From Brachybacterium vulturis (GTDB lineage Bacteria > Actinomycetota > Actinomycetes > Actinomycetales > Dermabacteraceae): 64,000 bases of DNA. Where the stretch lies: NCBI RefSeq assembly GCF_002407185.1, contig NZ_CP023563.1, positions 2,356,001 through 2,420,000 on the forward strand, read 5' to 3'. A program made the position numbers and the translations under genes. Shown in pieces: positions 1 through 64,000 of the stretch. The notes below the pieces were generated by a model. That model ran no database searches. It was not told the DNA's origin and worked only from the letters and a program-made list of their open reading frames with translations. Each line of letters starts with the position of its first letter. Positions within the stretch are counted from its first letter, which is position 1.

Positions 1-1
1 C

Positions 2-652
2 TCCTCGCTCACGGACGTCGTCGCGGAGATCCCGGCGATCGGGGAGTGGGCACCGATCTCGATGGACGACCTCACCGGCTCGTTCTCCGCGTACGTGCTG
101 AGGATGCTGGCGATCGGCCCGGCCGTCCTGATCGTCTCCGGGACACTGCGGATGCGCAGCGAGGAGACCGCCGGGCGCCTGGCCGGTGCGCTGGCGGGCG
201 GGACCTCTCGAGTGCGCCTGGCCGGGACCTGGTTCCTGGTGGTGCTGCTGGAGGCGGCAGCGCTGCAGGTGCTGCTGGGCCTCGGCGTGGGGCTCGGGGT
301 CTGGGCCGCGACCGACGACACCGTCTGGATCGGCGACATGACCCTCGCCGCGCTCGCCTATCTGCCCGCCATCGCCCTCTGCGGTGCCTTCGCGCTCGCC
401 CTGTACGGCCTGCACCTGCGCCTGACGGGTCTCGCCTGGGCGTGGGTGGTCTATGCCGCGCTGGTCGTCTTCCTCGGGGACCTGCTGGGACTGCCCGAGG
501 CGGCGCTGGACGTCTCTCCGCTGCATCACGTCCCGCTGCTGCCCTCGGCGGAGTTCGACTGGCTCCCGCTGCTGGTGATGGGCGTCCTCGCCGTGGTGCT
601 GGTGACCGTGGGCCTGGTGGCGGTGCGGCGACGGGATCTGGCCGCGGGGTAG
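2..652 (+). CDS. ABC exporter permease, C-terminal part (partial)
   Basis: The reading frame is open from the window edge, so the N-terminal part lies outside. The visible 216 residues hold several long hydrophobic segments, including runs around FLVVLLEAAALQVLLGLGVG and LVMGVLAVVLVTVGLVAVRR, ending in a short basic tail. This looks like the last half of a multi-spanning permease of the ABC-2 or polyketide-antibiotic exporter type, with the ATPase expected upstream. An RMRSEETAGRLAGALAGG stretch between membrane segments resembles the loop of such exporters. The membrane-protein call is firm; the exact subfamily is inference. Confidence 0.7.
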   Translation, partial: SSLTDVVAEIPAIGEWAPISMDDLTGSFSAYVLRMLAIGPAVLIVSGTLRMRSEETAGRLAGALAGGTSRVRLAGTWFLVVLLEAAALQVLLGLGVGLGVWAATDDTVWIGDMTLAALAYLPAIALCGAFALALYGLHLRLTGLAWAWVVYAALVVFLGDLLGLPEAALDVSPLHHVPLLPSAEFDWLPLLVMGVLAVVLVTVGLVAVRRRDLAAG

Positions 653-664
653 CGGCGCCGACGC

Positions 665-684
665 CGGGGGAGGAGACTTCCCCG
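665..684 (+). terminator. Possible terminator after the permease gene
   Basis: An 8-bp stem (CGGGGGAG with CTTCCCCG, one G-T pair) closes a GAGA loop 13 nt after the permease stop codon. There is no clear T-run, so this is a hairpin candidate only. Confidence 0.35.
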
Positions 685-741
685 ACACCAGGCAGAGTCC
701 CGGCGGCGGCAGAGCCCCGGGGCCGATGAGAGGCGGACCCG

Positions 742-1083
742 ATGGCGACGTATCTGATCTCCTTCCCCAGCCGCGCGATGAGGGTCCAGGAGCCCGACCT
801 GCAGGAGGTCGCTGACGACTCCCATGCTGTGGTGCGAGAGGCGAAGGCCGCAGGTGCCTGGATCTTCGGCGGCGGGATCGACGAGAGCGTGCCGCCGGTG
901 ATGGTCGACGGCACCGGCGGTGTGCTCGAGAGCACCTACGCCGAGACCCGCCATCTGGGTGGCGGCTTCGCTGTGCTCGAGGTCGCCACTCGCGAGGAGG
1001 CGCTGGAGTGGGCGCGCAAGCTCGCCGCCGCCTGCCGCTGCGCGCAGGAGGTGCGGGTGTTCGGGGATGATCCCGAGAGCTGA
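742..1083 (+). CDS. YCII-related domain protein
   Basis: A 113-residue soluble protein. It begins MATYLISFPS and carries a GGGIDESVPPVMVDG segment and a helix EEALEWARKLAAAC, the dimeric alpha-beta barrel pattern of YciI/DGPF proteins. The family is often found beside sigma factors or as small enzymes of unknown substrate, and neither context is visible here. The gene stands alone between the exporter permease and the convergent sulfatase, so its role is unknown. The ATG at 742 follows a purine-rich stretch (GAGAGGCGG) about 5 nt upstream. Confidence 0.75.
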   Translation: MATYLISFPSRAMRVQEPDLQEVADDSHAVVREAKAAGAWIFGGGIDESVPPVMVDGTGGVLESTYAETRHLGGGFAVLEVATREEALEWARKLAAACRCAQEVRVFGDDPES

Positions 1084-1150
1084 GGAGCGGCGCCGCACCA
1101 CGACGCTGTGATGGGCAGCGACGCTCGCCGTCATCCACCGCGGGGCCCGT

Positions 1151-2575
1151 TCAGCCGTCGAGGATCTCACGTACGGGTCCGTCAGCGACGACGGTCGGCC
1201 GTGAGCCGAACCGCTCCCCGTCCTGTCTCGGAGCCTGCAGGAGAGTGCGGGTGTGAGACGCCAGGGGATTCCCGACGGGGCCGTGGAGCAATGGGTCACC
1301 TGTCTGCTGCATCCATGCGAACAGCTGTTCGCTGAGCTCCGCCAGAAGATCGGCGTGGCTCGGGTCCTCGGCGAGGTCGTGCTGCTCCCATGGGTCGTTC
1401 CGCAGGTCGTAGAGCTCGAGGCTGGGGTGGTAGTCCTCGTGCGCGTAGCTGGGCTCGCGAGGTGTGCAGCGGCGCCGCCACGACTGGCTGGGGTCCATGT
1501 ACCCCGGAGCGGAGCTGAAATTGGCGATCAGCTTGAGCTCGTCCGTGCGCACGCAGCGCCGAGGATCGTAGTAGTCGTGGTAGGTCATCTCCGCGAAGAC
1601 GTGTTCCCGGCCGATGGTGGGCTGCTCACCGGCCAGGGCCGCCGCGAAGCTCTCGCCGTGCATCGTGCGTCCAGGTCCGGCGGGCGGGCCCACGGCCTCC
1701 AGCAGCGTCGGCGCGACGTCGATGTTGCTCAGCGCCCCGGTGATCGAGCTCCCTCCGCTCCAGCCGCCGGCGGGCCAGCGGGCGATGAACGCGATCTCCA
1801 ATCCCGGGTCGTACAACGAGCACTTGGCGCGAGGGAGGGCGAGTCCATGATCGGTGGTGAAGATCGTGATCGTGTCCTCAGCCAGGTCGAGGTCGTCCAG
1901 CGCCCTCAGCACGGAGCCGACCGCTGCGTCCATCGCCCGGATCGCGCCCTGCAGCTCCGCCAGCTCCGCCCGGGCCGTGTCGTCGTCGGCGAGATAGCCG
2001 GGCACGTGCACGCCCCGGCTGGTGTCGGGAGACAGATGATCCCCGAGGAAACCCATCACCCCCTTCTCGTCCCGGTGACCGGGAAGCCGATGGGGCTCCT
2101 GGAACCCGACCTGGAGATAGAACGGTTCATCGCTGCGGGCGAAGCGATGCAGCGCCTCGACCCCTCGTTCGGCGACGACCTCCGCCAGGCCCCCGGTGCG
2201 GACGCGATCGAAGCCGAGGCGCTCGGCGATCACCTCGTCGGAAGCGGCTCGCGACTCGTGGTGCACACCGATCAGCTCGCTGCGGTACCCACCGGCGCGC
2301 AACAGCTGGGCCAGATGCTTCTCCTCGGGGTGCAGGTCCCAGGCGAAGGATCGGTGGGTCAGCCCCATCACCCCGTTGGCATGAGGCCAGCGCCCGGTGA
2401 ACAGCGCTGCTCGGGACGGACTGCACTGCGGAGCTGCGGCGAACATGTTGGTGGCACGGACGCCCTGTGCCGCCAGGGCGTCCAGATGCGGTGAGACCAC
2501 GCTGTCCACGCCGTAGCAGCCGAGGTGCCGGCCGAGGTCGTGGCAATGGATGAGCAGGATGTTCGGGCGGGACAT
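1151..2575 (-). CDS. Sulfatase, cysteine-type, last gene of a sugar-uptake operon
   Basis: A 474-residue alkaline-phosphatase-fold sulfatase. The N-terminus MSRPNILLIHCHDLG is the usual metal-binding start, and CSPSR (Cys about residue 51) is the signature in which Cys is oxidised to formylglycine. TTDHGLALPRAKCSLYDPG carries the later metal-site residues. No signal peptide is seen, so the enzyme probably acts in the cytoplasm on an imported sulfated sugar. I chose ATG 2575. A GTG at 2605 overlapping the permease stop (GTGA) would add ten residues and couple translation. No formylglycine-generating enzyme or glycosidase lies in the window. The family call is firm and the substrate unknown. 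Confidence 0.9.
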   Translation of the reverse strand: MSRPNILLIHCHDLGRHLGCYGVDSVVSPHLDALAAQGVRATNMFAAAPQCSPSRAALFTGRWPHANGVMGLTHRSFAWDLHPEEKHLAQLLRAGGYRSELIGVHHESRAASDEVIAERLGFDRVRTGGLAEVVAERGVEALHRFARSDEPFYLQVGFQEPHRLPGHRDEKGVMGFLGDHLSPDTSRGVHVPGYLADDDTARAELAELQGAIRAMDAAVGSVLRALDDLDLAEDTITIFTTDHGLALPRAKCSLYDPGLEIAFIARWPAGGWSGGSSITGALSNIDVAPTLLEAVGPPAGPGRTMHGESFAAALAGEQPTIGREHVFAEMTYHDYYDPRRCVRTDELKLIANFSSAPGYMDPSQSWRRRCTPREPSYAHEDYHPSLELYDLRNDPWEQHDLAEDPSHADLLAELSEQLFAWMQQTGDPLLHGPVGNPLASHTRTLLQAPRQDGERFGSRPTVVADGPVREILDG

Positions 2576-2601
2576 GGGGCCTCGACTCACGGGTGGGGAC
2601 G

Positions 2602-3468
2602 TCACTTGATGCCGGTCCGAGCGACGCCGGCGATCACGCGTTTCTGGAAGACGATGAACAGGATCAGGATCGGGGCGATGGCCATCAGAGAGGCCGCCAT
2701 CATCAGGGGATACTCGCTCTCGTACTGTCCCTGCAGGTTGGCGATGCCCACGCTCAAGGGCCGGACGGTGTCATCGGTGGTGATCACCAGCGGCCACAGC
2801 AGCTCGTTCCACGACCACATCGTGGTCATGATCCCGAGCGCGAACATCCCGTTGCGCGCCAGCGGCATCATGATCCGCGAGAAGATCTGGAACGGATTCG
2901 CGCCGTCCAGCCGTGCCGCTTCCTCGAGCTCATCGGGCAGGCCGAGGAAGAACTGCCGCATCAGGAACGTGCCGAACGCGGTGGCGAGGCCGGGAGTGAC
3001 GATGCCCATGACGGTGTTCAACCAGCCCAGCTGATGGATGAGCTGATACTGGGAGATCAGATAGATCTGGGGCGGGATCATCATGACCGACAGCACGATC
3101 GCCAGCAGCACCCCGTTGCCGCGGAAGCGCATGCGCGCGAAGGCATAGCCGGACAGAGACGCGAGGAGCACCTGTGCGATCACGCGGATGACGGTGATGA
3201 GGATGCTGATGTACAGCTGGTGCCCGAAATTGATGGTGGAGAAGACGTCGGCGTAGTTGTGCCACTGAAGCCGCTCCGGCCACAGGCTGGGCGGGACGGA
3301 CTGCACCTCGGCGTTCGAGGACAGGCTCATCATCAGCTGATAGAGCAGGGGCATCACCATGACCACGCCACCGACGAGCAGCACGGTGTGTGTCAGAGCG
3401 GTCCCGTAGCTGCGGCGGCCGGGGCGGCGCGTCGGTGGATGCGAAGGCTTCGTCGCGAGGTCAGTCAT
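2602..3468 (-). CDS. Sugar ABC transporter permease (MalG type)
   Basis: A 288-residue inner-membrane permease with six expected membrane helices. The cytoplasmic EAA loop that contacts the ATPase is visible as EEAARLDGANPFQIFSRIMM, followed by the usual MPLARNG. The C-terminus ends RVIAGVARTGIK, typical of the CUT1 family. It overlaps the upstream permease gene by 8 nt and its stop overlaps a possible sulfatase start, so it is mid-operon. No ATPase gene is present; CUT1 systems in actinobacteria often share an MsiK-type ATPase encoded elsewhere. Confidence 0.92.
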   Translation of the reverse strand: MTDLATKPSHPPTRRPGRRSYGTALTHTVLLVGGVVMVMPLLYQLMMSLSSNAEVQSVPPSLWPERLQWHNYADVFSTINFGHQLYISILITVIRVIAQVLLASLSGYAFARMRFRGNGVLLAIVLSVMMIPPQIYLISQYQLIHQLGWLNTVMGIVTPGLATAFGTFLMRQFFLGLPDELEEAARLDGANPFQIFSRIMMPLARNGMFALGIMTTMWSWNELLWPLVITTDDTVRPLSVGIANLQGQYESEYPLMMAASLMAIAPILILFIVFQKRVIAGVARTGIK

Positions 3469-4414
3469 AGTGCACCCATCGCTTCTGGAGTCGGAACTGC
3501 AGCATCGTGAGCAGGCCGATCACCACGAGGGCCAGAATTCCGATCGCGGCCGCATAGCCCTTGTCGTTGTTGATGAACGCTTGGGCATAGAAGATGAACA
3601 CGAGACCCTGGGTCTCGGGCAGGGCGATGTTGTTCGTACCGAGCATGATGAAGATCAGGTCGAACTGCTGGAATGCCTGGATCACGGTGATGATCGTGAC
3701 GAAGAACAGTGATGGGGTCATCAGCGGGACCGTCACGGAGAAGAACTGCCTGAGCGGAGAGGCTCCGTCTATCTCGGCGGCCTCGTAGAGCTCCCGTGGG
3801 ATCTCCCGCACCCCGGCGCTGAGCAGGATGAGATTGAAACCCATGGCACTCCACATCCCCACGATCGAGACCGCGATCAGTGCGAAGGGAGGGGTCGAGA
3901 GCCAGTAGGGGCCACTGATCCCGATGAGGCTCAGCAGCCAGTTCGCCACGCCGAAATCGCCGTTGAAGATGATCTTCCAGACGATCGCGACGGCGGCCGG
4001 CATGGTCACGAACGGGATGAAGTACAACGTCCGGTACAGCGAGCGGAACCGCATGCCGGGACGCTCGATCATCGACGCCAGGACGGTGCCGATCGGGATG
4101 CTGATCATGACGATCAGCGTGAAGACCGCCGTGTTGAGGAAGGATCTGATGATCTCCGGATCCTTGAGCATGCGCGCGTAGTTCGCGATGCCGGTGAAGG
4201 TCGTCCCACCGAAGGCGCCCCACTCGGTGAAGCTGTACCAGAGCGTCTGGACGCCCGGCCACAGATGGAAGACGCCGAGGATCAGCAGCGTGGGAGCCAG
4301 GAACAGCGCGGGCCACAGTGGTGAACCGCGCAGTCGGCGCGAGCGGCGCCGGGCCTGACCGGCGTCCGTCGAGGGAGCACTGCGGGAGGACCGAGCCGTC
4401 GGCGGGGCGCTCAT
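3461..4414 (-). CDS. Sugar ABC transporter permease (MalF type)
   Basis: A 317-residue permease. A basic N-terminus leads into the first helix (PLWPALFLAPTLLILGVFHL) and the EAA loop is EAAEIDGASPLRQFFSVTVP. The start at 4414 is set by the ATGA overlap with the binding-protein stop codon. Together with the MalG-type partner it would form the membrane channel of a CUT1 importer. The same reading frame stays open far upstream, but that part is antisense noise within the binding-protein gene. Confidence 0.92.
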   Translation of the reverse strand: MSAPPTARSSRSAPSTDAGQARRRSRRLRGSPLWPALFLAPTLLILGVFHLWPGVQTLWYSFTEWGAFGGTTFTGIANYARMLKDPEIIRSFLNTAVFTLIVMISIPIGTVLASMIERPGMRFRSLYRTLYFIPFVTMPAAVAIVWKIIFNGDFGVANWLLSLIGISGPYWLSTPPFALIAVSIVGMWSAMGFNLILLSAGVREIPRELYEAAEIDGASPLRQFFSVTVPLMTPSLFFVTIITVIQAFQQFDLIFIMLGTNNIALPETQGLVFIFYAQAFINNDKGYAAAIGILALVVIGLLTMLQFRLQKRWVHYD

Positions 4415-5715
4415 TCCTTCGCGAGCAGGTTGTTGATCGTGGTGAACAGCTCCTCGCAGGTGCTCTCGACCTCGGCCTCGCCCGTGAACACCGGCAGCAG
4501 CATCTCCAGCTCGACGCTCTGCCACTCCTTCGTGTTCTTGGTCGCGGGGTTCGAGAATCCCTGGGCGATCGCGTCCTCGAAGACCCTCAGATCGAGGGTC
4601 TCGATCGAGTCGTAGAACGGATCCGCGGCACCGTTGAACGCAGGGATGACCACACCCGACTCCGCCTGCGCGATCGCAGCCTCTTCGCCGCCCAGGTATT
4701 CGAGGAAGGCCATCGACGCCTGAGGGTTCTTCGAGACTGCGGGCATGACGTTGCTCAGCCCGCTGACGCACACCTGATTGCCGGCGCTGCCGGCCGCCCA
4801 GGAGATGACCCCGAGGTCGTCGCCGAGCGCCTCGAGGAAGGGCTGGGTCTGCCAGGTCCCGCCGGCGGCCATCGCGAGCTTGCCCGAGGAGAACCAGTCG
4901 TCGAAGGAGGTGTCGGTGAGCTGCTTGATGCTCGGCGACAGCCCATCGGCGAGCAGATCCCGCCAGAAGGTCACCCCTTCGACGGTGCCCGGCTGGTCGT
5001 ACCCGCAGGCCGTGTGATCCTCGTTGAGGATGTAGCCGCCGGCCTGGTGCACCGAGTTGTACCAGGAGTGATTGCCGGCGGAGTTGACGGGGCCGCTGAA
5101 TCCGTACACGTCGCCCCCGGAGCCCGATACGACGGCCTCCGCCGAAGCCCGGAGGTCCTCCCAGGTCCACCCCTCGGCGGGCTCGTCCACCCCGTACTCC
5201 TTCAGCAGCTTCTTGTTGAACCAGATCGCCATCGCATCGTTGTCCTTGGGCACGCCGTACTGGACATCGTCGAGACGGTACAGATCCCAGACCGCCGGGG
5301 TGTAGTTCTCCTTGGCGAGAGCGCCGCCGTCGACCATCGAGGTCAACGGCATCAGGATCTCGTTCTGTGCGTACAGCTGGAAGTTCGGGGGGTTCATCCA
5401 GAACACGTCCGGCAGGGAGTCGCTCGATGCCTCGGTCTGGATCTTCGTCCAATAGCTGCCGAACTCGGAGACGTCGATGGAGACCGTGATGTTGGGGAAC
5501 TTCGTGGTGAAGCCGTCGACGATCTTCTGCATCGCCGGCTCCTGCGCCTTGTCCCAGATCGCGTACCGCAGTTCTGCGGTGAGGTCTTCCGGCGCGGCGG
5601 AATAGGTCGTGTCCGAGCCGCCGGGAGTCGAGGACGAACCGCCGCAGGCGGCCAGACCCGAGACGGCAGCTGCTGTGGTCAGACCGAGGAGTGAGCGGCG
5701 GGTGAGTGATCGCAT
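4411..5715 (-). CDS. Sugar-binding lipoprotein of ABC transporter
   Basis: A 434-residue extracellular solute-binding protein (family 1). The start MRSLTRRSLLGLTTAAAVSG has a twin-arginine-like RR, a hydrophobic stretch and the lipobox LAAC, with Cys about residue 24 as the lipid anchor. A small-residue linker then leads to the binding lobes. GGGAGAA lies about 6 nt before the chosen ATG at 5715; more upstream in-frame starts would bury the signal peptide. It is the first structural gene of the uptake operon and would set substrate choice, here probably a sulfated or modified glycan fragment given the sulfatase downstream. Confidence 0.92.
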   Translation of the reverse strand: MRSLTRRSLLGLTTAAAVSGLAACGGSSSTPGGSDTTYSAAPEDLTAELRYAIWDKAQEPAMQKIVDGFTTKFPNITVSIDVSEFGSYWTKIQTEASSDSLPDVFWMNPPNFQLYAQNEILMPLTSMVDGGALAKENYTPAVWDLYRLDDVQYGVPKDNDAMAIWFNKKLLKEYGVDEPAEGWTWEDLRASAEAVVSGSGGDVYGFSGPVNSAGNHSWYNSVHQAGGYILNEDHTACGYDQPGTVEGVTFWRDLLADGLSPSIKQLTDTSFDDWFSSGKLAMAAGGTWQTQPFLEALGDDLGVISWAAGSAGNQVCVSGLSNVMPAVSKNPQASMAFLEYLGGEEAAIAQAESGVVIPAFNGAADPFYDSIETLDLRVFEDAIAQGFSNPATKNTKEWQSVELEMLLPVFTGEAEVESTCEELFTTINNLLAKE

Positions 5716-5802
5716 GAGAGTTCTCCCTCGAGTGGGGGGCATCATCGCCCCGTGGTTCATGCTCTGCCTCGCACGGGGTGGTGACCCTTCCCGCACACCC
5801 CG

Positions 5803-5847
5803 ATCCTCTCGCCGACCGACATTAGTGTCAAGGGGGCGATTAATTGC
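5803..5847 (-). promoter_or_regulatory. Promoter and operator candidates of the sugar operon
   Basis: Reading leftward, TTGACA (5831-5826) is followed after 17 nt by GAGGAT (5808-5803), a plausible -35/-10 pair. Two short palindromes sit on it: GACA-N4-TGTC at 5818-5829 overlaps the -35, and GCGATTAATTGC at 5836-5847 (10 of 12 bases symmetric) lies just upstream. These are good candidates for binding by the ROK regulator encoded next door. Placement is by eye. Confidence 0.5.
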
Positions 5848-5862
5848 CGAAGCGCTCTGTGC

Positions 5863-7068
5863 TCACCGGCCTCCGCCGACGAGAGCGGCCTCGTAATGCG
5901 TGGGGCGCCGCAGGTAATCGTCCAGGACGAGGGCCGCCGAGGCGCGATCCCATTCGTTCCCCACCACCCGCCAATGGCGGATCATCCGCGGCATGTCGCC
6001 GAGCGAGCGGGTGCAGGCGGCGGTCGCGGTGCCCAAGCAGAGTTCGACATCCTCGGGAGCCCCGATCAGCCCTGCCACGATGGTGAGATCCGGATTCATC
6101 ACCTCCACCAGATGGGCGACGGCGCGGCCGAGCTGCTCGGCCCGTCGACGCACCAGCGCACCGACCTGTGCATTCGTCGCCTGTGCTCGGTAGATGTCTG
6201 ACCATTCGGAACCTCCCGGCAGGGCGTTCAGGCCGATCGCCTGCTGCAGGACGGCCTCGTCGGTGACCACGACGCCGAGGCAATCGACGGACCCGCATGG
6301 GCACGGGGCGCCGGGCCCGCCGGGAACGGGCAGGTGTGCGATCGTGCCGGCGCTCGCCCCGGGGCCGCGATGCAGCTGGTGGTCCACGATCAGTGCGGCG
6401 CTGATCCATCCGGCCGTGTGGATCACGAGGACAGAGGTCTCGCCGTCTCCCGATTGCTGCAGCTGGCTCATGGCGAGGGCGCGCACGGAGCTGTCCGCGA
6501 CGACCGGCAGTTCGAGCGCCGCTTCGAAGGGCGTGCGCAATGAGACGTCCGTCCATCCCAGCTGCGGGCTGGACAGCACTGCACCGGAGTCGAAGTCGAC
6601 CACACCGCCCGTGCTCACGCCGACCCCGACCACGTTCTCGCGTCCCACCTTCGCGACCAGTTCTTCCGTGAGGGCCACGCTCGCCGCGAGGACCGGGGCC
6701 GGGTCGGTGGCCGGATGTTCGACGAGCGCGGAGGTGATGGGCTCACCTGTCAGGGTGAAGGCTGTGGCGGTGGTCGAATGGGCGTGGACGTGGGTCCCGA
6801 CGACGAGTCGTCCGGGGGAGGGGAAGCCGAGTGGGATCTGCGGACGGCCCGATGCGCCGCGGCCGTTCTGCTGCACGGGCAGTTCTTCGATGACACCGGC
6901 CGCCAGCAGTGCCGAGACCAGCCGGGTGATCGTGGTGAAGCTGATGGAGGTGCGGCGGGCGAGCTCCTTGCGTGCTACCGGGCCGCTGAGAATGCAGCGC
7001 AGGATGGCTCCGACGTGCTGGTCCCGCACAGTGCGCATGAGCGGGGTCACGGAGTTTCGCTGCGTCAT
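5863..7068 (-). CDS. ROK family (NagC/XylR) transcriptional regulator
   Basis: A 401-residue regulator. Residues about 20-70 form a winged helix-turn-helix (KELARRTSISFTTITRLVSA). The rest is a ROK sugar-kinase-like domain with the zinc motif CPCGSVDCLG. Such proteins bind operators near sugar genes and release them when a sugar or sugar phosphate is bound. It is encoded just upstream of, and in the same direction as, the sugar-uptake genes, so it is the likely local repressor. The start is fixed by a -10 hexamer 6 nt upstream, which implies a leaderless mRNA. Confidence 0.9.
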   Translation of the reverse strand: MTQRNSVTPLMRTVRDQHVGAILRCILSGPVARKELARRTSISFTTITRLVSALLAAGVIEELPVQQNGRGASGRPQIPLGFPSPGRLVVGTHVHAHSTTATAFTLTGEPITSALVEHPATDPAPVLAASVALTEELVAKVGRENVVGVGVSTGGVVDFDSGAVLSSPQLGWTDVSLRTPFEAALELPVVADSSVRALAMSQLQQSGDGETSVLVIHTAGWISAALIVDHQLHRGPGASAGTIAHLPVPGGPGAPCPCGSVDCLGVVVTDEAVLQQAIGLNALPGGSEWSDIYRAQATNAQVGALVRRRAEQLGRAVAHLVEVMNPDLTIVAGLIGAPEDVELCLGTATAACTRSLGDMPRMIRHWRVVGNEWDRASAALVLDDYLRRPTHYEAALVGGGR

Positions 7069-7074
7069 GGCTGC

Positions 7075-7080
7075 ATGCTA
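7075..7080 (-). promoter_or_regulatory. Leaderless -10 (TAGCAT) for the ROK gene
   Basis: On the minus strand TAGCAT is followed by six bases and then the ATG, placing the transcription start at or next to the start codon. Confidence 0.6.
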
Positions 7081-7213
7081 ATCGGCGCGGTTCCGGACAG
7101 CATGGACAGCCCTGATCTGCGACGGCCCACCGGTCGAACCGCAGGTGCACCGTCTGCCCGATCCGGGCATGGGCCGGGTCGTGCTCACCGACCTGCTGGA
7201 CGCCCTCCTCGGT

Positions 7214-7239
7214 GCCGGGACCCTCGAGCGGGTCCCGGC
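7214..7239. terminator. Hairpin between ROK and ferredoxin genes
   Basis: A perfect 10-bp stem (GCCGGGACCC with GGGTCCCGGC) with a 6-nt loop lies downstream of the ferredoxin stop and upstream of the ROK gene. It would insulate the two. The surrounding 7081-7415 stretch holds no gene I can support; one plus-strand frame is open from 7145 but resembles nothing I know. Confidence 0.5.
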
Positions 7240-7415
7240 GTCCTCCGACCGACGTGCGCGCAGGACCGTGACCGCGGACGCGGGAAGAACGCTGTCGAGG
7301 GGTACGAGGAGGGGCGCTGCGGCCGACACCGGGCTCCTGGCCGATCTGAGCAGCGAGAAGAGGGGAGCTGGGCTATCCGTCGTCGCGCATGGTGCGCCCG
7401 GCCGCACCGGTGGGA

Positions 7416-7742
7416 TCAGAAGGGTCCGATCCTCACCACGGCGCCCTCGAGGTCCTCGTCCCAGGGGACCTGGCAGGTCAGCCGTGAGGTGGGCTCGCGC
7501 TCGTCCTCGGTGAGGGAATCCAGCACATCGGCCTCGTCCTCGTCGATCTCCCCGGCGGTCTCGAAGGAGACCTGGTCGAGGAAGGAGTGGCAGGTGGAGC
7601 AGGAGGCATTCCCGCCGCAGGTGGCGAGGATCGGGAAGCTGTTGCGCACGAGGCACTCCATGAGGGACTCGTCGTCCTCCCAGTCGACGTCGGAGTGCTC
7701 GGCGCCTTCGCGGTCGATGACGGTGATCATGATGGTGCTCAT
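7416..7742 (-). CDS. [2Fe-2S] ferredoxin, adrenodoxin type
   Basis: A 108-residue plant/vertebrate-type ferredoxin. The cluster ligands are visible as C-X5-C-X2-C in CGGNASCSTC and a fourth Cys in LTCQVP, the putidaredoxin/adrenodoxin spacing. The acidic surface (DEDEADVLDSLTEDE) suits docking to a reductase or a P450. The start MSTIMITVIDREG at 7742 was chosen because residues before it would be low-complexity translation of the upstream terminator. No P450 or reductase is in the window. Before the mobile element arrived, this gene lay directly downstream of glnA. Confidence 0.88.
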   Translation of the reverse strand: MSTIMITVIDREGAEHSDVDWEDDESLMECLVRNSFPILATCGGNASCSTCHSFLDQVSFETAGEIDEDEADVLDSLTEDEREPTSRLTCQVPWDEDLEGAVVRIGPF

Positions 7743-7820
7743 GCCCCTATTCCATACCCTCGAGGCGCTCAGGGCCAATCGGTTCCTTCCTGCGGCATGC
7801 CGCGCCCATCGCGCACGGAG

Positions 7821-7859
7821 AAGGCCCCAGCCCTCAGCAGCGCTGGGAGCGGGGGCCTT
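7821..7859 (-). terminator. Probable original glnA terminator, now 6.8 kb away from glnA
   Basis: AAGGCCCC pairs with GGGGCCTT around an inner CCC/GGG stem. It sits just left of the left attachment repeat and reads as the terminator that once followed glnA on the minus strand. Insertion of the element moved it away. Confidence 0.6.
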
Positions 7860-7878
7860 CGTCGACAGACGGGCCTCG

Positions 7879-7897
7879 CGGCTCAGATGTCGTAGTA
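7879..7897. repeat. Left attachment repeat (attL core, 19 bp)
   Basis: CGGCTCAGATGTCGTAGTA is identical and in the same orientation to 14635-14653, which forms the glnA 3' end. It contains a remnant of the last four glnA codons and the stop. The flanking bases differ on both sides, so the 19 bp is the maximal exact repeat. Confidence 0.88.
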
Positions 7898-7979
7898 ACG
7901 CACGGAGTGTCGCTGACCAGCACGAACAGAATCGCGTGCAACTAGCGTGCTTCACGGGGTGATGACGAGAGGACTCACG

Positions 7980-8309
7980 ATGACCGAGATGCACGACGAC
8001 GCCGCCCGTCAGATCGTCCACCAGCTCCGCGCCCGCATGTTCACCGACACCCTGTCAGGCTGCCCCGCCACCCAATCCCGCTACTTCGAGACCGCCGAAC
8101 GGCTCACCCCCGTGCTCGACGTCCAGGCCGTCCTCGGTGGGGCGGCCGACGGCGGACCACTGATCCACGTCGGCGACGTCGCTCTCACCCCTGCTGGTGC
8201 CGCGGCGCTGCGGGATCACCTCGGCGTGCTGCTGCACGTCCTTAGCGACGACGGTGACCCGGCGGCCCTGCAGGACCCTACGGCCTATGGCAATGACGCA
8301 CTCGGCTGA
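7980..8309 (+). CDS. Hypothetical protein at the left end of the element
   Basis: A 109-residue soluble protein not recognised. It contains QIVHQLRARMFTDTLSGCPA near the start and a hydrophobic helix ALRDHLGVLLHVLSDDGD near the end. It is the only element gene on the plus strand and lies just inside attL, the position where satellites and islands often carry accessory genes. The ATG at 7980 has AGAGGA about 7 nt upstream; an earlier GTG at 7947 is possible but has no good ribosome site. Confidence 0.6.
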   Translation: MTEMHDDAARQIVHQLRARMFTDTLSGCPATQSRYFETAERLTPVLDVQAVLGGAADGGPLIHVGDVALTPAGAAALRDHLGVLLHVLSDDGDPAALQDPTAYGNDALG

Positions 8310-8336
8310 CGAGAAGTCCTGCTCCGCGCTGTATAG

Positions 8337-8984
8337 TCACGCATCATTCACTTCCTCTTCGTCAAGGAAATCCTGGAATCCAGGGATATTGCTTGCATAG
8401 TCGTCCGGTATGGGGAGGTGTCGGGCGTAAGGCCGCTCTTTTGCCGGGAAACCCATTTTGGATGGAATGTAATGTTTGTCTACTGTCCGCCACTTGCCGC
8501 GCTCGGCCTTAGCGCCACGTCGAGGCAACCCTTGCCAGAGCGACCATTGCCAGACTTCGTACGATTCCGGTCCCCGCTCAAGGTCCCTTCTTGAGGCTCG
8601 ACCTACTCCCCTCGCAAGGAGCAAGCCACTGTCTAAGTATGAGAGGCCAACCTGTACTCTTTCGCCGTGGTGGACTCGCACTATGGCGGCCATCGGTTCA
8701 GAATCGGCGGTCATAGACCGGCGAATCTCGGGCCAGGGGCCGATTACGGAACCGCCCCACACTACGAACTGCACCTCATGCGCATTCTTCGGGCCCATAA
8801 TTCCAACGTTCACGAAGTAGTCAGTGTATTGCTCCGCCTCCAGGATCTCATTCTTTCCGACATACATTCCGTCAATTGGGCGCGAGGCGTATTCGCGCAT
8901 GATCTGCCAGATCACCGCAAGGAAGGCGGCGAAAGCTAGAACGAAAGAGCCACCTGAGATCCAGATGCTGAGTGAGTTCTCCAT
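8337..8984 (-). CDS. Membrane-anchored hypothetical protein, low-GC cargo gene
   Basis: A 215-residue protein with one N-terminal membrane helix (ISGGSFVLAFAAFLAVIWQI), then a soluble domain with no motif I recognise and an acidic C-terminus (DFLDEEEVNDA). Base composition is clearly more AT-rich than everything around it, and codons such as AAT and GTT that are rare in neighbouring genes are common. That points to separate acquisition as cargo within the element. The position beyond the operon terminator, near attL, fits an accessory gene such as a phage-interference or surface function, but nothing in the sequence proves one. Confidence 0.72.
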   Translation of the reverse strand: MENSLSIWISGGSFVLAFAAFLAVIWQIMREYASRPIDGMYVGKNEILEAEQYTDYFVNVGIMGPKNAHEVQFVVWGGSVIGPWPEIRRSMTADSEPMAAIVRVHHGERVQVGLSYLDSGLLLARGVGRASRRDLERGPESYEVWQWSLWQGLPRRGAKAERGKWRTVDKHYIPSKMGFPAKERPYARHLPIPDDYASNIPGFQDFLDEEEVNDA

Positions 8985-9089
8985 GTCTGGATGCTAGCTG
9001 TTCGGGGCCTGCGCCTCGGCATAAGTGTCGGGATCGAGAGATGAGATCCGACGGCGCAGTCCCTCGCTCCGATGGGCCAGGAGATAGGG

Positions 9090-9127
9090 GACGGCCCCCG
9101 GTACCGGTGATGGGATCGGGGGCCGTC
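9090..9127 (-). terminator. Terminator of the element's main operon
   Basis: A perfect 11-bp stem (GACGGCCCCCG with CGGGGGCCGTC) with a 16-nt loop lies immediately downstream of the last operon gene and separates it from the cargo gene. Confidence 0.7.
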
Positions 9128-9137
9128 CTGTGCCCTG

Positions 9138-9299
9138 TCAGGCCGCGTCGCGGATGGTCTGCTGGTACGCGGCGATCATGCCCTCCAGCTGCGCGACTCG
9201 GCCCTGGTCCGCTCCGGTCTCCAGGGCCTCGGCGTAACCGTCCTCTAGCCGTGCGAGGTCGCCCGCCCACTGCTCGCGCAGCTGCTCCAGCCGGGTCAT
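9138..9299 (-). CDS. Small coiled-coil protein
   Basis: Only 53 residues, starting MTRLEQLREQWAGDLARLED; almost entirely charged helix with heptad-like leucines. The start at 9299 is set by an ATGA overlap with the preceding gene, so it is translated as part of the element operon. Function is not recognised. Small helical proteins next to a terminase-like gene could be packaging accessories, but this is inference only. Confidence 0.55.
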   Translation of the reverse strand: MTRLEQLREQWAGDLARLEDGYAEALETGADQGRVAQLEGMIAAYQQTIRDAA

Positions 9300-9688
9300 G
9301 CCGTGCCCCCTGCAGGTCGTCCGATCAGCATTGCCAGCATGCCCTGCACCTCGGCGGTGCCGTTGCCCTGTTGCGGGTCCATCAGGCCGCGGGTGCGGGC
9401 CTCCAGCTGGTCGACCTCCAGCAGCCGCGGGACTGTCCGCACGGGGTCCTGCTCCAGCAGGGGCCACAGGTGCGCCCGGTAGGTGGCGAACCTCGACATC
9501 ATCAGGTCACGGGCTACGGTCTGCTCAGGCAGGGTCTCCTGCATGGTGGACAGGACCCGCTGCACGGTCGTCTTGGACACGCCGTGCCGCTCGGCTGCCT
9601 CCCGCTGCGTGCGGCCCTGCGCCAGGGACTCCAGGATCGCTGCGTCACGCTTCGCACGCTCGATCCGGGCCACGCTGCGCCCGGTCAC
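9296..9688 (-). CDS. HTH protein resembling a terminase small subunit
   Basis: A 130-residue protein. Residues about 5-45 form a helix-turn-helix (AAERHGVSKTTVQRVLSTM). The second half has the helical pattern RAHLWPLLEQDPVRTVPRLL followed by RTRGLMDPQ, like the region of phage small terminase proteins that ends in 'rarllGLd'. The GTG start at 9688 overlaps the previous stop (GTGA). Phage satellites often carry only the small terminase to redirect helper packaging, so this gene is central to that interpretation. A plain HTH regulator remains possible. Confidence 0.6.
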   Translation of the reverse strand: MTGRSVARIERAKRDAAILESLAQGRTQREAAERHGVSKTTVQRVLSTMQETLPEQTVARDLMMSRFATYRAHLWPLLEQDPVRTVPRLLEVDQLEARTRGLMDPQQGNGTAEVQGMLAMLIGRPAGGTA

Positions 9689-10419
9689 CGGTCCGACCCC
9701 ATGAGGTCCCTGGAGCGGTCCGCCTGCTGCGCTACCCGCTCGCGAATGCCGTCCTGTGCGGCGCGCCTCTGCGCGTCGGCGAGGGTGCGGGCTTCCTCCG
9801 GCGAGGACACCAGCCCGAACGTGCCCCGGTAGGCGGCGACGTCGTGCCGGTAGATCGCGGACTGCACCGCCCCGTCCGGCTCCTGACCGTCTGCCAGGGC
9901 CTCCAGGGCGTCGGCCCATGCCGTGGTGGCCTCCTGGTCGGCGTGGGACTCGGCGGCCTTCACGGCGTCCTCGTGCCCGAGGTCGGCGAGGCGATCGAAC
10001 ACGGCCCCGCGCAGCTCGGCCTGCACGCCCTCGGGGTCGGACGACGACAGGACCCGCTCGCTGGTCTCGGCGGCGTCCAGGATCGCGGCGAGGCGGGTCA
10101 CGTCGGCCTGCTGGATCACCTGGAGGATGTTCCTGCCCGCGTCCATCAGGGCGTCTACCTTCGCCCGCTGGTGAGCCAGCACGGCGATGCCGTCCGCCGT
10201 GGTGGGGGCCAGTGCTGCGGTGACGGCGTCGCGGGGGTCCGGTCCGTCGGGCCGCTGCGGGATCGCCTCGCGCAGCTTGGCGCGGGCTGCTGCGCGGGCC
10301 TCGGTCTGCCGCTGCCGGTTCGCCTCGGGGGTCAGGTCGGGGTCGTGCATCTTCTCGGCGGCGACCTGGTCGGCGCGGTACTGGAGGAATGCGCCCTGGA
10401 GCTGGCTGGTGTTGATCAT
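9685..10419 (-). CDS. Hypothetical helical protein of the element
   Basis: A 244-residue, almost wholly alpha-helical, alanine- and charge-rich protein beginning MINTSQLQGAFLQYRADQ. No catalytic motif, cysteine or membrane segment is seen. Repeated arginine/alanine helices (RQTEARAAARAKLREA) suggest a structural or nucleic-acid-associated protein. AAAGGA precedes the ATG by about 9 nt; the long in-frame stretch upstream is proline/arginine noise and was rejected. The gene lies between the replication genes and the TerS-like gene. I do not recognise it. Confidence 0.62.
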   Translation of the reverse strand: MINTSQLQGAFLQYRADQVAAEKMHDPDLTPEANRQRQTEARAAARAKLREAIPQRPDGPDPRDAVTAALAPTTADGIAVLAHQRAKVDALMDAGRNILQVIQQADVTRLAAILDAAETSERVLSSSDPEGVQAELRGAVFDRLADLGHEDAVKAAESHADQEATTAWADALEALADGQEPDGAVQSAIYRHDVAAYRGTFGLVSSPEEARTLADAQRRAAQDGIRERVAQQADRSRDLMGSDR

Positions 10420-10508
10420 GGTGCGTGTCCTTTCGGGACGTGGTGAGTGGTCCTGCTGGTGGTCGGTGGCGGGGCCTGGTGGTGGTGCCCGGGGCCGTGC
10501 TGCGGGGG

Positions 10509-10691
10509 TCACTGGTCGACCCCCTGGAGGTCGGCCATGTCGTGCAGCTCGTCGGCGAGGCTGCGCAGCTCGTCGCCGGGGATGAACACGCGCCCGTTCC
10601 GGCCCTGGAGCATGACGCCCGCCTCGGCGTCGACCTGGTGCCGGTTCCACAGATACGGGGTGACCCGCACGGGGCCTGCGAGGGGGCTCAT
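10509..10691 (-). CDS. Small hypothetical protein of the element
   Basis: A 60-residue protein starting MSPLAGPVRVTPYLWNRHQ, with a helix FIPGDELRSLADELHDMAD at the end that resembles short conserved phage proteins. Its ATG overlaps the stop of the ATPase gene by 4 nt (ATGA), which supports real translation. No function is assigned. Confidence 0.55.
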   Translation of the reverse strand: MSPLAGPVRVTPYLWNRHQVDAEAGVMLQGRNGRVFIPGDELRSLADELHDMADLQGVDQ

Positions 10692-11986
10692 CGGGGGGCC
10701 TCCTCGCAGGTGGGGTGGATCGGGTAGGTGGACGGCTCACCGCAGGCCGCGCAGCGGGTCGCGCCGGGAGCGGTTCCGGGTTCCGCACCCTGGGTGTGGG
10801 AACCGGGGAACCGCACAGACTCCGCCGATGTGTCAGAAACTCGTCGGTACTCCCGCAGCGCGTCAGCGGCCCGGGAGCGTCGCCACGTCATCCGCTCCTG
10901 CACGTCCCGGACCGACACCGGCTGCGGGTCCATCTGCCGCAGCGCGTCGACGTCGGCAGGGTCCGCAGCCTCGGCAGGGTTCCGCTCCCCGCCCGCAGGG
11001 GCGTGCACCCTCCAGGACGTCGCCCCGTCGACGGTGGACAGCTTGAACGTCCCCGCCACCGGCTCCTTGTCCTCGGCGGGGGAGACGGCGCGCAGACCGC
11101 CGTGCCGGTCCTTGTGGATCGTCAGCAGGGCTGCGCCGCCCCGGCCCGGGGTGAACGCCTCCAGCAGCTTCACGCGCAGGGACACACCGCCGATCGCTCG
11201 GCGCTTCGCTGCGGTGCCGGTCGCTCCCAATGCCCGGGACTCGCTGTTCTTCGCCAGGTGGTCAATCGCGATCAGGGCCGTGTCAGCCTTCGCGGCCAGC
11301 GGCTTCATCACGCGGGAGTGCACCATGGTGAAGTCGTCGGGGCTGTTGGAGCTGACACCGAACAGGGGGAGTAGTTCCCCGATGGAGTCCAGGACCGTGA
11401 CATCGGGTCGCCAGGCCACGACGTCGGCGACGACGTCCACCAGGTGCGGTGCGTCCTCCGGCTCGACGTACCGGAACCGCTGGAGGTCGGACAGTGCCCC
11501 GCCGGGTGCCCCCAGCATCAGCAGCCGCTGCACGGTGGCCTGCATGCCGTTGTGGTCAAGGTCCAGGACCAGGGCGCTGCCGCCGTCGCGCAGAGCCTCG
11601 GCGGCTGCTGCGAGCGCTACCCACGTCTTCCCGGACTCGGGATCACCGAACACGAGGTTGACCTGTCCCGTGTAGAACAGCGCGTGCCCGTCGGACCGGG
11701 CGAGGATCGCCGGTGCTGGAGGGTCCGGCATGGTGCCGTTCAGCAGCGCGGCGACATCGGCGTACAGGGGATGAGGTTCTGACACATCGGACCGGTCTGT
11801 GCGGTTCCCGGGTTCCCACATAGGGGGTCGGGAACCGGGAACCGCTGCGCTGCTCCCACCGGTTCCGGGTTCCGGGAACCGCTCGGGAACCTGGGAACTG
11901 CTGGTCAGGTCGGGGGCGGTGGCCCACTGTGCGGTCACAGCGTCCAGGGCTGCCCGGTCCTCGTCGGCCAGGTATTCGCGGCTCAT
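10688..11986 (-). CDS. RepA-like AAA ATPase, replication protein of the element
   Basis: A 432-residue protein with a RecA-fold ATPase in the middle. The Walker A is GDPESGKT, a Walker B-like VTVLDSIGELLPLFG follows, and TALIAIDHLAKNSESRALG matches the later motif of RSF1010 RepA-type hexameric helicases. The N-terminal 100 residues are proline/glycine-rich and are encoded by GGAACC-type DNA repeats; the C-terminal 70 residues include a CAAC pair and a second copy of the same DNA in inverted orientation. GGAGGAGGT lies upstream of the ATG at 11986. With the preceding DnaB-N-like protein it likely forms the replication module. A simple repair ATPase is less likely. Confidence 0.78.
   Translation of the reverse strand: MSREYLADEDRAALDAVTAQWATAPDLTSSSQVPERFPEPGTGGSSAAVPGSRPPMWEPGNRTDRSDVSEPHPLYADVAALLNGTMPDPPAPAILARSDGHALFYTGQVNLVFGDPESGKTWVALAAAAEALRDGGSALVLDLDHNGMQATVQRLLMLGAPGGALSDLQRFRYVEPEDAPHLVDVVADVVAWRPDVTVLDSIGELLPLFGVSSNSPDDFTMVHSRVMKPLAAKADTALIAIDHLAKNSESRALGATGTAAKRRAIGGVSLRVKLLEAFTPGRGGAALLTIHKDRHGGLRAVSPAEDKEPVAGTFKLSTVDGATSWRVHAPAGGERNPAEAADPADVDALRQMDPQPVSVRDVQERMTWRRSRAADALREYRRVSDTSAESVRFPGSHTQGAEPGTAPGATRCAACGEPSTYPIHPTCEEAPR
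10770..10841 (+). repeat. 72-bp imperfect inverted repeat, copy 1
   Basis: This segment matches the reverse complement of 11774-11845 at roughly four of five positions without gaps. It includes two GGTTCC and two GGAACC hexamers and a shared GATGTGTCAGAA end. Both copies are inside the ATPase gene, here at its 3' end. Confidence 0.75.
11774..11845 (-). repeat. 72-bp imperfect inverted repeat, copy 2
   Basis: Partner of 10770-10841 in opposite orientation, about 0.9 kb away, in the 5' part of the ATPase gene. It begins a denser cluster of GGAACC/GGTTCC hexamers. Confidence 0.75.
11803..11899. repeat. GGAACC/GGTTCC iteron-like cluster, candidate replication origin
   Basis: Within 97 bp there are seven exact GGAACC or GGTTCC hexamers plus one GGAACT (11803, 11811, 11831, 11838, 11861, 11868, 11875, 11886, 11894 region), many spaced 7-8 nt and forming palindromes such as GGTTCCGGGTTCCGGGAACC. 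They lie in the 5' end of the replication ATPase gene, as phage origins sometimes do. Origin function is inference. Confidence 0.5.
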
Positions 11987-12570
11987 CGTGGTGCCACCTC
12001 CTCCCCGGTGAGACGGCGGGCGGCGTCCTCCAGGGCGCGGCCCTGGTCGACCAGCACCACGGCCAGCTCGTCGGCGGCACACTCGTCCACGGCCTGCTGC
12101 ACGCGCTGCGCGTACTCCTCGGCGCGGCGGCGCACGGTCGCCTCGATCAGTGCCGGGATCATGCACAGCCCGCCCGCAGCCATGGGGGACCCGTCGACGC
12201 CGTGCAGATCGAACACCAGGGCGTCGAACCGGTGCCGGTCCTGGGGGCGGATGAACGCACGGTCCTGCGCGTGCTGCCCCAGCGTCATCGGCTCGACCCG
12301 GTCACCGCTCATCAGGACGGCGTGTGCGGCCCGTACAGCGACGCGCAGCGGGGCACTGGTGAAGTCGCCCGCTGTGATCCTGCGGAACGCCTGACGGGCC
12401 TCCTGCGGGATCGTGTGCAGGATCGCCCCGGCCACTGCGACCTCGACTCGCGGGAGGGTGCTCAGGTCGACGCTGACGGGGATGGGGACGATAGACTCAG
12501 GGGTGCGTGTTCGGTCGTTCTGGGCCGCCCCGGTTGCCTGACCGGGGCGGCTTTCTGTTGCGGTGGTCAC
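11983..12570 (-). CDS. DnaB N-terminal-like protein of the element
   Basis: A 195-residue helical protein. The segment VAGAILHTIPQEARQAFRRI followed by an ITAGDF turn and AVRAAHAVLMSGDRVEPMT has the layout of the N-terminal domain of DnaB helicases, without a helicase domain. It ends by overlapping the ATPase start (ATGA), so the two may act together as a split helicase or loader. The start is GTG 12570, overlapping the excisionase stop (GTGA). The domain call is by pattern only. Confidence 0.58.
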   Translation of the reverse strand: MTTATESRPGQATGAAQNDRTRTPESIVPIPVSVDLSTLPRVEVAVAGAILHTIPQEARQAFRRITAGDFTSAPLRVAVRAAHAVLMSGDRVEPMTLGQHAQDRAFIRPQDRHRFDALVFDLHGVDGSPMAAGGLCMIPALIEATVRRRAEEYAQRVQQAVDECAADELAVVLVDQGRALEDAARRLTGEEVAPR

Positions 12571-12767
12571 CGGTGATCACCCGCCGTGGGGATCGGGGTC
12601 AGCAGGGCGTCCAGCTCGGCCCGGTCGACGCGGATCGCGCGTGCTCCGAGGCGGTACCCGGTGAGGTCCCCCCGTGCAATGAGGTTGCGGATCGTGCGGT
12701 CGGTGACGTTCAGGTACTCAGCCGCTGTGGACTGCGTGACGTACCGGCCTGTCAGGGTGTCAGGCAT
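12567..12767 (-). CDS. xis: Excisionase / MerR-like HTH protein
   Basis: A 66-residue protein with the classic excisionase pattern: a helix-turn-helix STAAEYLNVTDRTIRNLIAR followed by the wing GDLTGYRLGARAIRVDRAEL. These small proteins bind attachment-site DNA and steer integrase toward excision, and often also act as repressors. It is the first gene of the replication operon, with GGGAGC before its ATG, and lies about 0.6 kb from the integrase. Assignment to excision rather than pure regulation is inference. Confidence 0.8.
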   Translation of the reverse strand: MPDTLTGRYVTQSTAAEYLNVTDRTIRNLIARGDLTGYRLGARAIRVDRAELDALLTPIPTAGDHR

Positions 12768-12898
12768 GAGAAAAGCTCCCGAGTGATCAGCGCATGCTGC
12801 GCTATGTCACCGGGAGCTGCTACGCCTGCGCGCCGCCGTTCCACCTGCTGGTGGCCCTGTACTGGTGGCGACCGTGCTCGCCGAACGTTGGAGCATTC

Positions 12899-12904
12899 AC
12901 GCTA
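12899..12904 (-). promoter_or_regulatory. Possible -10 of the xis-replication operon
   Basis: TAGCGT on the minus strand lies about 130 nt before xis. The 12768-12921 gap holds no gene and is the natural place for the operon promoter. No convincing -35 was found. Confidence 0.35.
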
Positions 12905-12921
12905 GCACGCGTCGGTTCCGG

Positions 12922-13338
12922 TCAGTGCCAGGCGACGCGCACTGTCCCCGGGTCTGTGATGCCCTGCACTGCCAACTCGACCCGGCGCTTCTCCCACGTG
13001 ACCAGGGCCGTCAGCATCGGCCCCAGTGCCTCGCGGCCTGCCCGCAGCGTTGCTGTACTGCACTCGGCGCACTGCACCGTGACCGTGACGTGCCCGTCCG
13101 TGTCCACGCCGGGACCGGCCACGCTGTCGCGGCCCCCGGTGAGCGTCCAGCCGTCCCCGGTCCGCTTAAACCGCAGCGCGGCCCCGGTGTCGTGCCGCTG
13201 CGTCCGGCGCTCGCGGCCCTTGCACGTGAGCCGGATCAACGGCGACCGCCCCGTGTCTCCGCACAGCCGGTCCAGGAGGTCCGGCACGCCCGGCTCAGCT
13301 GCCAGCGCTGCCGTCATCATCTGCTGCATGCTGCTCAT
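12922..13338 (-). CDS. Hypothetical protein between integrase and excisionase
   Basis: A 138-residue protein starting MSSMQQMMTAALAAEPGVPD. Three to four cysteines (LTCKG and QCAEC) could bind a metal, with beta-rich sequence between them (ALRFKRTGDGWTLTGG). The ATG at 13338 overlaps the integrase stop by 4 nt, so it is co-translated with int. I do not recognise it. The position suggests a recombination or copy-control accessory, but this is context only. Confidence 0.62.
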   Translation of the reverse strand: MSSMQQMMTAALAAEPGVPDLLDRLCGDTGRSPLIRLTCKGRERRTQRHDTGAALRFKRTGDGWTLTGGRDSVAGPGVDTDGHVTVTVQCAECSTATLRAGREALGPMLTALVTWEKRRVELAVQGITDPGTVRVAWH

Positions 13339-14495
13339 CGGTCATCGCCTCCGGCCGTCTCGCTGCTGGTCGTCTCATCGCTCGTGCTCACCGTGGCGAG
13401 CGCTGCCCCCAGGGCGTCCGCGATGGAGCGGTCACGCTCCCTGACGGCGTGCTGATAGCCCATCGCGATGGTGGGGGAGGTGTGCCCCAGGCGGGACATC
13501 AGCTCCCGCGTAGTCGCCCCCGTCGCGGCTGCAAGCGTCGCCCCGGTGTGGCGCAGGTCGTGCGGCTTCACGTCGTGCAGCTCCGCAGCCTCGGCAGCAC
13601 GCCGGAACATGTATAGGTAGCCGGTGTAGGACAGCGGCTGCGCCGGGTCACGCGGCGAGGGGAACAGGTGCCCCATCGGCCCATCGGTCGCATGGTCGCG
13701 CAGCTGTGCCAGCACCTGCTCGTGCAGCTCGGCGGGGTAGTGGACCGTGCGGACGCTCGATGACGTCTTGACGGGGCCGATGCGCGCTGATCCGGCATGC
13801 ACAGCGGACGCTGTCTCTCGGACGTTCAGGGCGTGCGCTCTGGTGTCGACGTCACGGCGGCGCAGCCCGAGGACTTCCCCGGGGCGCAGCGCGCAGTACG
13901 CGGCCAGCAGGATCGCCAGCTGCCGCCCCTCGGGGGCCTTCCCGGCGAGGGCGGACACGTCGGCGACGGTGAGCGCGTGACCCTCGCGCTTGCGCTCGTA
14001 CTGGCCTGCCCCGCGCACCCTGACGGGGGACTCGGCGACGATCCCGTCATCGGCTGCTGCACGGAACAGCTGGGCCAGGACTCGGTACGCGTTGGCGCGG
14101 GCGGCGGGCTTGTCGGCGGGGAAGATGGACAGCCACTTGCGGACCATCGCGGGGGTGACGTCGACCATCGGCGTCGTGCCGAACGTGGGGACGATCCATC
14201 GGTCGATCTGCACGCCGTAGTGGTAGCGGGTCCGCTCGCGCACCTGGTGCGTCGGCAGCCACTGCTGCGCGTACTCGCCCACGGTGACCCGGTCGTCGCG
14301 GCCCCGCCATGATCCGGTCTCCAGGGCGGCGCGTTGCACGGACAGCCACGCGTCGGCGTCGATCTTGGCGGTGAACGTCGACGGGGCGGCGCGGCGCTGC
14401 CCTGCGGGGTCCAGGTAGCTCGCCTGGTATCTCCCGCTGGGGAGCTTCCGCACCGCCCCGAAGGATCGGCGGGTCCGTCGTCGCTTCGCTGCCAT
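13335..14495 (-). CDS. int: Tyrosine-type site-specific integrase
   Basis: A 386-residue phage-type integrase. An AP2-like arm-binding domain lies at the N-terminus (GRYQASYLDPAGQRR), a SAM-like core-binding domain around YAQQWLPTHQVRERTRYHYG, and a catalytic domain with LRPGEVLGL (first Arg), HDLRHTG (His-X-X-Arg), LGHTS and the nucleophile Tyr in MGYQHA. AGGAGG precedes the ATG at 14495. It ends 140 bp from the glnA-side repeat, so it most likely integrates the element into the glnA 3' end. All catalytic residues are present, so it should be active. Confidence 0.93.
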   Translation of the reverse strand: MAAKRRRTRRSFGAVRKLPSGRYQASYLDPAGQRRAAPSTFTAKIDADAWLSVQRAALETGSWRGRDDRVTVGEYAQQWLPTHQVRERTRYHYGVQIDRWIVPTFGTTPMVDVTPAMVRKWLSIFPADKPAARANAYRVLAQLFRAAADDGIVAESPVRVRGAGQYERKREGHALTVADVSALAGKAPEGRQLAILLAAYCALRPGEVLGLRRRDVDTRAHALNVRETASAVHAGSARIGPVKTSSSVRTVHYPAELHEQVLAQLRDHATDGPMGHLFPSPRDPAQPLSYTGYLYMFRRAAEAAELHDVKPHDLRHTGATLAAATGATTRELMSRLGHTSPTIAMGYQHAVRERDRSIADALGAALATVSTSDETTSSETAGGDDR

Positions 14496-14541
14496 GGGGC
14501 TGCCTCCTGCTCGTGCAATAACCGTGCGATACACCGAGGCT

Positions 14542-14560
14542 ACTCGGTTCCACTCGGTTC
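14542..14560. repeat. Tandem 9-bp repeat, possible integrase arm sites
   Basis: ACTCGGTTC occurs twice with a 10-bp period between the integrase start and the right attachment core. Spacing of one helical turn fits arm-type binding by integrase. Confidence 0.4.
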
Positions 14561-14634
14561 TGTTGCACGACGGTGCTACTGTGCAGGCAGCACCCCGGAA
14601 ACAGGCAGGTCAGCGAAGCATTCCCAGGCCCCTA

Positions 14635-14653
14635 CGGCTCAGATGTCGTAGTA
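14635..14653. repeat. Right attachment repeat (attR core) in the glnA 3' end
   Basis: The 19-bp core matches 7879-7897 exactly. It supplies the last four codons (Tyr-Tyr-Asp-Ile) and the stop of glnA, so insertion leaves the protein unchanged. Confidence 0.88.
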
Positions 14654-16069
14654 GAGCTCGAACTCGTGCGGGTGCGGGCGGAAGCGGAACGGGTCGATCT
14701 CCGTGGTGCGCTTCAGCTCGATCCAGGTCGAGATCATGTCCTCGGGGAACACATCGCCCTCGGTGAGGAAGTCGTGATCCGCCTCGAGGGCGTCCAGTGC
14801 GGCTCCCAGGGACTCGGGCAGCTGCTTGATCGCCTTGTGCTCCTCCGGCGGCAGCTCGTACAGGTCCTTGTCGATCGGCTCGGGCGGCTCGATCCGGTTG
14901 CGGATGCCGTCGATACCGGCCATCAGCTGCGCGGCGAAGGCCAGATACGGGTTCGCCGAGGGGTCCGGTGCACGGAACTCCACGCGCTTGGCCTTCGCAG
15001 AGGCACCGGTGACCGGGATGCGGATCGCGGCCGAGCGGTTGCGGGCCGAGTAGACCATGTTCACCGGGGCCTCGAAGCCGGGCACCAGTCGCTTGAAGGA
15101 GTTCACCGTGGGGTTGGTGAAGGCCGTCAGGGAGGGGGAGTGCTCGATGATCCCGCCGATGTACCAGCGGGCGATGTCGGAGAGGCCGCCGTAGCCGCGC
15201 TCGTCGAAGAACAGCGGCTCGCCGTCCTTCCACAGCGACTGGTGGGTGTGCATCCCCGAGCCGTTGTCGCCGAACAGGGGCTTGGGCATGAAGGTCGCGG
15301 TCTTGCCCGCGTCCCAGACGGTGTTCTTCACGACGTACTTGAACTTCATGACGTCGTCGGCCGCCTGCAGCAGCGTGTTGAAGCGGTAGTTGATCTCCTG
15401 CTGGCCCGCCGTGCCGACCTCGTGGTGAGCGCGCTCGACCTGCAGGCCGGTCTCTTCCAGCACGGCGCAGATCTCGTCACGCAGATCCGCCATCTGGTCG
15501 TTGGGCGGCACCGGGAAGTACCCGCCCTTCAGGCGCGTCTTGTACCCCTGATTGCCACCGAACTCGGACTCGTCACGGTCGGTGTTCCACACCGCCTCGT
15601 CGGAGTCGATGCTGTAGAAACCGGAGTTCACGCCGGTCTTGAAGCGGACGTCGTCGAAGATGTAGAACTCGGCCTCGGCGGCGAAGAGCGCGGTGTCCGC
15701 GATCCCGGTGGACTTCAGGTACTCCTCGGCCTTGCTCGCGACGGTGCGGGGGTCCCGGGAGTAGGGCTCGTCCGTGAACGGGTCCACGATGGAGAAGTTC
15801 ATGATGAGCGTCTTGCGCTCGCGGAACGGGTCCAGGTAGGCCGTCTCCAGATCCGGGATCAGCTTCATGTCGGACTCGTGGATCGCCTGGAACCCGCGGA
15901 TCGAGGAACCGTCGAAGAGCTGGCCGGTGGCGATCGCCTCTTCATCGAAGGTGCTCGCGGGGATGTTGAAGTGCTGCATCACGCCGGGAAGATCGCAGAA
16001 CCGGATGTCGATGAACTCGACGTCCTCCTCCTCGATGTACTTCACGACCTCGCTGGGACTGTTGAACAC
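14639..16069 (-). CDS. glnA: Glutamine synthetase type I
   Basis: A 476-residue GS-I enzyme making glutamine from glutamate, ammonia and ATP. Visible signatures include the N-terminal [26 protein letters not shown], the metal/ATP segment [12 protein letters not shown], and NRSAAIRIP. The Tyr in DKDLYELP is the adenylylation site of the beta subtype, so activity is likely controlled by GlnE. I chose GTG 16069 because GGAGGAG lies just upstream and the length matches the family; the open frame further upstream lacks homology. The 3' end is the attachment site of the adjacent element. RDD, DUF4191 and lipA next door match the mycobacterial glnA1 locus. Confidence 0.96.
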
Positions 16070-16175
16070 ATCTCCTCCATCCGCGCCGTTCGGCGCGTGT
16101 TGTGCTGTCGGACCCCGAGGGGCATCACCTGGCGAGCTCCGGCGACCCGCGTGGGGCCCGAACTCGGGTGCCCCC

Positions 16176-16181
16176 AGCTTA
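16176..16181 (-). promoter_or_regulatory. Possible -10 of glnA
   Basis: TAAGCT on the minus strand would give a leader of about 100 nt before the GTG. The -35 is unclear, and a nitrogen-control site was not identified. Confidence 0.35.
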
Positions 16182-16236
16182 GGCGCTGTGGCGCGCGGCA
16201 CCTCCGCGAGCGCACCGGACGTCCAGGTGCGGGAAC

Positions 16237-16242
16237 TAGGGT
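16237..16242 (+). promoter_or_regulatory. Leaderless -10 (TAGGGT) for the RDD gene
   Basis: TAGGGT is followed by 7 nt and then GTG 16250. This fixes the start within a much longer open frame that is antisense to glnA. Confidence 0.55.
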
Positions 16243-16249
16243 TCGGGGC

Positions 16250-16684
16250 GTGATCGATCGCAAGGACCTCGGCTCATGGATGGACGGCCCTCCGGTGGAG
16301 GAGGGATACGTCAAGGGCTCCTCCCTCGGCCTGCCCCCGCAGGGCCCGGGCTCCGTCGCGCCCTTCTGGAGGAGGCCGCTGTCGCTGGCGATCGACTGGG
16401 GCCTGTGCATGCTCGTCTCCGCCCTGGTGTTCTCCGGGGACGCGTTGGCGAACCTGGTCCTGTTCTTCGCGGTGAACGTGCTGTTCCTGAGCCTTTTCGG
16501 GGCGACGCCGGGTCAGTTCGTGCTCAGGCTGCGGGTGCTGCCGGTCACCGGTCGCTCCCCGATGGTCCTGCGCGCGCTGGTGCGCACCACCCTGATGCTC
16601 CTGCTGCTGCCGGCGGTGGTCTGGAACCGTGATTCCCAGCCGCTGCACGATGTGGTCGCGGGCACCGCGGTCGTCACGGTCTGA
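16250..16684 (+). CDS. RDD family membrane protein
   Basis: A 144-residue membrane protein divergent from glnA. After a proline/glycine-rich head come [19 protein letters not shown] (the R...D of the RDD domain) and two further hydrophobic segments, ending [17 protein letters not shown], where NRD and HD are typical conserved residues. Transport function is proposed for the family but not established here. The same gene sits beside glnA1 in mycobacteria (Rv2219A), supporting the call. Confidence 0.88.
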
Positions 16685-16889
16685 CGCCTGCCGGTCGAGC
16701 TCGCGGCATGCTCCGCTCGGCACTCCGCCGCCCCCGCGACACCTGCGCGATACGGTGTCGAGCCCCGCACCCCCGCTGACCCGACATCCCTTTGACCTGC
16801 GCAGACGCAGTGTGTCACGAAACGGTAACGAACGTCACGGTGAGGTCACGGTGGGGTCGGGTGGCGGAGGTGATCACGAGCCCGTGGCC

Positions 16890-16950
16890 CGTGGCGAGCA
16901 CCGAGCAGCGCGTGGCGAGTACCGAGCAGCGCGTGGCGAGCACCGAGTGC
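16890..16950. repeat. 21-bp tandem repeat, three copies
   Basis: The unit CGTGGCGAGCACCGAGCAGC plus one G repeats at 16890, 16911 and 16932 with one or two changes, the last copy cut short by 2 bp. It lies in the roughly 390-bp gap between the RDD gene and DUF4191, which has no supported gene. In one frame it would read as a seven-residue repeat, but that frame has no other coding signs. Confidence 0.75.
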
Positions 16951-17024
16951 GACCTTCCGTCCCGTTCAGAGGGCAAGGGGCGTGCCGTGTGCAGCAGTCG
17001 TCGAGTGGTGGGGCGGGAAACACT

Positions 17025-17056
17025 CAGCCCCCTCCCGTCGTGACGGGAGAGGGCTG
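17025..17056 (-). terminator. Terminator of the lipB-lipA-DUF4191 operon
   Basis: CAGCCCCCTCCCGT pairs with ACGGGAGAGGGCTG (one mismatch) around a 4-nt loop, 20 nt beyond the DUF4191 stop codon. Confidence 0.75.
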
Positions 17057-17076
17057 TGAGCGGTTCCGGACCGGGA

Positions 17077-17832
17077 TCAGCGGCCGCGCATCGCCTTGCG
17101 GTTCGGTCGGGCGCGCATCGGGTCCACGCCCTTGGGCACTGACTGACGCAGCGAGCGGCGCAGCGCGTTCAGGCGCTTGGTCACCTGGGCGGCCTCATCC
17201 TTGGTCAGCTGCTTCTTCATGCGCTGCATGTAGTTGGGCAGCTTGTGCAGGGGCACCTCGCCGTCACCGTCGCCGACGACGATCTGGTGGACCGGGACGT
17301 TGTCGTGCTGGAGCACCCGGCGGATGCTGCGGCGCTCCTTCTCGAGCATCTTCATGGAGATGCTCGAGGAGTCCTCCGCCACCATCGCGATGCCCGCCCG
17401 GCCCGAGGCGCGGAAGAGCATCTTCTGACTGCGGGGATCGATCTGGACCGGCTCCTCGTCCACGTTCCAGCCCCGGCGGATGGACTGCATCGCCGCCAGC
17501 GCCGCACCGGACTGGCCCTTGATGCGGCCGAACGCCGCCCGCTCCGCCTTCCGGGCCAGGATCATCATGGCGATCAGGAGGCCGATCGCCAGGCCCATGA
17601 AGATGCCGTACCAGGGGCTGTTCAGCACCAGCCAGCTCACCAGCACACCCAGCGCGATCGCACCGAGGATCGCCGCGATCATCCACGGCAGGGTGGTGCG
17701 GTCGACCTCCTGGGTGTACTTGAACACCTCGATGATCTGCTTGATGCGGCCCTGCTTCTTGGTGCCGTCAGGGTTCAGCTTCTGCTTCTTCTTCGAGCCC
17801 TTCTCGGGCTTGGTCTCGGACGTGCGAGCCAT
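17077..17832 (-). CDS. DUF4191 membrane protein
   Basis: A 251-residue protein with a lysine-rich N-terminus (GSKKKQKLNPDGTKKQGRI), two adjacent membrane helices around residues 48-90, and a basic C-terminal cytoplasmic domain ending RARPNRKAMRGR. It is the DUF4191 family found directly downstream of lipA in actinobacteria (Rv2219 in mycobacteria). Function is unknown; the fixed neighbourhood hints at a link with lipoate or 2-oxoacid dehydrogenase metabolism, but that is inference. Confidence 0.88.
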   Translation of the reverse strand: MARTSETKPEKGSKKKQKLNPDGTKKQGRIKQIIEVFKYTQEVDRTTLPWMIAAILGAIALGVLVSWLVLNSPWYGIFMGLAIGLLIAMMILARKAERAAFGRIKGQSGAALAAMQSIRRGWNVDEEPVQIDPRSQKMLFRASGRAGIAMVAEDSSSISMKMLEKERRSIRRVLQHDNVPVHQIVVGDGDGEVPLHKLPNYMQRMKKQLTKDEAAQVTKRLNALRRSLRQSVPKGVDPMRARPNRKAMRGR

Positions 17833-17864
17833 GGGCGGTGAGTCCTCTCGGGGCCGGGCGGGCG

Positions 17865-18887
17865 TCAGCTCGCGGCGGCCTGCTGGGTGCGAGCGACGAC
17901 GCTCGCAGCTTCCTGACGGGCGGGCTGGTTCGAATCGAGATGAAGGAGGTTCTCCGGGATCTCCCGGCCGAGCTTCCGCATCGCCTGCGCCCAGAGCTTG
18001 CCGGCGCGGTAGGAGGAGCGGACCATCGGCCCCGCCATCACGGCGAGGAACCCCATCTCCTCGGCGGCCACGGACAGCGCCACGAACTGCTGGGGCTTGA
18101 CCCAGCGGTCGATCGGGTGATGCAGCTTGGAGGGGCGCATGTACTGCGTGATCGTGATGATGTCGCAGCCGGCGTCGCGCAGGCGTTGGAGCGAGTCCAG
18201 GATCTCGTCGTCCGTCTCACCCATGCCGAGGATGAGATTGGACTTGGTGATCATCCCGGCGGCCTTGCCCATCGAGATCACATCGAGCGAACGCTCGTAC
18301 CGGAAGGCGGGGCGGATCTGCTTGAAGATCCGCGGCACGGTCTCCAGGTTGTGGGCGAACACCTCCGGCTTCGCCTCGAAGACCTGTTCCAGGTGCTGGC
18401 CGTTGCCCTTGATGTCGTCGATCAGGAGCTCGACCCCGGTGCCGGGGTTCATCGCGTGGATCTGCTCGCAGGTGCGGGCGAAGAGGCCGGCCGCGCCGTC
18501 CTCGAGATCGTCTCGGGCCACGCCCGTGATGGTCGAGTAGCGCAGACCCATCTCCTGGACGGACTGCGCCACCTTGAAGGGCTCCATCGGGTCCACGGCC
18601 ATCGGCTTGCCGGTGGCGATGTTGCAGAAGTCACAGCGGCGGGTGCAGGTGTCGCCACCGATGAGGAAGGTCGCCTCGCGATCCTCCCAGCACTCGAAGA
18701 TGTTGGGGCAGCCGGCCTCCTCGCACACCGTGTGCAGGCCCTGACCGTGCACCCGCTTCTTCATCGCGGTGTACTCCGGACCCATCACGGCGCGGGTCTT
18801 GATCCATTCCGGTTTGCGCTCGATCGGGACTTCGGCATTGCGTGCCTCGATGCGCAGCAGGCGCCGGCCTTCGGGGGCGGTAGTCAC
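17865..18887 (-). CDS. lipA: Lipoyl synthase
   Basis: A 340-residue radical-SAM enzyme that inserts two sulfurs into octanoyl groups on lipoyl domains. Both iron-sulfur cluster motifs are present: the auxiliary cluster [12 protein letters not shown] and the radical-[11 protein letters not shown]. The GTG start at 18887 has AGGAGG upstream. It follows lipB in the same direction, so octanoyl transfer and sulfur insertion are encoded together, close to the lipoylated E2 (dlaT). Confidence 0.96.
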
Positions 18888-18950
18888 CCTGTTGCCTCCT
18901 CATCTCGACGTTCCATGGAGTCTATCGACCTGCCGTGCTCTTCCGTCGCC

Positions 18951-19649
18951 TCAGACCGGGCGGGCCGAGGTGCGGTGCGCCACCAGCTCGTGCACCGCCT
19001 CCGCGGCGATCTCGACGACGTCCGCCACCGCGATGCGGTGTCCGGCCTCGCGGCTCAGACTCGTCACCCCGGCGTCATCGATGCCGCAGGGGATCACGTT
19101 CTGCGCCCAGGACAGGTCGTTCGCGCAGTTCAGCGCGAACCCATGCATCGTCGCACGTTTCGACACCCGCATGCCGATGGCACACACCTTGCGAGCTTCC
19201 TCGTCCCGGGGGGTCACCCATACTCCGCTGCGCCCCTCGACGGGAACGGTGTCCACGCCCACGGCGGCACAGACGCCCATGAGGGTACGCTCGAGATCGC
19301 GCACGAATCCGACCACGTCGATCGGGATCGGCAGCTTGACCAGCGGATATCCGACCAGCTGCTGCGGTCCGTGCCAGGTGATCTTCCCGCCGCGGTCGAT
19401 GTCGACCACCTCGGCCCCGTCCCGGGGGCGCTCATGGTCTCGGGTGAGCTTGCCTGCGGTGTAGACCGGCTGGTGCTCGAGCAGCAGCAGGGTGTCCGGG
19501 CGGGTCCCGGCCACCACTTCGGCATGCAGTGCGCGCTGCACCGCCCAGGCGGCGCGGTAGTCGACGGGCCCCGGCGGCAGGCCGAACTCCGCATGGCGGT
19601 CTCCACCGGGCAGGGGTTCGCTGAATCCGAGGCGTATGACGTCGAGCAC
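18951..19649 (-). CDS. lipB: Octanoyl-ACP:protein N-octanoyltransferase
   Basis: A 232-residue LipB that moves octanoate from acyl carrier protein to lipoyl domains. Signatures: [14 protein letters not shown] [10 protein letters not shown], the [17 protein letters not shown] block, GVWV, and the catalytic region [11 protein letters not shown] with its Cys. The Lys of KITWHGP is also present. The GTG start at 19649 is set by a leaderless promoter. Confidence 0.95.
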
Positions 19650-19655
19650 CCGCCC

Positions 19656-19661
19656 AGGTTA
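19656..19661 (-). promoter_or_regulatory. Leaderless -10 (TAACCT) for lipB
   Basis: On the minus strand TAACCT is followed by GGGCGG and then the GTG start of lipB. Confidence 0.6.
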
Positions 19662-19730
19662 CTCCGCGCCTCACCTGGACGTTGTGGATAGCCACGAGGG
19701 TGGCGGGACCGGATGGGGTTCACTGCCGGT

Positions 19731-21164
19731 ATGGACGACTTCGATGACGAGAGGTTCTCGCGACCGGCCCTGTCTTCGCAGCCGGCGGCGCGTCACGTGA
19801 GACGGGCCACAGCGGCTTTCGAGGAGGCCGGGCACCGGAGCGTCGACGGAAGCCGCGAGGAGCAGCTGCTGGGAGCGGGTACGTCCTCGCATGCGGTGCG
19901 CGTGCGCGGTCTCGACGAGGAGGAGCGCGGGCGGATCCGGGAGGAGGTCCATTTGCTGGCGGCGCTGGAGGTCGCCGGGATCACCGCTGCACCGGCGGTG
20001 CTCGAGCTCGAGGAGGAGGGGTATCTGCGGGAGGCGGCCCCCGCGCTGAGCCGCCACGGCGGCCGACGGGCGGCCGAGAGGGGAACACCGCCGACGGGGG
20101 AGCGGCGCGCCCTGGCGCGTGCCCGGGAGTCGGTGGATGCGTTGATCGGTGCTGTGCACGAGCGCGGCTGGGTGCTCGGTGCACCGCACGCCCGCGGGCT
20201 GGGGGCGCGAGCCGACGGCACGGTGCTGCTGCTGGACCTGCGCGGGCTGCGCCGCGACGAGGGCCTCTCCGCCCGTCAGGAGGATCGTCGCTGGGCGGAC
20301 TCCGTGCTCGAGGACCAGGACCGCACCCTGCGTCGACGCGTGCACCTCGACCCCCGGCGCACCGAGGAGGACCCACTGCTGCTGGGCGATGACCCCGCGC
20401 AGCTGCCCGCCGCGGGGGCGGGGGAGGCTCCGTCTCTGTCAGCTCCTCCGCAGCCCACCCTGCCGGTCCCGCGCAGGCGCCGCCGGGACACCGAGGACAC
20501 GCGTCCGCCGCCGTCCGTCGCCCAGGAACGCTGTGCATCGTCCCCCGCTCGCTCCGGAGCCGGACAGCGGGTGCTGTCCTCGATCCACGAGGTGCTGCGG
20601 CAGCCGCGCCTGCGCCGCACCGCTGTGCTCAGCGGCGCACTGGTGCTGCTGATGGGCACCATGGGCTGGGGGGCCTGGTGGGCCCGGGACCGGGCCGTCA
20701 CGAGCACCGACGGAGAGCATCCCGTGGCCACGGCTCCCGCCGACGCCGCGCCCCGACCTGCACCACGAATCGAGGATCCGCAGCTGCTCGTGGCGGAACT
20801 GGCCGGCTCGCGCCACGCCTACGTCACCGGCATGTCCGATCTGCCGACCTCGGCCCGGGGCAGCGTCGCGCTGGTCGAGGACGAGCGGATCCGCGACGCC
20901 TACTCCGGCATCACGGTCCGGGCGGGAGGGCCCGTGGTGCACGCCGCACAGGTCATCGAGCAGCCGGGCGCGACAGATACCGCAGTGCTGCATGCCGTCA
21001 CCTCGATGGAGGAGCTCCATCTCGAGGAGGCCGACGGTGGGACCGCGACGGTGCCTGCCACCGAGCCGGCCACGATCCGGATGCTCCTGCGGTGGGACGG
21101 GGAGCAGTGGCGCGTCGTCAGCGCCGCCGCGCTCACGACGAACCGGGAGTCCGGGGCATCCTGA
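19731..21164 (+). CDS. Pseudokinase-like membrane protein
   Basis: A 477-residue protein. Residues about 30-190 resemble a bacterial Ser/Thr kinase that has lost its catalytic residues: VHERGWVLGAPHARGLGA sits where HRD-type loops read 'GvvHGDlhp.Nvl', and LLLDLRGL stands for the DFG/DLG region. A disordered proline/arginine linker follows, then one membrane helix (LSGALVLLMGTMGWGAWWA) and an extracellular domain ending LRWDGEQWRVVSAAAL. It is probably a sensory or scaffolding protein. ATG 19731 was preferred; ATG 19713 is possible. In mycobacteria a different gene (Rv2216) fills this position. Confidence 0.7.
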   Translation: MDDFDDERFSRPALSSQPAARHVRRATAAFEEAGHRSVDGSREEQLLGAGTSSHAVRVRGLDEEERGRIREEVHLLAALEVAGITAAPAVLELEEEGYLREAAPALSRHGGRRAAERGTPPTGERRALARARESVDALIGAVHERGWVLGAPHARGLGARADGTVLLLDLRGLRRDEGLSARQEDRRWADSVLEDQDRTLRRRVHLDPRRTEEDPLLLGDDPAQLPAAGAGEAPSLSAPPQPTLPVPRRRRRDTEDTRPPPSVAQERCASSPARSGAGQRVLSSIHEVLRQPRLRRTAVLSGALVLLMGTMGWGAWWARDRAVTSTDGEHPVATAPADAAPRPAPRIEDPQLLVAELAGSRHAYVTGMSDLPTSARGSVALVEDERIRDAYSGITVRAGGPVVHAAQVIEQPGATDTAVLHAVTSMEELHLEEADGGTATVPATEPATIRMLLRWDGEQWRVVSAAALTTNRESGAS

Positions 21165-21179
21165 ACGGTCATCCGACGA

Positions 21180-21221
21180 CGGGGAGGGCCCCGGCACCAG
21201 GTGGTGCCGGGGCCCTCCCCG
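21180..21221. terminator. Strong bidirectional terminator
   Basis: A perfect 19-bp stem with a 4-nt loop; the left arm starts CGGGGAGGGCCCCGG and the right arm is its exact complement. It separates the convergent pseudokinase and dlaT genes. Confidence 0.9.
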
Positions 21222-21273
21222 GACGCTCGCCGCCGCGGCAGCTCGCGTCGATGTCGCTCAGCGACTCACCGGA

Positions 21274-23085
21274 TCACAGACCCAGCTCACCCTCGAATGC
21301 GCCCTCCTCGAGCCGCTTCTTCATGTACGTGAGGAAGCGGGCGGCGTCGCCGCCGTCGACCATGCGGTGGTCGTAGGAGAGGAACAGGTACATCATCGAG
21401 CGGATGGCGATGGAGTCATCGCCCTCGGCGTTCTGCACGACCGCCGGACGCTTGGTGATGGTGCCGGTGCCGAGGATGCCGACCTGCGGCGCGGGGACGA
21501 TGGGGGTGTCCCACAGTGCTCCGCCGGAACCGGTGTTGGTGACGGTGAAGGTGGCACCGGACAGATCGTCGGGGACCAGCTTGTTGCCCTTGGCCCGACC
21601 GCCGAGGTCACCGATCTGACGGGCCAGGCCCGCCAGGTTCAGGTCGCCGGCGTTCTTGATCACCGGGACCACGAGACCGCGCTCGGTGTCCGCGGCCATG
21701 CCGATGTTCTCCGAGCCGTGGTAGACGATCTTGTCGCCGTCGATGCTGGAGTTCAGCTGCGGGTAGGTCTTCAGACCCTCGATCGCGGCCATCATCAGGA
21801 ACGGCAGGTAGGTGAGCTTCGCACCCTCACGGGCGGCGAAGTCCTCCTTGGCACGGGCACGCAGCTTGGCGATACGGGTCAGGTCGACCTCCACCGCGGT
21901 GGTCAGCTGCGCCATCTCGTGCAGGGACTCCGTCATCCGCTGGCCGATGACCTTGCGGATGCGCGGCATCTTCTCCTCGGTGCCGCGCTTGGAGGAGACC
22001 TCCACCTTCGCTGCTGCCGGGGCAGCAGCGGCGGGAGCAGCGGCGGCAGGTGCCTCGGCGGCAGACTTCTGCGCCTCGATCGCCTCCTGCACGTCCTGCT
22101 TGCGGATGCGACCGCCCAGACCGGAACCCTTCACGGAGGAGAGGTCCACGCCCGCCTCGGACGCCATCTTCCGCACCAGCGGGGTGACGTAGCCGGAGGA
22201 CTCGGCCCCGGAGACAGCGTCAGCCGCCTGCGGAGCGGGAGCTGCTGGTGCCTCGGCCTTCTTCTCCTCGGCCTTCGGCTTCTCCTCGGCCTTCTTCTCT
22301 TCGGCCTTCGGCTTCTCCTCGGGCTTCTTCTCCTCGGCCTTCGGCTTCTCCTCGGGCTTCTTCTCCTCAGCCTTCGGCTTCTCCTCGGCCTTGGCCGGAG
22401 CGGCATCGCCCGAACCGATCACGGCCAGCACGGAGCCGACCTCGGCGTCCTCGTCCTCGGCCACCTTGATCTCGAGCAGGGTGCCGGCGACCGGGGAGGG
22501 GATCTCGGTGTCGACCTTGTCGGTCGAGACCTCGAGCAGCGGCTCGTCGACCTCGACGGTGTCGCCGACCTCCTTGAGCCAGCGGGTGACGGTGCCCTCG
22601 GTGACGGACTCGCCGAGCGCGGGCATGGTGATGTCCTCGCCGGAGGCGGCACCACCGGATGCGCCGGAGTCGGCGTCATCTGCGTCATCAGCGGGCTTCT
22701 CCGACTCGGCGGAGGGGGCCTCTTCATCGTCGGTCGACGGGGCGACGGTGTCGTCCGAGGCGAGGTCCTCGCCCTCGGCGGGCGCCTCTTCCTCCTCGGT
22801 CGATGCCTCGGCATCGGAGTCGTCGGAGCCGGAGCTCTCGGACCCGGAGCCGTCGCCGATGACGACGAGATCGGCGCCGACCTCGGCGTCCTCGTCCTCC
22901 TCGACCAGGATCTTCTCGACGGTCCCCGCGATGGGGGAGGGGATCTCGGTGTCGACCTTGTCGGTCGAGACCTCGAGCAGCGGCTCGTCCATCTCGACGG
23001 TGTCGCCGACGGCCTTGAGCCAGCGGGTGACGGTGCCCTCGGTGACGGATTCACCGAGTGCCGGCATCTTCACGGTTTCAGACAT
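21274..23085 (-). CDS. dlaT: 2-oxoacid dehydrogenase E2 (dihydrolipoyl acyltransferase)
   Basis: A 603-residue E2. Two nearly identical lipoyl domains (each with LEVSTDKVDTEIPSP, the lysine of DKV being lipoylated) lie at about residues 1-75 and 120-195, joined by acidic linkers. A Lys/Glu repeat linker follows, then a subunit-binding domain (VTPLVRKMASEAGVDLSSV), and a catalytic domain ending near DHRMVDGGDAARFL with the His and Asp of acyl transfer. By synteny it is the mycobacterial DlaT (Rv2215) equivalent, serving pyruvate dehydrogenase; sucB is an alternative name. The E3 gene lies just upstream and lipB-lipA nearby. Confidence 0.93.
   Translation of the reverse strand: MSETVKMPALGESVTEGTVTRWLKAVGDTVEMDEPLLEVSTDKVDTEIPSPIAGTVEKILVEEDEDAEVGADLVVIGDGSGSESSGSDDSDAEASTEEEEAPAEGEDLASDDTVAPSTDDEEAPSAESEKPADDADDADSGASGGAASGEDITMPALGESVTEGTVTRWLKEVGDTVEVDEPLLEVSTDKVDTEIPSPVAGTLLEIKVAEDEDAEVGSVLAVIGSGDAAPAKAEEKPKAEEKKPEEKPKAEEKKPEEKPKAEEKKAEEKPKAEEKKAEAPAAPAPQAADAVSGAESSGYVTPLVRKMASEAGVDLSSVKGSGLGGRIRKQDVQEAIEAQKSAAEAPAAAAPAAAAPAAAKVEVSSKRGTEEKMPRIRKVIGQRMTESLHEMAQLTTAVEVDLTRIAKLRARAKEDFAAREGAKLTYLPFLMMAAIEGLKTYPQLNSSIDGDKIVYHGSENIGMAADTERGLVVPVIKNAGDLNLAGLARQIGDLGGRAKGNKLVPDDLSGATFTVTNTGSGGALWDTPIVPAPQVGILGTGTITKRPAVVQNAEGDDSIAIRSMMYLFLSYDHRMVDGGDAARFLTYMKKRLEEGAFEGELGL
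22253..22384 (-). repeat. 33-bp tandem repeat in dlaT linker (four copies)
   Basis: Four copies of a 33-bp unit encode KPKAEEKKPEE-type repeats (Pro/Ala variants) in the flexible linker before the subunit-binding domain. Copy number is likely to vary between strains. Confidence 0.85.
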
Positions 23086-23113
23086 GGGGTTCTCTCCTCC
23101 TGGGAAGACGGGC

Positions 23114-24517
23114 TCAGGCGTGGGCGTGCAGCGGCTTGCCGGCGAGCGCGAGCGCGGCCTCGCCCAGGGCCTCGTGCTGCGAGGGGTGGCCGTGGACGAG
23201 GGAGGCGACATCCTCGGGGTACGCCTCCCAGTTGACGATGAGCAGTGCCTCGCCCATCAGCTCCGAGGTGCGCGAGCCGATCATGTGGACGCCGATGATG
23301 GGGCCGTCCTTCTCGCGGACCAGCTTGATGAAACCGGCAGTGTTGAGGATCTGGGACTTGCCGTTGCCGCCGAGGTTGTACTCGTAGACCTCGACCGCGT
23401 CCTCGCCCAGCTGCTCCTTCGCCTGCTTCTCGGACAGACCCACCGAGCCGACCTCGGGCTCGCAGTAGGTGATGCGCTCGATGCCGGACTCGACGATCGG
23501 AGCCGGGTTCAGCCCCGCGATCCGCTCGGCGACGTAGATGCCCTGCGCGAAGCCGCGATGGGCGAGCTGGAGGCCGGGGACGATGTCGCCGACGGCGTAG
23601 ACGCCGGCGACGTTGGTCTCCAGGGTCTCCTTGTCCGCGAGCACGAAGCCGCGATCCATCTCGATGCCCTGCTCCTCGTAGCCCACGCCTGAGGTGGCGG
23701 GGCCACGGCCGACGGCGACCAGCAGGTAGTCGCCCTCGAAGACCTTGCCGTCGGCGAGGGTGACCTTCACACCGGTGTCGGTCTGCTCGGCCTTCTCGGT
23801 GAAGACGCCGAGCGAGAACGTGATGCCGCGCTTCTTGAATGCGCGCTCGAGGGCCTTGGACAGCGCCTCGTCCTCATTGGCGACCAGGTGGGGCAAGCCC
23901 TCGACGATGGTCACGGACTCCGCGCCGAGCGACTTCCAGATCGAGGCGAACTCGACGCCGATGACGCCGCCGCCCAGGATGATCGGGTTCTTCGGGATCT
24001 CCGGCAGCTGCAGCGCCGCCTCGGAGTCCAGGAAGCGCCCGCCCAGGTCGATGCCCGGGAGGGTCTTCGAGTAGGAGCCGGAGGCGAGGATGATGTTCTT
24101 GCCGGTGAGGGTGCGGGTGCCGGACCCGGTCTCGACCGAGATGGTGTTCGGGCCGGTGAGCGTGCCGAAGCCCTCGACGTACTCGACCTTGCGGGACTTC
24201 ACCAGGCCCTGCAGGCCCTTGTGGAGCCTGCCGATGATCTTGTCCTTGAACCCCAGCACCTTCGTGGCATCGATGCCGTTGAGGGTGAGGTCGACGCCTG
24301 CGGCGGCCGCCTCGTTGGGGGCGTCGGCGAGTTCGCCGACGTGCAGCATCGCCTTGGTCGGGACACAGCCGCGGTGCAGGCAGGTGCCACCGAGCTGGTC
24401 CTTCTCCACGAGCGCGATCTTCTGGCCGAGCTGGGCTCCGCGCAGCGCGGCCGCATAGCCGCCGCTGCCACCGCCCAGGATCACGACGTCGAACTGGTCA
24501 GTGCTTGTCTCCGCCAC
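23114..24517 (-). CDS. lpdA: Dihydrolipoyl dehydrogenase (E3)
   Basis: A 467-residue flavoprotein that re-oxidises dihydrolipoyl groups with NAD+. The FAD-binding GGGSGGYAAA, the redox disulfide GGTCLHRGCVPTK, an NAD-binding segment GGGVIGVEFASIW, VYAVGDI, and the C-terminal His-Glu pair HGHPSQHEALGEA are all present. The start is GTG 24517. It lies 28 nt before dlaT in the same direction, so E3 and E2 are made together. A TAACAT hexamer at 24596-24601 (minus) may be the -10. Confidence 0.96.
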   Translation of the reverse strand: MAETSTDQFDVVILGGGSGGYAAALRGAQLGQKIALVEKDQLGGTCLHRGCVPTKAMLHVGELADAPNEAAAAGVDLTLNGIDATKVLGFKDKIIGRLHKGLQGLVKSRKVEYVEGFGTLTGPNTISVETGSGTRTLTGKNIILASGSYSKTLPGIDLGGRFLDSEAALQLPEIPKNPIILGGGVIGVEFASIWKSLGAESVTIVEGLPHLVANEDEALSKALERAFKKRGITFSLGVFTEKAEQTDTGVKVTLADGKVFEGDYLLVAVGRGPATSGVGYEEQGIEMDRGFVLADKETLETNVAGVYAVGDIVPGLQLAHRGFAQGIYVAERIAGLNPAPIVESGIERITYCEPEVGSVGLSEKQAKEQLGEDAVEVYEYNLGGNGKSQILNTAGFIKLVREKDGPIIGVHMIGSRTSELMGEALLIVNWEAYPEDVASLVHGHPSQHEALGEAALALAGKPLHAHA

Positions 24518-24595
24518 CTGTGTGCTCCTCGGTGTCTACGTGTACTCCGCGACCCGCTCGGACCCGATTGGCCGACGGCGCCGCCTGCGTGCCCC

Positions 24596-24601
24596 ATGTT
24601 A
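24596..24601 (-). promoter_or_regulatory. Possible -10 of lpdA-dlaT
   Basis: TAACAT on the minus strand would give a leader of about 70 nt before the lpdA GTG. Position only; no test of the -35. Confidence 0.4.
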
Positions 24602-24664
24602 GGCCACCGGGCGGCGCCGAGAAGACCGCTCGGCCTGTTCAGGTCGTGCTGAATGCGGTGAGCA

Positions 24665-26143
24665 TCACGCTGCGGGCCCCGTGGCGAGGTCCTCGAGGAC
24701 CTGCAGCACGGTGCGGGTGCTCATCCCGGTCGCGCCCTTGCCCATGTAGCCCAGCGGCGAGGAGGCGAAGCCCGGGCCGGCGATGTCCAGGTGCGCCCAT
24801 GGCGTCTCGTCCACGAACTCGGAGAGGAAGATGCCGGCCGAGAGCGCGCCGCCCGGCCGCTCGCCGATGTTGCGCAGGTCGGCGACCCGCCCGGTGAGGT
24901 CCGCGCGCAGCTCGGCGGGGAAGGGCAGCGCCCAGAACGGCTCGCCCGACGTCCCGGCGGCCGTGAGCACCAGCGCGCGGGCGTCCTCGGTGCCCATCAC
25001 ACCGGCGGTGCGCTTGCCGAGGGCGACCACGGCCGCACCGGTCAGCGTGGCCACGTCCATGACCAGATCCGGCTCCTCGGCGACCGCGTCGACGAGGGCG
25101 TCGGCCATGACCATCCGGCCCTCGGCGTCGGTGTTGAGGACCTCGACGGTCTTGCCGTTGCGCATCGTGACCACGTCGCCGGGGCGCTGGGCGCCGCCGC
25201 CGGGCATGTTCTCGGCCAGCGCCAGATACGTGGTGACCTTGACGTCCAGGCCCAGGCGGGCGGCACCGATGGTCGCGCCGAGCACGGTCGCGGCGCCGGT
25301 CATGTCGGAGGTCATGTCGTCCATGCCGGGTGCGGGCTTGAGCGAGATGCCGCCGGTGTCGAAGGTGATGCCCTTGCCCACGAGCGCGACCGAGCGCTTC
25401 GCGGTCTTGGGGGCGTACTCGAGACGCACCAGGCGCGGCGGACGGGCCGAGCCCTGGCCCACCCCGACGATGCCGCCGTAGCCGCCCTCGGCGAGCTGTT
25501 CCTCGTCGAGCACCGTGACCGTCACGGGCAGATCGGCGACGAGCTCCTCCGCGCGCTGCGCGAAGGAGGCGGGGTAGAGGAGGTTCGGCGGGGTGTTGAC
25601 GAGATCGCGGACGGTGTCCACCACCTCGGAGAGCAGGGTGGAGCGGTCCACCGCGGCGCGGGCGGCGTCGGCCTCGCCCTCGGCGACCAGGCTCAGGGAG
25701 CCGAGCGCGGCCTTGGGGGCGGAGGCGCCGGTGCCGGACTTGTGCGCCACGAAGGCGTAGGCGCCCAGTGCGGCGCCCTCGAGGGCAGCGGCGCGCTGGT
25801 CGGCGGAGCCCGTCGGCAGCGCGACGGCGGCGCGCTCGACGCCGCTCAGGGAGCGGGTGGCGGTGCCGAAGGCCAGGCGCAGGTCCTCGGCGGAGACCTC
25901 GGCGAGATCCTCGTCACCCACGCCGACCAGCAGCAGCGAGCTCGCGGCGGCCAGTCCGAAGGACGGGATGCGGTACAGATCGCCGCGCGCCGAAGAGGCG
26001 TCGAGACCGGCGATGGCCTCGGAGATCTCGGGGGATCCGGGGACGGTCGCCGGGGCGTCGTCGGCGCCGGCGAGCAGGGGGAGGATGAGGACGTCGGTGT
26101 CGACGTCGCGCACTGATGCTTCGGTGATGGTGATGGTGGGCAT
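24665..26143 (-). CDS. pepA: Leucyl aminopeptidase (M17)
   Basis: A 492-residue cytosolic metallopeptidase. The C-terminal catalytic domain has GKGITFDTGGISLKP (Lys and Asp metal ligands), MTSDMTGAATVLG and the NTDAEGR signature with its Asp, Glu and Arg. The N-terminal macro-like domain forms the hexamer. The start at ATG 26143 is fixed by a leaderless promoter; an open frame runs further upstream over the divergent membrane gene and was rejected. Mycobacterial pepB occupies the matching position next to dlaT. Confidence 0.95.
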   Translation of the reverse strand: MPTITITEASVRDVDTDVLILPLLAGADDAPATVPGSPEISEAIAGLDASSARGDLYRIPSFGLAAASSLLLVGVGDEDLAEVSAEDLRLAFGTATRSLSGVERAAVALPTGSADQRAAALEGAALGAYAFVAHKSGTGASAPKAALGSLSLVAEGEADAARAAVDRSTLLSEVVDTVRDLVNTPPNLLYPASFAQRAEELVADLPVTVTVLDEEQLAEGGYGGIVGVGQGSARPPRLVRLEYAPKTAKRSVALVGKGITFDTGGISLKPAPGMDDMTSDMTGAATVLGATIGAARLGLDVKVTTYLALAENMPGGGAQRPGDVVTMRNGKTVEVLNTDAEGRMVMADALVDAVAEEPDLVMDVATLTGAAVVALGKRTAGVMGTEDARALVLTAAGTSGEPFWALPFPAELRADLTGRVADLRNIGERPGGALSAGIFLSEFVDETPWAHLDIAGPGFASSPLGYMGKGATGMSTRTVLQVLEDLATGPAA

Positions 26144-26149
26144 GCCTCT

Positions 26150-26155
26150 ATCGTA
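26150..26155 (-). promoter_or_regulatory. Leaderless -10 (TACGAT) for pepA
   Basis: On the minus strand TACGAT is followed by AGAGGC and then ATG, which decides the start against longer alternatives. Confidence 0.6.
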
Positions 26156-26206
26156 GGGGCGGGTCGGACATGGTGTCCGCGCCCCACGGAGGAGGACCGA
26201 GGACCC

Positions 26207-26569
26207 ATGGCGGCGTTGAGCATCGTGGTGGCCGTGCTGTGCGGGCTGACCGCTCTGCTGGGTCTCTACTACGCGCTGCGGGAGCTGAACGCGGACCTGG
26301 TGCTGCTGGGCGCCTGCGCGCTGCTGGCCGTCGGCTGGGTGGTGCTCGGGCTCGCGCTGGGTCTGCGCGATCTCGGCGGCGGAACTCCTGAGGACCCGAT
26401 CACGCTGTACGGCTATCTGATCACCGCCGTGGTGCTCGTGGTGGGCGGCGGCTGGATGGGCCTGTTCGAGCGCAGCCGCTGGGGAAGCCTGGTCACCGGG
26501 CTGGGAGCCCTGGTCAGCGCCGTGCTGCTGATGAGACTGCACCAGATCTGGCCAGGAGGCTTCGCATGA
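26207..26569 (+). CDS. Small integral membrane protein
   Basis: A 120-residue protein with four predicted membrane helices and short loops (for example LGLRDLGGGTPEDPITLYGY between helices two and three). No family is recognised. GGAGGA lies upstream of the ATG, and the stop overlaps the next gene by 4 nt (ATGA), so the two are co-translated. It is divergent from pepA. Confidence 0.75.
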   Translation: MAALSIVVAVLCGLTALLGLYYALRELNADLVLLGACALLAVGWVVLGLALGLRDLGGGTPEDPITLYGYLITAVVLVVGGGWMGLFERSRWGSLVTGLGALVSAVLLMRLHQIWPGGFA

Positions 26570-27006
26570 CCGCTCCGCACACCACCGAGGCGGCCACCGG
26601 TCGCGGCGGCCGCGGGTTCGAGATCGTCCTGATCGCCGTGTACGGCATCTTCGCGATCTCGGCGACCGCACGCAGTCTGGTGCAGGTGCTGCGGGACTTC
26701 TCCTTCGCCCCCTTCGCATATGTGCTGTCCCTGCTGGCGGCCGTCACCTACATCGCCGTGACCATCGCGCTGGTCCGCCACGGTCGACGCTCCGCGCTGG
26801 CCCGCAGGCTGTGCCTGGCGGAGCTGGCGGGCGTGCTGATCGTCGGCACGCTGACGCTCCTGGATCCCGCACTGTTCCCCGATGCCACGGTCTGGGGCCA
26901 CTTCGGGCAGGGCTACGGCTTCGTCCCCCTGCTGCTGCCGGTGGTCGCACTCCTGTATCTGCGCCGCAGCAGGCGGCACGACAGGGCCGCGGGACCTGTG
27001 GCCTGA
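26566..27006 (+). CDS. Integral membrane protein
   Basis: A 146-residue membrane protein with four hydrophobic segments. The helix after residue 20 begins IVLIAVYGIFAISATARSLV, and a LLPVVALLYLRRSRR end puts a basic tail in the cytoplasm. It resembles small uncharacterised actinobacterial membrane proteins that precede pyrD. No function is assigned. Confidence 0.78.
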   Translation: MTAPHTTEAATGRGGRGFEIVLIAVYGIFAISATARSLVQVLRDFSFAPFAYVLSLLAAVTYIAVTIALVRHGRRSALARRLCLAELAGVLIVGTLTLLDPALFPDATVWGHFGQGYGFVPLLLPVVALLYLRRSRRHDRAAGPVA

Positions 27007-27026
27007 AACACGCCCTGCCGACCGCG

Positions 27027-27032
27027 TACCGT
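27027..27032 (+). promoter_or_regulatory. Leaderless -10 (TACCGT) for pyrD
   Basis: TACCGT is followed by 7 nt and then GTG 27040. Confidence 0.5.
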
Positions 27033-27039
27033 ACTCCTC

Positions 27040-28140
27040 GTGACCTCCGACGACCCCTTGCACCGTGGGCCCTACTCCCTCCTCTTCCGGCACGTCCTCC
27101 GCAGGTTCGATCCTGAGCAGGCGCATCGGCTGACGGTGCGGGCGCTGGCCGCTGCCCACGCGATGCCGGGCGGCCCCGCACTGCTGCGCGCCGCGTTCTC
27201 CGTCCCGGATCCGATGCACGACGCTCGCGCCACCCGGCGCGTGCTCGGCGCCGAGCATCGCAGCCCGCTGGGACTGGCCGCCGGTTTCGACAAGGACGGC
27301 GAGGTGCCGCTGGCGCTGCTGGACCTCGGCTTCGGCCATGTCGAGGTGGGCACTGTGACCGCGAAGGCGCAGCCGGGCAACCCGCGACCGCGCTCCTTCA
27401 GGCTGGTGGGGGACAGAGCACTGATCAACCGCATGGGCTTCAACAACGACGGGGCACGAGCCCTCGCGAAGCGACTCGCCCGGGCCCGTCGCTCCGAGCG
27501 CGGCCAGCGGGCCGTGATCGGGGTGAACATCGGCAAGTCCAAGGTGACCGCTCTCGAGGACGCCGCGGAGGACTACCGCTTCTCCGCCCGACTGCTCACC
27601 CCCTACGCCGACTATCTCGCCATCAATGTCTCCAGCCCCAACACTCCCGGCCTCCGCGACCTGCAGAGCGTCGCGATGCTGCGCCCGATCCTCGAGGCCG
27701 TGGTCCAGGAGGCCGAGCGGACCCGCACCCGCCTGCGGCGCAACGTGCCGGTGCTGGTGAAGATCGCCCCCGACCTGCACGACGAGGACGTGGAGGCGGT
27801 GGCCCGTCTCGCCACCGAGGCCGGACTGGCCGGCGTCATCGCCACGAACACCACCATCGCGCGTCCCGAGTCGTTGAACACCGACCGTGCCCGGATCGAG
27901 CAGATCGGCGCCGGTGGGCTCTCCGGCCCGGTGCTCGCCTCACGTTCGCGGGAGGTGCTGGCGCTGCTGCGCGCCACACTTCCGGAGGACGCCGTGATCA
28001 TCAGCTGCGGGGGAGTGAGCACCGCCCAGGACGTGCAGGAGCGGCTCGACGCCGGCGCGGACCTGGTCCAGGGCTACACCGCGATGATCTACGAGGGTCC
28101 GGCCTGGCCCGGCCGGATCGCCCGAGAGCTCGTCGGCTGA
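27040..28140 (+). CDS. pyrD: Dihydroorotate dehydrogenase, quinone type (class 2)
   Basis: A 366-residue flavoenzyme of pyrimidine synthesis. The amphipathic N-terminal extension (YSLLFRHVLRRFDPEQAHRL) that docks class 2 enzymes to the membrane and quinone is present. The FMN barrel follows, with GLAAGFDKDGEV, NRMGFNNDG, NVSSPNTPGLRDLQ, TNTTIARP and GGVSTAQDVQERL. It starts at GTG 27040 and ends just before a 500-bp gap. Confidence 0.96.
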   Translation: MTSDDPLHRGPYSLLFRHVLRRFDPEQAHRLTVRALAAAHAMPGGPALLRAAFSVPDPMHDARATRRVLGAEHRSPLGLAAGFDKDGEVPLALLDLGFGHVEVGTVTAKAQPGNPRPRSFRLVGDRALINRMGFNNDGARALAKRLARARRSERGQRAVIGVNIGKSKVTALEDAAEDYRFSARLLTPYADYLAINVSSPNTPGLRDLQSVAMLRPILEAVVQEAERTRTRLRRNVPVLVKIAPDLHDEDVEAVARLATEAGLAGVIATNTTIARPESLNTDRARIEQIGAGGLSGPVLASRSREVLALLRATLPEDAVIISCGGVSTAQDVQERLDAGADLVQGYTAMIYEGPAWPGRIARELVG

Positions 28141-28393
28141 GTCGAGCTGGTGGGCTGACGGTGGGGATGGCGGCGTCGCGCCGGCTCTCCTCCTGTCGGC
28201 GACTGCGTGTCGACGTCCGCGTGTCCGTGTCGACGCTCGCGAGCGCGTCCGCGCACGCCCCCGGGCGTGCACCGGGAGCTCGTGAGCGGGCGAGGGCGCC
28301 GCGCTGCTCCGGGCGCTCGCCCATGAAACCCCGGCGCGAGAAGGGCCTGCGGGCGGCTCTCTGTGTACGTGGCCGCGCCCCGCACCAGCCCAG

Positions 28394-28402
28394 TGTGGAT
28401 AA
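28394..28402 (-). promoter_or_regulatory. DnaA-box consensus (TTATCCACA), copy 1
   Basis: On the minus strand this is the exact TTATCCACA consensus. It is part of a 12-bp arm TGTGGATAACCC that is perfectly inverted at 28503-28514. The roughly 500-bp gap 28141-28644 has no gene. Confidence 0.6.
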
Positions 28403-28505
28403 CCCAGTGCTGTGGAGGGGAGAATGTCTCTCCGATCCCTCGGGATCTTTTCGTGGCCTCCTGCTCTGCGCATTCCGGAATCTCTCCCTGCTCGCCTGCA
28501 CGGGG

Positions 28506-28514
28506 TTATCCACA
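28506..28514 (+). promoter_or_regulatory. DnaA-box consensus (TTATCCACA), copy 2
   Basis: Second exact TTATCCACA, in inverted orientation to copy 1 and about 110 bp away, within GGGTTATCCACA. Confidence 0.6.
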
Positions 28515-28551
28515 ATTGAGTTGGCCGCTGTCGAGTGTCGGGGTGTCTCGA

Positions 28552-28557
28552 TAGAAT
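28552..28557 (+). promoter_or_regulatory. -10 element upstream of the HNH gene
   Basis: TAGAAT is a strong -10 match about 88 nt before the HNH start codon. No clear -35 is seen. Confidence 0.45.
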
Positions 28558-28644
28558 CGGGGTGTCGGATGGGCATCGGAGCCCGTCGCTCGTGGTTCGC
28601 TCGGACAGCGGGCCGACGCGAGGTAGTCGAGGGGGTGATGGGGC

Positions 28645-30357
28645 ATGAGCGCGATCGAGGAACCGCCGTCGCCGTTCGACGCGGACGGCCGCGATGAGGC
28701 TGCTGAAGCGGCGTTCCTGGCGTCCCTGCCGCCGCGGCTGCGGAACGTCGATGCGCGTCAGGAACTCACCCGCGAGGACCTTCCCCTGCGCGGCCGCAGC
28801 ATGGATGATCCCCAGCTCAGCGCCGCGACCCAGCGCGTCTGGGATGCGGAGAAGCAGGAGGCCCGCTGCCTGGCGGAGAAGCATCGGGCCCTGGCCGAGC
28901 TCTACGAGCACGACGGGGAGTACGAGGAGGTCACCGAGGTCGATTCCGTGGACGCCACGCGTGCCGCCCTCGCTCTGCGAGTGACCACCGGTGCTGCTGG
29001 CTGGTATCTCCGCGATGCTTATCAGGCGGTGCACCTGTTCCCGCGCTGCCTCGCAGCTTTGGAGTCCGGGGTTCTGCCGTCGACCTGGTTCCAGAAGATG
29101 CTGAAATCCTCACGCTCTTTGACGGATGATTCTCGCAGGAATCTGGATGTCGCTGTCGCGTCCTGGTCCCCGGATATCAGTCCGGAACGTTTCTTCACCC
29201 TGCTGAAGAAGCTCATCGCCCTGCTCGAGCAGCGCGAGGAGCGGCCTGATCCTCTCGACGGTCTCACTCGCAGTGTCGAGCTCCTGCCCAGCAACGAGCC
29301 GGGGATGGGGACCGTGCAGATCAGCGGTCCGATCCCCGACATCCTCGCGCAGTGGAAGCAGTTGGACGAGTCCGCTCGCGCGGTCCAGACCGCCCAGCGC
29401 ACCGCCCTGCGGGAGGGCACCCCCATTCCGCATGACCCGGACGGTCTCGTCCTGGCCTCGGGGAAGGCCACGCCCCTGACCCAGCTGCGCTTCGCGCTGA
29501 TGAGCTCGGCGACGCTGGACGTCGACGGAGTCCAGATCCCCACCGAGCGGTTCCGGCTGAACATCACGGTTCCTGCGCTCACGCTGCTGGGTGCTTCGGA
29601 TGAGCCGGGCAGTCTGGAGGGCACCATCCCGTTGCCGCCGTCGATGGCCCGTTCCCTCGCCGGCAGCACCGGTGCCTGGTACCGCGTGCTGACCGATCCC
29701 ACCAGTGGTGCTTTCCTGCCGCTGGCGGCGACGAGGTACCTGCCCTCGACGGCGATGCTCGAGCATCTTCGGATGCGCAACAGCCTGTGTGCGGTGCCGG
29801 GATGCACCCGGCCCACCTCCTGGGCCTCCGAATGCGATCACATCGAAGAATGCCGGCGCGGCACGCCTGACGCGGGAGCCCTCACCGAGATCGAGAACCT
29901 CCACCTGCTGTGCTGGCAGCACCACCTCGACAAGACGGCCGGCCTGCTGGACCCCACCCGGCTGCCCACCGCCGTCACCGAGCCCGGCCGCACCCGCTGG
30001 GTCGTCAGTCGCGACGGCGATGTCGTGACCGTGATCGATGATCTCGACACCGCGAGCCTCCAGATCGCCCAGGACCTCGCATGCGCCTGGACCTGCTTCC
30101 TGCGCGGCACCCATGCCGGGGAGCCGGTCACCGTTTCGGTGCCGACAGAACCCGGATCGGCTGGCCCCGAACCCCCGGGATCCAGCAGTCCAGGTCAGGT
30201 GCTCCCTCCCGAGCAACCGACGGAGATCGCGGAGGATCCGCCGCTCGAGTACTTCGCCTGGGAACCACCCTTGCTGCGAGGGGGACACCGCCCGCCACCG
30301 CAGGAGCCCGAGAAGCCCCCGGAACCCTGGGGAGAACTGGGCCCACCACCCTTCTGA
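28645..30357 (+). CDS. DUF222 / HNH endonuclease domain protein (13E12-like)
   Basis: A 570-residue protein. A helical DUF222 region fills most of the first 370 residues. The HNH nuclease region follows, with zinc-type cysteines and catalytic histidine: CAVPGCTRPTSWASECDHI and then NLHLLCWQHHLDKT. The last 80 residues are proline-rich and look disordered (ending PEPWGELGPPPF). Actinobacterial genomes carry many copies of this family, related to the mycobacterial 13E12 repeats, sometimes at integration sites. Its biological role is not established. GGGGGTGATGGGG precedes ATG 28645. Confidence 0.88.
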   Translation: MSAIEEPPSPFDADGRDEAAEAAFLASLPPRLRNVDARQELTREDLPLRGRSMDDPQLSAATQRVWDAEKQEARCLAEKHRALAELYEHDGEYEEVTEVDSVDATRAALALRVTTGAAGWYLRDAYQAVHLFPRCLAALESGVLPSTWFQKMLKSSRSLTDDSRRNLDVAVASWSPDISPERFFTLLKKLIALLEQREERPDPLDGLTRSVELLPSNEPGMGTVQISGPIPDILAQWKQLDESARAVQTAQRTALREGTPIPHDPDGLVLASGKATPLTQLRFALMSSATLDVDGVQIPTERFRLNITVPALTLLGASDEPGSLEGTIPLPPSMARSLAGSTGAWYRVLTDPTSGAFLPLAATRYLPSTAMLEHLRMRNSLCAVPGCTRPTSWASECDHIEECRRGTPDAGALTEIENLHLLCWQHHLDKTAGLLDPTRLPTAVTEPGRTRWVVSRDGDVVTVIDDLDTASLQIAQDLACAWTCFLRGTHAGEPVTVSVPTEPGSAGPEPPGSSSPGQVLPPEQPTEIAEDPPLEYFAWEPPLLRGGHRPPPQEPEKPPEPWGELGPPPF

Positions 30358-30449
30358 TGTGGCCCGGGGAAGCCCCCTGCCCCGGGCCCGGTGCAGCCTG
30401 CGTTCTGCGGTGCGGCCGGGCTGTGACGCGGGCCGTCAGGGATCCCGCC

Positions 30450-30455
30450 TACCCT
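30450..30455 (+). promoter_or_regulatory. Leaderless -10 (TACCCT) for rarA
   Basis: TACCCT is followed by GAGGGG and then ATG 30462, choosing this start over a long upstream open frame antisense-like to the HNH gene tail. Confidence 0.65.
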
Positions 30456-30461
30456 GAGGGG

Positions 30462-31847
30462 ATGGACGAGGACCTCTTCTCCCTCAGCGGTGACGCGCCG
30501 GCGCCGCGCACCCTGTCGGACCGCAACCGGGACCACCGGGCACCGCTCGCGGTGCGGATGCGCCCGCGCACCCTCGAGGAGGTCGTCGGTCAGCACGCCG
30601 CCCTCGAACCGGGCAGCCCCCTGCGGCGGCTCGTCTCCACCGACGACTCCCGCACCGCGCCCGCCTCCGTCATCCTGTGGGGCCCGCCCGGCACCGGGAA
30701 GACCACTCTGGCCTACGTGGTCGCACAGTCCGGCGATCGCGAGTTCGTGGAGGTCTCCGCAGTGCTCGCCGGGGTCAAGGACATCCGAGAGGTCGTGGAC
30801 CAGGCCCGCTCCCGCCTGCGGACCATCGGGCGCGAGACCGTCCTGTTCGTCGACGAGGTGCACCGCTTCTCGAAGTCCCAGCAGGACGCCCTGCTGCCCA
30901 GCGTCGAGAACCGATGGGTCACCCTCATCGCCGCGACCACCGAGAACCCCTCGTTCTCCGTGATCTCCCCGCTGCTGTCGCGCTCGATCATGGTCACCCT
31001 CGACCCGCTGGAGCGGGAGGACCTCGATGCGCTCGTGGATCGCGCGCTGAGCGATGAGCGAGGCCTGCAGGGCTCCGTCTCTCTCACCGACGACGCCCGC
31101 GAGGCGCTGCTGCGACTGGGCGGCGGGGACGCCCGCAAGATCCTCACCTCCCTCGAGGCCGCCGCCGCCGCGGCGCTGATGAAGGACTCCGCGGAGATCG
31201 ATGCCGCCACCCTCGCGCAGGCCGTCAACCGTGCCGCCGTGCGCTATGACCGGGCCGGCGATCAGCACTACGACGTCACCAGCGCGTTCATCAAATCTAT
31301 GCGCGGCAGCGACGTGGATGCCGCCCTGCACTACCTGGCCCGCATGATCGAGGCGGGGGAGGATCCTCGCTTCATCGCCCGCCGGGTGGTGATCGCCGCC
31401 GGCGAGGAGGTGGGCATGGCAGACCCCTCTGCCCTGCAGGTCGCGGTCGCCGCGATGCAGGCCGTGCAGATGCTGGGCATGCCCGAGGGCAGGATCCCCC
31501 TGGCCCAGGCCGTCGTCCATATCGCCACGGCGCCCAAGTCCAACGCCTCCTACAAGGCGCTGGACGCCGCGATCGCCGATGTGCGCGCCGGCAGGGGGCA
31601 GGGCGTGCCCGCCCACCTGCGCGATGCCCATTACTCCGGGGCGGAGAAGCTCGGCCACGGGGTCGAGTACCAGTACGCTCACGACGCGCCGCATGCCGTT
31701 GCCGCCCAGCAGTACGCCCCCGACGACCTGGTGGGGGTGGACTATTACCGGCCCACCACCCACGGGCACGAGGAGCGCACCGCCCGCCGGGTCGAGGTGC
31801 TGCGCGGGATCCTGCGGCCGCGGCCTCCGGGCACGACGACGAGCTGA
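30462..31847 (+). CDS. rarA: Replication-associated recombination ATPase RarA/MgsA
   Basis: A 461-residue clamp-loader-like AAA+ ATPase acting at stalled forks. It has RMRPRTLEEVVGQHAALEPG at the N-terminus, Walker A GPPGTGKTTLA, Walker B LFVDEVHRFSKSQQDALLP, sensor 1 ATTENPSFSV, and the C-terminal tetramerisation region (GMPEGRIPLAQAVVHIATAPKS in shorter form). The start fits a leaderless transcript. It stands upstream of rpsD-alaS-ruvX as in many Micrococcales. Confidence 0.94.
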   Translation: MDEDLFSLSGDAPAPRTLSDRNRDHRAPLAVRMRPRTLEEVVGQHAALEPGSPLRRLVSTDDSRTAPASVILWGPPGTGKTTLAYVVAQSGDREFVEVSAVLAGVKDIREVVDQARSRLRTIGRETVLFVDEVHRFSKSQQDALLPSVENRWVTLIAATTENPSFSVISPLLSRSIMVTLDPLEREDLDALVDRALSDERGLQGSVSLTDDAREALLRLGGGDARKILTSLEAAAAAALMKDSAEIDAATLAQAVNRAAVRYDRAGDQHYDVTSAFIKSMRGSDVDAALHYLARMIEAGEDPRFIARRVVIAAGEEVGMADPSALQVAVAAMQAVQMLGMPEGRIPLAQAVVHIATAPKSNASYKALDAAIADVRAGRGQGVPAHLRDAHYSGAEKLGHGVEYQYAHDAPHAVAAQQYAPDDLVGVDYYRPTTHGHEERTARRVEVLRGILRPRPPGTTTS

Positions 31848-31942
31848 GTTCCGCCCAGCGTGAGCGACCACACAGGAGGTTCCGTGTGACCAGGGCCGTC
31901 GGTCGTGGACCGGGAGTGTCGGCTGCGGTAGTGTGGGTCGCT

Positions 31943-31968
31943 GAATCCGCGGCTGCAAGACTGGATTC
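31943..31968 (+). promoter_or_regulatory. Hairpin in the rpsD leader
   Basis: GAATCC and GGATTC flank a 14-nt loop in the leader, downstream of a possible -10 (TAGTGT near 31929). It could be a target for S4 feedback, but this is inference. Confidence 0.35.
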
Positions 31969-31995
31969 ACCACACGCGAACAAGAGGTACACCTC

Positions 31996-32622
31996 GTGAC
32001 CAACGTCAACCGTGCGCGCCGCCAGGCGCGTCTCTCCCGAGCCCTCGGGCTCCCGCTGACCCCGAAGTCCGTCAAGTACTTCGAGAAGCGCCCGTACCCC
32101 CCGGGCGAGCACGGCCGTGCCCGCCGCCGCACCGAGTCCGACTACGCCGTGCGACTCAAGGAGAAGCAGCGTCTGCGCGCCCAGTACGGCATCCGCGAGA
32201 AGCAGATGCACGGCGCCTACCTGGACGCCAAGAAGGAGCCGGGTCTGACCGGTGAGAGCATGGTCGAGCTGCTGGAGATGCGCCTGGACGCGCTCGTCCT
32301 CCGCGCCGGCTTCGCCCGCACCACCCTGCAGGCCCGTCAGGCCGTCGTGCACCGTCACGTCCTGGTCGACGGCAAGCTGGTGGACCGTCCCTCCTTCCGC
32401 GTGAAGCCGGGCCAGACCATCCAGATCAAGCCGAAGTCACAGGCGATGGAGCCCTTCCAGATCGCCGCCGAGGGTGGTAACTCGGACGTGCTGGCCACCG
32501 TCCCGTCGTACCTCTCGGTCGAGCTGTCGGACCTGAAGGCCCAGCTCGTCGCGCGCCCCAAGCGCGCCGAGGTCCCCGTGACCGTCGACGTCCAGATGGT
32601 CGTCGAGTACTACGCGCGCTGA
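31996..32622 (+). CDS. rpsD: 30S ribosomal protein S4, cysteine-free form
   Basis: A 208-residue S4, a primary 16S rRNA-binding protein. The N-terminal region (KSVKYFEKRPYPPGEHG) has no zinc cysteines, so it is the zinc-independent form. The S4 RNA-binding domain is at MRLDALVLRAGFARTTLQAR and HVLVDGKLVDRPSFRVKPGQ. It is encoded alone rather than in the rpsM-rpsK-rpoA operon. The GTG start at 31996 follows AAGAGGT. A terminator lies directly downstream. Confidence 0.97.
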   Translation: MTNVNRARRQARLSRALGLPLTPKSVKYFEKRPYPPGEHGRARRRTESDYAVRLKEKQRLRAQYGIREKQMHGAYLDAKKEPGLTGESMVELLEMRLDALVLRAGFARTTLQARQAVVHRHVLVDGKLVDRPSFRVKPGQTIQIKPKSQAMEPFQIAAEGGNSDVLATVPSYLSVELSDLKAQLVARPKRAEVPVTVDVQMVVEYYAR

Positions 32623-32644
32623 CCTCGTAGAACCGCGGCGCGAC

Positions 32645-32684
32645 AGGCCCCGGCGGGTGTACTCCGGTACCCTGACCGGGGCCT
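32645..32684 (+). terminator. rpsD terminator with an alaS -10 in its loop
   Basis: AGGCCCCGG pairs with CCGGGGCCT. The loop contains TACCCT (32668-32673), a candidate -10 for alaS, so termination of rpsD and initiation of alaS share the same 40 bp. Confidence 0.7.
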
Positions 32685-32776
32685 TCGTGTCACCACTGAC
32701 GGCTCCCTGACCTCCGTCCCTCTCGCACTCCGCCGCTGCCGCGCCGCGCGCAGCCCAGGAAGGACACCTCACCCTC

Positions 32777-35485
32777 ATGCGCACCTCCGAGATCCACCGC
32801 CGCTGGCTCGACTTCTTCGCCGAGAAGGACCACGAGATCGTGCCCAGCGCCTCGCTGGTGTCCTCCGATCCCTCGATCCTGTTCACGATCGCCGGGATGG
32901 TGCCCTTCATCCCGTACATCATCGGCACCGAGACGGCGCCCTACCCGCGCGCGGCGAGCGTCCAGAAGTGCATCCGGACCAACGACATCGAGAACGTCGG
33001 CCGCACCACGCGCCACGGAACCTTCTTCCAGATGGCGGGGAACTTCTCCTTCGGCGACTACTTCAAGACCGGTGCGATCGACTACTCCTGGGAGTTCCTC
33101 ACCACCGATCAGGACCACGGCGGGCTCGGCTTCGACCCGGAGCGGCTGTGGTTCACCGTCTGGGAGCAGGATGAGGAGTCCTACCGCCACGTCACCGAGG
33201 TCGTCGGCCTGGACCCGCAGCGGGTGGTGCGCCTGCCCCGCGAGGAGATCTTCTGGGACACCGGCCAGCCGGGACCGGCGGGGCCCTGCGGCGAGTGGCA
33301 CTACGACCGCGGCGCGGAGTACGGGCCTGATGCCGTGACCGGGACCGTCCCCGAATGGCCGGGAGACGAGAAGGCCGAGGACCGCTACATCGAGATCTGG
33401 AACCTGGTCTTCGACCAGTTCCTGCGCGGTGAGGGCAAGGGCAAGGACTACCCCCTGCTCGGCGAGCTCGACCAGAAGTCGATCGACACCGGCCTCGGGG
33501 TGGAGCGCGTCGCCTACCTGCTCCAGGGCGTGGACAACATGTACGAGATCGACCAGATCTTCCCGGTCATCGAGAAGGCCCAGGAGCTCTCCGGTCGCGT
33601 CTACGGCGCCGACGGCGAGGACGACGTGCACCTGCGCATCATCGGCGATCACGTGCGCAGCGCCCTGATGCTGGTGGCCGACGGGGTGCGCCCCGGCAAC
33701 GAGGGCCGCGGCTACGTGCTGCGCCGCCTGATCCGTCGCGCGGTGCGCTCGATGCGGCTGCTGGGCTACTCCGAGCGGACCATGCCCGCGCTGCTGCCGA
33801 TCTCGAAGTCCCTGATGGTCGAGTCCTATCCGGCGCTCGAGGCGGATTTCGTGCGCATCAGCGAGATCGTCTACGCCGAGGAGGAGGCCTTCCGCCGCAC
33901 TCTGGAGACCGGCACCACGATCTTCGACGACGTCGCCGGCGCGGTGAAGAAGGAGGGCGGTCGCGTGCTGCCCGGCGAGGACGCCTTCCGCCTCCACGAC
34001 ACCTACGGCTTCCCGATCGACCTCACGATGGAGATGGCCGGCGAGGTGGGGCTCCAGGTCGACGCCGACGCCTTCCGCAGCGCGATGCAGGAGCAGCGAG
34101 AGCGGGCCCGGGCCGACGCCGCGGCGAAGAAGGCCGGACACACCGACACCGCTCTCTACAACCGCCTGCTCACTCAGCGCGGAGGCGAGGTCCCCTTCCT
34201 CGGCTACACCGAGGACACGGTCGCCACCACGGTCGAGTCCGTGCTGGTGGACGGGGCACTGGTCGACTCCGTCCAGGCGCCGGCCCAGGTGGAGGTGGTG
34301 CTCGCCTCCACGCCGTTCTACGCCGAGTCCGGTGGGCAGCTCGCCGATCAGGGCCAGATCTCCCTCACCGGCGGCGGCCTGATCGAGGTCGATGACGTCC
34401 AGAGGCCCGTGCGCGGGCTGATCGTGCACCGCGGACGCCTGGTCGAGGGGGAACTCGCCCAGGGCGCCGCTGCGGTCGCGACCATCGATGCGGAGCGGCG
34501 CGGGGCGATCGCCCGGGCACACACCGCGACCCACATGGTCCACGAGTCGCTGCGCGAGGAGCTCGGCGGCAGCGCCACCCAGGCCGGCTCCGAGAACTCG
34601 CCGGGACGCATGCGCTTCGACTTCCGGTACGGCCAGGCGGTGCCGAAGTCCGTGCTCGAGCAGATCGAGGGCCGCGTGAACACGCTCCTGCAGGACGAGC
34701 TGACCGTCACCGACCAGCAGATGTCGCTGGACGAGGCGAAGGCTCTCGGCGCGCAGGCGCTGTTCGGTGAGAAGTACGGTGACATCGTCCGGGTGGTGTC
34801 CATCGGGGGAGACTGGTCGCGTGAGCTGTGCGGCGGCACCCATGTCGACAGCACCGGTGCGATCGGCACCGTGCAGCTGATGGGTGAGGCCTCGATCGGC
34901 AGCGGGGTGCGGCGCGTGGACGCGCTGGTGGGTCTGTCCGCCTACCGCCACCAGGCCAAGGAGCACGCCCTCGTCTCCCAGCTGTCCGAGCTGCTGAAGG
35001 TCGGTGCGGCCGAGGAGCTGCCCGAGCGCGTCCGCTCCCTCACCCAGAGGATGAAGGACATGGAGAAGCAGCTGGCGGCGATGCGCGGTCAGCAGCTGCA
35101 GGCCGAGGCCGGCAAGCTGGTCGAGACCGCGGTCGACGTCGACGGCGTGCGTCTGCTCGCCCACGACGCCGGCGAGGGCGTCGCCGCCGGCGACCTGCGC
35201 ACCCTCGCCCTGGATCTGCGCAGCCGTCTCGGTGAGGATCAGCCGGCCACCGTGGCGGTCGCCGGCCACGAGGGCGGTAGAGCGGCACTGGTGATCACCA
35301 CCAACGCCGCGGCCCGTGAGCGGGGGCTGGCGGCCGGCGCGATCCTGCGCGGCGCGGCTGAGGCCATGGGCGGCCGCGGCGGCGGCAAGCCCGATATGGC
35401 GCAGGGCGGCGGCGGCGATCCCGTGCGCATCCCCTCGGCGCTCACCGCGGTGCGCGAGGCGATCGCGGCGGCGCGCACCGCATGA
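32777..35485 (+). CDS. alaS: Alanyl-tRNA synthetase
   Basis: A 902-residue synthetase. The class II catalytic core has GMVPFIPYIIG, RTTRHGTFFQMAGNFSFGDY and ELDQKSIDTGLGVERVAYLL. The editing domain has HTATHMVHESLREELG and the CGGTHVDSTGAIG metal site (His and Cys). The C-terminal C-Ala region ends GGGKPDMAQGGG. AGGAAGGA precedes ATG 32777. It overlaps ruvX by 4 nt. Confidence 0.97.
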   Translation: MRTSEIHRRWLDFFAEKDHEIVPSASLVSSDPSILFTIAGMVPFIPYIIGTETAPYPRAASVQKCIRTNDIENVGRTTRHGTFFQMAGNFSFGDYFKTGAIDYSWEFLTTDQDHGGLGFDPERLWFTVWEQDEESYRHVTEVVGLDPQRVVRLPREEIFWDTGQPGPAGPCGEWHYDRGAEYGPDAVTGTVPEWPGDEKAEDRYIEIWNLVFDQFLRGEGKGKDYPLLGELDQKSIDTGLGVERVAYLLQGVDNMYEIDQIFPVIEKAQELSGRVYGADGEDDVHLRIIGDHVRSALMLVADGVRPGNEGRGYVLRRLIRRAVRSMRLLGYSERTMPALLPISKSLMVESYPALEADFVRISEIVYAEEEAFRRTLETGTTIFDDVAGAVKKEGGRVLPGEDAFRLHDTYGFPIDLTMEMAGEVGLQVDADAFRSAMQEQRERARADAAAKKAGHTDTALYNRLLTQRGGEVPFLGYTEDTVATTVESVLVDGALVDSVQAPAQVEVVLASTPFYAESGGQLADQGQISLTGGGLIEVDDVQRPVRGLIVHRGRLVEGELAQGAAAVATIDAERRGAIARAHTATHMVHESLREELGGSATQAGSENSPGRMRFDFRYGQAVPKSVLEQIEGRVNTLLQDELTVTDQQMSLDEAKALGAQALFGEKYGDIVRVVSIGGDWSRELCGGTHVDSTGAIGTVQLMGEASIGSGVRRVDALVGLSAYRHQAKEHALVSQLSELLKVGAAEELPERVRSLTQRMKDMEKQLAAMRGQQLQAEAGKLVETAVDVDGVRLLAHDAGEGVAAGDLRTLALDLRSRLGEDQPATVAVAGHEGGRAALVITTNAAARERGLAAGAILRGAAEAMGGRGGGKPDMAQGGGGDPVRIPSALTAVREAIAAARTA

Positions 35486-36033
35486 GCGCGCACGGCAGCC
35501 AGTCCGCCGACGAGCGCCCGGGCCTGCCCCGGGGCACCCGGCTCGGGGTCGATGTGGGAGACGTCCGCGTCGGGCTGGCGCGCAGCGACCTGGAGGGGAT
35601 GATCGCGACCCCCGTCGAGACCCTCGAGCGCGGCACGGCCGTCGGGCGGGTCGTGCAGGAGGCGCGAGAATCCGAGGCGCATGCCATCATGGTGGGGCTT
35701 CCGAGATCCTTGAACGGCTCGGAGGGCGCTGCCGCCGAGAAGGCACGGGACTTCGCCACGGAGCTCGCCGAGTCGCTGGCGGGAGATGCCTCGGGCATCG
35801 AGGTCAGGCTCATCGACGAACGACTGACCACCGTCTCGGCGCACAAGGCGCTGCACAGCTCGGGCCGCAAGGGACGGAAGCACCGCCAGGTCGTGGATCA
35901 GGTCGCCGCCGTGATGATCCTCCAGCAGGCGCTGGACATCGAGCGGTCCACCGGTGCGCGCGCCGGGGAGAGGGTCGAGGCTGAGCCCGCCGAGCCCGCG
36001 ATCGCCGAGGAACCGAGCCAGGAGGATGCGTGA
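35482..36033 (+). CDS. ruvX: Putative pre-16S rRNA nuclease / Holliday-junction resolvase YqgF
   Basis: A 183-residue RNase H-fold nuclease. Acidic catalytic residues lie in GTRLGVDVGDVRVGLA (Asp), and the later motif VRLIDERLTTVSAHKAL has the conserved Glu and Arg. DQVAAVMILQQALD closes the fold. The C-terminal acidic tail is extra. ATG overlaps the alaS stop (ATGA). alaS-ruvX-mltG-aroE is a conserved actinobacterial gene order. Confidence 0.93.
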   Translation: MSAHGSQSADERPGLPRGTRLGVDVGDVRVGLARSDLEGMIATPVETLERGTAVGRVVQEARESEAHAIMVGLPRSLNGSEGAAAEKARDFATELAESLAGDASGIEVRLIDERLTTVSAHKALHSSGRKGRKHRQVVDQVAAVMILQQALDIERSTGARAGERVEAEPAEPAIAEEPSQEDA

Positions 36034-37193
36034 TGGACGAGGAGGACCTCTCCTTCCGCGAGCTCGCGGAGACGCAGGGCGAGCCCAAGCAGAGCGCGGA
36101 GCACGGTCGTCGGCGGGCTCCGCGACGCGGGGGATTCCTGCGGCGCACGCTGCCGGTGCTGCTGGTGCTGCTGGTGGTGGGAGGTCTCGCGTACGGAGGG
36201 TTCGAGGGCTACCGCTGGATCACCTCCAACGTCAGCGTCGAGAACGAGGCCCAGGACTTCGAAGGACCCGGCCACGGTGAGGTCGAGGTCGAGGTCGCCT
36301 CGGGAGATACCGGCGCCGAGATCGCGAACACGCTGGTGGAGCAGGGGGTCATCAAAGCCACCGGGCCGTTCGTGAATCTCTTCAGCAACACCCCGGACGC
36401 CTCCACGATCGAGCCCGGCATCTATTCGCTCCGCCTCGAGATGACCTCGGCGGATGCGCTGAACGCCTTGATGGATCCGTCGAACCTGGCCGGGCACCGG
36501 GTGATCATCCCCGAGGGGAAGCGGCTCAGCGAGATCTGGGAGGTGCTCGCCGCCGAGACCGAGATCCCCGTCGAGGACTTCGAGGCCGCGGCGGAGGACT
36601 ACACCTCCTACGGCGTCCCCGAGAACGAGGCGGGCAGCCTCGAGGGCTACCTGTGGCCCGGCCGCTACGACATCTACGAGGACGATTCCGCAGAGGATGT
36701 CATCGCGACGATGTGGAGCCGGATGGAGGAGCAGCTCACCGCCCGGGAGATCCCCGAGGACCAGTGGCATCGCACTCTCACCATCGCCTCGCTCGCGGAG
36801 ATGGAGGTGCGCAGGCCCGAGGACTACGGGAAGGTCGTGCGCACCATCGAGAACCGGCTCGAGGGCGTGGGGGAGGCGAACGGTTCCCCGATGAAGCTCC
36901 AGTTCGACTCCACGGTCCACTACGCGACCGGGAAGTCCGGGAGCGTCGCCACCACCGACGAGGAGCGTGCCTCCGATGACCCCTACAACACCTACCGCCA
37001 CGCGGGGCTCCCGCCCGGTCCGATCGCGTCCCCCGGAGCGGGCGCCCTGGATGCCGCGGTCGATCCGCCGGCCGGCGACTGGCTCTATTTCGTGAGCGTG
37101 AACGGGGAGACCGGGGAGACGAAGTTCGCGGCCACCTGGGCGGAGCACACCGAGAACGTCGAGGAGTGGCAGGCCTGGGAAGCAGCGAACTGA
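36033..37193 (+). CDS. mltG: Endolytic transglycosylase MltG
   Basis: A 386-residue membrane-bound lytic transglycosylase that cuts new glycan strands. A basic cytoplasmic start leads to one helix (LRRTLPVLLVLLVVGGLAYG), then a LysM-like and the YceG catalytic domain. The catalytic Glu is in IASLAEMEV, with GLPPGPIASPGAGALDAAVD near the end. ATG 36033 is preferred over GTG 36030 because AGGAGG is 7 nt away. Confidence 0.93.
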   Translation: MDEEDLSFRELAETQGEPKQSAEHGRRRAPRRGGFLRRTLPVLLVLLVVGGLAYGGFEGYRWITSNVSVENEAQDFEGPGHGEVEVEVASGDTGAEIANTLVEQGVIKATGPFVNLFSNTPDASTIEPGIYSLRLEMTSADALNALMDPSNLAGHRVIIPEGKRLSEIWEVLAAETEIPVEDFEAAAEDYTSYGVPENEAGSLEGYLWPGRYDIYEDDSAEDVIATMWSRMEEQLTAREIPEDQWHRTLTIASLAEMEVRRPEDYGKVVRTIENRLEGVGEANGSPMKLQFDSTVHYATGKSGSVATTDEERASDDPYNTYRHAGLPPGPIASPGAGALDAAVDPPAGDWLYFVSVNGETGETKFAATWAEHTENVEEWQAWEAAN

Positions 37194-38053
37194 TGGGACC
37201 GCGCCGCTTCGCCGTGGTCGGCTCCCCGGTCGGTCACTCGCTCTCGCCCGCACTGCACCGCGCCGCATATGCCGCACTCGGGATCCGTGATGCCCAGTAC
37301 ACCCGGTTCGAGGTGCCCGCCGGGATGCTCGAGGAGTTCCTGGTGCACGGCCCCGGCCGGGAGCTGTCCGGGCTCAGCGTGACGATGCCCGGCAAACCCG
37401 AGGCCTTCGCCCTGGCCGCGGAGACCGACGCCACCTCTCGGTCCCTCGGGGTGGCCAACACCCTTCTGCGCCGGGACGACGGCAGCTGGCGTGCGGAGAA
37501 CCATGACGTGCACGGCATCATGGCCGCGCTGCGGGACCACGGCGGGGGGACCGGCGGCAGCGGGGCCGTGCTCGGCTCCGGAGCGACCGCGCTCAGTGCC
37601 GTCGCCGCTCTCATCGGGCTCGGCGTGGACACGGTGCTGCTCTCCGCCCGATCGGCGGAGAAGCTGACCCCGCTCGAGGATTTCGCGAGGGGGCTCGGTG
37701 CGGAGGTCCGGCGCATCCCCTGGGACCGGCAGCACGAGGTGCTCACGGCCGACATGGTGGTCAGCGCCCTGGCGATCGACGGTGCGCGTGCGGTGGCGGC
37801 GCAGTGGCGGACGCTGCCGTCCCTCCCGCGGACCGGCGTGCTGCTGGACGTGCTCTACGACCCCTGGCCCGCTCCGCTCGCGGCCGTGGTCGCCGAGGCC
37901 GGGGGAGAGGTCGCCGACGGGCTCGAGATGCTCGCCCACCAGGCCGATATGCAGCTGCGCTCCATGCTCGGGGTCCCCGCCGCACCGGTGGCGCAGATGC
38001 TCGCCGCAGCTCGTGAGGAGCTGGGTCGCCGACCGCAGGAACCACCGGGCTGA
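37193..38053 (+). CDS. aroE: Shikimate dehydrogenase
   Basis: A 286-residue NADP-linked enzyme of aromatic synthesis. The substrate site GSPVGHSLSPALHRAAYAA, the catalytic Lys in VTMPGKPEAF, the Asp region NHDVHGIMAAL, and a GSGATALSAVAAL nucleotide-binding loop are visible, ending with GLEMLAHQADMQL. The glycine-rich loop reads GSGATA rather than GAGGAA, a tolerated change. Its ATG shares one base with the mltG stop. A GTG at 37166 is less likely. Confidence 0.92.
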   Translation: MGPRRFAVVGSPVGHSLSPALHRAAYAALGIRDAQYTRFEVPAGMLEEFLVHGPGRELSGLSVTMPGKPEAFALAAETDATSRSLGVANTLLRRDDGSWRAENHDVHGIMAALRDHGGGTGGSGAVLGSGATALSAVAALIGLGVDTVLLSARSAEKLTPLEDFARGLGAEVRRIPWDRQHEVLTADMVVSALAIDGARAVAAQWRTLPSLPRTGVLLDVLYDPWPAPLAAVVAEAGGEVADGLEMLAHQADMQLRSMLGVPAAPVAQMLAAAREELGRRPQEPPG

Positions 38054-38067
38054 CGGCCGTCGGGGGC

Positions 38068-38097
38068 TTGCCCGAGAGGGTCAAGCTTGAGTAAAGT
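38068..38097 (+). promoter_or_regulatory. Promoter of the unknown gene at 38152
   Basis: TTGCCC (38068-38073) and TAAAGT (38092-38097) are spaced 18 nt, giving a leader of about 50 nt. Confidence 0.5.
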
Positions 38098-38151
38098 GAT
38101 GGGCGTCGCATCGGCTCCTGGGGAGCCCGTACAGAACACGAGAGGTCATCC

Positions 38152-38547
38152 ATGGAGCTCGCGCGGGGGGCACGTCACGACGATCTGGTCGATGCGGGGG
38201 ATCTGATCCAGCCCGACTCCGAGACGGCCACGATGTTGCTGCGTCGCTGCACCGCCCTGGCGGCGCGTGCCCGGGTGGATCTGCTCACGCCGAGCCGGTG
38301 CGAAGCCGCCGATGAGCTCCTCGACCTGCTCGCCCAGATGGAGTCGTGGGACCCTGCGGCCCTCGGGACCCCCGACCCGACGATGACTGTGCTCGCGGCG
38401 GCCGCGCTCCAGGACCTCGCAGAGCGCCTGCACCTCGCCCAGCAGCGTCAGGAGCCGACTCCGTCTGCGCTCACCACCAGCACCGATGCGGTGCTGGACG
38501 TGCTGCAGGGGATCATGGTGCGTCACCGGGTCGACGTCCCGGCGTGA
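38152..38547 (+). CDS. Hypothetical helical protein
   Basis: A 131-residue soluble protein starting MELARGARHDDLVDAGDLIQ. It has four amphipathic helices, including MLLRRCTALAARARVDLL and VLAAAALQDLAERLHLAQQ, and a short Thr/Ser stretch before the last one. No motif is recognised. It has its own promoter and GAGAGG before the ATG, and lies just upstream of tRNA-Leu. Confidence 0.7.
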   Translation: MELARGARHDDLVDAGDLIQPDSETATMLLRRCTALAARARVDLLTPSRCEAADELLDLLAQMESWDPAALGTPDPTMTVLAAAALQDLAERLHLAQQRQEPTPSALTTSTDAVLDVLQGIMVRHRVDVPA

Positions 38548-38639
38548 TTGTCTTCACGTTCCCGCTGGCAGGGCCGCTTTCGGTGTCGGCGGACCCCGGA
38601 TGCCGTGCTAATCTGCTCTCGTCGCTGCGGCGAACACCC

Positions 38640-38725
38640 GTCCGGGTGGCGGAATTGGTAGACGCGCTAGCTTGAGGTGCTAGTGCCCGTTTTAGGGCGT
38701 GGGGGTTCAAGTCCCCCCTCGGACA
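38640..38725 (+). tRNA. tRNA-Leu (anticodon GAG)
   Basis: An 86-nt class II tRNA. The acceptor GTCCGGG pairs with CTCGGAC (one G-T), discriminator A. The D-arm is GGCGGAATTGGTAGACGC; the anticodon arm is CTAGC-TTGAGGT-GCTAG with GAG at 38674-38676. A variable arm (GTGCCCGTTTTAGGGCGT) and the T-arm GGGGGTTCAAGTCCCCC follow. No CCA is encoded. It reads CUC and CUU codons. Confidence 0.97.
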
Positions 38726-38736
38726 CTCGATATGAG

Positions 38737-38762
38737 CCCCGATCCACTGCTGTGGATCGGGG
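38737..38762 (+). terminator. tRNA-Leu terminator
   Basis: A perfect 11-bp stem (CCCCGATCCAC with GTGGATCGGGG) closes a TGCT loop and is followed by TTCTTC. A textbook Rho-independent terminator. Confidence 0.92.
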
Positions 38763-38817
38763 TTCTTCGTCCGTCCGCATGCTCGGCCGTTCTCGCCTGC
38801 GTGGGAGAATCTGCGTC

Positions 38818-39285
38818 ATGGTCCACGTCTTCCTCCATGAACCGGTCATCGCCGGGAACACCGGCAACGCGATCCGGCTCTCCGCCGTCACCGGCGCCCG
38901 TCTGCACCTGATCGAACCGCTCGGCTTCGACCTCGAGGACGCGAAGCTCCGCCGGGCCGGGCTGGACTACCACGATCTCGCCGACGTGAGCATCCACGCC
39001 GACGCCGAGCAGGCGCTGGCGACGCTGCCGGAGGCCCGGGTCTTCGCCTTCTCCGCGCACACCGACGTCACCTTCGACAGCATCGAGTACTCCCGCGAGG
39101 ACATACTGCTGTTCGGGACCGAACCGACCGGACTGCCCGAGGAGGTGCTGGCCCATCCGCGGATCACCTCCCGGGTACGGATCCCGATGCTGCCCGCACG
39201 GCGGTCGCTCAACCTCGCCAACGCCGTCTCGATTGCCGTCTACGAGGCCTGGCGACAGCTCGGCTACGACGGGGCCGGAGCATGA
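38818..39285 (+). CDS. trmL: tRNA (cytidine/uridine-34-2'-O)-methyltransferase, TrmL family
   Basis: A 155-residue SPOUT enzyme that methylates the wobble ribose of tRNA-Leu. Motifs: the N-terminal LHEPVIAGNTGNAIRLSAVT, LLFGTEPTGLPEEVL, and the knot end VRIPMLPARRSLNLANAVSI. It is encoded right after a leucine tRNA gene, and TrmL substrates are tRNA-Leu isoacceptors in E. coli, though those are other anticodons. A GAGAAT hexamer 7 nt before ATG 38818 suggests near-leaderless transcription. It overlaps the next gene by 4 nt. Confidence 0.88.
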   Translation: MVHVFLHEPVIAGNTGNAIRLSAVTGARLHLIEPLGFDLEDAKLRRAGLDYHDLADVSIHADAEQALATLPEARVFAFSAHTDVTFDSIEYSREDILLFGTEPTGLPEEVLAHPRITSRVRIPMLPARRSLNLANAVSIAVYEAWRQLGYDGAGA

Positions 39286-40148
39286 GCCGCCGACACCCGG
39301 CGGCGCGCGAGCACCGCTCGTCCCTGCCGGCGCGGCTGGAGCGCCGCAACGCCCTGTTCCAGCAGTGGCAGTCGCTGCTGAGCAATCGCACCAAGCGCTC
39401 CCGCAGCGGGGAGATGATCATCCAGGGCGTGCGCCCGATCACCCTGGCGATCGCCCACGGGGTGGAGATCAGGGCGCTGCTGTCCGATGGCCGTGCCCAG
39501 CCCTCCCGCTGGGCAAGGGACCTGCTCGAGGACCCTCCCGGCCCGGTGGTGGAGCTGGCCCCCGAGCTGATGGCCGAGCTGGGGGAGCGGGAGGACGGTG
39601 CGCCGGAGCTGCTGGCTCTGGCCGCGGTGCCCTCGGACGCTCTCGACCGGCTCACCCCCACGGACACCGCGGTGGTGGTGGTCTTCGACCGTCCCTCCGG
39701 TCCGGGGAACATCGGATCGCTGGCCCGTTCGGCCGATGCCCTCGGCGCCGAGGCACTGCTGATCACGGGCCACAGTGCCGATGCCTGGGATCCTGCGGCC
39801 ATCCGTGCCAGCACCGGGTCGATCTTCGCCCTTCCCGTGCTGCGGGTGCCCTCCCACCGGGAGGTGCTGGACTGGCTCGGCACCCGCAGAGCGCTGGGGG
39901 AGCCGTGGACGGTGCTCGGGCTGGATGAGGCGGGCGGGCACGAGCTGTCCGCGGAGGACCTCTCCGGGCCCACCCTGGTGGTCATCGGGAACGAGACCGT
40001 CGGCATGAGCGCAGGCTGGCGGGAGGCCTGCGACGTCGTCGCCGAGATCCCGATCGGCGGCTCCGCGTCCTCGCTGAACGCGGCAGTGGCCGGATCCATC
40101 GCGCTCTACGAGATCCGGCGTCAGCGCCGCAGCACCCGGCACGGCTGA
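39282..40148 (+). CDS. SpoU-family RNA 2'-O-methyltransferase
   Basis: A 288-residue TrmH/RlmB-like SPOUT methyltransferase. The N-terminal part is an RNA-binding extension (KRSRSGEMIIQGVRPITLAI), the C-terminal part the knot, with FDRPSGPGNIGSLARSADAL, VVIGNETVGMSA and IPIGGSASSLNAAVAGSIAL. The exact target (rRNA or tRNA) cannot be told from sequence. It follows trmL with an ATGA overlap, so both RNA modifiers are co-translated. Confidence 0.88.
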   Translation: MSRRHPAAREHRSSLPARLERRNALFQQWQSLLSNRTKRSRSGEMIIQGVRPITLAIAHGVEIRALLSDGRAQPSRWARDLLEDPPGPVVELAPELMAELGEREDGAPELLALAAVPSDALDRLTPTDTAVVVVFDRPSGPGNIGSLARSADALGAEALLITGHSADAWDPAAIRASTGSIFALPVLRVPSHREVLDWLGTRRALGEPWTVLGLDEAGGHELSAEDLSGPTLVVIGNETVGMSAGWREACDVVAEIPIGGSASSLNAAVAGSIALYEIRRQRRSTRHG

Positions 40149-40160
40149 GCGTTCAGCACC

Positions 40161-40667
40161 TCAGGCCCCGCCCAGCGCGGCACGGACCAGCGGAGCGCCG
40201 AGCAGGCCCAGGAACGGTCCGGCCAGGAGCACCGGGCCGAGGGCGAAGCGCACCCCGGACCGTCGGGTCACGGCGATCACCACCATCCCCAGGATGCCGG
40301 CGAGCAGCGCGATGCCCAGCAGGGCCGCGATCAGCACCTCGCCGCCGAGCGACGCCGCCATCAGCGCCACCACCGGGAGCGTCTTCGCATCGCCCATGCC
40401 CAGCAGGGTCGGGGCGATCAGCGCCACCAGGATCGCCCCGGAACCCAGCACCAGGGCGAGCACCACCGCAGTGCGCAGGCCCTCGCGCAGCGCGGGCTGC
40501 AGCAGCCCGATCACCAGCAGCGCCGTCCCCACGGCACCGGTCAGCAGGGCCACCCAGCGATTCGGCAGCCGATGCTCCCGGCCGTCGACCCAGGACAGCA
40601 CTGCCGCGGGCGGCAGATACACCACCAGCAGCACGCCGATCAGGGACGGGGAGATCTCGGGCACCAC
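40161..40667 (-). CDS. Prepilin peptidase, A24 family, short form
   Basis: A 168-residue membrane aspartyl protease. The two catalytic Asp motifs are SWVDGREHRLPNR and GMGDAKT (GxGD), with hydrophobic helices between. It lacks the N-terminal methylase domain of full PilD. Short forms process type IV pilin-like or Tad pilins. No pilus gene lies in the window, so the substrate is elsewhere. GTG 40667 is the likely start. Confidence 0.85.
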   Translation of the reverse strand: MVPEISPSLIGVLLVVYLPPAAVLSWVDGREHRLPNRWVALLTGAVGTALLVIGLLQPALREGLRTAVVLALVLGSGAILVALIAPTLLGMGDAKTLPVVALMAASLGGEVLIAALLGIALLAGILGMVVIAVTRRSGVRFALGPVLLAGPFLGLLGAPLVRAALGGA

Positions 40668-40762
40668 GCCATTGCATCAGAAGCAGGCGGGCACCGGGGA
40701 GTCCGGGGCGCGACTGTGGACGGCCCGAGCGCCCCATATGTACCAGGGAACTGTGACGTTGC

Positions 40763-40780
40763 GTATCATGACACTGATAC
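40763..40780 (+). promoter_or_regulatory. Palindromic operator overlapping a -10, for the GntR pair
   Basis: GTATCA and TGATAC form a 6-bp inverted repeat with a 6-nt spacer. The left arm contains TATCAT (40764-40769), a good -10. The site is upstream of the membrane protein and GntR genes and is the natural target of that regulator. Confidence 0.55.
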
Positions 40781-40796
40781 ACCTTGGAGGTGCGTG

Positions 40797-41708
40797 ATGC
40801 CCTGGATGCTGCTGTGGACACTGCTCTGGCCGACGCTGGCGAGCATCCTGCTCGGCGCCGCCGCCTGGTCGGTCAACCGGCGCGGTGCCCGTCCCGTCCT
40901 CGTCGGCCGCGTCCCCACTGCAGCGATGGCGGGAGTCGCGGTTCTGGTCATGGCGGTGCACCCGCTCCTCGGCGCGGCCCCGCTGTGGATCGACGCGCCC
41001 TCGGCGCTGTGGCGGTCGCTGATCGACTGGCGTTTCGCGCTGCCGCTGGTCCTCGGGCTGCTGGTCCTGATCCCGTTCGCCGTGGTCCGCCCGCGCTCCA
41101 GCACCCCGACCGGGGCACGTCTGGCGCCTCGCACCTGGCGCTCGTTCCTCAGCACCCGGTGGCTCGGCGCGCTCCTGGGCGTCCTCGCCCTGATCGTCGG
41201 CCTCACGTTCGCGGCCGGCATGGCCTCGCAGCCGAACGATGCAGGTGAGTACGCGATGTACATCGTCGATGTCGGGCCCGGCGCGATCGGCGCGACCATC
41301 TATGGATGGCATTATTCGCTCGTGCCGTCGGTGCTGTGGGTGCTGCTGTGCGCGGCCACCTGGTGGACGCTGTCGCGGATCGCGCGACCACCGCTGGCCA
41401 CGGCGCAGGCCGCCGACGTCACCGAGCGGCGCTTGCGCAGCACGAATGCCGTGCGGGTCGCGCTCGGGGCACTGCTGCTGCACCTGGAGTCGATCCTGCA
41501 CTCCCTCGCGAACACCTCGCGGGTGAGCGGCTCCTTCGTCTCCGGCGAGCGGCTGCCCTTCTCCGCCTCCACGCCGTTCTCCGCCCTCACCGGGCCCCTG
41601 GACGTCCTGGCGCAGGTGGCCGGCATCCTCGGCCTCGCACTGTGGGTGTTCACGCTGCTGACCGCGGTGCCCGCTCCGTCGGCCTCCCGCGTCTCCGTGC
41701 CGTCATGA
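40797..41708 (+). CDS. Membrane protein paired with a GntR regulator
   Basis: A 303-residue protein with about seven hydrophobic segments. It begins MPWMLLWTLLWPTLASILLG and has a MASQPNDAGEYAMYIVD loop facing out. M56/YtrA-type gene pairs often couple such membrane proteins with a small GntR regulator, but no catalytic motif is visible here. GGAGG lies 6 nt before ATG 40797. The stop overlaps the regulator start (ATGA). Confidence 0.78.
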   Translation: MPWMLLWTLLWPTLASILLGAAAWSVNRRGARPVLVGRVPTAAMAGVAVLVMAVHPLLGAAPLWIDAPSALWRSLIDWRFALPLVLGLLVLIPFAVVRPRSSTPTGARLAPRTWRSFLSTRWLGALLGVLALIVGLTFAAGMASQPNDAGEYAMYIVDVGPGAIGATIYGWHYSLVPSVLWVLLCAATWWTLSRIARPPLATAQAADVTERRLRSTNAVRVALGALLLHLESILHSLANTSRVSGSFVSGERLPFSASTPFSALTGPLDVLAQVAGILGLALWVFTLLTAVPAPSASRVSVPS

Positions 41709-42052
41709 TCATCACGCTGTCCGCCGCGGAGGGGAGCCCCGCCCGGCAGATCCACGATCAGATCGGCGGCCTGATCACCACCGGTCGGCTGGGCCGGGGC
41801 GAGCATCTGCCGTCCGTCCGTCAGCTCGCCTCGGACCTCGGGGTCGCGCCGGGCACGGTGGCGAAGGCCTACCGCTCGCTGGAGGCCGACGGTCTGCTCG
41901 TCTCCCGGGTCGGCTCCGGGACCCGGGTCAGCGACCAGGCGGCGCCGGTGTCCTCGACCGTCGCTCAGGCGGCCCGCCGGCTGGCGAGCGCGGCGCGCAG
42001 CGAGGGCCTCTCGCTCGAGGAGGCTGCGCGGGTGCTGCGCATGACCTGGTGA
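41705..42052 (+). CDS. GntR-family regulator, YtrA subtype
   Basis: A 115-residue repressor: an N-terminal winged helix (SPARQIHDQIGGLITTGRLG, then LPSVRQLASDLGVAPGTVAK and VSRVGSGTRVSD) with only a short helical C-terminal dimer domain (LSLEEAARVLRMTW). This is the YtrA layout. It is co-translated with the membrane protein and probably represses the pair through the palindrome at 40763-40780. The ligand is unknown. Confidence 0.9.
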   Translation: MIITLSAAEGSPARQIHDQIGGLITTGRLGRGEHLPSVRQLASDLGVAPGTVAKAYRSLEADGLLVSRVGSGTRVSDQAAPVSSTVAQAARRLASAARSEGLSLEEAARVLRMTW

Positions 42053-42058
42053 CGTGCC

Positions 42059-42337
42059 CTACAGCGTGGAGCTGACGCGGATGATGCGCCGCCGCATCCA
42101 GACCTTCCGGCCCCCGCCCACGTACAGGCGCGTGCGGGCATGCTCCCAGCGTCCGTACTCCGCCTGCTCGGCCAGCTCCGCCCGCACCTGCCCGATGGAG
42201 GTGCCGCTCGGCACGGTCAGGATCCGGAACTCGTAGTCCTCGGCGCGCCGTCCCCGCTCGACGGGGAGATCACGCCACTGGCGAGGATCAGCGACGTGCT
42301 GGACGCCGGCGACGAGGGGTGTGCGGGGTCGGATCAA
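42059..42337 (-). CDS. DUF5703 family protein
   Basis: A 92-residue soluble protein. The conserved part is YEFRILTVPSGTSIGQVRAE, followed by EHARTRLYVGGGRKVWMRRR. This matches my memory of the DUF5703 family, found near uppP and mshC in actinobacteria. TTG 42337 is chosen because AGGAGA lies about 6 nt upstream; the frame further upstream is poly-Val/Arg noise antisense to the acidic gene. Function unknown. Confidence 0.7.
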   Translation of the reverse strand: MIRPRTPLVAGVQHVADPRQWRDLPVERGRRAEDYEFRILTVPSGTSIGQVRAELAEQAEYGRWEHARTRLYVGGGRKVWMRRRIIRVSSTL

Positions 42338-42490
42338 CCTGTTCTCCTGTGCTCGATGCGCTGTGTCATGACCTGCGACAGCCGTCCTCGCGCCGCATCG
42401 GCGGGCTGTCCCGGGGGCGAGTCCCGATCCGTGAGCGGTCTCCCGATCACGAGAAGCTCGTCCCACTGTCCATTGTGCCGTCGGACGATG

Positions 42491-42496
42491 TACCGT
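42491..42496 (+). promoter_or_regulatory. Leaderless -10 (TACCGT) for the acidic protein
   Basis: TACCGT is followed by CCAAGC and then ATG 42503. Confidence 0.6.
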
Positions 42497-42502
42497 CCAA
42501 GC

Positions 42503-42805
<303 letters not shown>

Positions 42806-42868
42806 TCGCCGGCTCCACCCGGGGCTCCTCCCCGGTACCTCCACGTACTCTTCACCACTGCTGCGCTG

Positions 42869-42905
42869 CGCGGCGCCGGGCCCACCGCCCGGCGCCGCGT
42901 ACTCT
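42869..42905 (+). terminator. Terminator of the acidic gene abutting the uppP -10
   Basis: A perfect 13-bp stem (CGCGGCGCCGGGC with GCCCGGCGCCGCG) with a 5-nt loop ends at 42899. TACTCT, a -10 candidate for uppP, begins at 42900, so the -35 would lie inside the hairpin. Confidence 0.75.
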
Positions 42906-42969
42906 GTGCGGGGCCCGCAGTCGCCGCACCGCGTCAGCGTCGGATCCCTGAATCGATCGAGGAGAGTTC

Positions 42970-43842
42970 ATGTCGTTCATCGAGGCGGTCATCCTGGGGC
43001 TGGTCCAGGGATTGTCCGAGTTCCTGCCGATCTCCTCGAGCGCCCACGTGCGCGTGGTCGGCGAGCTGCTGGATCCCGGGCAGGACCCCGGCGCGGCGTT
43101 CACCGCGATCATCCAGCTCGGCACCGAGACGGCGGTGCTGATCTATTTCTGGAACGACATCAGCCGCATCATCGGCAAGTGGTTCCGGGCCCTGGCGGGC
43201 AAGGTCCCGCACTCCGATCCGGACGTGCGGATGGGCTGGCTGGTGATCCTCGGCTCCATCCCGATCGGTGTGCTGGGGCTGCTGTTCGAGGACCAGATCG
43301 ACTACAGCCTGCGGAACCTCTACATCACCTCCGCGATGCTGATCCTCTTCGGCCTGCTGCTGGGGCTCGCCGACCGGATCGCCCCGCAGCGCAAGGAGCT
43401 CACCCAGCTCACCGTGCGCGACGGCATCCTCTTCGGCCTCGCACAGGCGCTGGCGCTGATCCCCGGGGTCTCCCGCTCCGGCGGCACCATCACCGCAGGG
43501 CTCCTGATGGGCTTTAAGCGCGAGGCCGCCGCCCGCTACGCCTTCCTGCTCGCCGTCCCGGCGGTGTTCGCCTCCGGCCTGTACAAGGCGGCCAAGGAGG
43601 TGCCGGCGCTGCTGACCTCCGACGGCAGGGCTGCGGCCGCCGCTGCGGGCGAGCCCTCCCTGATGGCGATCGTGGTGGCGACCGTGGTGGCCTTCGGCGT
43701 GGGCTACGCCGTGATCGTCTGGTTCATGCGGATCATCACGAATCACTCCTACCTGATGTTCGTGGTCTACCGCGTCATCGCGGGACTGCTGCTGCTGGGC
43801 CTGCTCTGGTTCGGTGTGATCGACCCGCTGGGCGGAGCCTGA
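42970..43842 (+). CDS. uppP: Undecaprenyl-diphosphatase (BacA/UppP)
   Basis: A 290-residue multi-pass membrane phosphatase that recycles the cell-wall lipid carrier. Both signatures are visible: [19 protein letters not shown] and the [14 protein letters not shown] region with its catalytic Arg and Ser. About eight membrane helices. GAGGAGAG precedes the ATG. Position beside mshC matches mycobacteria (Rv2136c). Confidence 0.95.
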
Positions 43843-43864
43843 GCAGTTCACGGCGGGCTGATCG

Positions 43865-43870
43865 TATGAT
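43865..43870 (+). promoter_or_regulatory. Leaderless -10 (TATGAT) for mshC
   Basis: TATGAT, close to consensus, is followed by CGACGG and then GTG 43877. Confidence 0.7.
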
Positions 43871-43876
43871 CGACGG

Positions 43877-45127
43877 GTGCATTCCTGGACCTCCCCCGCT
43901 CTTGATCCCCTCCCCGCCTCCGGTGTGCCGCTGAGGCTGTTCGATACCCGTGCCGGGAGGGTCGTGCCGATCCTCCCGCTCACCCCGGGGACCGCCCGGC
44001 TGTACGTCTGCGGCATCACGCCGTACGACTCCACCCACCTGGGCCACGCGGCGACCTACCACGCCGCCGACCTGATGCGACGGGCGCTGCACGACACCGG
44101 GTACCAGGTCGAGACGGCACAGAACATCACCGACGTCGACGACCCGCTGCTCGAGCGCGCCGACCGCGACGGGGTGGACTGGCGCGAGCTCGCCGCTTCC
44201 CAGGTGGAGCTGTTCACGAAGGACATGGAGTCGCTGCGGATCATCGCTCCGGAGACCTACCGGTCCGTGAGCGAGGCGATGGAGCAGATCATCGCCGTGG
44301 TCCGCACCCTGCACGAGCGGGGCCGCGCCTACCCGGTGGAGGCGAACGACGCCGCCGGCCCCGACTGGTACCTCGACCTCTCCGTCGACGGAGCCCTGGG
44401 GGACGTCTCCGGCTGGTCCGAGGAGCAGATGCTCGAGGTCTTCGCCGAGCGCGGCGGCGACCCGGACCGCGCCGGCAAGCGCGGCCGCTTCGATCCGCTG
44501 CTGTGGCGGGCCGAGCGCGAGGGCGAGCCCGCCTGGGACGCCGCAGAGCTCGGCCGCGGCCGGCCCGGATGGCACGTGGAGTGCGTGTGCATCGCGGAGG
44601 AGGCGATCGGCCTGCCCTTCGACATCCAGGCCGGCGGCAGCGATCTGATCTTCCCCCACCACGACCTCAGCGCCGCCCACTCCGTGGCGCTGGGACGCCC
44701 CTTCGCCGCCGCCTACGCGCACAGCGGCATGGTCGCCCACCAGGGCGAGAAGATGAGCAAGTCACTGGGCAACCTGGTGTTCGTGCACCGCCTGGTGCGC
44801 GACGGCGTGGATCCGATGGCGATCCGCCTGGTGCTGATGGCGCACCACTACCGCAGCGACTGGGAGTGGTCCGAGCAGGAGCTCGAGCAGGCGACCGTCC
44901 GGCTGGAGCGCTACCGCGACGCCGCCCGCCGCGGCGAGCGCTGCCCGGCGACGGTCGAGGAGATGCGGGCCGCCCTGCGCGACGACCTCGACACCGCTCG
45001 CGCGCTCGAGGCGCTGGACGCCTGGGCCGAGGGCAGGCCCGTCCCCCGCGCGGACGATGCGGCCCCCGGGCCCGACGATGTCCCCGCCGCGCTCGACGCG
45101 CTGTTCGGGATCACGCTCGAGAGCTGA
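43877..45127 (+). CDS. mshC: Mycothiol ligase MshC (Cys:GlcN-Ins ligase)
   Basis: A 416-residue relative of cysteinyl-tRNA synthetase that joins cysteine to GlcN-inositol in mycothiol synthesis. It has the HIGH-like TPYDSTHLGHAATYHA, zinc Cys in YVCGITPYD, WHVECVCIA, GGSDLIFPHHDLSAAHS and KMSKS in GEKMSKSLGN. The short C-terminus without an anticodon-binding domain, and the THLGH form, distinguish it from CysS. Mycothiol supports an actinobacterial host. Confidence 0.94.
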   Translation: MHSWTSPALDPLPASGVPLRLFDTRAGRVVPILPLTPGTARLYVCGITPYDSTHLGHAATYHAADLMRRALHDTGYQVETAQNITDVDDPLLERADRDGVDWRELAASQVELFTKDMESLRIIAPETYRSVSEAMEQIIAVVRTLHERGRAYPVEANDAAGPDWYLDLSVDGALGDVSGWSEEQMLEVFAERGGDPDRAGKRGRFDPLLWRAEREGEPAWDAAELGRGRPGWHVECVCIAEEAIGLPFDIQAGGSDLIFPHHDLSAAHSVALGRPFAAAYAHSGMVAHQGEKMSKSLGNLVFVHRLVRDGVDPMAIRLVLMAHHYRSDWEWSEQELEQATVRLERYRDAARRGERCPATVEEMRAALRDDLDTARALEALDAWAEGRPVPRADDAAPGPDDVPAALDALFGITLES

Positions 45128-45142
45128 GCGCCGGGCACGAGC

Positions 45143-45952
45143 TCATTCGGACTCGCGGCGCCGACGCAGGAACTGCTCGAACTCCCTGGCGATCGCGTCG
45201 CCGCTGGCCTCCGGCAGCCCGGCGGCGTCCTGGGCACGCTCCAGACGGGCGACGTACTCGGCCACGTCCTCGTCGGTGCGCGCCAGCTCGTCGACCCCGC
45301 GCTCCCAGGCCTCCGCGTCCTCGATCAGCTCGTCGAGCGGGATGGGCGCGCTGACGAGGTCCTGCACCTCCCGCATCAGTCCCAGCACCGCCTTCGGCGA
45401 GAAGTTCTGCGAGACGTAATGGGGGACCTGCACCCAGATGCTGGTGGTGCGCAGCCCGGCGCTGGCCGTGCGCCGGGCCAGGATCGTGGGCACCCCGATC
45501 GGACCGGTGTACAGCTCGGACCCCTTCACGGGCTCGGCGGGCACCGGCTCCACATGGGCGGAGACGGGCAGCGGCCGGGAGTGGGGCGAGTCGGCGAGCA
45601 GGGCCCCGAGCGCGATCACGGAGCTGACATCCAGCGCCTGCAGCTGCTCGAGCACCTCATCGCAGAAGCGCTTCCAGCGCAACGAGGGCTCAGGACCCAT
45701 CACGGTGACGATCTCGGGCCCGCGCGGCGGGGTCACCAGGTGCACACGGGTGTCCGGCCAGTCGACGACCCGCAGACCGTCCTCGGTGGTGTGGATCTCG
45801 GGACGGTTGACCTGGAAATCGATGAACTCCTCAGCATCGACCGCGCCCGCCGGCCGGGTGGGCCAGACCTCGTGCAGATGCTCGATCACCCCGGTGGCTG
45901 CCTCGCCGGCATCGTTCCATCCGCTGAAAGCCGTGATGGCGATTCGACTCAT
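45143..45952 (-). CDS. PAC2 family protein (proteasome-assembly-chaperone-like)
   Basis: A 269-residue protein. It starts MSRIAITAFSGWNDAGEAAT, the usual PAC2 N-terminus, and has IALGALLADSPHSRPLPVSA, YTGPIGVPTIL and VPHYVSQNFSPKAVLGL. The C-terminal 70 residues are an acidic helical tail. Bacterial PAC2 proteins are common in actinobacteria, and their role is not settled. ATG 45952 is fixed by a leaderless promoter; the adjacent GTG 45955 was rejected. No core proteasome genes are present nearby. Confidence 0.88.
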   Translation of the reverse strand: MSRIAITAFSGWNDAGEAATGVIEHLHEVWPTRPAGAVDAEEFIDFQVNRPEIHTTEDGLRVVDWPDTRVHLVTPPRGPEIVTVMGPEPSLRWKRFCDEVLEQLQALDVSSVIALGALLADSPHSRPLPVSAHVEPVPAEPVKGSELYTGPIGVPTILARRTASAGLRTTSIWVQVPHYVSQNFSPKAVLGLMREVQDLVSAPIPLDELIEDAEAWERGVDELARTDEDVAEYVARLERAQDAAGLPEASGDAIAREFEQFLRRRRESE

Positions 45953-45958
45953 CACCCC

Positions 45959-45964
45959 ATCATA
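45959..45964 (-). promoter_or_regulatory. Leaderless -10 (TATGAT) for the PAC2 gene
   Basis: On the minus strand TATGAT is followed by GGGGTG and then ATG 45952. This picks ATG over the GTG codon just before it. Confidence 0.65.
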
Positions 45965-45995
45965 GGCACCTCATCCCCGGTCCAGGATCACGGGC

Positions 45996-46001
45996 TATCC
46001 T
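45996..46001 (+). promoter_or_regulatory. Possible -10 (TATCCT) for the M50 protease gene
   Basis: TATCCT would give a leader of about 38 nt with a GGAGGAG ribosome site. It is divergent from the PAC2 promoter 30 bp away. Confidence 0.45.
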
Positions 46002-46046
46002 CGGCCTGCCTGGGGATCCCCGCCCCGGCGGCGGAGGAGACCGATC

Positions 46047-47162
46047 ATGACCAGCCCCACGGTGCGCCTCGGGCCGCTGCCCCCGGTGCGGGTCAGCCCC
46101 GGCACCCTGCTCACCGTGCTGCTCTTCGCGGTCATCATGTACCCCTCGCTCTCCCGCGGTGGCATCGCACCGACCACGGCGGTGCTGCTGGCGATCGGCA
46201 TCGGGCTGTTCATGATCGTCTCGGTCCTCGTGCACGAGGCCGCCCATGCCCTGGTCGCCCGCGCCTTCGGTGCCAGCGTCGATCACATCGCCCTGACCCT
46301 GTGGGGCGGGCACACGCAGTACCGCTCCCGGCAGATGCCGGCGCTCGGCTCCCTGCTGGTCTCGCTGTCCGGTCCGGCCGCGAACCTGCTGCTGGCCGGG
46401 CTGTGCTTCGCCGCCGTGCAGCAGGCCGATCCCGGCAGCTCCCCGGACGTGTTCTTCTCGGTGAGCTCCTGGCTGAACCTGGTGCTCGCGGTGTTCAACC
46501 TGCTGCCCGGGCTGCCCATGGACGGCGGCCGCGCCCTCGAGACGCTGCTCGGAGCGGTCCTGAGGAGCCCTGAGCTCGGCACCCGGATCACGGCCTGGCT
46601 CGGACGCGGGATCGCCGTCGCGGTGGTCGCCTATCCGCTGTGGCGGATCGTGCGCGCCGGCGGTGCCGGCGGTTTCTCCCTGCTGACCCTGGTCTGGGCG
46701 CTGCTGATCGCCGGCATGCTCTGGCAGGGCGCCACGCAGGCGCTGACCGGAGCCGCGCTGCAGGGCCGCATCCGCTCCCTGGACGCCGCCTCCCTCGCCA
46801 CGCCCGTGCGGATCATCCCGCACCAGGCGTCGCTGTCGGACCTCGACCCCTCCGCCGATCTCTCCTCGGTGCTGATCCTGGACCGCACCGCCACGGGACC
46901 GGGCACCGTCGGCCGGGCCTCCCGGATCGACCCGGCCGCGGCCGCCGCCGTCCCCCTCGCACAGCGCGCGGCGACCCCGGTCCTCGCAGTCGCCGGGGCG
47001 ATCGGCGAGATCGGGGCGCTGCCCGCCACGCTGCGCGGCGATGACCTGATCGGCGCGATGCTCGCGCATCCCGCCCCCGCCTACCTGGTCCTGGCAGAGG
47101 ACGGCACCGCCCGCGGTGTGATCCTGAGCGCGGACGTCAACGCACTCCTGCGCGGACGGTGA
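46047..47162 (+). CDS. M50 site-2-type metalloprotease with CBS-like tail
   Basis: A 371-residue intramembrane zinc protease. The HExxH motif is VLVHEAAHALVARAFG in a membrane helix, and the third ligand is in NLLPGLPMDGGRAL. Six or so membrane helices are followed by a C-terminal soluble region (residues about 250-371) resembling a CBS-domain pair, where nucleotides may regulate. Substrate unknown. GGAGGAG precedes ATG 46047. It lies immediately upstream of trmI. Confidence 0.88.
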   Translation: MTSPTVRLGPLPPVRVSPGTLLTVLLFAVIMYPSLSRGGIAPTTAVLLAIGIGLFMIVSVLVHEAAHALVARAFGASVDHIALTLWGGHTQYRSRQMPALGSLLVSLSGPAANLLLAGLCFAAVQQADPGSSPDVFFSVSSWLNLVLAVFNLLPGLPMDGGRALETLLGAVLRSPELGTRITAWLGRGIAVAVVAYPLWRIVRAGGAGGFSLLTLVWALLIAGMLWQGATQALTGAALQGRIRSLDAASLATPVRIIPHQASLSDLDPSADLSSVLILDRTATGPGTVGRASRIDPAAAAAVPLAQRAATPVLAVAGAIGEIGALPATLRGDDLIGAMLAHPAPAYLVLAEDGTARGVILSADVNALLRGR

Positions 47163-47192
47163 ACATCATGGTGGCTGCGACGGCCCGGGCCA

Positions 47193-47198
47193 TATGCT
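47193..47198 (+). promoter_or_regulatory. Leaderless -10 (TATGCT) for trmI
   Basis: TATGCT is followed by 7 nt and then ATG 47206. An in-frame start at 47194 would lie inside this hexamer and is rejected. Confidence 0.65.
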
Positions 47199-47205
47199 GG
47201 AACGC

Positions 47206-48273
47206 ATGACTGATCAGCCGCAGCCCGCCGCCCACGACGGGGCACCGGGTCCCGCGCCCCGCGCGCCCCGACGCGGTCTGGATCGCACCGGACCCTTCGC
47301 CCTCGGCGACAAGGTCCAGCTCGCCGACGCCAAGAACCGACTGCACACCATCACCCTCAGGCCCGGCGGCGAGTTCCACTCGCACCGCGGGGTGCTGCGC
47401 CACGACCAGCTCATCGGCGCCGAGGACGGGGTCGTGGTCGAGAACTCCCACGGCATCGTGTACCAGGCGCTGCGGCCCCTCTACGCCGACTACATGCTGG
47501 CGATGCCCCGCGGTGCCGCGATCATCTACCCCAAGGACTCCGCCCAGATCCTGATGTGGGGGGACATCTTCCCCGGGGCCCGGGTGCTCGAGGCCGGCGT
47601 CGGCTCCGGAGGCCTGACCACTGCGCTGCTGCGTGCCGTCGGCCCCGAGGGGTCGGTGCACTCGATCGAACGGCGCGAGGACTTCGCCGAGGTGGCCCGG
47701 GAGAACGTCGAGACCTTCTTCGGCGGCGAGCACCCCGCCTGGGAGCTGTCCGTCGGTGATTTCCAGGATCTCGCCCCCGCGCTCTCGCCCGAGGAACCCG
47801 CGGTGGACCGTGTGGTGCTGGACATGCTCGCCCCCTGGGAGTGCGTGGACTCCGCCGCGGAGGTCCTGGTCTCCGGCGGCGTGTTCCTGGCATACGTCGC
47901 GACCGTCACCCAGCTCTCGCGGACCGCCGAGGCGCTGCGCGCCCACGGCGAGTTCACCGAGCCCTTTGCCTGGGAGTCCTTCGTGCGCCCCTGGCACCTG
48001 GAGGGGCTCGCCGTGCGCCCCGAGCACCGCATGAACGCCCACACCGGCTTCCTGCTCACCGCCCGTCGCACCGCCCACGGCACTCAGGCGCTGCGCCGCA
48101 CCACCCGCCCGGCGCCCGGCTCCCGCCTCGAGGAGGAGCTGAGCCATCCCGACAACGAGGGCTTCGGCGGCTCCGAGGGCGAATGGAGCACGCAGGACGT
48201 GGGCGAGCGGGGCGTCGCCCCGCGCAAGCTCAAGCGCGCACTGCGCGACATCCGACAGGGACGCGACCGCTGA
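47206..48273 (+). CDS. trmI: tRNA (adenine-58-N1)-methyltransferase
   Basis: A 355-residue SAM-dependent enzyme that makes m1A58 in tRNA. After a variable start come [19 protein letters not shown] and [19 protein letters not shown], then the SAM loop [14 protein letters not shown] and [10 protein letters not shown]. The C-terminal tail after residue 290 is extra and basic. It is the gene upstream of arc in mycobacteria (Rv2118c) and starts the same block here. Confidence 0.94.
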
Positions 48274-48301
48274 TCGCCCTCGGGAAGGAGAACGCCGCAG
48301 G

Positions 48302-49876
48302 ATGAAGACCTACGCCGAGATGACCACCGAGCTCGAGCAGCTCGCGGACCACAACGACCGCCTGATCGCGGGTCTGCGCTCCGCCCGGGCGCAGATCGTC
48401 GAGCTCAAGAACGACCTCGAACGGGTCGGCGACCCGCCGAACTCCTACGCCACCTTCCTGCGCCGCTGCGAGGGCACCACCATCGACGTGCTCCACCACG
48501 GCCGCCGACTGCGGGTGGCGACCTCCGCCTCCCTGGACCTGGAGGCGCTGACCCCGGGTGCCGAGCTGCGGCTGAACGAGGCCCTGGCCGCGGTGGAGGC
48601 GGTCGCCCCGAGCGACGCCGGCAACGTGGTGCCCGTGGTCGAGGAGCTGGCCGACTCCCGGCTGCTGGTGGCCGTGGCCCCCGACGACACCCGCGTGCTG
48701 CGCCGTGCCGGCACCCTCACCGACGAGCAGCTCCACCCCGGCGACCACGTGCTGGTGGACCTCAAGTCCCAGCTGGTGCTGGAGCGGATCGACCGCGCCG
48801 AGATCACCGACCTCGTCCTCGAACAGGTCCCGGAGGTCTCCTTCGACCAGATCGGCGGGCTGGGCGAGCAGATCGAGGCGATCCGCGATGCCGTCGAGCT
48901 GCCCTTCCTGCAGCAGGACCTCTACCGCACCTACGGCCTGCGCCCGCCGCAGGGCGTGCTGCTGTACGGCCCGCCCGGCTGCGGCAAGACGATGATCGCC
49001 AAGGCGGTCGCCCATGAGCTCGTGCTGCGCAGCGCCGAGGTGCGCGGGGTGAGCGTCGCCGAGGCGCTGGAGAACTCCGCCTTCCTCAACGTCAAGGGCC
49101 CCGAGCTGCTGAACAAGTACGTGGGCGAGACCGAGCGGTCGATCCGCCTGGTGTTCGAGCGCGCCCGGGAGAAGGCGGCGGCCGACCACCCGGTGGTGAT
49201 CTTCTTCGACGAGATGGAGGCGCTGTTCCGCACCCGCGGCACCGGCATGTCCAGCGACGTCGAGACCACGATCGTGCCCCAGCTGCTGGCCGAGATCGAC
49301 GGTGTCGAGGGCCTGGACAACGTCATCGTCATCGGCGCCTCCAACCGCGAGGACATGATCGACCCGGCGATCCTGCGACCGGGTCGGCTCGACGTGAAGA
49401 TCCGGGTGCGTCGCCCCAACCAGCGCGCCGGCCGCGACATCCTCTCCCTCTACCTGGACGAGACCGTACCGGTGCGCGAGGACCGTGAGCAGCTGCTGGA
49501 TCTCGCCGCCCGCGAGATCTACGACGAGGGCCCGGCCTCCGCGTTCGTGCGGGTCGAGTACTCCGACGGCGGGCAGGACACCCTCCACTTCCGCGACTTC
49601 GTCTCCGGTGCCACCCTGCGCAACATCGTGGACCGGGCGAAGAAGAGGGCGGTGAAGGACCAGCTGGCCACCGGCGACGTCGGTGTCGGCTCCCAGCACC
49701 TGCACGACGCGATCACCGCCGAGTTCGTCGAGAACGAGGACATGCCCTCGGCCGCGCACCCCGAGGACTGGGCCCGGGTGACCGGTCTGCCCGGCGGCGG
49801 GAGGCGCCGCGTCGAGGCGATCGTCCCGCTGCAGGGACGCACCTACAGCTCCACCGAGGAGGAGGGCACGGCATGA
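48302..49876 (+). CDS. arc: ARC/Mpa ATPase of the Pup system, no proteasome-docking tail
   Basis: A 524-residue AAA+ ring ATPase that binds Pup through an N-terminal coiled coil ([20 protein letters not shown]) and unfolds pupylated proteins. OB domains follow, then Walker A GPPGCGKT (about residue 223), Walker [13 protein letters not shown] and [19 protein letters not shown]. Mycobacterial Mpa ends with a C-terminal QYL-type tail that opens the 20S core. Here the protein ends STEEEGTA, with no such tail. AAGGAGAA precedes ATG 48302. It overlaps dop by 4 nt. Confidence 0.93.
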
Positions 49877-51558
49877 CCCAGCTGCCCCAGGACACCGTCC
49901 CCGCGCTGACCACCGAGCGGGTGATGGGCATCGAGACCGAGTTCGGAGTGGTCCATGCCGAGATGGAGGACCGTGCCCGCTCGGGCGCCGGCTCCTCGAT
50001 CCTGCTCTCCCACCTGGTGGTGGGCGCCTACGCCCTGCTCGACCCCCTCGAGGGAGAGCGCGGCCGCCGCGTGCGCTGGGACTACGGCGACGAGACCCCG
50101 CTGCGTGACGCCCGCGGCTTCGAGCTGCAGCGCGCCGCCGCCCACCCCAGCCAGCTCACCGATGAGGTGCGCGACGCCCACGTGCCCAGCGTCGAGAGGG
50201 ACCTGCCGCTGGCCGGGCCGGAGATCGCCCCCGACGGGGACGACGCCGAGGTGCTCGCCTGGGCCACCCAGCGCTCGATCGGCAACGCGGTGCTGCGCAA
50301 CGGGGCCCGCTGGTACGTCGACCATGCGCATCCCGAGTACTCCGCGCCCGAGGTGCTGCGCGCCCGCGAGGCCGTGGTCACCGACCGCGCGGGGGAGCAG
50401 ATCGCCCGGCGGGCGATGGCGATCCTCGCCGCGGCCGACGGCATCCCCGAGGTGGCCCTGTACAAGAACAACACCGACGGCAAGGGCGCCTCCTACGGCA
50501 CCCACGAGAACTACCTCGTGGACCGCGCGGTGCCCTTCGAGCGCGTGGTCACGGCACTGCTGCCCTTCCTGACGACCCGGCAGGTGCTGGTGGGCGCGGG
50601 ACGGGTGGGACTCGGCACCCGGGGCGAGCGTGCCGGCTTCCAGCTCTCCTCCCGCGCCGACTTCATGGAGGCCGAGGTGGGGCTGGAGACGACCCTGAAC
50701 CGGCCGATCGTCAACACCCGCGACGAACCGCACTCCGACCCCACCCGCTTCCGCCGCCTGCACCTGATCATCGGTGACGCGAACCTGCTGGAGGAGTCCA
50801 CCTTCCTCAAGCTCGGCACCACCTCGCTGATGCTCGCCGCACTCGAGGCGGAGCATCGCACCGGCACCGCGATCCTCCCCGACCTGAGGCTCGCCGATCC
50901 GGTCGCCGCGGTCCGGGCCATCAGCCACGATCCCAGCCTGCGCACCACGGTCGCGCTGAGCGACGGGCGCGAGCTCACGGCGCTGCAGATCCAGCGCCTC
51001 CTGCTCGACGCCCTCGCCGCGGTCGCCGACCCCGACGATGCGGAGACGGTCGAGGTGCTGCGCCGCTGGGGCGAGATCCTCGACCTGCTCGCGGAGGACC
51101 CGATGCGTGCCGCCGAGAGGGTGGAGTGGGTCGCCAAGCTCCAGCTGCTCGAGCGCTTTCGCTCCCGCCACGGCCTGGACTGGGAGGACCCGCGCCTGGC
51201 GATGGTGGACCTGCAGTACTCCGATCTGCGGCCCGGCCGCGGCCTGTACGACAAGCTGCGGACCGCCGGCGCCGTGCCCACCCTGGTCAGCCAGGACGAG
51301 GTCGACGCCGCCGTGCGCACCGCTCCCACCAGCACCCGCGCCCACCTGCGGGGCGGGCTCATCGCCGCGCACCGCGCCCAGGTCCCCTCGGCCGGCTGGG
51401 ATGCGATCACCCTGGCCGGTCCGGCCGGCGGGCATCGGCTGCGCCTGGCCGACCCCACTCTGGGCTCCGCCGCCTGGTGCGCCCAGCACGGCATCGACCC
51501 TGCCGACGATCCCGAGAGGATCCTCGATGCCCTGCGCCGAGCCGTCGAGCACAGCTGA
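49873..51558 (+). CDS. dop: Deamidase/depupylase of Pup
   Basis: A 561-residue glutamine-synthetase-like enzyme that converts the Pup C-terminal Gln to Glu and also removes Pup from targets. The conserved start [29 protein letters not shown] with the catalytic Asp, [20 protein letters not shown], and [20 protein letters not shown] are visible. It is longer than PafA owing to an extra N-terminal loop region typical of Dop. Start ATG overlaps the arc stop. Confidence 0.95.
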
Positions 51559-51599
51559 CCCCCTGGCAATCGATCGATGACAGAGAAGAGGAGGACATC

Positions 51600-51788
51600 A
51601 TGTCCCAGCAGTCCCTGAACGCCCCCGGCGGAGGCGGCGACGACGAGCAGAGCGCCGACGCCGTCACCGGCGGGCAGACCTTCGCCTCCGCCCAGGCGGC
51701 GGACGATCTGCTCGACGAGATCGACTCGGTGCTCGAATCCAATGCCGAGACCTTCGTGCGCTCCTTCGTGCAGAAGGGCGGCCAGTGA
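51600..51788 (+). CDS. pup: Prokaryotic ubiquitin-like protein Pup
   Basis: A 62-residue disordered, acidic protein ending FVRSFVQKGGQ. The C-terminal GGQ needs Dop deamidation to GGE before PafA can attach it to target lysines. The middle helix ADDLLDEIDSVLESNAETFV binds the ARC coiled coil. GAGGAG lies upstream of ATG 51600. No prcB or prcA follows: pafA starts 4 nt after the stop. Confidence 0.97.
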   Translation: MSQQSLNAPGGGGDDEQSADAVTGGQTFASAQAADDLLDEIDSVLESNAETFVRSFVQKGGQ

Positions 51789-51792
51789 CCCG

Positions 51793-53208
51793 ATGAAGCG
51801 TCGCGTGGGAGGTCTGGAGACCGAGTACGGACTGGTGTGCGTGCGGGCAGACGGTTCGCGGGCGCTCGAGCCGGAGGCTGCGGCCCGGGAGCTGTTCCGC
51901 CCGGTGGTGGCGATGGGCCGCAGCTCGAACGTGTTCCTGCGCAACGCCGCCCGCCTCTATCTCGACGTCGGCTCGCATCCCGAGTACGCGACCGCCGAAT
52001 GCGACGACTGGTGGGACCTGGTCGCCCAGGACCGCGCCGGGGACCGGATCTTCGCGGACCTCGCCGCCCAGGCCAACGAGCGCCTCGCCGCCGACGGCCA
52101 GGACGCCCGCATCCACCTGCTGAAGAACAACGTCGACTCCGCCGGCAACGCCTTCGGCTCGCACGAGAACTTCCTGGTGGACCGCCGCGGCGAGTTCACC
52201 CGCCTGCCCCGCTACCTGCTGCCCTTCCTGGTCACCCGCCAGATCGTCACCGGTGCCGGGGGAGTGGTGCGCTCCGAGCCGGAGGACGGCGCGGCCGGCG
52301 GCGCGCCGGCGCAGTTCGTCTTCTCCCGCCGCAGCGACCACATGTGGGAGGCGGTCTCCTCGGCCACCACCCGCACCCGCCCGATCATCAACACCCGCGA
52401 CGAGCCGCACGGGGATCCCACCCGGTTCCGTCGCCTGCATGTGATCGTCGGCGACTCCACCATGAGCGAGGTCTCCACCCACCTCCGCTTCGCGACCACC
52501 GACCTGGTGCTGCGCGCGATCGAGTCCGGTCGCGCCCTGCCCGAGCTCGCGCTGCACGACGACATCACCGCCATCCGGGCCGTGGCCCGCGACCTCACCG
52601 GCACCGCCCCGCTGCCGCTCGCCGGCGGCGGCACCACCACCGCGCTCGAGGTCCAGCAGCGGTGGCTGGACCATGTCACCGAGTTCGCCGACGAGTCCGA
52701 GCAGGCAGTGCTGGAGACCTGGCAGCGGGCGCTCGATACGGTCCGCACCGGCGACCGCACCTGGGCCGCACAGAACCTGGACTGGGCGATCAAGGAGCGG
52801 CTGTTCACCCAGGTCGCCGAGCGCCGAGGCGTCGACCTCGGTGATCCCGCGATCGAGCGCCTCGACCTGGCCTACCACGACATCGATCCCGGCCAGGGCG
52901 TCTTCGCTGCGCTGCAGCGCCGCGGCCTCGCCCCGCAGCGGCTCGCGGAGGCACGGATCGAGGCGGCCCGGACCACGGCCCCCACCACCACCCGGGCGCA
53001 TCTCCGTGGCCAGGTGGTCACCGCCGCCCAGGAGCACGGGGTGGACCACGTCGTGGACTGGACCACGCTGCGTCTGACCCGGCCCGGCGCGATGCCGATC
53101 CAGGTGCTGGACCCCTTCACCACCGAGCTGCCGGCGGTCGATGCCCTGCTGGCGGAGATCCGCTCCCAGGGCACCGCGGCGCCGGCGCAGCCGATGCCCT
53201 TCGCCTGA
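51793..53208 (+). CDS. pafA: Pup--protein ligase
   Basis: A 471-residue ligase joining Pup-Glu to substrate lysines with ATP. Signatures: MKRRVGGLETEYGLVC, RLYLDVGSHPEYATAECDD with the catalytic Asp, LLKNNVDSAGNAFGSHENFL, and [20 protein letters not shown], shared with Dop. The start at ATG 51793 is chosen because upstream in-frame residues are inside pup. It ends the compact arc-dop-pup-pafA cluster. Confidence 0.96.
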   Translation: MKRRVGGLETEYGLVCVRADGSRALEPEAAARELFRPVVAMGRSSNVFLRNAARLYLDVGSHPEYATAECDDWWDLVAQDRAGDRIFADLAAQANERLAADGQDARIHLLKNNVDSAGNAFGSHENFLVDRRGEFTRLPRYLLPFLVTRQIVTGAGGVVRSEPEDGAAGGAPAQFVFSRRSDHMWEAVSSATTRTRPIINTRDEPHGDPTRFRRLHVIVGDSTMSEVSTHLRFATTDLVLRAIESGRALPELALHDDITAIRAVARDLTGTAPLPLAGGGTTTALEVQQRWLDHVTEFADESEQAVLETWQRALDTVRTGDRTWAAQNLDWAIKERLFTQVAERRGVDLGDPAIERLDLAYHDIDPGQGVFAALQRRGLAPQRLAEARIEAARTTAPTTTRAHLRGQVVTAAQEHGVDHVVDWTTLRLTRPGAMPIQVLDPFTTELPAVDALLAEIRSQGTAAPAQPMPFA

Positions 53209-53263
53209 GCGGGTGCCGACCGAGCGCTCCGCCACACTCCGCGAACGCTCATCCTCCGCCCCG

Positions 53264-53269
53264 TACCCT
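53264..53269 (+). promoter_or_regulatory. -10 (TACCCT) upstream of the FKBP lipoprotein
   Basis: TACCCT lies 6 nt before a GTG that opens a 13-codon frame, and about 45 nt before the TTG of the lipoprotein gene. Confidence 0.55.
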
Positions 53270-53275
53270 GGTGCC

Positions 53276-53317
53276 GTGCCCGCTACGGGCCCACCGATCC
53301 GAAAGGCCCTCACTTGA
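53276..53317 (+). CDS. Possible leaderless 13-codon upstream ORF
   Basis: GTG at 53276 has the same 6-nt spacing from a -10 as the leaderless genes. The 13-residue frame MPATGPPIRKALT ends with TGA at 53315-53317, which overlaps the TTG start of the lipoprotein gene (TTGA). This would couple translation of the two. Coding is unproven. Confidence 0.35.
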   Translation: MPATGPPIRKALT

Positions 53318-54267
53318 TCCGCCGCCGCACGCTGCTGACCACCGCCCTCGCCGCCACCGCCGCCATCGGCCTCGCCGCCTGCACCGATGAGGGCACAGAC
53401 GGCAGCGGGGCCTCCGACGCCGGAGGGGCCTCCGACGGCGGTGGCGGCGGCGACCCGCTGGCCGGCGTCACCGTCAGCGAGGAACTCGGCGCCGAGCCGA
53501 CGGTCGAGTTCACCGCCCCGCTCGAGATCACGGCCGCCGACGCGAAGGTCGTCGTCCCCGGGGACGGGGAGACCATCGCCGAGGGTGACACCATCATCTG
53601 GCGCCACAAGTACGTCGACGCCTCCACCGGGAAGACCCTGCAGTCCTGGTGGCAGGGAGCACCGGCCGGAGGCGTCCAGGTCACCGCCGAGAGCATCGGT
53701 CAGGCCGCCTTCGACGTGTTCACCACCATGGCCGTGGGCTCCCGCTTCGTGATGGCCGGGTGGCAGCAGTCCGCGGACGGCCAGGCCTACTCGCTGCTGC
53801 AGGTCGCCGACGTCGACCGCATCGTCTCCCCGCTGCGCGCGGAGGGCGAGCCCGCAGAGCCCTCCGGGACGTTCCCCACCGTCACCCTCGCCGAGAACGG
53901 CGCCCCGTCCCTGGACGCACCGCCGGAGGGCGAGGCGCCCACCTCGACGGTGCGCGAGGACCTGATCGTCGGCACCGGGGACACCACCCGGGCAGGTGAT
54001 TACCTCACCATGCACTACACCGGCTGGAAGTGGTCCGACGGCTCCCAGTTCGATTCGTCCTGGGAGCGCGGGGCCCCGTTCTCCTTCGTGCAGGGCGAGG
54101 GCGGCGTCATCCAGGGCTGGGACGAGAACCTGCTGGACCTGCCCGTCGGCTCCCAGGTGATGCTGGTGATCCCGCCCGCGGAGGCCTACCGTGACCAGGG
54201 CGAGCTCGCCGGGGAGACCCTGCTCTTCGTGATCGACGTGCTCGATGCCGCCCACACCAACGACTGA
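53314..54267 (+). CDS. FKBP-type peptidyl-prolyl isomerase, lipoprotein, two domains
   Basis: A 317-residue exported isomerase. The signal IRRRTLLTTALAATAAIGLA ends at a lipobox with Cys 23. The first FKBP-like domain (about 85-190) has lost most consensus residues (WWQGAPAGGVQVTAES). The second (about 215-317) is canonical: YLTMHYTGWKWSDGSQFDSSW, GVIQGWDENLLDLPVGSQ and IPPAEAYRD. It probably folds proteins outside the membrane. TTG is the likely start, with GAAAGG about 9 nt upstream. Confidence 0.88.
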   Translation: MIRRRTLLTTALAATAAIGLAACTDEGTDGSGASDAGGASDGGGGGDPLAGVTVSEELGAEPTVEFTAPLEITAADAKVVVPGDGETIAEGDTIIWRHKYVDASTGKTLQSWWQGAPAGGVQVTAESIGQAAFDVFTTMAVGSRFVMAGWQQSADGQAYSLLQVADVDRIVSPLRAEGEPAEPSGTFPTVTLAENGAPSLDAPPEGEAPTSTVREDLIVGTGDTTRAGDYLTMHYTGWKWSDGSQFDSSWERGAPFSFVQGEGGVIQGWDENLLDLPVGSQVMLVIPPAEAYRDQGELAGETLLFVIDVLDAAHTND

Positions 54268-54297
54268 ACCATCCCCCACACCACACAGGAGGACCGC

Positions 54298-54681
54298 ATG
54301 ACCGATCGCAGCAAGCCCGAGGTCGACTTCCCCGAGGGCGAGGCGCCCACCGAGCTGCTCAGCACCGACGAGATCGTCGGTGACGGCGAGGAGGCCGGCC
54401 GCGGCGACGTCGTCGACGTGCACTACGTGGGCGTCTCCCACTCCACCGGCGAGCAGTTCGACGCCTCCTGGGACCGCGGCGAGCCGCTGCGCTTCCAGCT
54501 CGGCGTGGGCCAGGTCATCTCCGGCTGGGACCAGGGCGTGCAGGGCATGAAGGTGGGCGGTCGTCGCCGCCTCGACATCCCCGCCTCCCTCGGCTACGGC
54601 GCCCAGGGCGCCCCGCCGGTGATCGCCCCGCACGAGTCGCTGATCTTCGTGTGCGACCTGGTGGCGGTGCACAAGCGCTGA
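54298..54681 (+). CDS. fkpB: FKBP-type peptidyl-prolyl cis-trans isomerase, cytosolic
   Basis: A 127-residue single-domain FKBP without signal peptide. VDVHYVGVSHSTGEQFDASW, GQVISGWDQGVQGMKVGGRR and IPASLGYGAQGAPPVI give the full active-site set. AGGAGG precedes ATG 54298. It follows the exported FKBP by 30 nt, so cytoplasmic and surface isomerases are made from one operon. Confidence 0.93.
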   Translation: MTDRSKPEVDFPEGEAPTELLSTDEIVGDGEEAGRGDVVDVHYVGVSHSTGEQFDASWDRGEPLRFQLGVGQVISGWDQGVQGMKVGGRRRLDIPASLGYGAQGAPPVIAPHESLIFVCDLVAVHKR

Positions 54682-56840
54682 GCAGTTCCGCCGAGGGGAC
54701 GGCGGGGGAGCACGCAGGAGGGCAGGAGTCCCTCTTCGCGGCCCCCGCCGTTCCTGTTCCCGCTCCCTCCCCGCCGGCCGCCCCGCCGAGCGACCCGGGC
54801 CGCGATGCCGCGACCCGGGCCTCCGGGCTGCGCACCACGGCCGGCTTCGAGGTGGTCGACGACCTGCCGGTGGCCAGCGTGCACCTGGTGGGCGTGCTGC
54901 CGCACCTGGACCGCCCCTTCGAGTACGCGGTCACCCCCACCACCGCGGCTGCCGGACCCGGCATGCGGGTGCGCGTGCGGTTCTCCGGGAAGGACACCGA
55001 GGGCATCATCCTCGAGCGCCTCGCTCGGCCCTCGACCGACCGGGCCCTGGCCCCGCTGCACCGCCTGGTCTCCGAGGATGTCGTCGTCCCCCCCGCGATG
55101 ATGCGCGTGTGCGAGGAGGTGGCCGCACGCAGCGCCGGCACCGTCGGCGACGTGCTGCGCCTGGCCCTGCCCCCGCGCCACGCCCGCGCCGAGAAGGCCG
55201 ATCGCGCGGCGGAGGAGAAGGACGCGGAGGAGAAGCACGCGGAGGCCGAGGACCCAGGAGGCACCGAGCACCCCGCCGCCGCTCCCCGTCCCGGCGACCG
55301 CTATGTGGGCCTCTCCGCGCTGCTCGCCCGGGCCGGCAGCCCGGAGGGCCCGGTGCCCCGCGCGAGCCTCACCCTCGATGCCGCCGACACCTGGACCACC
55401 GTCGCCGCCGACGCGATCGCCGACCTCGACGCCGCTCTCGGTGCCCTCGTCGTCGCCCCCGACCAGCGGGACGTCGCCCGGCTGTCCCGCGTGCTCACCG
55501 AGCGCGGCATCGAGCATGAGGTGCTCTCCGGCGCCGAGGGTCCGGAGAAGCGCTATCGCATCTTCCGCCGCATCCTGCGCGGCGCGACCCGGGTGGTGCT
55601 GGGCAACCGCTCCGCCGCCTTCGCCCCGGTGGCGAACCTGGCCCTGGCCATCTGCTGGGACGAGGCGGACGACCTGCTCGAGGAGCCCCGCGCCCCCTAC
55701 CCCCACACCCGCACCGTGCTGCAGTGCCGCTCCGCCGAGGAGCGCTGCGCGCTGCTGTTCCTCGCCGCGAGCGACTCGGTGACGCTGCGCGCCCTCGCCG
55801 ACCACGGCTACCTCGCCCGCCTGGAGCCCGTGCCGGGACCGGTCACCGCCGTCCGCCCCCGGATCGTGGCGATGGACGAGTACCTGCGCGAGCGCGAAGG
55901 GCCCTCGGGCCGCTCCCGCCTGCCGCAGGAGGCGATGAAGGTGATCCGGCGGGGCCTCGAGCACGGCCCGGTGCTGGTGCAGGTGCCCCGCTCCGGCTAC
56001 GTGCCCGCGATCGCCTGCACCTTCTGCCGCACCCGCGCCCAGTGCCCCCACTGCTCCGCCCCGCTGTCCCTCAGCGGACGCAACGGCCCGCTGCACTGCC
56101 GGGTCTGCGGCCGCCGGGAGGACGGCTACCGCTGCCCTGAATGCGACCGCACCCAGGTGCGGGCCATGGTCGTCGGCTCCACCCGCACCGCCGAGGAGCT
56201 GCACCGCGCCTTCCCCGACACGCCCCTGAAGGTCGCCGGCGGCGCGCACGGGGCGCTGGCGGACGACGCGGTCCCGGAGCGGGCGATCATCGTCGCCACC
56301 CCCGGCGCCGAACCGGCACCCGCCGGCCGCTTTGCCGCGGGCCTGCTGCTGGATGCGGACGCGCTGCTGGGCCGCGCCGCCTTCGATGCGGACGTCGAGG
56401 CGGTGCGGCGCTGGCGCGGCGCGATCTCCCTGGTGCGCAGCGCCGAGGACGGGGGAGAGGTGCTGGTGGTGGGCACCTCCACCCTGCCCGCGATCCGGGA
56501 CCTGGTCGCCCACCGCTCCACCGTCTTCCTCGACCGGGTGCTCGCGGACCGCCACGAGCTGGACCTGCCGCCGTTCTCCCGGGTCGCGGAGATCGTGGGG
56601 GAGCGGGAGGCCTGCCGAACCTTCCTGGAGACCGTCGAGCTGCCCGACGGCACGGACGTCTTCGGCCCGGTCGATCTCGAGGGCCCGGACGCCGCCGGCC
56701 GCTCCCGCGCCGTGGTGCGCCTGGAACCGTCCCGTTCCCGGGAGCTCGCCGATGCGCTGCGCGCCGGCATCGCCGCCCGCAGCGCCCGCAAGGCCAAGGG
56801 CTCGCTGCGGGTGCGGCTGGATCCGCCCGACGTCTTCTGA
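54651..56840 (+). CDS. priA: PriA-like primosomal protein, helicase-inactive type
   Basis: A 729-residue PriA homologue. The DNA-binding N-terminal domain is seen in VHLVGVLPHLDRPFEYAV, and paired zinc motifs in ACTFCRTRAQCPHCSAPLS with CRVCGRREDGYRCPECD. The helicase core has no GxGKT Walker A, and the DEEH box is replaced by WDEADDLLEEP. Actinobacterial PriA proteins are commonly degenerate like this and probably act as loaders without unwinding. GTG 54651 overlaps fkpB by 31 nt; no other good start is nearby. An acidic insert (EEKDAEEKHAEAED) lies near residue 190. Confidence 0.85.
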   Translation: MRPGGGAQALSSSAEGTAGEHAGGQESLFAAPAVPVPAPSPPAAPPSDPGRDAATRASGLRTTAGFEVVDDLPVASVHLVGVLPHLDRPFEYAVTPTTAAAGPGMRVRVRFSGKDTEGIILERLARPSTDRALAPLHRLVSEDVVVPPAMMRVCEEVAARSAGTVGDVLRLALPPRHARAEKADRAAEEKDAEEKHAEAEDPGGTEHPAAAPRPGDRYVGLSALLARAGSPEGPVPRASLTLDAADTWTTVAADAIADLDAALGALVVAPDQRDVARLSRVLTERGIEHEVLSGAEGPEKRYRIFRRILRGATRVVLGNRSAAFAPVANLALAICWDEADDLLEEPRAPYPHTRTVLQCRSAEERCALLFLAASDSVTLRALADHGYLARLEPVPGPVTAVRPRIVAMDEYLREREGPSGRSRLPQEAMKVIRRGLEHGPVLVQVPRSGYVPAIACTFCRTRAQCPHCSAPLSLSGRNGPLHCRVCGRREDGYRCPECDRTQVRAMVVGSTRTAEELHRAFPDTPLKVAGGAHGALADDAVPERAIIVATPGAEPAPAGRFAAGLLLDADALLGRAAFDADVEAVRRWRGAISLVRSAEDGGEVLVVGTSTLPAIRDLVAHRSTVFLDRVLADRHELDLPPFSRVAEIVGEREACRTFLETVELPDGTDVFGPVDLEGPDAAGRSRAVVRLEPSRSRELADALRAGIAARSARKAKGSLRVRLDPPDVF

Positions 56841-56853
56841 GCCGGCGGCCCCG

Positions 56854-56859
56854 TAGACT
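56854..56859 (+). promoter_or_regulatory. Near-leaderless -10 (TAGACT) for fmt
   Basis: TAGACT is followed by 9 nt and then ATG 56869, giving a 2-3-nt leader. Confidence 0.45.
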
Positions 56860-56868
56860 GGGAGCATC

Positions 56869-57822
56869 ATGCGTCTGCTCTTCGCCGGCACCCCCGAGGC
56901 CGCCCTCCCTTCCCTGCGCACCCTGCTCGACTCCCACCACGAGGTGGTCGGCGTGCTCACGCAGCCCGACGCCCCCACCGGACGCGGCCGCAGGCTCGCC
57001 CCCTCCCCGGTCAAGGCCCTCGCCCTCGAGGCCGGGGTGCCGGTGCTGACCCCCGCCACGCTGCGCGACGAGACGGTTCAGCAGCAGCTGCGGGACCTCG
57101 CGCCCGATGTCGCCCCGGTGGTCGCCTACGGGAACCTGATCCCGCAGGCCGCGCTCGACATCCCCCGCCACGGCTGGATCAACCTGCACTTCTCCCTGCT
57201 GCCGCAGTTCAGAGGCGCCGCCCCCGCCCAGCGGGCCGTGCTCGCCGGGCAGCGCGAGACCGGGATGAGCGTGTTCCGGATCGAGCAGGGCCTGGACACC
57301 GGCGACCTCCTCACCACCGCCCCCACCACCATCGGCGAGTTCGAGACCGCCGGGCAGCTGCTGGAGCGGATGGCCGAGGACGGCGCGAGCGTGCTGCTGC
57401 AGGCGCTGGACGCCCTCGCGGACGGCACCGCGACGTTCACGCCCCAGGATCACTCCCTCGCCACCCACGCCGCGAAGCTGTCCACCGCCGAGGCCCGCAT
57501 CGACTGGACCCGACCCGCCGAGCAGGTCGCCGCCCATATCCGCGGGATGAGCCCCCAGCCCGGCGCCTGGACACTGCTGGACGGCGCGCGGACCAAGCTC
57601 CTCGGCGTCGAACTGGCCCCCGAGCACGCGCCGCTGGCGCCCGGCCGGATCGAGACCACCAAGCGTCAGGTGCTGGTGGGCACCGGCACCGACGTCATCG
57701 CCCTGTCCACCCTCGCCCCGGCCGGCAAGCGGCCGATGCGGGCTGCGGACTGGGCTCGCGGCGCGGCCCTGGCCGAGCACGCCCGCTTCACCACGGACCA
57801 GCAGGACGGAGAGACCGCATGA
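56869..57822 (+). CDS. fmt: Methionyl-tRNA formyltransferase
   Basis: A 317-residue enzyme that formylates initiator Met-tRNA. MRLLFAGTPEAALPSLRTLL, the signature INLHFSLLPQFRGAAPAQRA (with Asn and His of the active site) and QEGLDTGD-like IEQGLDTGDLLTT are visible. Overlaps rsmB by 4 nt. fmt-rsmB-rpe is a standard actinobacterial order. Confidence 0.95.
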   Translation: MRLLFAGTPEAALPSLRTLLDSHHEVVGVLTQPDAPTGRGRRLAPSPVKALALEAGVPVLTPATLRDETVQQQLRDLAPDVAPVVAYGNLIPQAALDIPRHGWINLHFSLLPQFRGAAPAQRAVLAGQRETGMSVFRIEQGLDTGDLLTTAPTTIGEFETAGQLLERMAEDGASVLLQALDALADGTATFTPQDHSLATHAAKLSTAEARIDWTRPAEQVAAHIRGMSPQPGAWTLLDGARTKLLGVELAPEHAPLAPGRIETTKRQVLVGTGTDVIALSTLAPAGKRPMRAADWARGAALAEHARFTTDQQDGETA

Positions 57823-59402
57823 GTGAGGCACGACGAGGCGGCGAGGGCCGCGGCCGACGCGATGACCACGGACGCCCCCGCGACCAGCAGGGACGCACCC
57901 GTTCCGGCGCCCGCGGCCAGGGCGGGCCGCGCCGCGGCTACTCCGACTCCCGCCCCTCCGAGCGCTCGCGCCGCTCCACCCCCTCCCGCCAGGTCGCGTT
58001 CGAAGGCCTGCGCCTGGTGCGCGAGGAGGACTCCTACGCGAACCTGGTGCTGCCCCGCCTGCTGCGCACCCATCAGGTCTCCGGCCGCGACGCCGCCTTC
58101 ACCACCGAGCTGTTCTACGGCGCGCTGCGCGCCCAGGGCCGGCTGGACGCGATCCTCGCCGCCTGCGTGGACCGCCCGCTGGAGAAGCTCGATCCTCCGC
58201 TCCTGGACGTGCTGCGCCTGGGCGCCTACCAGCTGTTGGACATGAGCGTCGCGCGGCACGCCGCCACCTCCGAGACCGTGGCCCTGGCCCGCTCCGTGGT
58301 GGGCGCCGGCGCCGCCGGCTTCGCCAACGCCGTGCTGCGCCGGGTGGGGGAGCAGGACCGCGAGCAGTGGATCGCCCAGGTCGCCCCGGACCGCTCGACG
58401 GACCCCACCGGCCACCTCGCCGTCGTCCATTCCCACCCCCGCTGGGTGGTGCGCGCCCTCAGCGACGCCCTGGCCGGTCACGGCCGCTCCCGGGACGAGA
58501 TCGACGAGCTGCTGGCGGCCCAGAACGCGGCCCCCGCGGTCTCGCTGGTGATGCGCCCGGGCCTCACCGACCTCGACGAGCTCATCGACCACGGCGCGAG
58601 CCCGGGCCGGCTGTCCGTCTTCGCCGCCTCCTGGCCCTCGGGCGATCCCGGCGGCATGGACCCGGTCACGCAGGGACGCGTCGCGGTGCAGGACGAGGGC
58701 AGTCAGCTGGCCGCCCTCGCCCTCGCCCTCGGCGCCGATGACCTCGTCCTCGCCGAGGACCATCACTGGCTCGACCTCTGCGCGGGACCCGGCGGGAAGG
58801 CCGCGCTGCTGGGCGGGCTCACCGTCGACCACGACGCGGACCTGCTCGCCGTCGAGCTGGCCGAGCACCGCACTCAGCTGGTGGACCGGGCCGTCGCCAC
58901 CCTGCAGGAGGCCGGCTGCGAGATCACCACCCGCACCGCCGACGGCACCGCGATCGGCGCCGAGCTGCCCGGCCGCTTCTCCCGGGTCCTCGCCGACGTC
59001 CCCTGCTCGGGCCTGGGCGCGCTGCGCCGCCGCCCCGAGGCCCGCTGGCGCCGCACCCCCGCCGACATCGGCCAGCTCACCACCCTCCAGCGCGCGCTGC
59101 TCACCTCCGCCCTGGATGCCGCCGCGCCCGGGGGAGTGGTCGCCTACGTGACCTGCTCCCCGCACCTGGCCGAGACCCGCCTGATCGTCGCCGATGTGCT
59201 GAAGACCCGCCAGGACATCGAGGAGCTCGACGCCCGAGACCCCGTGCGCGCCGGGGTGCTGCCCGCCGCGCGCGGCGACATCGAGCTGGGCGACGGGCCC
59301 GCCGTGCAGCTGTGGCCCCACGTCCACGGCACCGACGCGATGTACATCCATCTGCTGCGCAAGCGGCCCGCCCCCACCGAGGAAGGAACCACCGCGGCAT
59401 GA
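57819..59402 (+). CDS. rsmB: 16S rRNA m5C967 methyltransferase RsmB
   Basis: A 527-residue enzyme. An unusual Arg/Gly-rich start (residues 1-58, with RRGGEGRGRRDD and SGARGQGGPRRG) precedes a NusB-like RNA-binding domain (RQVAFEGLRLVREEDSY). The methyltransferase has LDLCAGPGGKAALLGG for SAM binding and the catalytic VPCSGLGALRRRPEARWRR. The second Cys is in YVTCSPH. ATG overlaps the fmt stop. Confidence 0.93.
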   Translation: MSEARRGGEGRGRRDDHGRPRDQQGRTRSGARGQGGPRRGYSDSRPSERSRRSTPSRQVAFEGLRLVREEDSYANLVLPRLLRTHQVSGRDAAFTTELFYGALRAQGRLDAILAACVDRPLEKLDPPLLDVLRLGAYQLLDMSVARHAATSETVALARSVVGAGAAGFANAVLRRVGEQDREQWIAQVAPDRSTDPTGHLAVVHSHPRWVVRALSDALAGHGRSRDEIDELLAAQNAAPAVSLVMRPGLTDLDELIDHGASPGRLSVFAASWPSGDPGGMDPVTQGRVAVQDEGSQLAALALALGADDLVLAEDHHWLDLCAGPGGKAALLGGLTVDHDADLLAVELAEHRTQLVDRAVATLQEAGCEITTRTADGTAIGAELPGRFSRVLADVPCSGLGALRRRPEARWRRTPADIGQLTTLQRALLTSALDAAAPGGVVAYVTCSPHLAETRLIVADVLKTRQDIEELDARDPVRAGVLPAARGDIELGDGPAVQLWPHVHGTDAMYIHLLRKRPAPTEEGTTAA

Positions 59403-60085
59403 ACACCCCGTACTCGACCGACGGCCACTTCATCCACCCCAGCATCCTCAACGCCGACTTCATGTCCATCGGCACCGAGCTGGAGCGGATCTCCACCGCC
59501 GACAGCGTCCACGTCGACGTGATGGACAACCATTTCGTGCCGAACCTGACCTTCGGCCCCTCGATGGTCGAGCAGATCGTGCAGCGCAGCACGCTGCCCA
59601 TCGATGCGCACCTGATGATCGCCGAGGCCGACACCGAGGCCCAGGCCTACGCCGAGGTCGGGGCCTCCTCGGTCACCTTCCACCTGGAGGCCGCCCGCGC
59701 GCCCGTCAAGCTCGCCCGCGACCTGCGCCGCAAGAACGTCCAGGCCGGGGTCGCACTGCGACCGGCCACCCCCGTCGAGCCCCTGCTGGACATCATCGGC
59801 GAGTTCGACATGCTGCTGCTGATGACCGTCGAGCCGGGCTTCGGCGGGCAGAGCTTCCTGGAGTCCATGCTCCCGAAGATCCGCCGCGCCCGCGCGGCGA
59901 TCAGCGAGTCGAACCTGGAGGTGTCGATCCAGGTCGATGGCGGGGTCAGTCGCGAGACCATCGAGCGCTGCGCGGAGGCCGGCGCGAACGTCTTCGTCGC
60001 CGGGTCGGCGATCTACCGTGCCCAGGACGCCGCGGACGAGATCTCCGCCCTGCGCGAGCTCGCACAGCGCCACCCCACCCACTGA
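59399..60085 (+). CDS. rpe: Ribulose-phosphate 3-epimerase
   Basis: A 228-residue TIM-barrel enzyme of the pentose-phosphate pathway. IHPSILNADFMSIGTELERI, VHVDVMDNHFVPNLTFGPSM, MTVEPGFGGQSFLESMLPKI and QVDGGVSRETIERC carry the metal and catalytic residues. ATG 59399 overlaps the rsmB stop; earlier in-frame residues belong to antisense-free rsmB coding DNA and were rejected. Confidence 0.95.
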   Translation: MNTPYSTDGHFIHPSILNADFMSIGTELERISTADSVHVDVMDNHFVPNLTFGPSMVEQIVQRSTLPIDAHLMIAEADTEAQAYAEVGASSVTFHLEAARAPVKLARDLRRKNVQAGVALRPATPVEPLLDIIGEFDMLLLMTVEPGFGGQSFLESMLPKIRRARAAISESNLEVSIQVDGGVSRETIERCAEAGANVFVAGSAIYRAQDAADEISALRELAQRHPTH

Positions 60086-60103
60086 CCCCGCGGCAACGGC
60101 GAC

Positions 60104-60811
60104 ATGGACCTTCTGCAGTGGCTCTTCGATGCCCGCATCCAGTTCGAAGGGGGCCAGTTCCTGCTCCTGCGCGAAGTGCTGGGCAACGTCTTCGGACTGC
60201 TCAGCGCGCTGGGCGGGATACGACGGAAGGTCTGGGCCTGGCCCGTCGGCATCATCGGCAACGCCCTGCTGCTGACCGTGTTCCTGGGCACCGTGTTCGG
60301 CAGCCCGAACCCGGTGGACCTCTACGGCCAGGCCGGACGCCAGGTGATGTTCATCGCCACCGCGGTCTACGGCTGGGTCCGCTGGCGACAGGCCCGGGAC
60401 GCGAACGGCACCGCGGTCGAGCCGCGCTGGGCCTCCTGGGGCACCCGCGCCCTGCTCATCGTCGTGCTGGTCGGCGGCACCGCCGCGCTCACCCCGCTGT
60501 TCCGCATCCTGGGCTCCTACGAGCCGGTCTGGGCCGATGCCTGGATCTTCATGGGCAGCCTGCTGGCGACCTTCGGCATGGCCAAGGGCTGGGTCGAGTT
60601 CTGGCTGATCTGGGTGGCCGTGGACATCGTCGGCGTCCCGCTGCTGCTGAGCGCCGGCTACTACGCCAGTGCGTTCATGTATCTCTTCTACGGCGCCTTC
60701 ACCCTGATGGGCTTCTTCATCTGGTGGGGAGTGCGCAACCGCCACGATCTGGAGCAGGCCCGGGTCACGGTCGAGACCGCCCACCTGGATCCCACGGTGC
60801 GCCGGGACTGA
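60104..60811 (+). CDS. pnuC: Nicotinamide riboside transporter PnuC
   Basis: A 235-residue protein with seven hydrophobic segments. [19 protein letters not shown] and [20 protein letters not shown] are typical of PnuC, as are WRWRQ-type [11 protein letters not shown] and the C-terminal ALYLFYGAF-like [10 protein letters not shown] segment. It imports nicotinamide riboside for NAD synthesis by facilitated diffusion. It lies 19 nt after rpe with a weak ribosome site. Confidence 0.9.
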
Positions 60812-60863
60812 GCTGCTGCTGTCCGGCGGGCGGGCGACGGCGCGCGCGCCCGACCCGGACGCG

Positions 60864-60869
60864 TACCCT
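60864..60869 (+). promoter_or_regulatory. Leaderless -10 (TACCCT) for hisE
   Basis: TACCCT is followed by GGGGGC and then GTG 60876. Confidence 0.65.
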
Positions 60870-60875
60870 GGGGGC

Positions 60876-61139
60876 GTGAAGGATTTCGAGGCGCTGTTCG
60901 CCGAGCTCACCGACAAGGCCCGCACCCGACCCGAGGGGTCGGGCACCGTCCGCGAACTCGACGGCGGTGTCCATCAGATCGGCAAGAAGATCGTCGAGGA
61001 GGCCGCCGAGGTGTGGATGGCCTGCGAGTACGAGTCCAAGGACGACGCCGCGATGGAGATCAGCCAGCTGCTCTACCACCTGCAGGTGATGATGATCGCC
61101 AAGGACATCTCCCTCGAGGACGTCTACCGCCAGCTCTGA
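60876..61139 (+). CDS. hisE: Phosphoribosyl-ATP pyrophosphatase
   Basis: An 87-residue MazG-fold enzyme, second step of histidine synthesis. [17 protein letters not shown] carries the EExxE-like metal site, and [20 protein letters not shown] finishes the four-helix bundle. GTG start follows a leaderless promoter. It precedes hisG by about 100 nt, a common pair in actinobacteria. Confidence 0.95.
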
Positions 61140-61235
61140 GCCGTCGGCCGCTCGTCGCGGCCCTGACGCCGCTGTCCCTCCCGCATCTCCCGTCCCATCC
61201 CGTCCCATGGCCGCCGCAGCGGCCGAGGAGGATCC

Positions 61236-62093
61236 GTGCTCCGCATCGCCGTCCCCAACAAGGGCGCTCTCTCCGAACCCGCCGCCGACCTGCTGCAGGA
61301 GGCCGGATACCGGCGCCGCGGCACGGCGAAGGAGCTCGTCGTGGTCGACGAGGACAACGGCGTGGAGCTGTTCCATCTGCGCCCGCGCGACATCGCGGTG
61401 TACGTCGGCTCCGGCACCGTCGACGTCGGCATCACCGGCCAGGACATGCTGCTGGACTCCCGCACCCCGGCCGACGAGATCCTGCCGCTGGGCTTCGCGG
61501 GGTCGACCTTCCGCTTCGCGGCCCCCGCCGGCACCCGCAGCGACGTCTCCGAGCTGCAGGGCGCCCGCATCGCCACCAGCTACGAGAACCTCGTCGAGGA
61601 CTACCTCGCCCAGCGCGGCATCACCGCCGAGGTGGTCCACCTCGACGGCGCCGTCGAGTCCTCGATCCGCCTCGGCGTCGCGGACGTCATCGCGGATGTG
61701 GTCGAGACCGGCACCACGCTGCGCCAGGCCGGGCTCGAGCCCTTCGGCGAATCGATCATGACCAGCCAGGCCGTCCTCTTCTCCCGCCCCGGCATGGAGC
61801 TCGACGAGGAGGCCGCCCACTCCCTGGACGTGCTCGCCCGTCGCATCCGCGGCGTGCTGGTGGCCCGCGAGTACGTGATGCTCGACTACGACATCCCCTC
61901 CGCCCTCCTCGAGCGGGCGGTGCAGATCACGCCCGGGCTGCAGTCGCCCACGGTCTCGCCGCTGCACGGCGGGGAGTGGTCCGCGGTGCGGGCGATGGTG
62001 GACAGCGGCTCCGCCCACCGCATGATGGACGAGCTCTACGATGCCGGCGCCCGCGCCATCCTGGTCACCGCGATCCAGGCCTGCCGCATCTGA
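61236..62093 (+). CDS. hisG: ATP phosphoribosyltransferase, long form
   Basis: A 285-residue enzyme for the first step of histidine synthesis. LRIAVPNKGALSEPAADLL, VDVGITGQDMLLD, RIATSYENLVEDYLAQRGI and the PRPP loop DVIADVVETGTTLRQAGL are visible. The C-terminal ACT-like domain (from about residue 215) is the histidine feedback site, so it is the long, self-regulated form without HisZ. GAGGAGGA precedes GTG 61236. Confidence 0.96.
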   Translation: MLRIAVPNKGALSEPAADLLQEAGYRRRGTAKELVVVDEDNGVELFHLRPRDIAVYVGSGTVDVGITGQDMLLDSRTPADEILPLGFAGSTFRFAAPAGTRSDVSELQGARIATSYENLVEDYLAQRGITAEVVHLDGAVESSIRLGVADVIADVVETGTTLRQAGLEPFGESIMTSQAVLFSRPGMELDEEAAHSLDVLARRIRGVLVAREYVMLDYDIPSALLERAVQITPGLQSPTVSPLHGGEWSAVRAMVDSGSAHRMMDELYDAGARAILVTAIQACRI

Positions 62094-62094
62094 G

Positions 62095-62565
62095 ATGTCG
62101 ATGCGCACCCCCGGAGCGGACGCCGTCGGCGGGGAGCAGCGGGCCACGATCGTGCTGCGCCCCCGCGCGGTGCGGGTAGCCGCCTACTTCAGCGCGGTCG
62201 TGGTGATGGCGGGCATGATCGGCGGAGCGGTGATGATCACCAGCTTCCAGTGGGGAGGCCGGCTCGGTCTGCTCGCGGTCGGCGTGCTGGTGTTCCTCTT
62301 CTGCCACCTCGAGGCCTCGGTGAAGATCACCGCCCGCCCCGACGAGCTCGAGGTGCGCAACCTGATGCGCACGCGCACGCTGGAATGGCCGGAGGTGCTG
62401 GGGATCAGCTTCCCGATGGGGGATCCGTGGGCCCATCTCGACCTGGCCGACGGCCACACCCATCCGCTGCAGGCGCTCCAGCGCTATGACGGGAAGCGGG
62501 CCATCGCGGCCGCCCATCAGCTGCAGGCGCTGATCCGTGAGCGCGGGGAGGCCCCGCCCTCCTGA
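62095..62565 (+). CDS. PH domain-like membrane protein
   Basis: A 156-residue protein with two adjacent membrane helices near residues 25-75, followed by a short PH-like beta domain (KITARPDELEVRNLMRTRTL, then EWPEVLGISFPMGDPWAHL). Similar bacterial PH (DUF2581-type) proteins follow hisG in actinobacteria; function unknown. ATG 62095 begins 1 nt after the hisG stop. Confidence 0.82.
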   Translation: MSMRTPGADAVGGEQRATIVLRPRAVRVAAYFSAVVVMAGMIGGAVMITSFQWGGRLGLLAVGVLVFLFCHLEASVKITARPDELEVRNLMRTRTLEWPEVLGISFPMGDPWAHLDLADGHTHPLQALQRYDGKRAIAAAHQLQALIRERGEAPPS

Positions 62566-62577
62566 GCCGTCCCTGCC

Positions 62578-63693
62578 TCATTCACCGGGGGCGAGCTTCG
62601 CGGCGCAGCGCCCGGCCAGCGCCGCATACAGGAAGGGGGAGGGGTCCTCGGCGAGGGTCCTGCCCATCGTGGTCATCCGCACCGGCATCTCCTCGAGCGC
62701 ATCACGCAGACCCTTCGCATCCACCTCGGTGAGCTGATGGAGGACGCCGCGCTTCTTCGCCGGCTTGAGGATCGTGGATTTCACCTGTTTACGCACCGAC
62801 TCATGAAAACCGTTGTAACGGGAGTCGTGGCGCGGGACCACCGGCAGCTGCACCGGGGTGAGCAGAGCCCGTCCGTAGACGGTCGAGGAGTGATGGGACA
62901 GCCCGCGATGCCGCTCCCGCTCATCGGCCTCGGAGACCCGCAGGGTGGCCACGCCCCGGCCACCGAGCACCGCGGCGGCGTGGAGGGCCTCCGCCGCCTG
63001 CACCCCGGAGAAGCCCCAGCCGGTCCCGGTGCCCAGGTTCCCGGGTCCCTGGATGACGATCGCGACATCGGCGCCCACCACGTGCTTGGCCCCCAGCAGG
63101 GCGGAGTGCACGGTGACCGCTTCGAGGTCGCCGCCGAAGGACTGCCCCGCACTGATCACCGCCGAGAGCAGGTCCGCCTCGCGCAGCCGGGCCGCGCTGC
63201 GGGAGTAGGCCGCGGGGAGCGCCGCGGCGTCGGTGTGCACAGAGGCGATGCGCAGGGAGCGGCGCTGGGCGCGGATCCCGGCGATCAGCGCGGGGAGCGA
63301 GGAGTGCAGATCCGCGACGATCACCGGCATGCCCTCGAGGCGCTTGGCGGAGCGGAGGGTCTCGTAGTGCTCGCTGGCGGGGTCGTCGATCGCCTCGACC
63401 ATGGTCTGCATCGGGGTGTAGCGGGCCTTGACCATGTGCCCGTCGATCGCCTCCGCCTCCGGCAGCACCTCCGGGCGCGCCACCACCATGGCGTCGCCGC
63501 CCGTGCCCAGCTCGCGGCGCACGGCATTGGTGTTCAGCAGCACCGTCTCGCCCGGCTCCGGGCACCCGGTCAGCTCCCGGTAGGCGATCGCGGTGAGGAT
63601 CTCCGCGCCGCCCTCGAGCTCGATCTCGAGCCGATCCACCCCGGGCCAGGACCCCAGAGCGGCCTTCACGGTTCCCCGTTCCCATCGCAGCAT
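62578..63693 (-). CDS. DUF3866 family protein
   Basis: A 371-residue protein recognised as DUF3866 by its start LRWERGTVKAALGSWPGVDR and the blocks GHMVKARYTPMQTMVEAIDD, VVGADVAIVIQGPGNLGTGT and GWGFSGVQAAEAL. The glycine-rich middle resembles a nucleotide-binding fold, but no catalytic assignment exists that I know. It is divergent from pafB, as in many actinobacteria, and convergent with the hisG-PH genes. Confidence 0.88.
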   Translation of the reverse strand: MLRWERGTVKAALGSWPGVDRLEIELEGGAEILTAIAYRELTGCPEPGETVLLNTNAVRRELGTGGDAMVVARPEVLPEAEAIDGHMVKARYTPMQTMVEAIDDPASEHYETLRSAKRLEGMPVIVADLHSSLPALIAGIRAQRRSLRIASVHTDAAALPAAYSRSAARLREADLLSAVISAGQSFGGDLEAVTVHSALLGAKHVVGADVAIVIQGPGNLGTGTGWGFSGVQAAEALHAAAVLGGRGVATLRVSEADERERHRGLSHHSSTVYGRALLTPVQLPVVPRHDSRYNGFHESVRKQVKSTILKPAKKRGVLHQLTEVDAKGLRDALEEMPVRMTTMGRTLAEDPSPFLYAALAGRCAAKLAPGE

Positions 63694-63699
63694 GGCCCC

Positions 63700-63705
63700 A
63701 GCCTA
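63700..63705 (-). promoter_or_regulatory. Leaderless -10 (TAGGCT) for DUF3866
   Basis: On the minus strand TAGGCT is followed by GGGGCC and then ATG 63693. Confidence 0.6.
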
Positions 63706-63747
63706 GGCCGCGACGGCATATCGTCCCGCCCCGCGCTCCCGGGGAGA

Positions 63748-63753
63748 TACGCT
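63748..63753 (+). promoter_or_regulatory. Leaderless -10 (TACGCT) for pafB
   Basis: TACGCT is followed by GACGCC and then GTG 63760. Confidence 0.6.
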
Positions 63754-63759
63754 GACGCC

Positions 63760-64000
63760 GTGGCTTCGAAGAGTGTGGAGAGACTGCTCAACGTCATCAT
63801 GACGATCGGTTCGCGCCGTCGGATCGACCGCGCGAAGCTGTTCCGGGTGATCCCCGACTATGCCCAGGCGGTCTCCGACCAGGCCGCGGAGCGGATGTTC
63901 GAGCGTGACAAGGCCGCGATCATCGAGCTCGGCCTGCCGCTGGTGACCGAGCGCGACCTGCTGGACGAGAACACGGTCCACTACCGCATCGACGCGGCCC
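63760..64000 (+). CDS. pafB: WYL-domain regulator PafB, N-terminal part (partial)
   Basis: The 80 visible residues run off the window. ASKSVERLLNVIMTIGSRRR is the usual PafB start, followed by a winged-helix-like region with SDQAAERMFERDKAAIIELG, where WYL regulators bind DNA. PafBC activates the mycobacterial DNA-damage response and is usually encoded right after pafA; here it is about 10.5 kb away. GTG start is supported by the leaderless promoter. Confidence 0.85.
   Translation, partial: MASKSVERLLNVIMTIGSRRRIDRAKLFRVIPDYAQAVSDQAAERMFERDKAAIIELGLPLVTERDLLDENTVHYRIDAA

Follow-up and report, generated by a model that had tools for sequence, protein, structure and literature searches.

An inserted element at the 3' end of glnA

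What separates glnA from the ferredoxin gene in the chromosome of Brachybacterium vulturis? A preliminary description of this locus had proposed an integrated element of 6.8 kb, resembling a minimal phage-inducible island (PICI) and flanked by exact 19-bp direct repeats, one in glnA and one orphan. In the window, by which we mean the whole 64-kb stretch of DNA that was analysed, the 19-bp core CGGCTCAGATGTCGTAGTA occurs in two exact copies, at 7879-7897 and at 14635-14653, as that description had it; neither strand has a third site, even when up to 2 mismatches are allowed. In the right copy lie the last codons of glnA, whose ORF is on the minus strand at 14639-16201. The orphan left copy is 6,756 bp from there and adjoins the ferredoxin gene (7416-7742, minus strand). 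The element bounded by these repeats is thus 6,756 bp long.

The host flanks were joined in a script and then aligned. The joined sequence aligns in one piece, without interruption, to 5 empty glnA-ferredoxin sites in 5 sister Brachybacterium species (81-87% identity over 1,029-1,033 of 1,144 nt, with 7-40 gap positions), and the ferredoxin gene lies directly downstream of glnA in all 5 of these sites. This comparison uses BLAST rows; a multiple alignment of the empty sites was left out because L037 and L055 are in opposite orientation there. Because the flanks join through empty sites in sister genomes, a chance origin of the repeats is excluded, and the 6.8-kb stretch is confirmed as an element inserted at the glnA 3' end, where it has a unique, specific attachment site of the kind that PICIs have.

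Of 30 glnA loci compared in Brachybacterium, 4 have an integrase of the window family there; three other species have one at glnA, one copy being truncated. The preliminary description had suggested looking for the same element elsewhere, and in Brachybacterium squillarum M-6-3 a related element of 6.47 kb indeed occupies this position at glnA, with its own repeat pair. The ends of tRNA-Met and tRNA-Val genes also serve as sites for relatives of the element. The glnA 3' end had been thought an unusual target, which does not hold: the 3' end of a protein gene is not unusual as a target, since the Vibrio PICMIs are described as lying downstream of fis (PMC10803314) and the integrase family recurs at glnA in the 4 loci mentioned.

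Gene content of the element

The features of the element and its flanks, in window coordinates, are as follows.

7416-7742, minus strand: ferredoxin gene, host flank; directly downstream of glnA in the five empty sites
7879-7897: distal attachment core, exact over 19 bp; the joined flanks align to the empty sites
7962-8309, plus strand: orf115, distal end, opposite strand; 76% identical in L087, where it is likewise distal and opposed to the core genes
8337-8984, minus strand: cargo gene for a protein of 215 aa; a stretch near the N-terminus looks hydrophobic by eye, no family
9138-9299, minus strand: orf53, after terS; 72% identical in L087
9296-9688, minus strand: terminase small subunit (TerS, P0008); GTG start overlaps the orf244 stop
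9685-10419, minus strand: orf244, predicted all-helical protein, TerS partner; 10 loci inspected, model pLDDT 90
10509-10691, minus strand: orf60, small conserved protein; 56-63% identical in L021 and L087
10688-11986, minus strand: RepA-like AAA_25/RecA-fold ATPase; PF13481 below cut-off, similar to phage primase/helicase-type proteins and RecA chains
10769-10845: first inverted-repeat arm, within the rep gene, containing iteron-like GGAACC repeats
11770-11846: second inverted-repeat arm, 77 nt, 82% complementary; iteron-like cluster to approximately 11891, candidate origin
11983-12570, minus strand: DnaB-N-like replication gene (weak); PF00772 below cut-off, 48% identical homologue in L021
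12567-12767, minus strand: excisionase/AlpA-like HTH_17 protein; TIGR01764 and PF12728 above cut-off
12922-13338, minus strand: orf138; conserved with the integrase, 83% identical in L021, no significant family
13335-14495, minus strand: tyrosine integrase, 386 aa; PF00589, phrog_1; 85% identical at glnA in B. squillarum
14635-14653: attachment core, glnA-proximal copy; overlaps the glnA stop
14639-16201, minus strand: glnA, host flank, 3' end is the target

Five small genes, orf138, orf60, orf244, orf53 and orf115, add to those first named; orf244 is the most informative of them. All genes from the integrase to the cargo gene are on one strand, in the order int-xis-rep-orf244-TerS, and orf115, which has no family match, alone opposes them; no divergent repressor/activator pair was seen in the element. 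The tyrosine integrase and the excisionase named earlier are both real, with scores above the cut-offs (PF00589, 64.2 bits vs. 27.1, and phrog_1, E = 1.2e-60, for the integrase; TIGR01764, 49.3 bits vs. 28.8, and PF12728, 40.5 bits, for the excisionase); each is an open frame, and neither att copy is missing.

Of the replication pair proposed earlier, the 'RepA' protein is, judged by similarity, an AAA_25/RecA-fold ATPase. Its Pfam matches are below the cut-off (PF13481, E = 1.8e-5), and it is related, with 27-35% identity and E = 2e-19 to 3e-10, to phage proteins of primase/helicase type in their ATPase regions. The 'DnaB-N' call is weak by itself (PF00772, E = 0.05, below the cut-off). No DUF3987/DUF5906 domain is among the 5 Pfam matches for the Rep protein. 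The iteron-like inverted-repeat region within the rep gene may be the origin.

As the preliminary description had concluded, virion and conjugation genes were not found: in 10 of the 11 element proteins, no virion, capsid, portal or large terminase family was recognised by Pfam, PHROGs and NCBIfam, and no relaxase, TraB-type or other transfer family by Pfam and NCBIfam; in the eleventh, orf60, scanned by PHROGs and PADLOC, no virion family was recognised. The element thus resembles phage satellites in general, being integrated, with recombination and replication genes and without a complete virion set. Of the gene types besides TerS for which a profile search had been suggested, no capsid-size gene was recognised, and for a primase there is the relation of the Rep protein to primase/helicase-type ATPase regions. 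Nor was an interference gene recognised in the element; PADLOC gave no significant family, with weak matches to Cas2c (E = 0.016) and mad8 (E = 0.007). The cargo protein has 3 counterparts in the databases, one of them 99% identical, without source and apparently the window's own, and another on an 8.6-kb contig. A promoter/terminator scan, not used as evidence, gave 1 promoter-like and 4 terminator-like sites, compared to 0.4 and 1.2 expected.

The small terminase

A profile of close relatives of the window TerS matches 11 of the 38 genus genomes. Five of these matches are nearly full-length with E < 1e-11, namely those in G002, G000 and G009 and the prophage proteins of G025 (E = 6e-13) and G006 (E = 5e-12), and the remaining ones cover the HTH part only, with E > 1e-4. 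The relative in the G025 prophage precedes a terminase large subunit (TerL; PF03237; phrog_2, E = 1e-40) and an SPP1-type portal, and next to the one in the G006 prophage, downstream of it, is a TerL that shares 81% identity with the G025 TerL. To these two prophage relatives the window TerS has 31 and 34% identity. The same five genomes give the 5 best phrog_645 matches in the genus, spanning approximately positions 9-20 to 127-131 of 196, and the window protein matches phrog_645 with a per-genome E of 1.1e-6, barely above the next, partial match (1.6e-6). As a screen of the genus, phrog_645 is unspecific, with matches in 37 of the 38 genomes, mostly on the HTH part.

Among sister elements, the TerS of L071 is 49% identical to gene 1 of Microbacterium phages DelaGarza and Lesiram and 38% identical to a protein of Arthrobacter phage Altadena that is annotated as terminase small subunit. 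That of L106 is 51-54% identical to gene 1 of Appavirus-type phages; among the 10 best rows, 7 give this gene the annotation terminase small subunit. In Altadena, DelaGarza, Gingerbug and Blett, gene 1 is followed, after 0 to 6 genes, by terminase and portal, so that relatives of the TerS family lie upstream of the large subunit in two genus prophages and four phages.

Small terminases combine an HTH with central oligomerisation helices. The PHROG matches of the window TerS that follow phrog_645 are HTH regulators (the best plain terminase-small-subunit PHROG has E = 0.013), a PDB sequence search with the TerS profile leads to HTH regulators, and Foldseek gave no match at E < 0.001. Such HTH matches are unspecific, because the excisionase, too, weakly matches a terminase-small-subunit PHROG (phrog_57, E = 3.7e-4), which we take as a shared HTH. 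A tblastn search of the phage records with the window TerS gave nothing at E up to 0.01; a viral collection gave one irrelevant, partial match of 35% (L070) for TerS and no match for the integrase. Because full-length homologues lie upstream of TerL in two prophages, and the sister elements encode relatives of phage TerS, we regard the window gene as a TerS: the earlier TerS-like call survives testing by profile and prophage position, although the window protein alone scores weakly.

orf244 and related elements

The protein orf244 (244 aa) was inspected in 10 loci that differ in integrase, target site and replication genes; two weak matches, G507 (E = 1.6e-4) and G946 (E = 6.9e-5), were dropped from this count. 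A TerS of the window family adjoins orf244 in 5 of the 10 loci and is two small genes off in one more, and another HTH gene is the neighbour in 2, of which that of L108 resembles gene 1 directly before the terminase in phages Vondra and TinyDot. TerS is absent from the stretch read in 2 of the 10 loci, and an integrase in 3. One locus (L071) is in a contig called viral by IMG/VR. A tblastn search with the window orf244 through 50,697 phage records and 72,556 plasmid records gave no match at E up to 0.01, although such a single-sequence search can miss distant relatives; the best PHROG for orf244 has E = 0.048. Fold searches of the PDB and of viral models gave nothing at E < 0.001, and a second look gave only middling helical matches, from which we draw no conclusion of a new fold. 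TerS or orf244 also occurs on several database contigs of 7-9 kb.

The compact core is seen in separate genomes in company with different integrases, rep genes and target sites, and where its genes were inspected they are open frames. L021, at glnA, shares the integrase (85%) and excisionase (92%) with the window element and has another rep gene and a TerS of 54% identity; G002 has a TerS of 87% identity, but differs in its integrase and rep gene and is located at tRNA-Met. In G022, the integrase family of the window heads an element at glnA in which the 11 kb read contain neither TerS nor orf244. The five orf244 elements that have att repeats measure 6.756, 6.466, 8.137, 5.690 and 10.270 kb. 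A common multiple of approximately 39.7 kb fits these sizes, but 4.1% of random sets match equally well when the target is free within 36-46 kb, which is too weak as evidence; with the target fixed at 39.4 kb the fraction is 0.4%, for a value chosen afterwards from Microbacterium phage sizes.

Comparison with known satellites

The master regulators of PICIs are divergently transcribed (stl with xis/alpA), and we know of no counterpart of orf244 in PICIs. The window TerS is of an actinophage lineage (phrog_645), unlike that of PICIs/SaPIs. Compared with the PICIs/SaPIs of PMC6092414, the element is likewise a virion-less integrated island with integrase, excisionase, replication module, a specific att site, a TerS homologue (which some PICIs carry) and perhaps one gene that phages lack, and differs in the lack of a divergent regulator pair and of recognised interference or capsid-size genes, and in its gene order. 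Of the minimal PICI-like satellite proposed earlier, the compact phage satellite stands as the best reading, but membership in PICI proper is not supported, no divergent regulator pair having been seen.

The Vibrio PICMIs, as described in the main text of PMC10803314, in which the word 'terminase' does not occur, are comparable in size (6.1 vs. 6.8 kb), direct repeats (17 vs. 19 bp), location alongside a conserved protein gene and minimal, capsid-less content. AlpA and a DUF3987/DUF5906 primase are required there; the window element has the integrase and AlpA/HTH_17 protein (PF00589, PF12728), but an AAA_25-type ATPase and glnA in place of the primase next to fis. The Mulch/Flayer satellites of Streptomyces, which are also actinobacterial, and the cf-PICIs have their own small terminase, but, according to PMC10690885, also encode large terminase, portal and capsid, none of which was recognised in the window element. 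The candidate PICIs of Mycobacterium are likewise proposed actinobacterial satellites with integrases, but are defined in PMC10654092 by integrase plus major capsid gene, the latter not recognised here. We read the element as belonging to an undescribed group of actinobacterial TerS-carrying satellites, not as a typical PICI, PICMI or capsid-forming satellite.

Which explanation fits best

It is highly probable, in our judgement, that the element is a TerS-encoding phage satellite of Brachybacterium. A decayed prophage, in which integration and replication genes and terS were left after loss of the virion genes, is an unlikely origin. Prophages do have genes for a phage-type integrase, an excisionase, Rep and TerS, related TerS are found in two prophages of the genus, and some orf244 loci lack TerS or integrase in the stretch read. 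On the other side, the compact core turns up repeatedly, in open frames where inspected, alongside differing sets of integrase, rep gene and target site, and a search of phage records gave no match to the window orf244. An integrative plasmid or mobilisable element, conjugated in trans on the model of pSAM2- or AIME-like elements, with P0008 as a transcription regulator instead of TerS, would also have an integrase, an excisionase and a Rep module with iteron-like repeats, and the HTH model of P0008 does match many regulators, as do its second-best PHROGs. We nevertheless consider such an element quite unlikely, given the lack of transfer or relaxase families in the 10 of 11 proteins scanned, the lack of orf244 matches among the 72,556 plasmids, the full-length similarity of P0008 to phage proteins in the TerS position and the similarity of the sister-element proteins to annotated TerS.

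Interference genes are common among satellites, and TerS on its own could hamper a helper; orf244 and TerS might thus poison phage packaging as a defence function of a domesticated, immobile island. This we hold to be very improbable: integrase and excisionase are open frames with both att copies present, related elements in sister species differ in gene content, and no PADLOC family is significant.

As a phage satellite, the element would respond to infection by, or induction of, a helper phage. Integrase and excisionase would excise it as a circle, restoring the native glnA 3' junction, and the Rep module would replicate it from the iterons inside its own rep gene, probably to concatemers. 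Its TerS would then steer the helper's large terminase onto satellite DNA, with orf244, from the same overlapping gene string, acting in the same packaging or assembly step, and the DNA would be carried in helper particles and re-integrate at glnA of the next cell. No resident helper was found, as the host genome has no terminase large subunit by phrog_2 (which detected 11 of 14 controls) and no match to the TerL of a candidate helper (matched in 3 of the 38 genus genomes). A DNA comparison of the element with the candidate prophage stretches gave nothing beyond short matches (E = 0.003-0.009), so that no cos or pac site was recognised.

Chances are about even that orf244 marks, more broadly, an undescribed family of actinobacterial phage satellites in the Dermabacteraceae and the family of G215, of which it would be the hallmark. 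One constant morphogenesis protein would be combined with interchangeable TerS cassettes from different phage lineages, a swap of TerS changing the helper, and with freely swapped integrases, target sites and replication modules; some members would add a tail tape-measure gene, and the elements may be packaged as concatemers, with a unit of approximately a whole fraction of a 39-40-kb helper.

The literature searched describes no satellite for Brachybacterium. Because the Mycobacterium screen of PMC10654092 calls candidates by an integrase plus a capsid gene, its rule would miss an element that lacks the latter. With orf244 there is a searchable marker, and its constant presence beside TerS of different phage lineages makes the choice of helper directly testable. 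If orf244 acts on capsid or terminase, it would be a new kind of hijacking protein.

Insertion at the 3' end of glnA

The genome that holds the window (Brachybacterium, Dermabacteraceae) is a single contig of 3.80 Mb, in which 6,756 bp separate two exact 19-bp repeats:

7879-7897, distal copy, facing the ferredoxin gene
14635-14653, right copy, covering the end of glnA

We joined the host flanks by script and compared them with the empty glnA-ferredoxin junctions of five genomes (G033, G011, G037, G002 and G019), to which they aligned in one piece over 1,029-1,033 of 1,144 nt (81-87% identity, 7-40 gap positions). Because this alignment is uninterrupted, the element is an insertion, as the preliminary description had proposed from the exact repeats; the empty junction that it suggested looking for in relatives is present in all five, and we take this arrangement as the ancestral state. 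A GC-rich hairpin, seen by eye at 7820-7860 beside the distal att copy, is likely the original glnA terminator, now parted from glnA by the element.

The glnA gene was present in 37 of 38 genus genomes, and 30 glnA loci were examined. An integrase related to that of the element lies just behind glnA in 4 of the 30, namely the window's own genome, G009 (85% identity), G022 (74%) and G020 (71%, truncated). The ferredoxin gene occurs within 1.5 kb downstream of glnA in 6 loci (within about 200 nt in 5 of these), and neither such an integrase nor a ferredoxin gene was seen in 20, one of which stops at a contig end. In G006 (72%) and G033 (63%), related integrases are on contigs other than those of glnA. 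In the 11 kb read at the G022 locus (L062), the glnA element with the 74% identical integrase carries other cargo, without TerS or orf244, and the integrase and site thus serve different element types. At the G020 locus (L065, about 8.0-9.9 kb), a transposase-like gene, recognized by eye, adjoins the shortened integrase, from which we read this locus as the relic of an insertion of this kind.

Gene content and candidate origin

The genes of the element are arranged as follows:

minus strand, in order from the glnA side: integrase, orf138, excisionase, weak DnaB-N-like gene, AAA_25/RecA-type ATPase, orf60, orf244 (9685-10419), terminase small subunit candidate TerS (9296-9688), orf53, cargo gene
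plus strand, after the cargo gene: orf115

Scans of 10 of the 11 proteins with Pfam, PHROGs and NCBIfam revealed no relaxase or transfer family and none for capsid, portal, tail or large terminase; for the eleventh, orf60, the scans covered PHROGs and PADLOC. The motif GGGAACC or its complement occurs 13 times in the 64 kb, and 8 of these copies form two clusters in the rep gene:

10798-10812 and 11803-11891, GGGAACC clusters, one towards either end of the rep gene

Both clusters fall within, or immediately next to, the arms of an inverted repeat (77 nt, 82% complementarity), and we infer a candidate Rep-bound origin inside the rep gene. Another candidate origin within a rep gene may be a cluster in the related element L105 (L105:3083-3172), where AGCGACCA occurs five times within about 100 bp of a replication-initiator-like gene.

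Identity of the terminase small subunit

The window TerS matches the PHROGs family phrog_645 moderately (E = 4.3e-7 in the protein scan; in the genome search E = 1.1e-6, against 1.6e-6 for the following match, a partial one), its further PHROG matches are HTH regulators, and it had no tblastn match in phage records. A profile of its close relatives matched in 11 of 38 genus genomes, in 6 of them over the HTH part only (E above 1e-4) and in 5 over nearly the full length (E below 1e-11). The latter include prophage proteins of G025 and G006 (31 and 34% identity to the window TerS, respectively). In G025 the relative lies upstream of a large subunit gene (TerL; recognized by Pfam and phrog_2) that is followed by an SPP1-type portal, and in G006 upstream of a TerL 81% identical to that of G025, with a portal recognized by eye. 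Of the phrog_645 matches in the genus, the best five belong to these two prophage proteins and to three satellite proteins; they extend from about position 9-20 as far as 127-131 (of 196), and the remaining matches are for the most part limited to the HTH region. TerS of L071, a contig called viral by IMG/VR, shares 49% identity with gene 1 of the Microbacterium phage DelaGarza, and TerS of locus L106 shares 51-54% with gene 1 of phages of the Appavirus type. The L106 TerS matched 58 records altogether; among the best 10, 7 are annotated 'terminase small subunit' and 1 'Rnase E'. In Altadena, DelaGarza, Gingerbug and Blett, gene 1 is followed by 0-6 small genes and then by annotated terminase and portal genes; given these annotations and this position, the phrog_645 label 'Rnase E' looks wrong.

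We base the identity of TerS on the full-length prophage relatives upstream of TerL, the span of the phrog_645 matches and the resemblance of sister-element TerS proteins to phage gene 1. The TerS-like gene of the preliminary description thus withstood the profile check through its relatives in G025 and G006, the window protein alone being moderate; the predicted structure is compatible with this reading without deciding it.

orf244 and the modularity of related elements

orf244 overlaps terS by four bases (GTGA). Its profile matched 3 genomes among 297 from the order, 3 among 394 from the class (one of them weakly) and 6 among 299 from the G215 family (again one weakly), these samples overlapping; it also occurs in one IMG/VR contig and, by tblastn, in G002. 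A tblastn search of 50,697 phage and 72,556 plasmid records with the window orf244 gave no match at E up to 0.01; distant relatives can escape such a single-sequence search. The predicted structure of orf244 is all-helical and of high confidence (pLDDT 90), with no significant structural match.

We inspected 10 orf244 loci (the window, L021, L087, L088, L071 and L105 to L109), excluding two weak matches. A phrog_645-type TerS adjoins orf244 in 5 (the window, L021, L087, L088 and L106) and lies two small genes away in L071. The neighbour in L107 and L108 is another HTH protein. That of L107 matches weakly (phrog_5536, E = 0.0013; phrog_645, E = 0.006); that of L108 (phrog_5536, E = 7e-20) is similar to gene 1 in Vondra and TinyDot, phages in which this gene directly precedes terminase. 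TerS was not seen in L105 and L109. An integrase is present in 7 of the 10 loci, with none in the stretches read of L107, L108 and L109. The protein-database lists for TerS and orf244 have longest contigs of 8,094, 7,050, 4,135, 4,042 and 3,303 bases in common, which suggests that both genes are on the same contigs. In G900:C2 (about 474-488 kb), some 13 kb separate two orf244-HTH/TerS modules, L106 and L107; by eye, a serine-recombinase-like and a primase-like gene lie between them, and the region resembles two satellites combined into one.

The ends are clear in five of the orf244 elements:

window, 6,756 bp, glnA
L021 (B. squillarum M-6-3), 6,466 bp, glnA
L087 (G002), 8,137 bp, tRNA-Met end, 35-bp repeat
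L088, 5,690 bp, tRNA-Val end, 27-bp repeat
L105, 10,270 bp, 47-bp repeat

The integration module, integrase (85%) with excisionase (92%), is common to the window element and L021, whose rep genes differ; with L087 the window element shares TerS (87%), orf53 and orf115 but neither integrase nor rep gene. Two stretches with orf244 and a TerS-like gene also encode tape-measure proteins:

L071:5264-7417, 717 aa
L108:6161-7894, 577 aa

A 1,239-aa protein of the G025 prophage is tape-measure-like by eye. Tape-measure genes at orf244 loci have a precedent, since a Vibrio satellite's own tape-measure protein enters chimeric tails, and putative tmp genes occur in other satellites (PMC12987554, available excerpt); a satellite-specific tail length through the L071 and L108 proteins is possible.

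Relation to known satellites

As far as the available parts of the sources describe them, the element resembles PICIs in its specific site and TerS (PMC6092414) and likely in a candidate exclusive gene, one that phages lack; it lacks, however, their divergent regulator pair. In size and in the type of its site it is similar to PICMI, but it lacks the primase that PICMI requires (excerpt of PMC10803314), and it lacks the capsid genes of Streptomyces satellites (excerpt of PMC10690885) and of Mycobacterium candidate PICIs (excerpt of PMC10654092). In the excerpt of an actinobacterial prophage survey, it is only supposed that small elements may be satellites (PMC10023795). Among the matches listed, from open-licence papers without preprints, we found no description of this element type, an absence that is not proof.

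A phage satellite remains the best reading of the element, with no virion or transfer families in 10 of its 11 proteins. No resident helper was found in its genome, which has neither a phrog_2 TerL (11 of 14 control genomes match) nor one related to the TerL of G025 (present in 3 of 38 genus genomes); any helper would have to be external or of a different type. In the best-supported model, TerS would redirect the terminase of the helper phage, and orf244 would act in the same step. The glnA site, called unusual in the preliminary description, is of a type that resembles that of PICMI (PMC10803314, in part); the unexpected feature is instead a constant orf244 beside changing TerS genes, in elements that otherwise share little.
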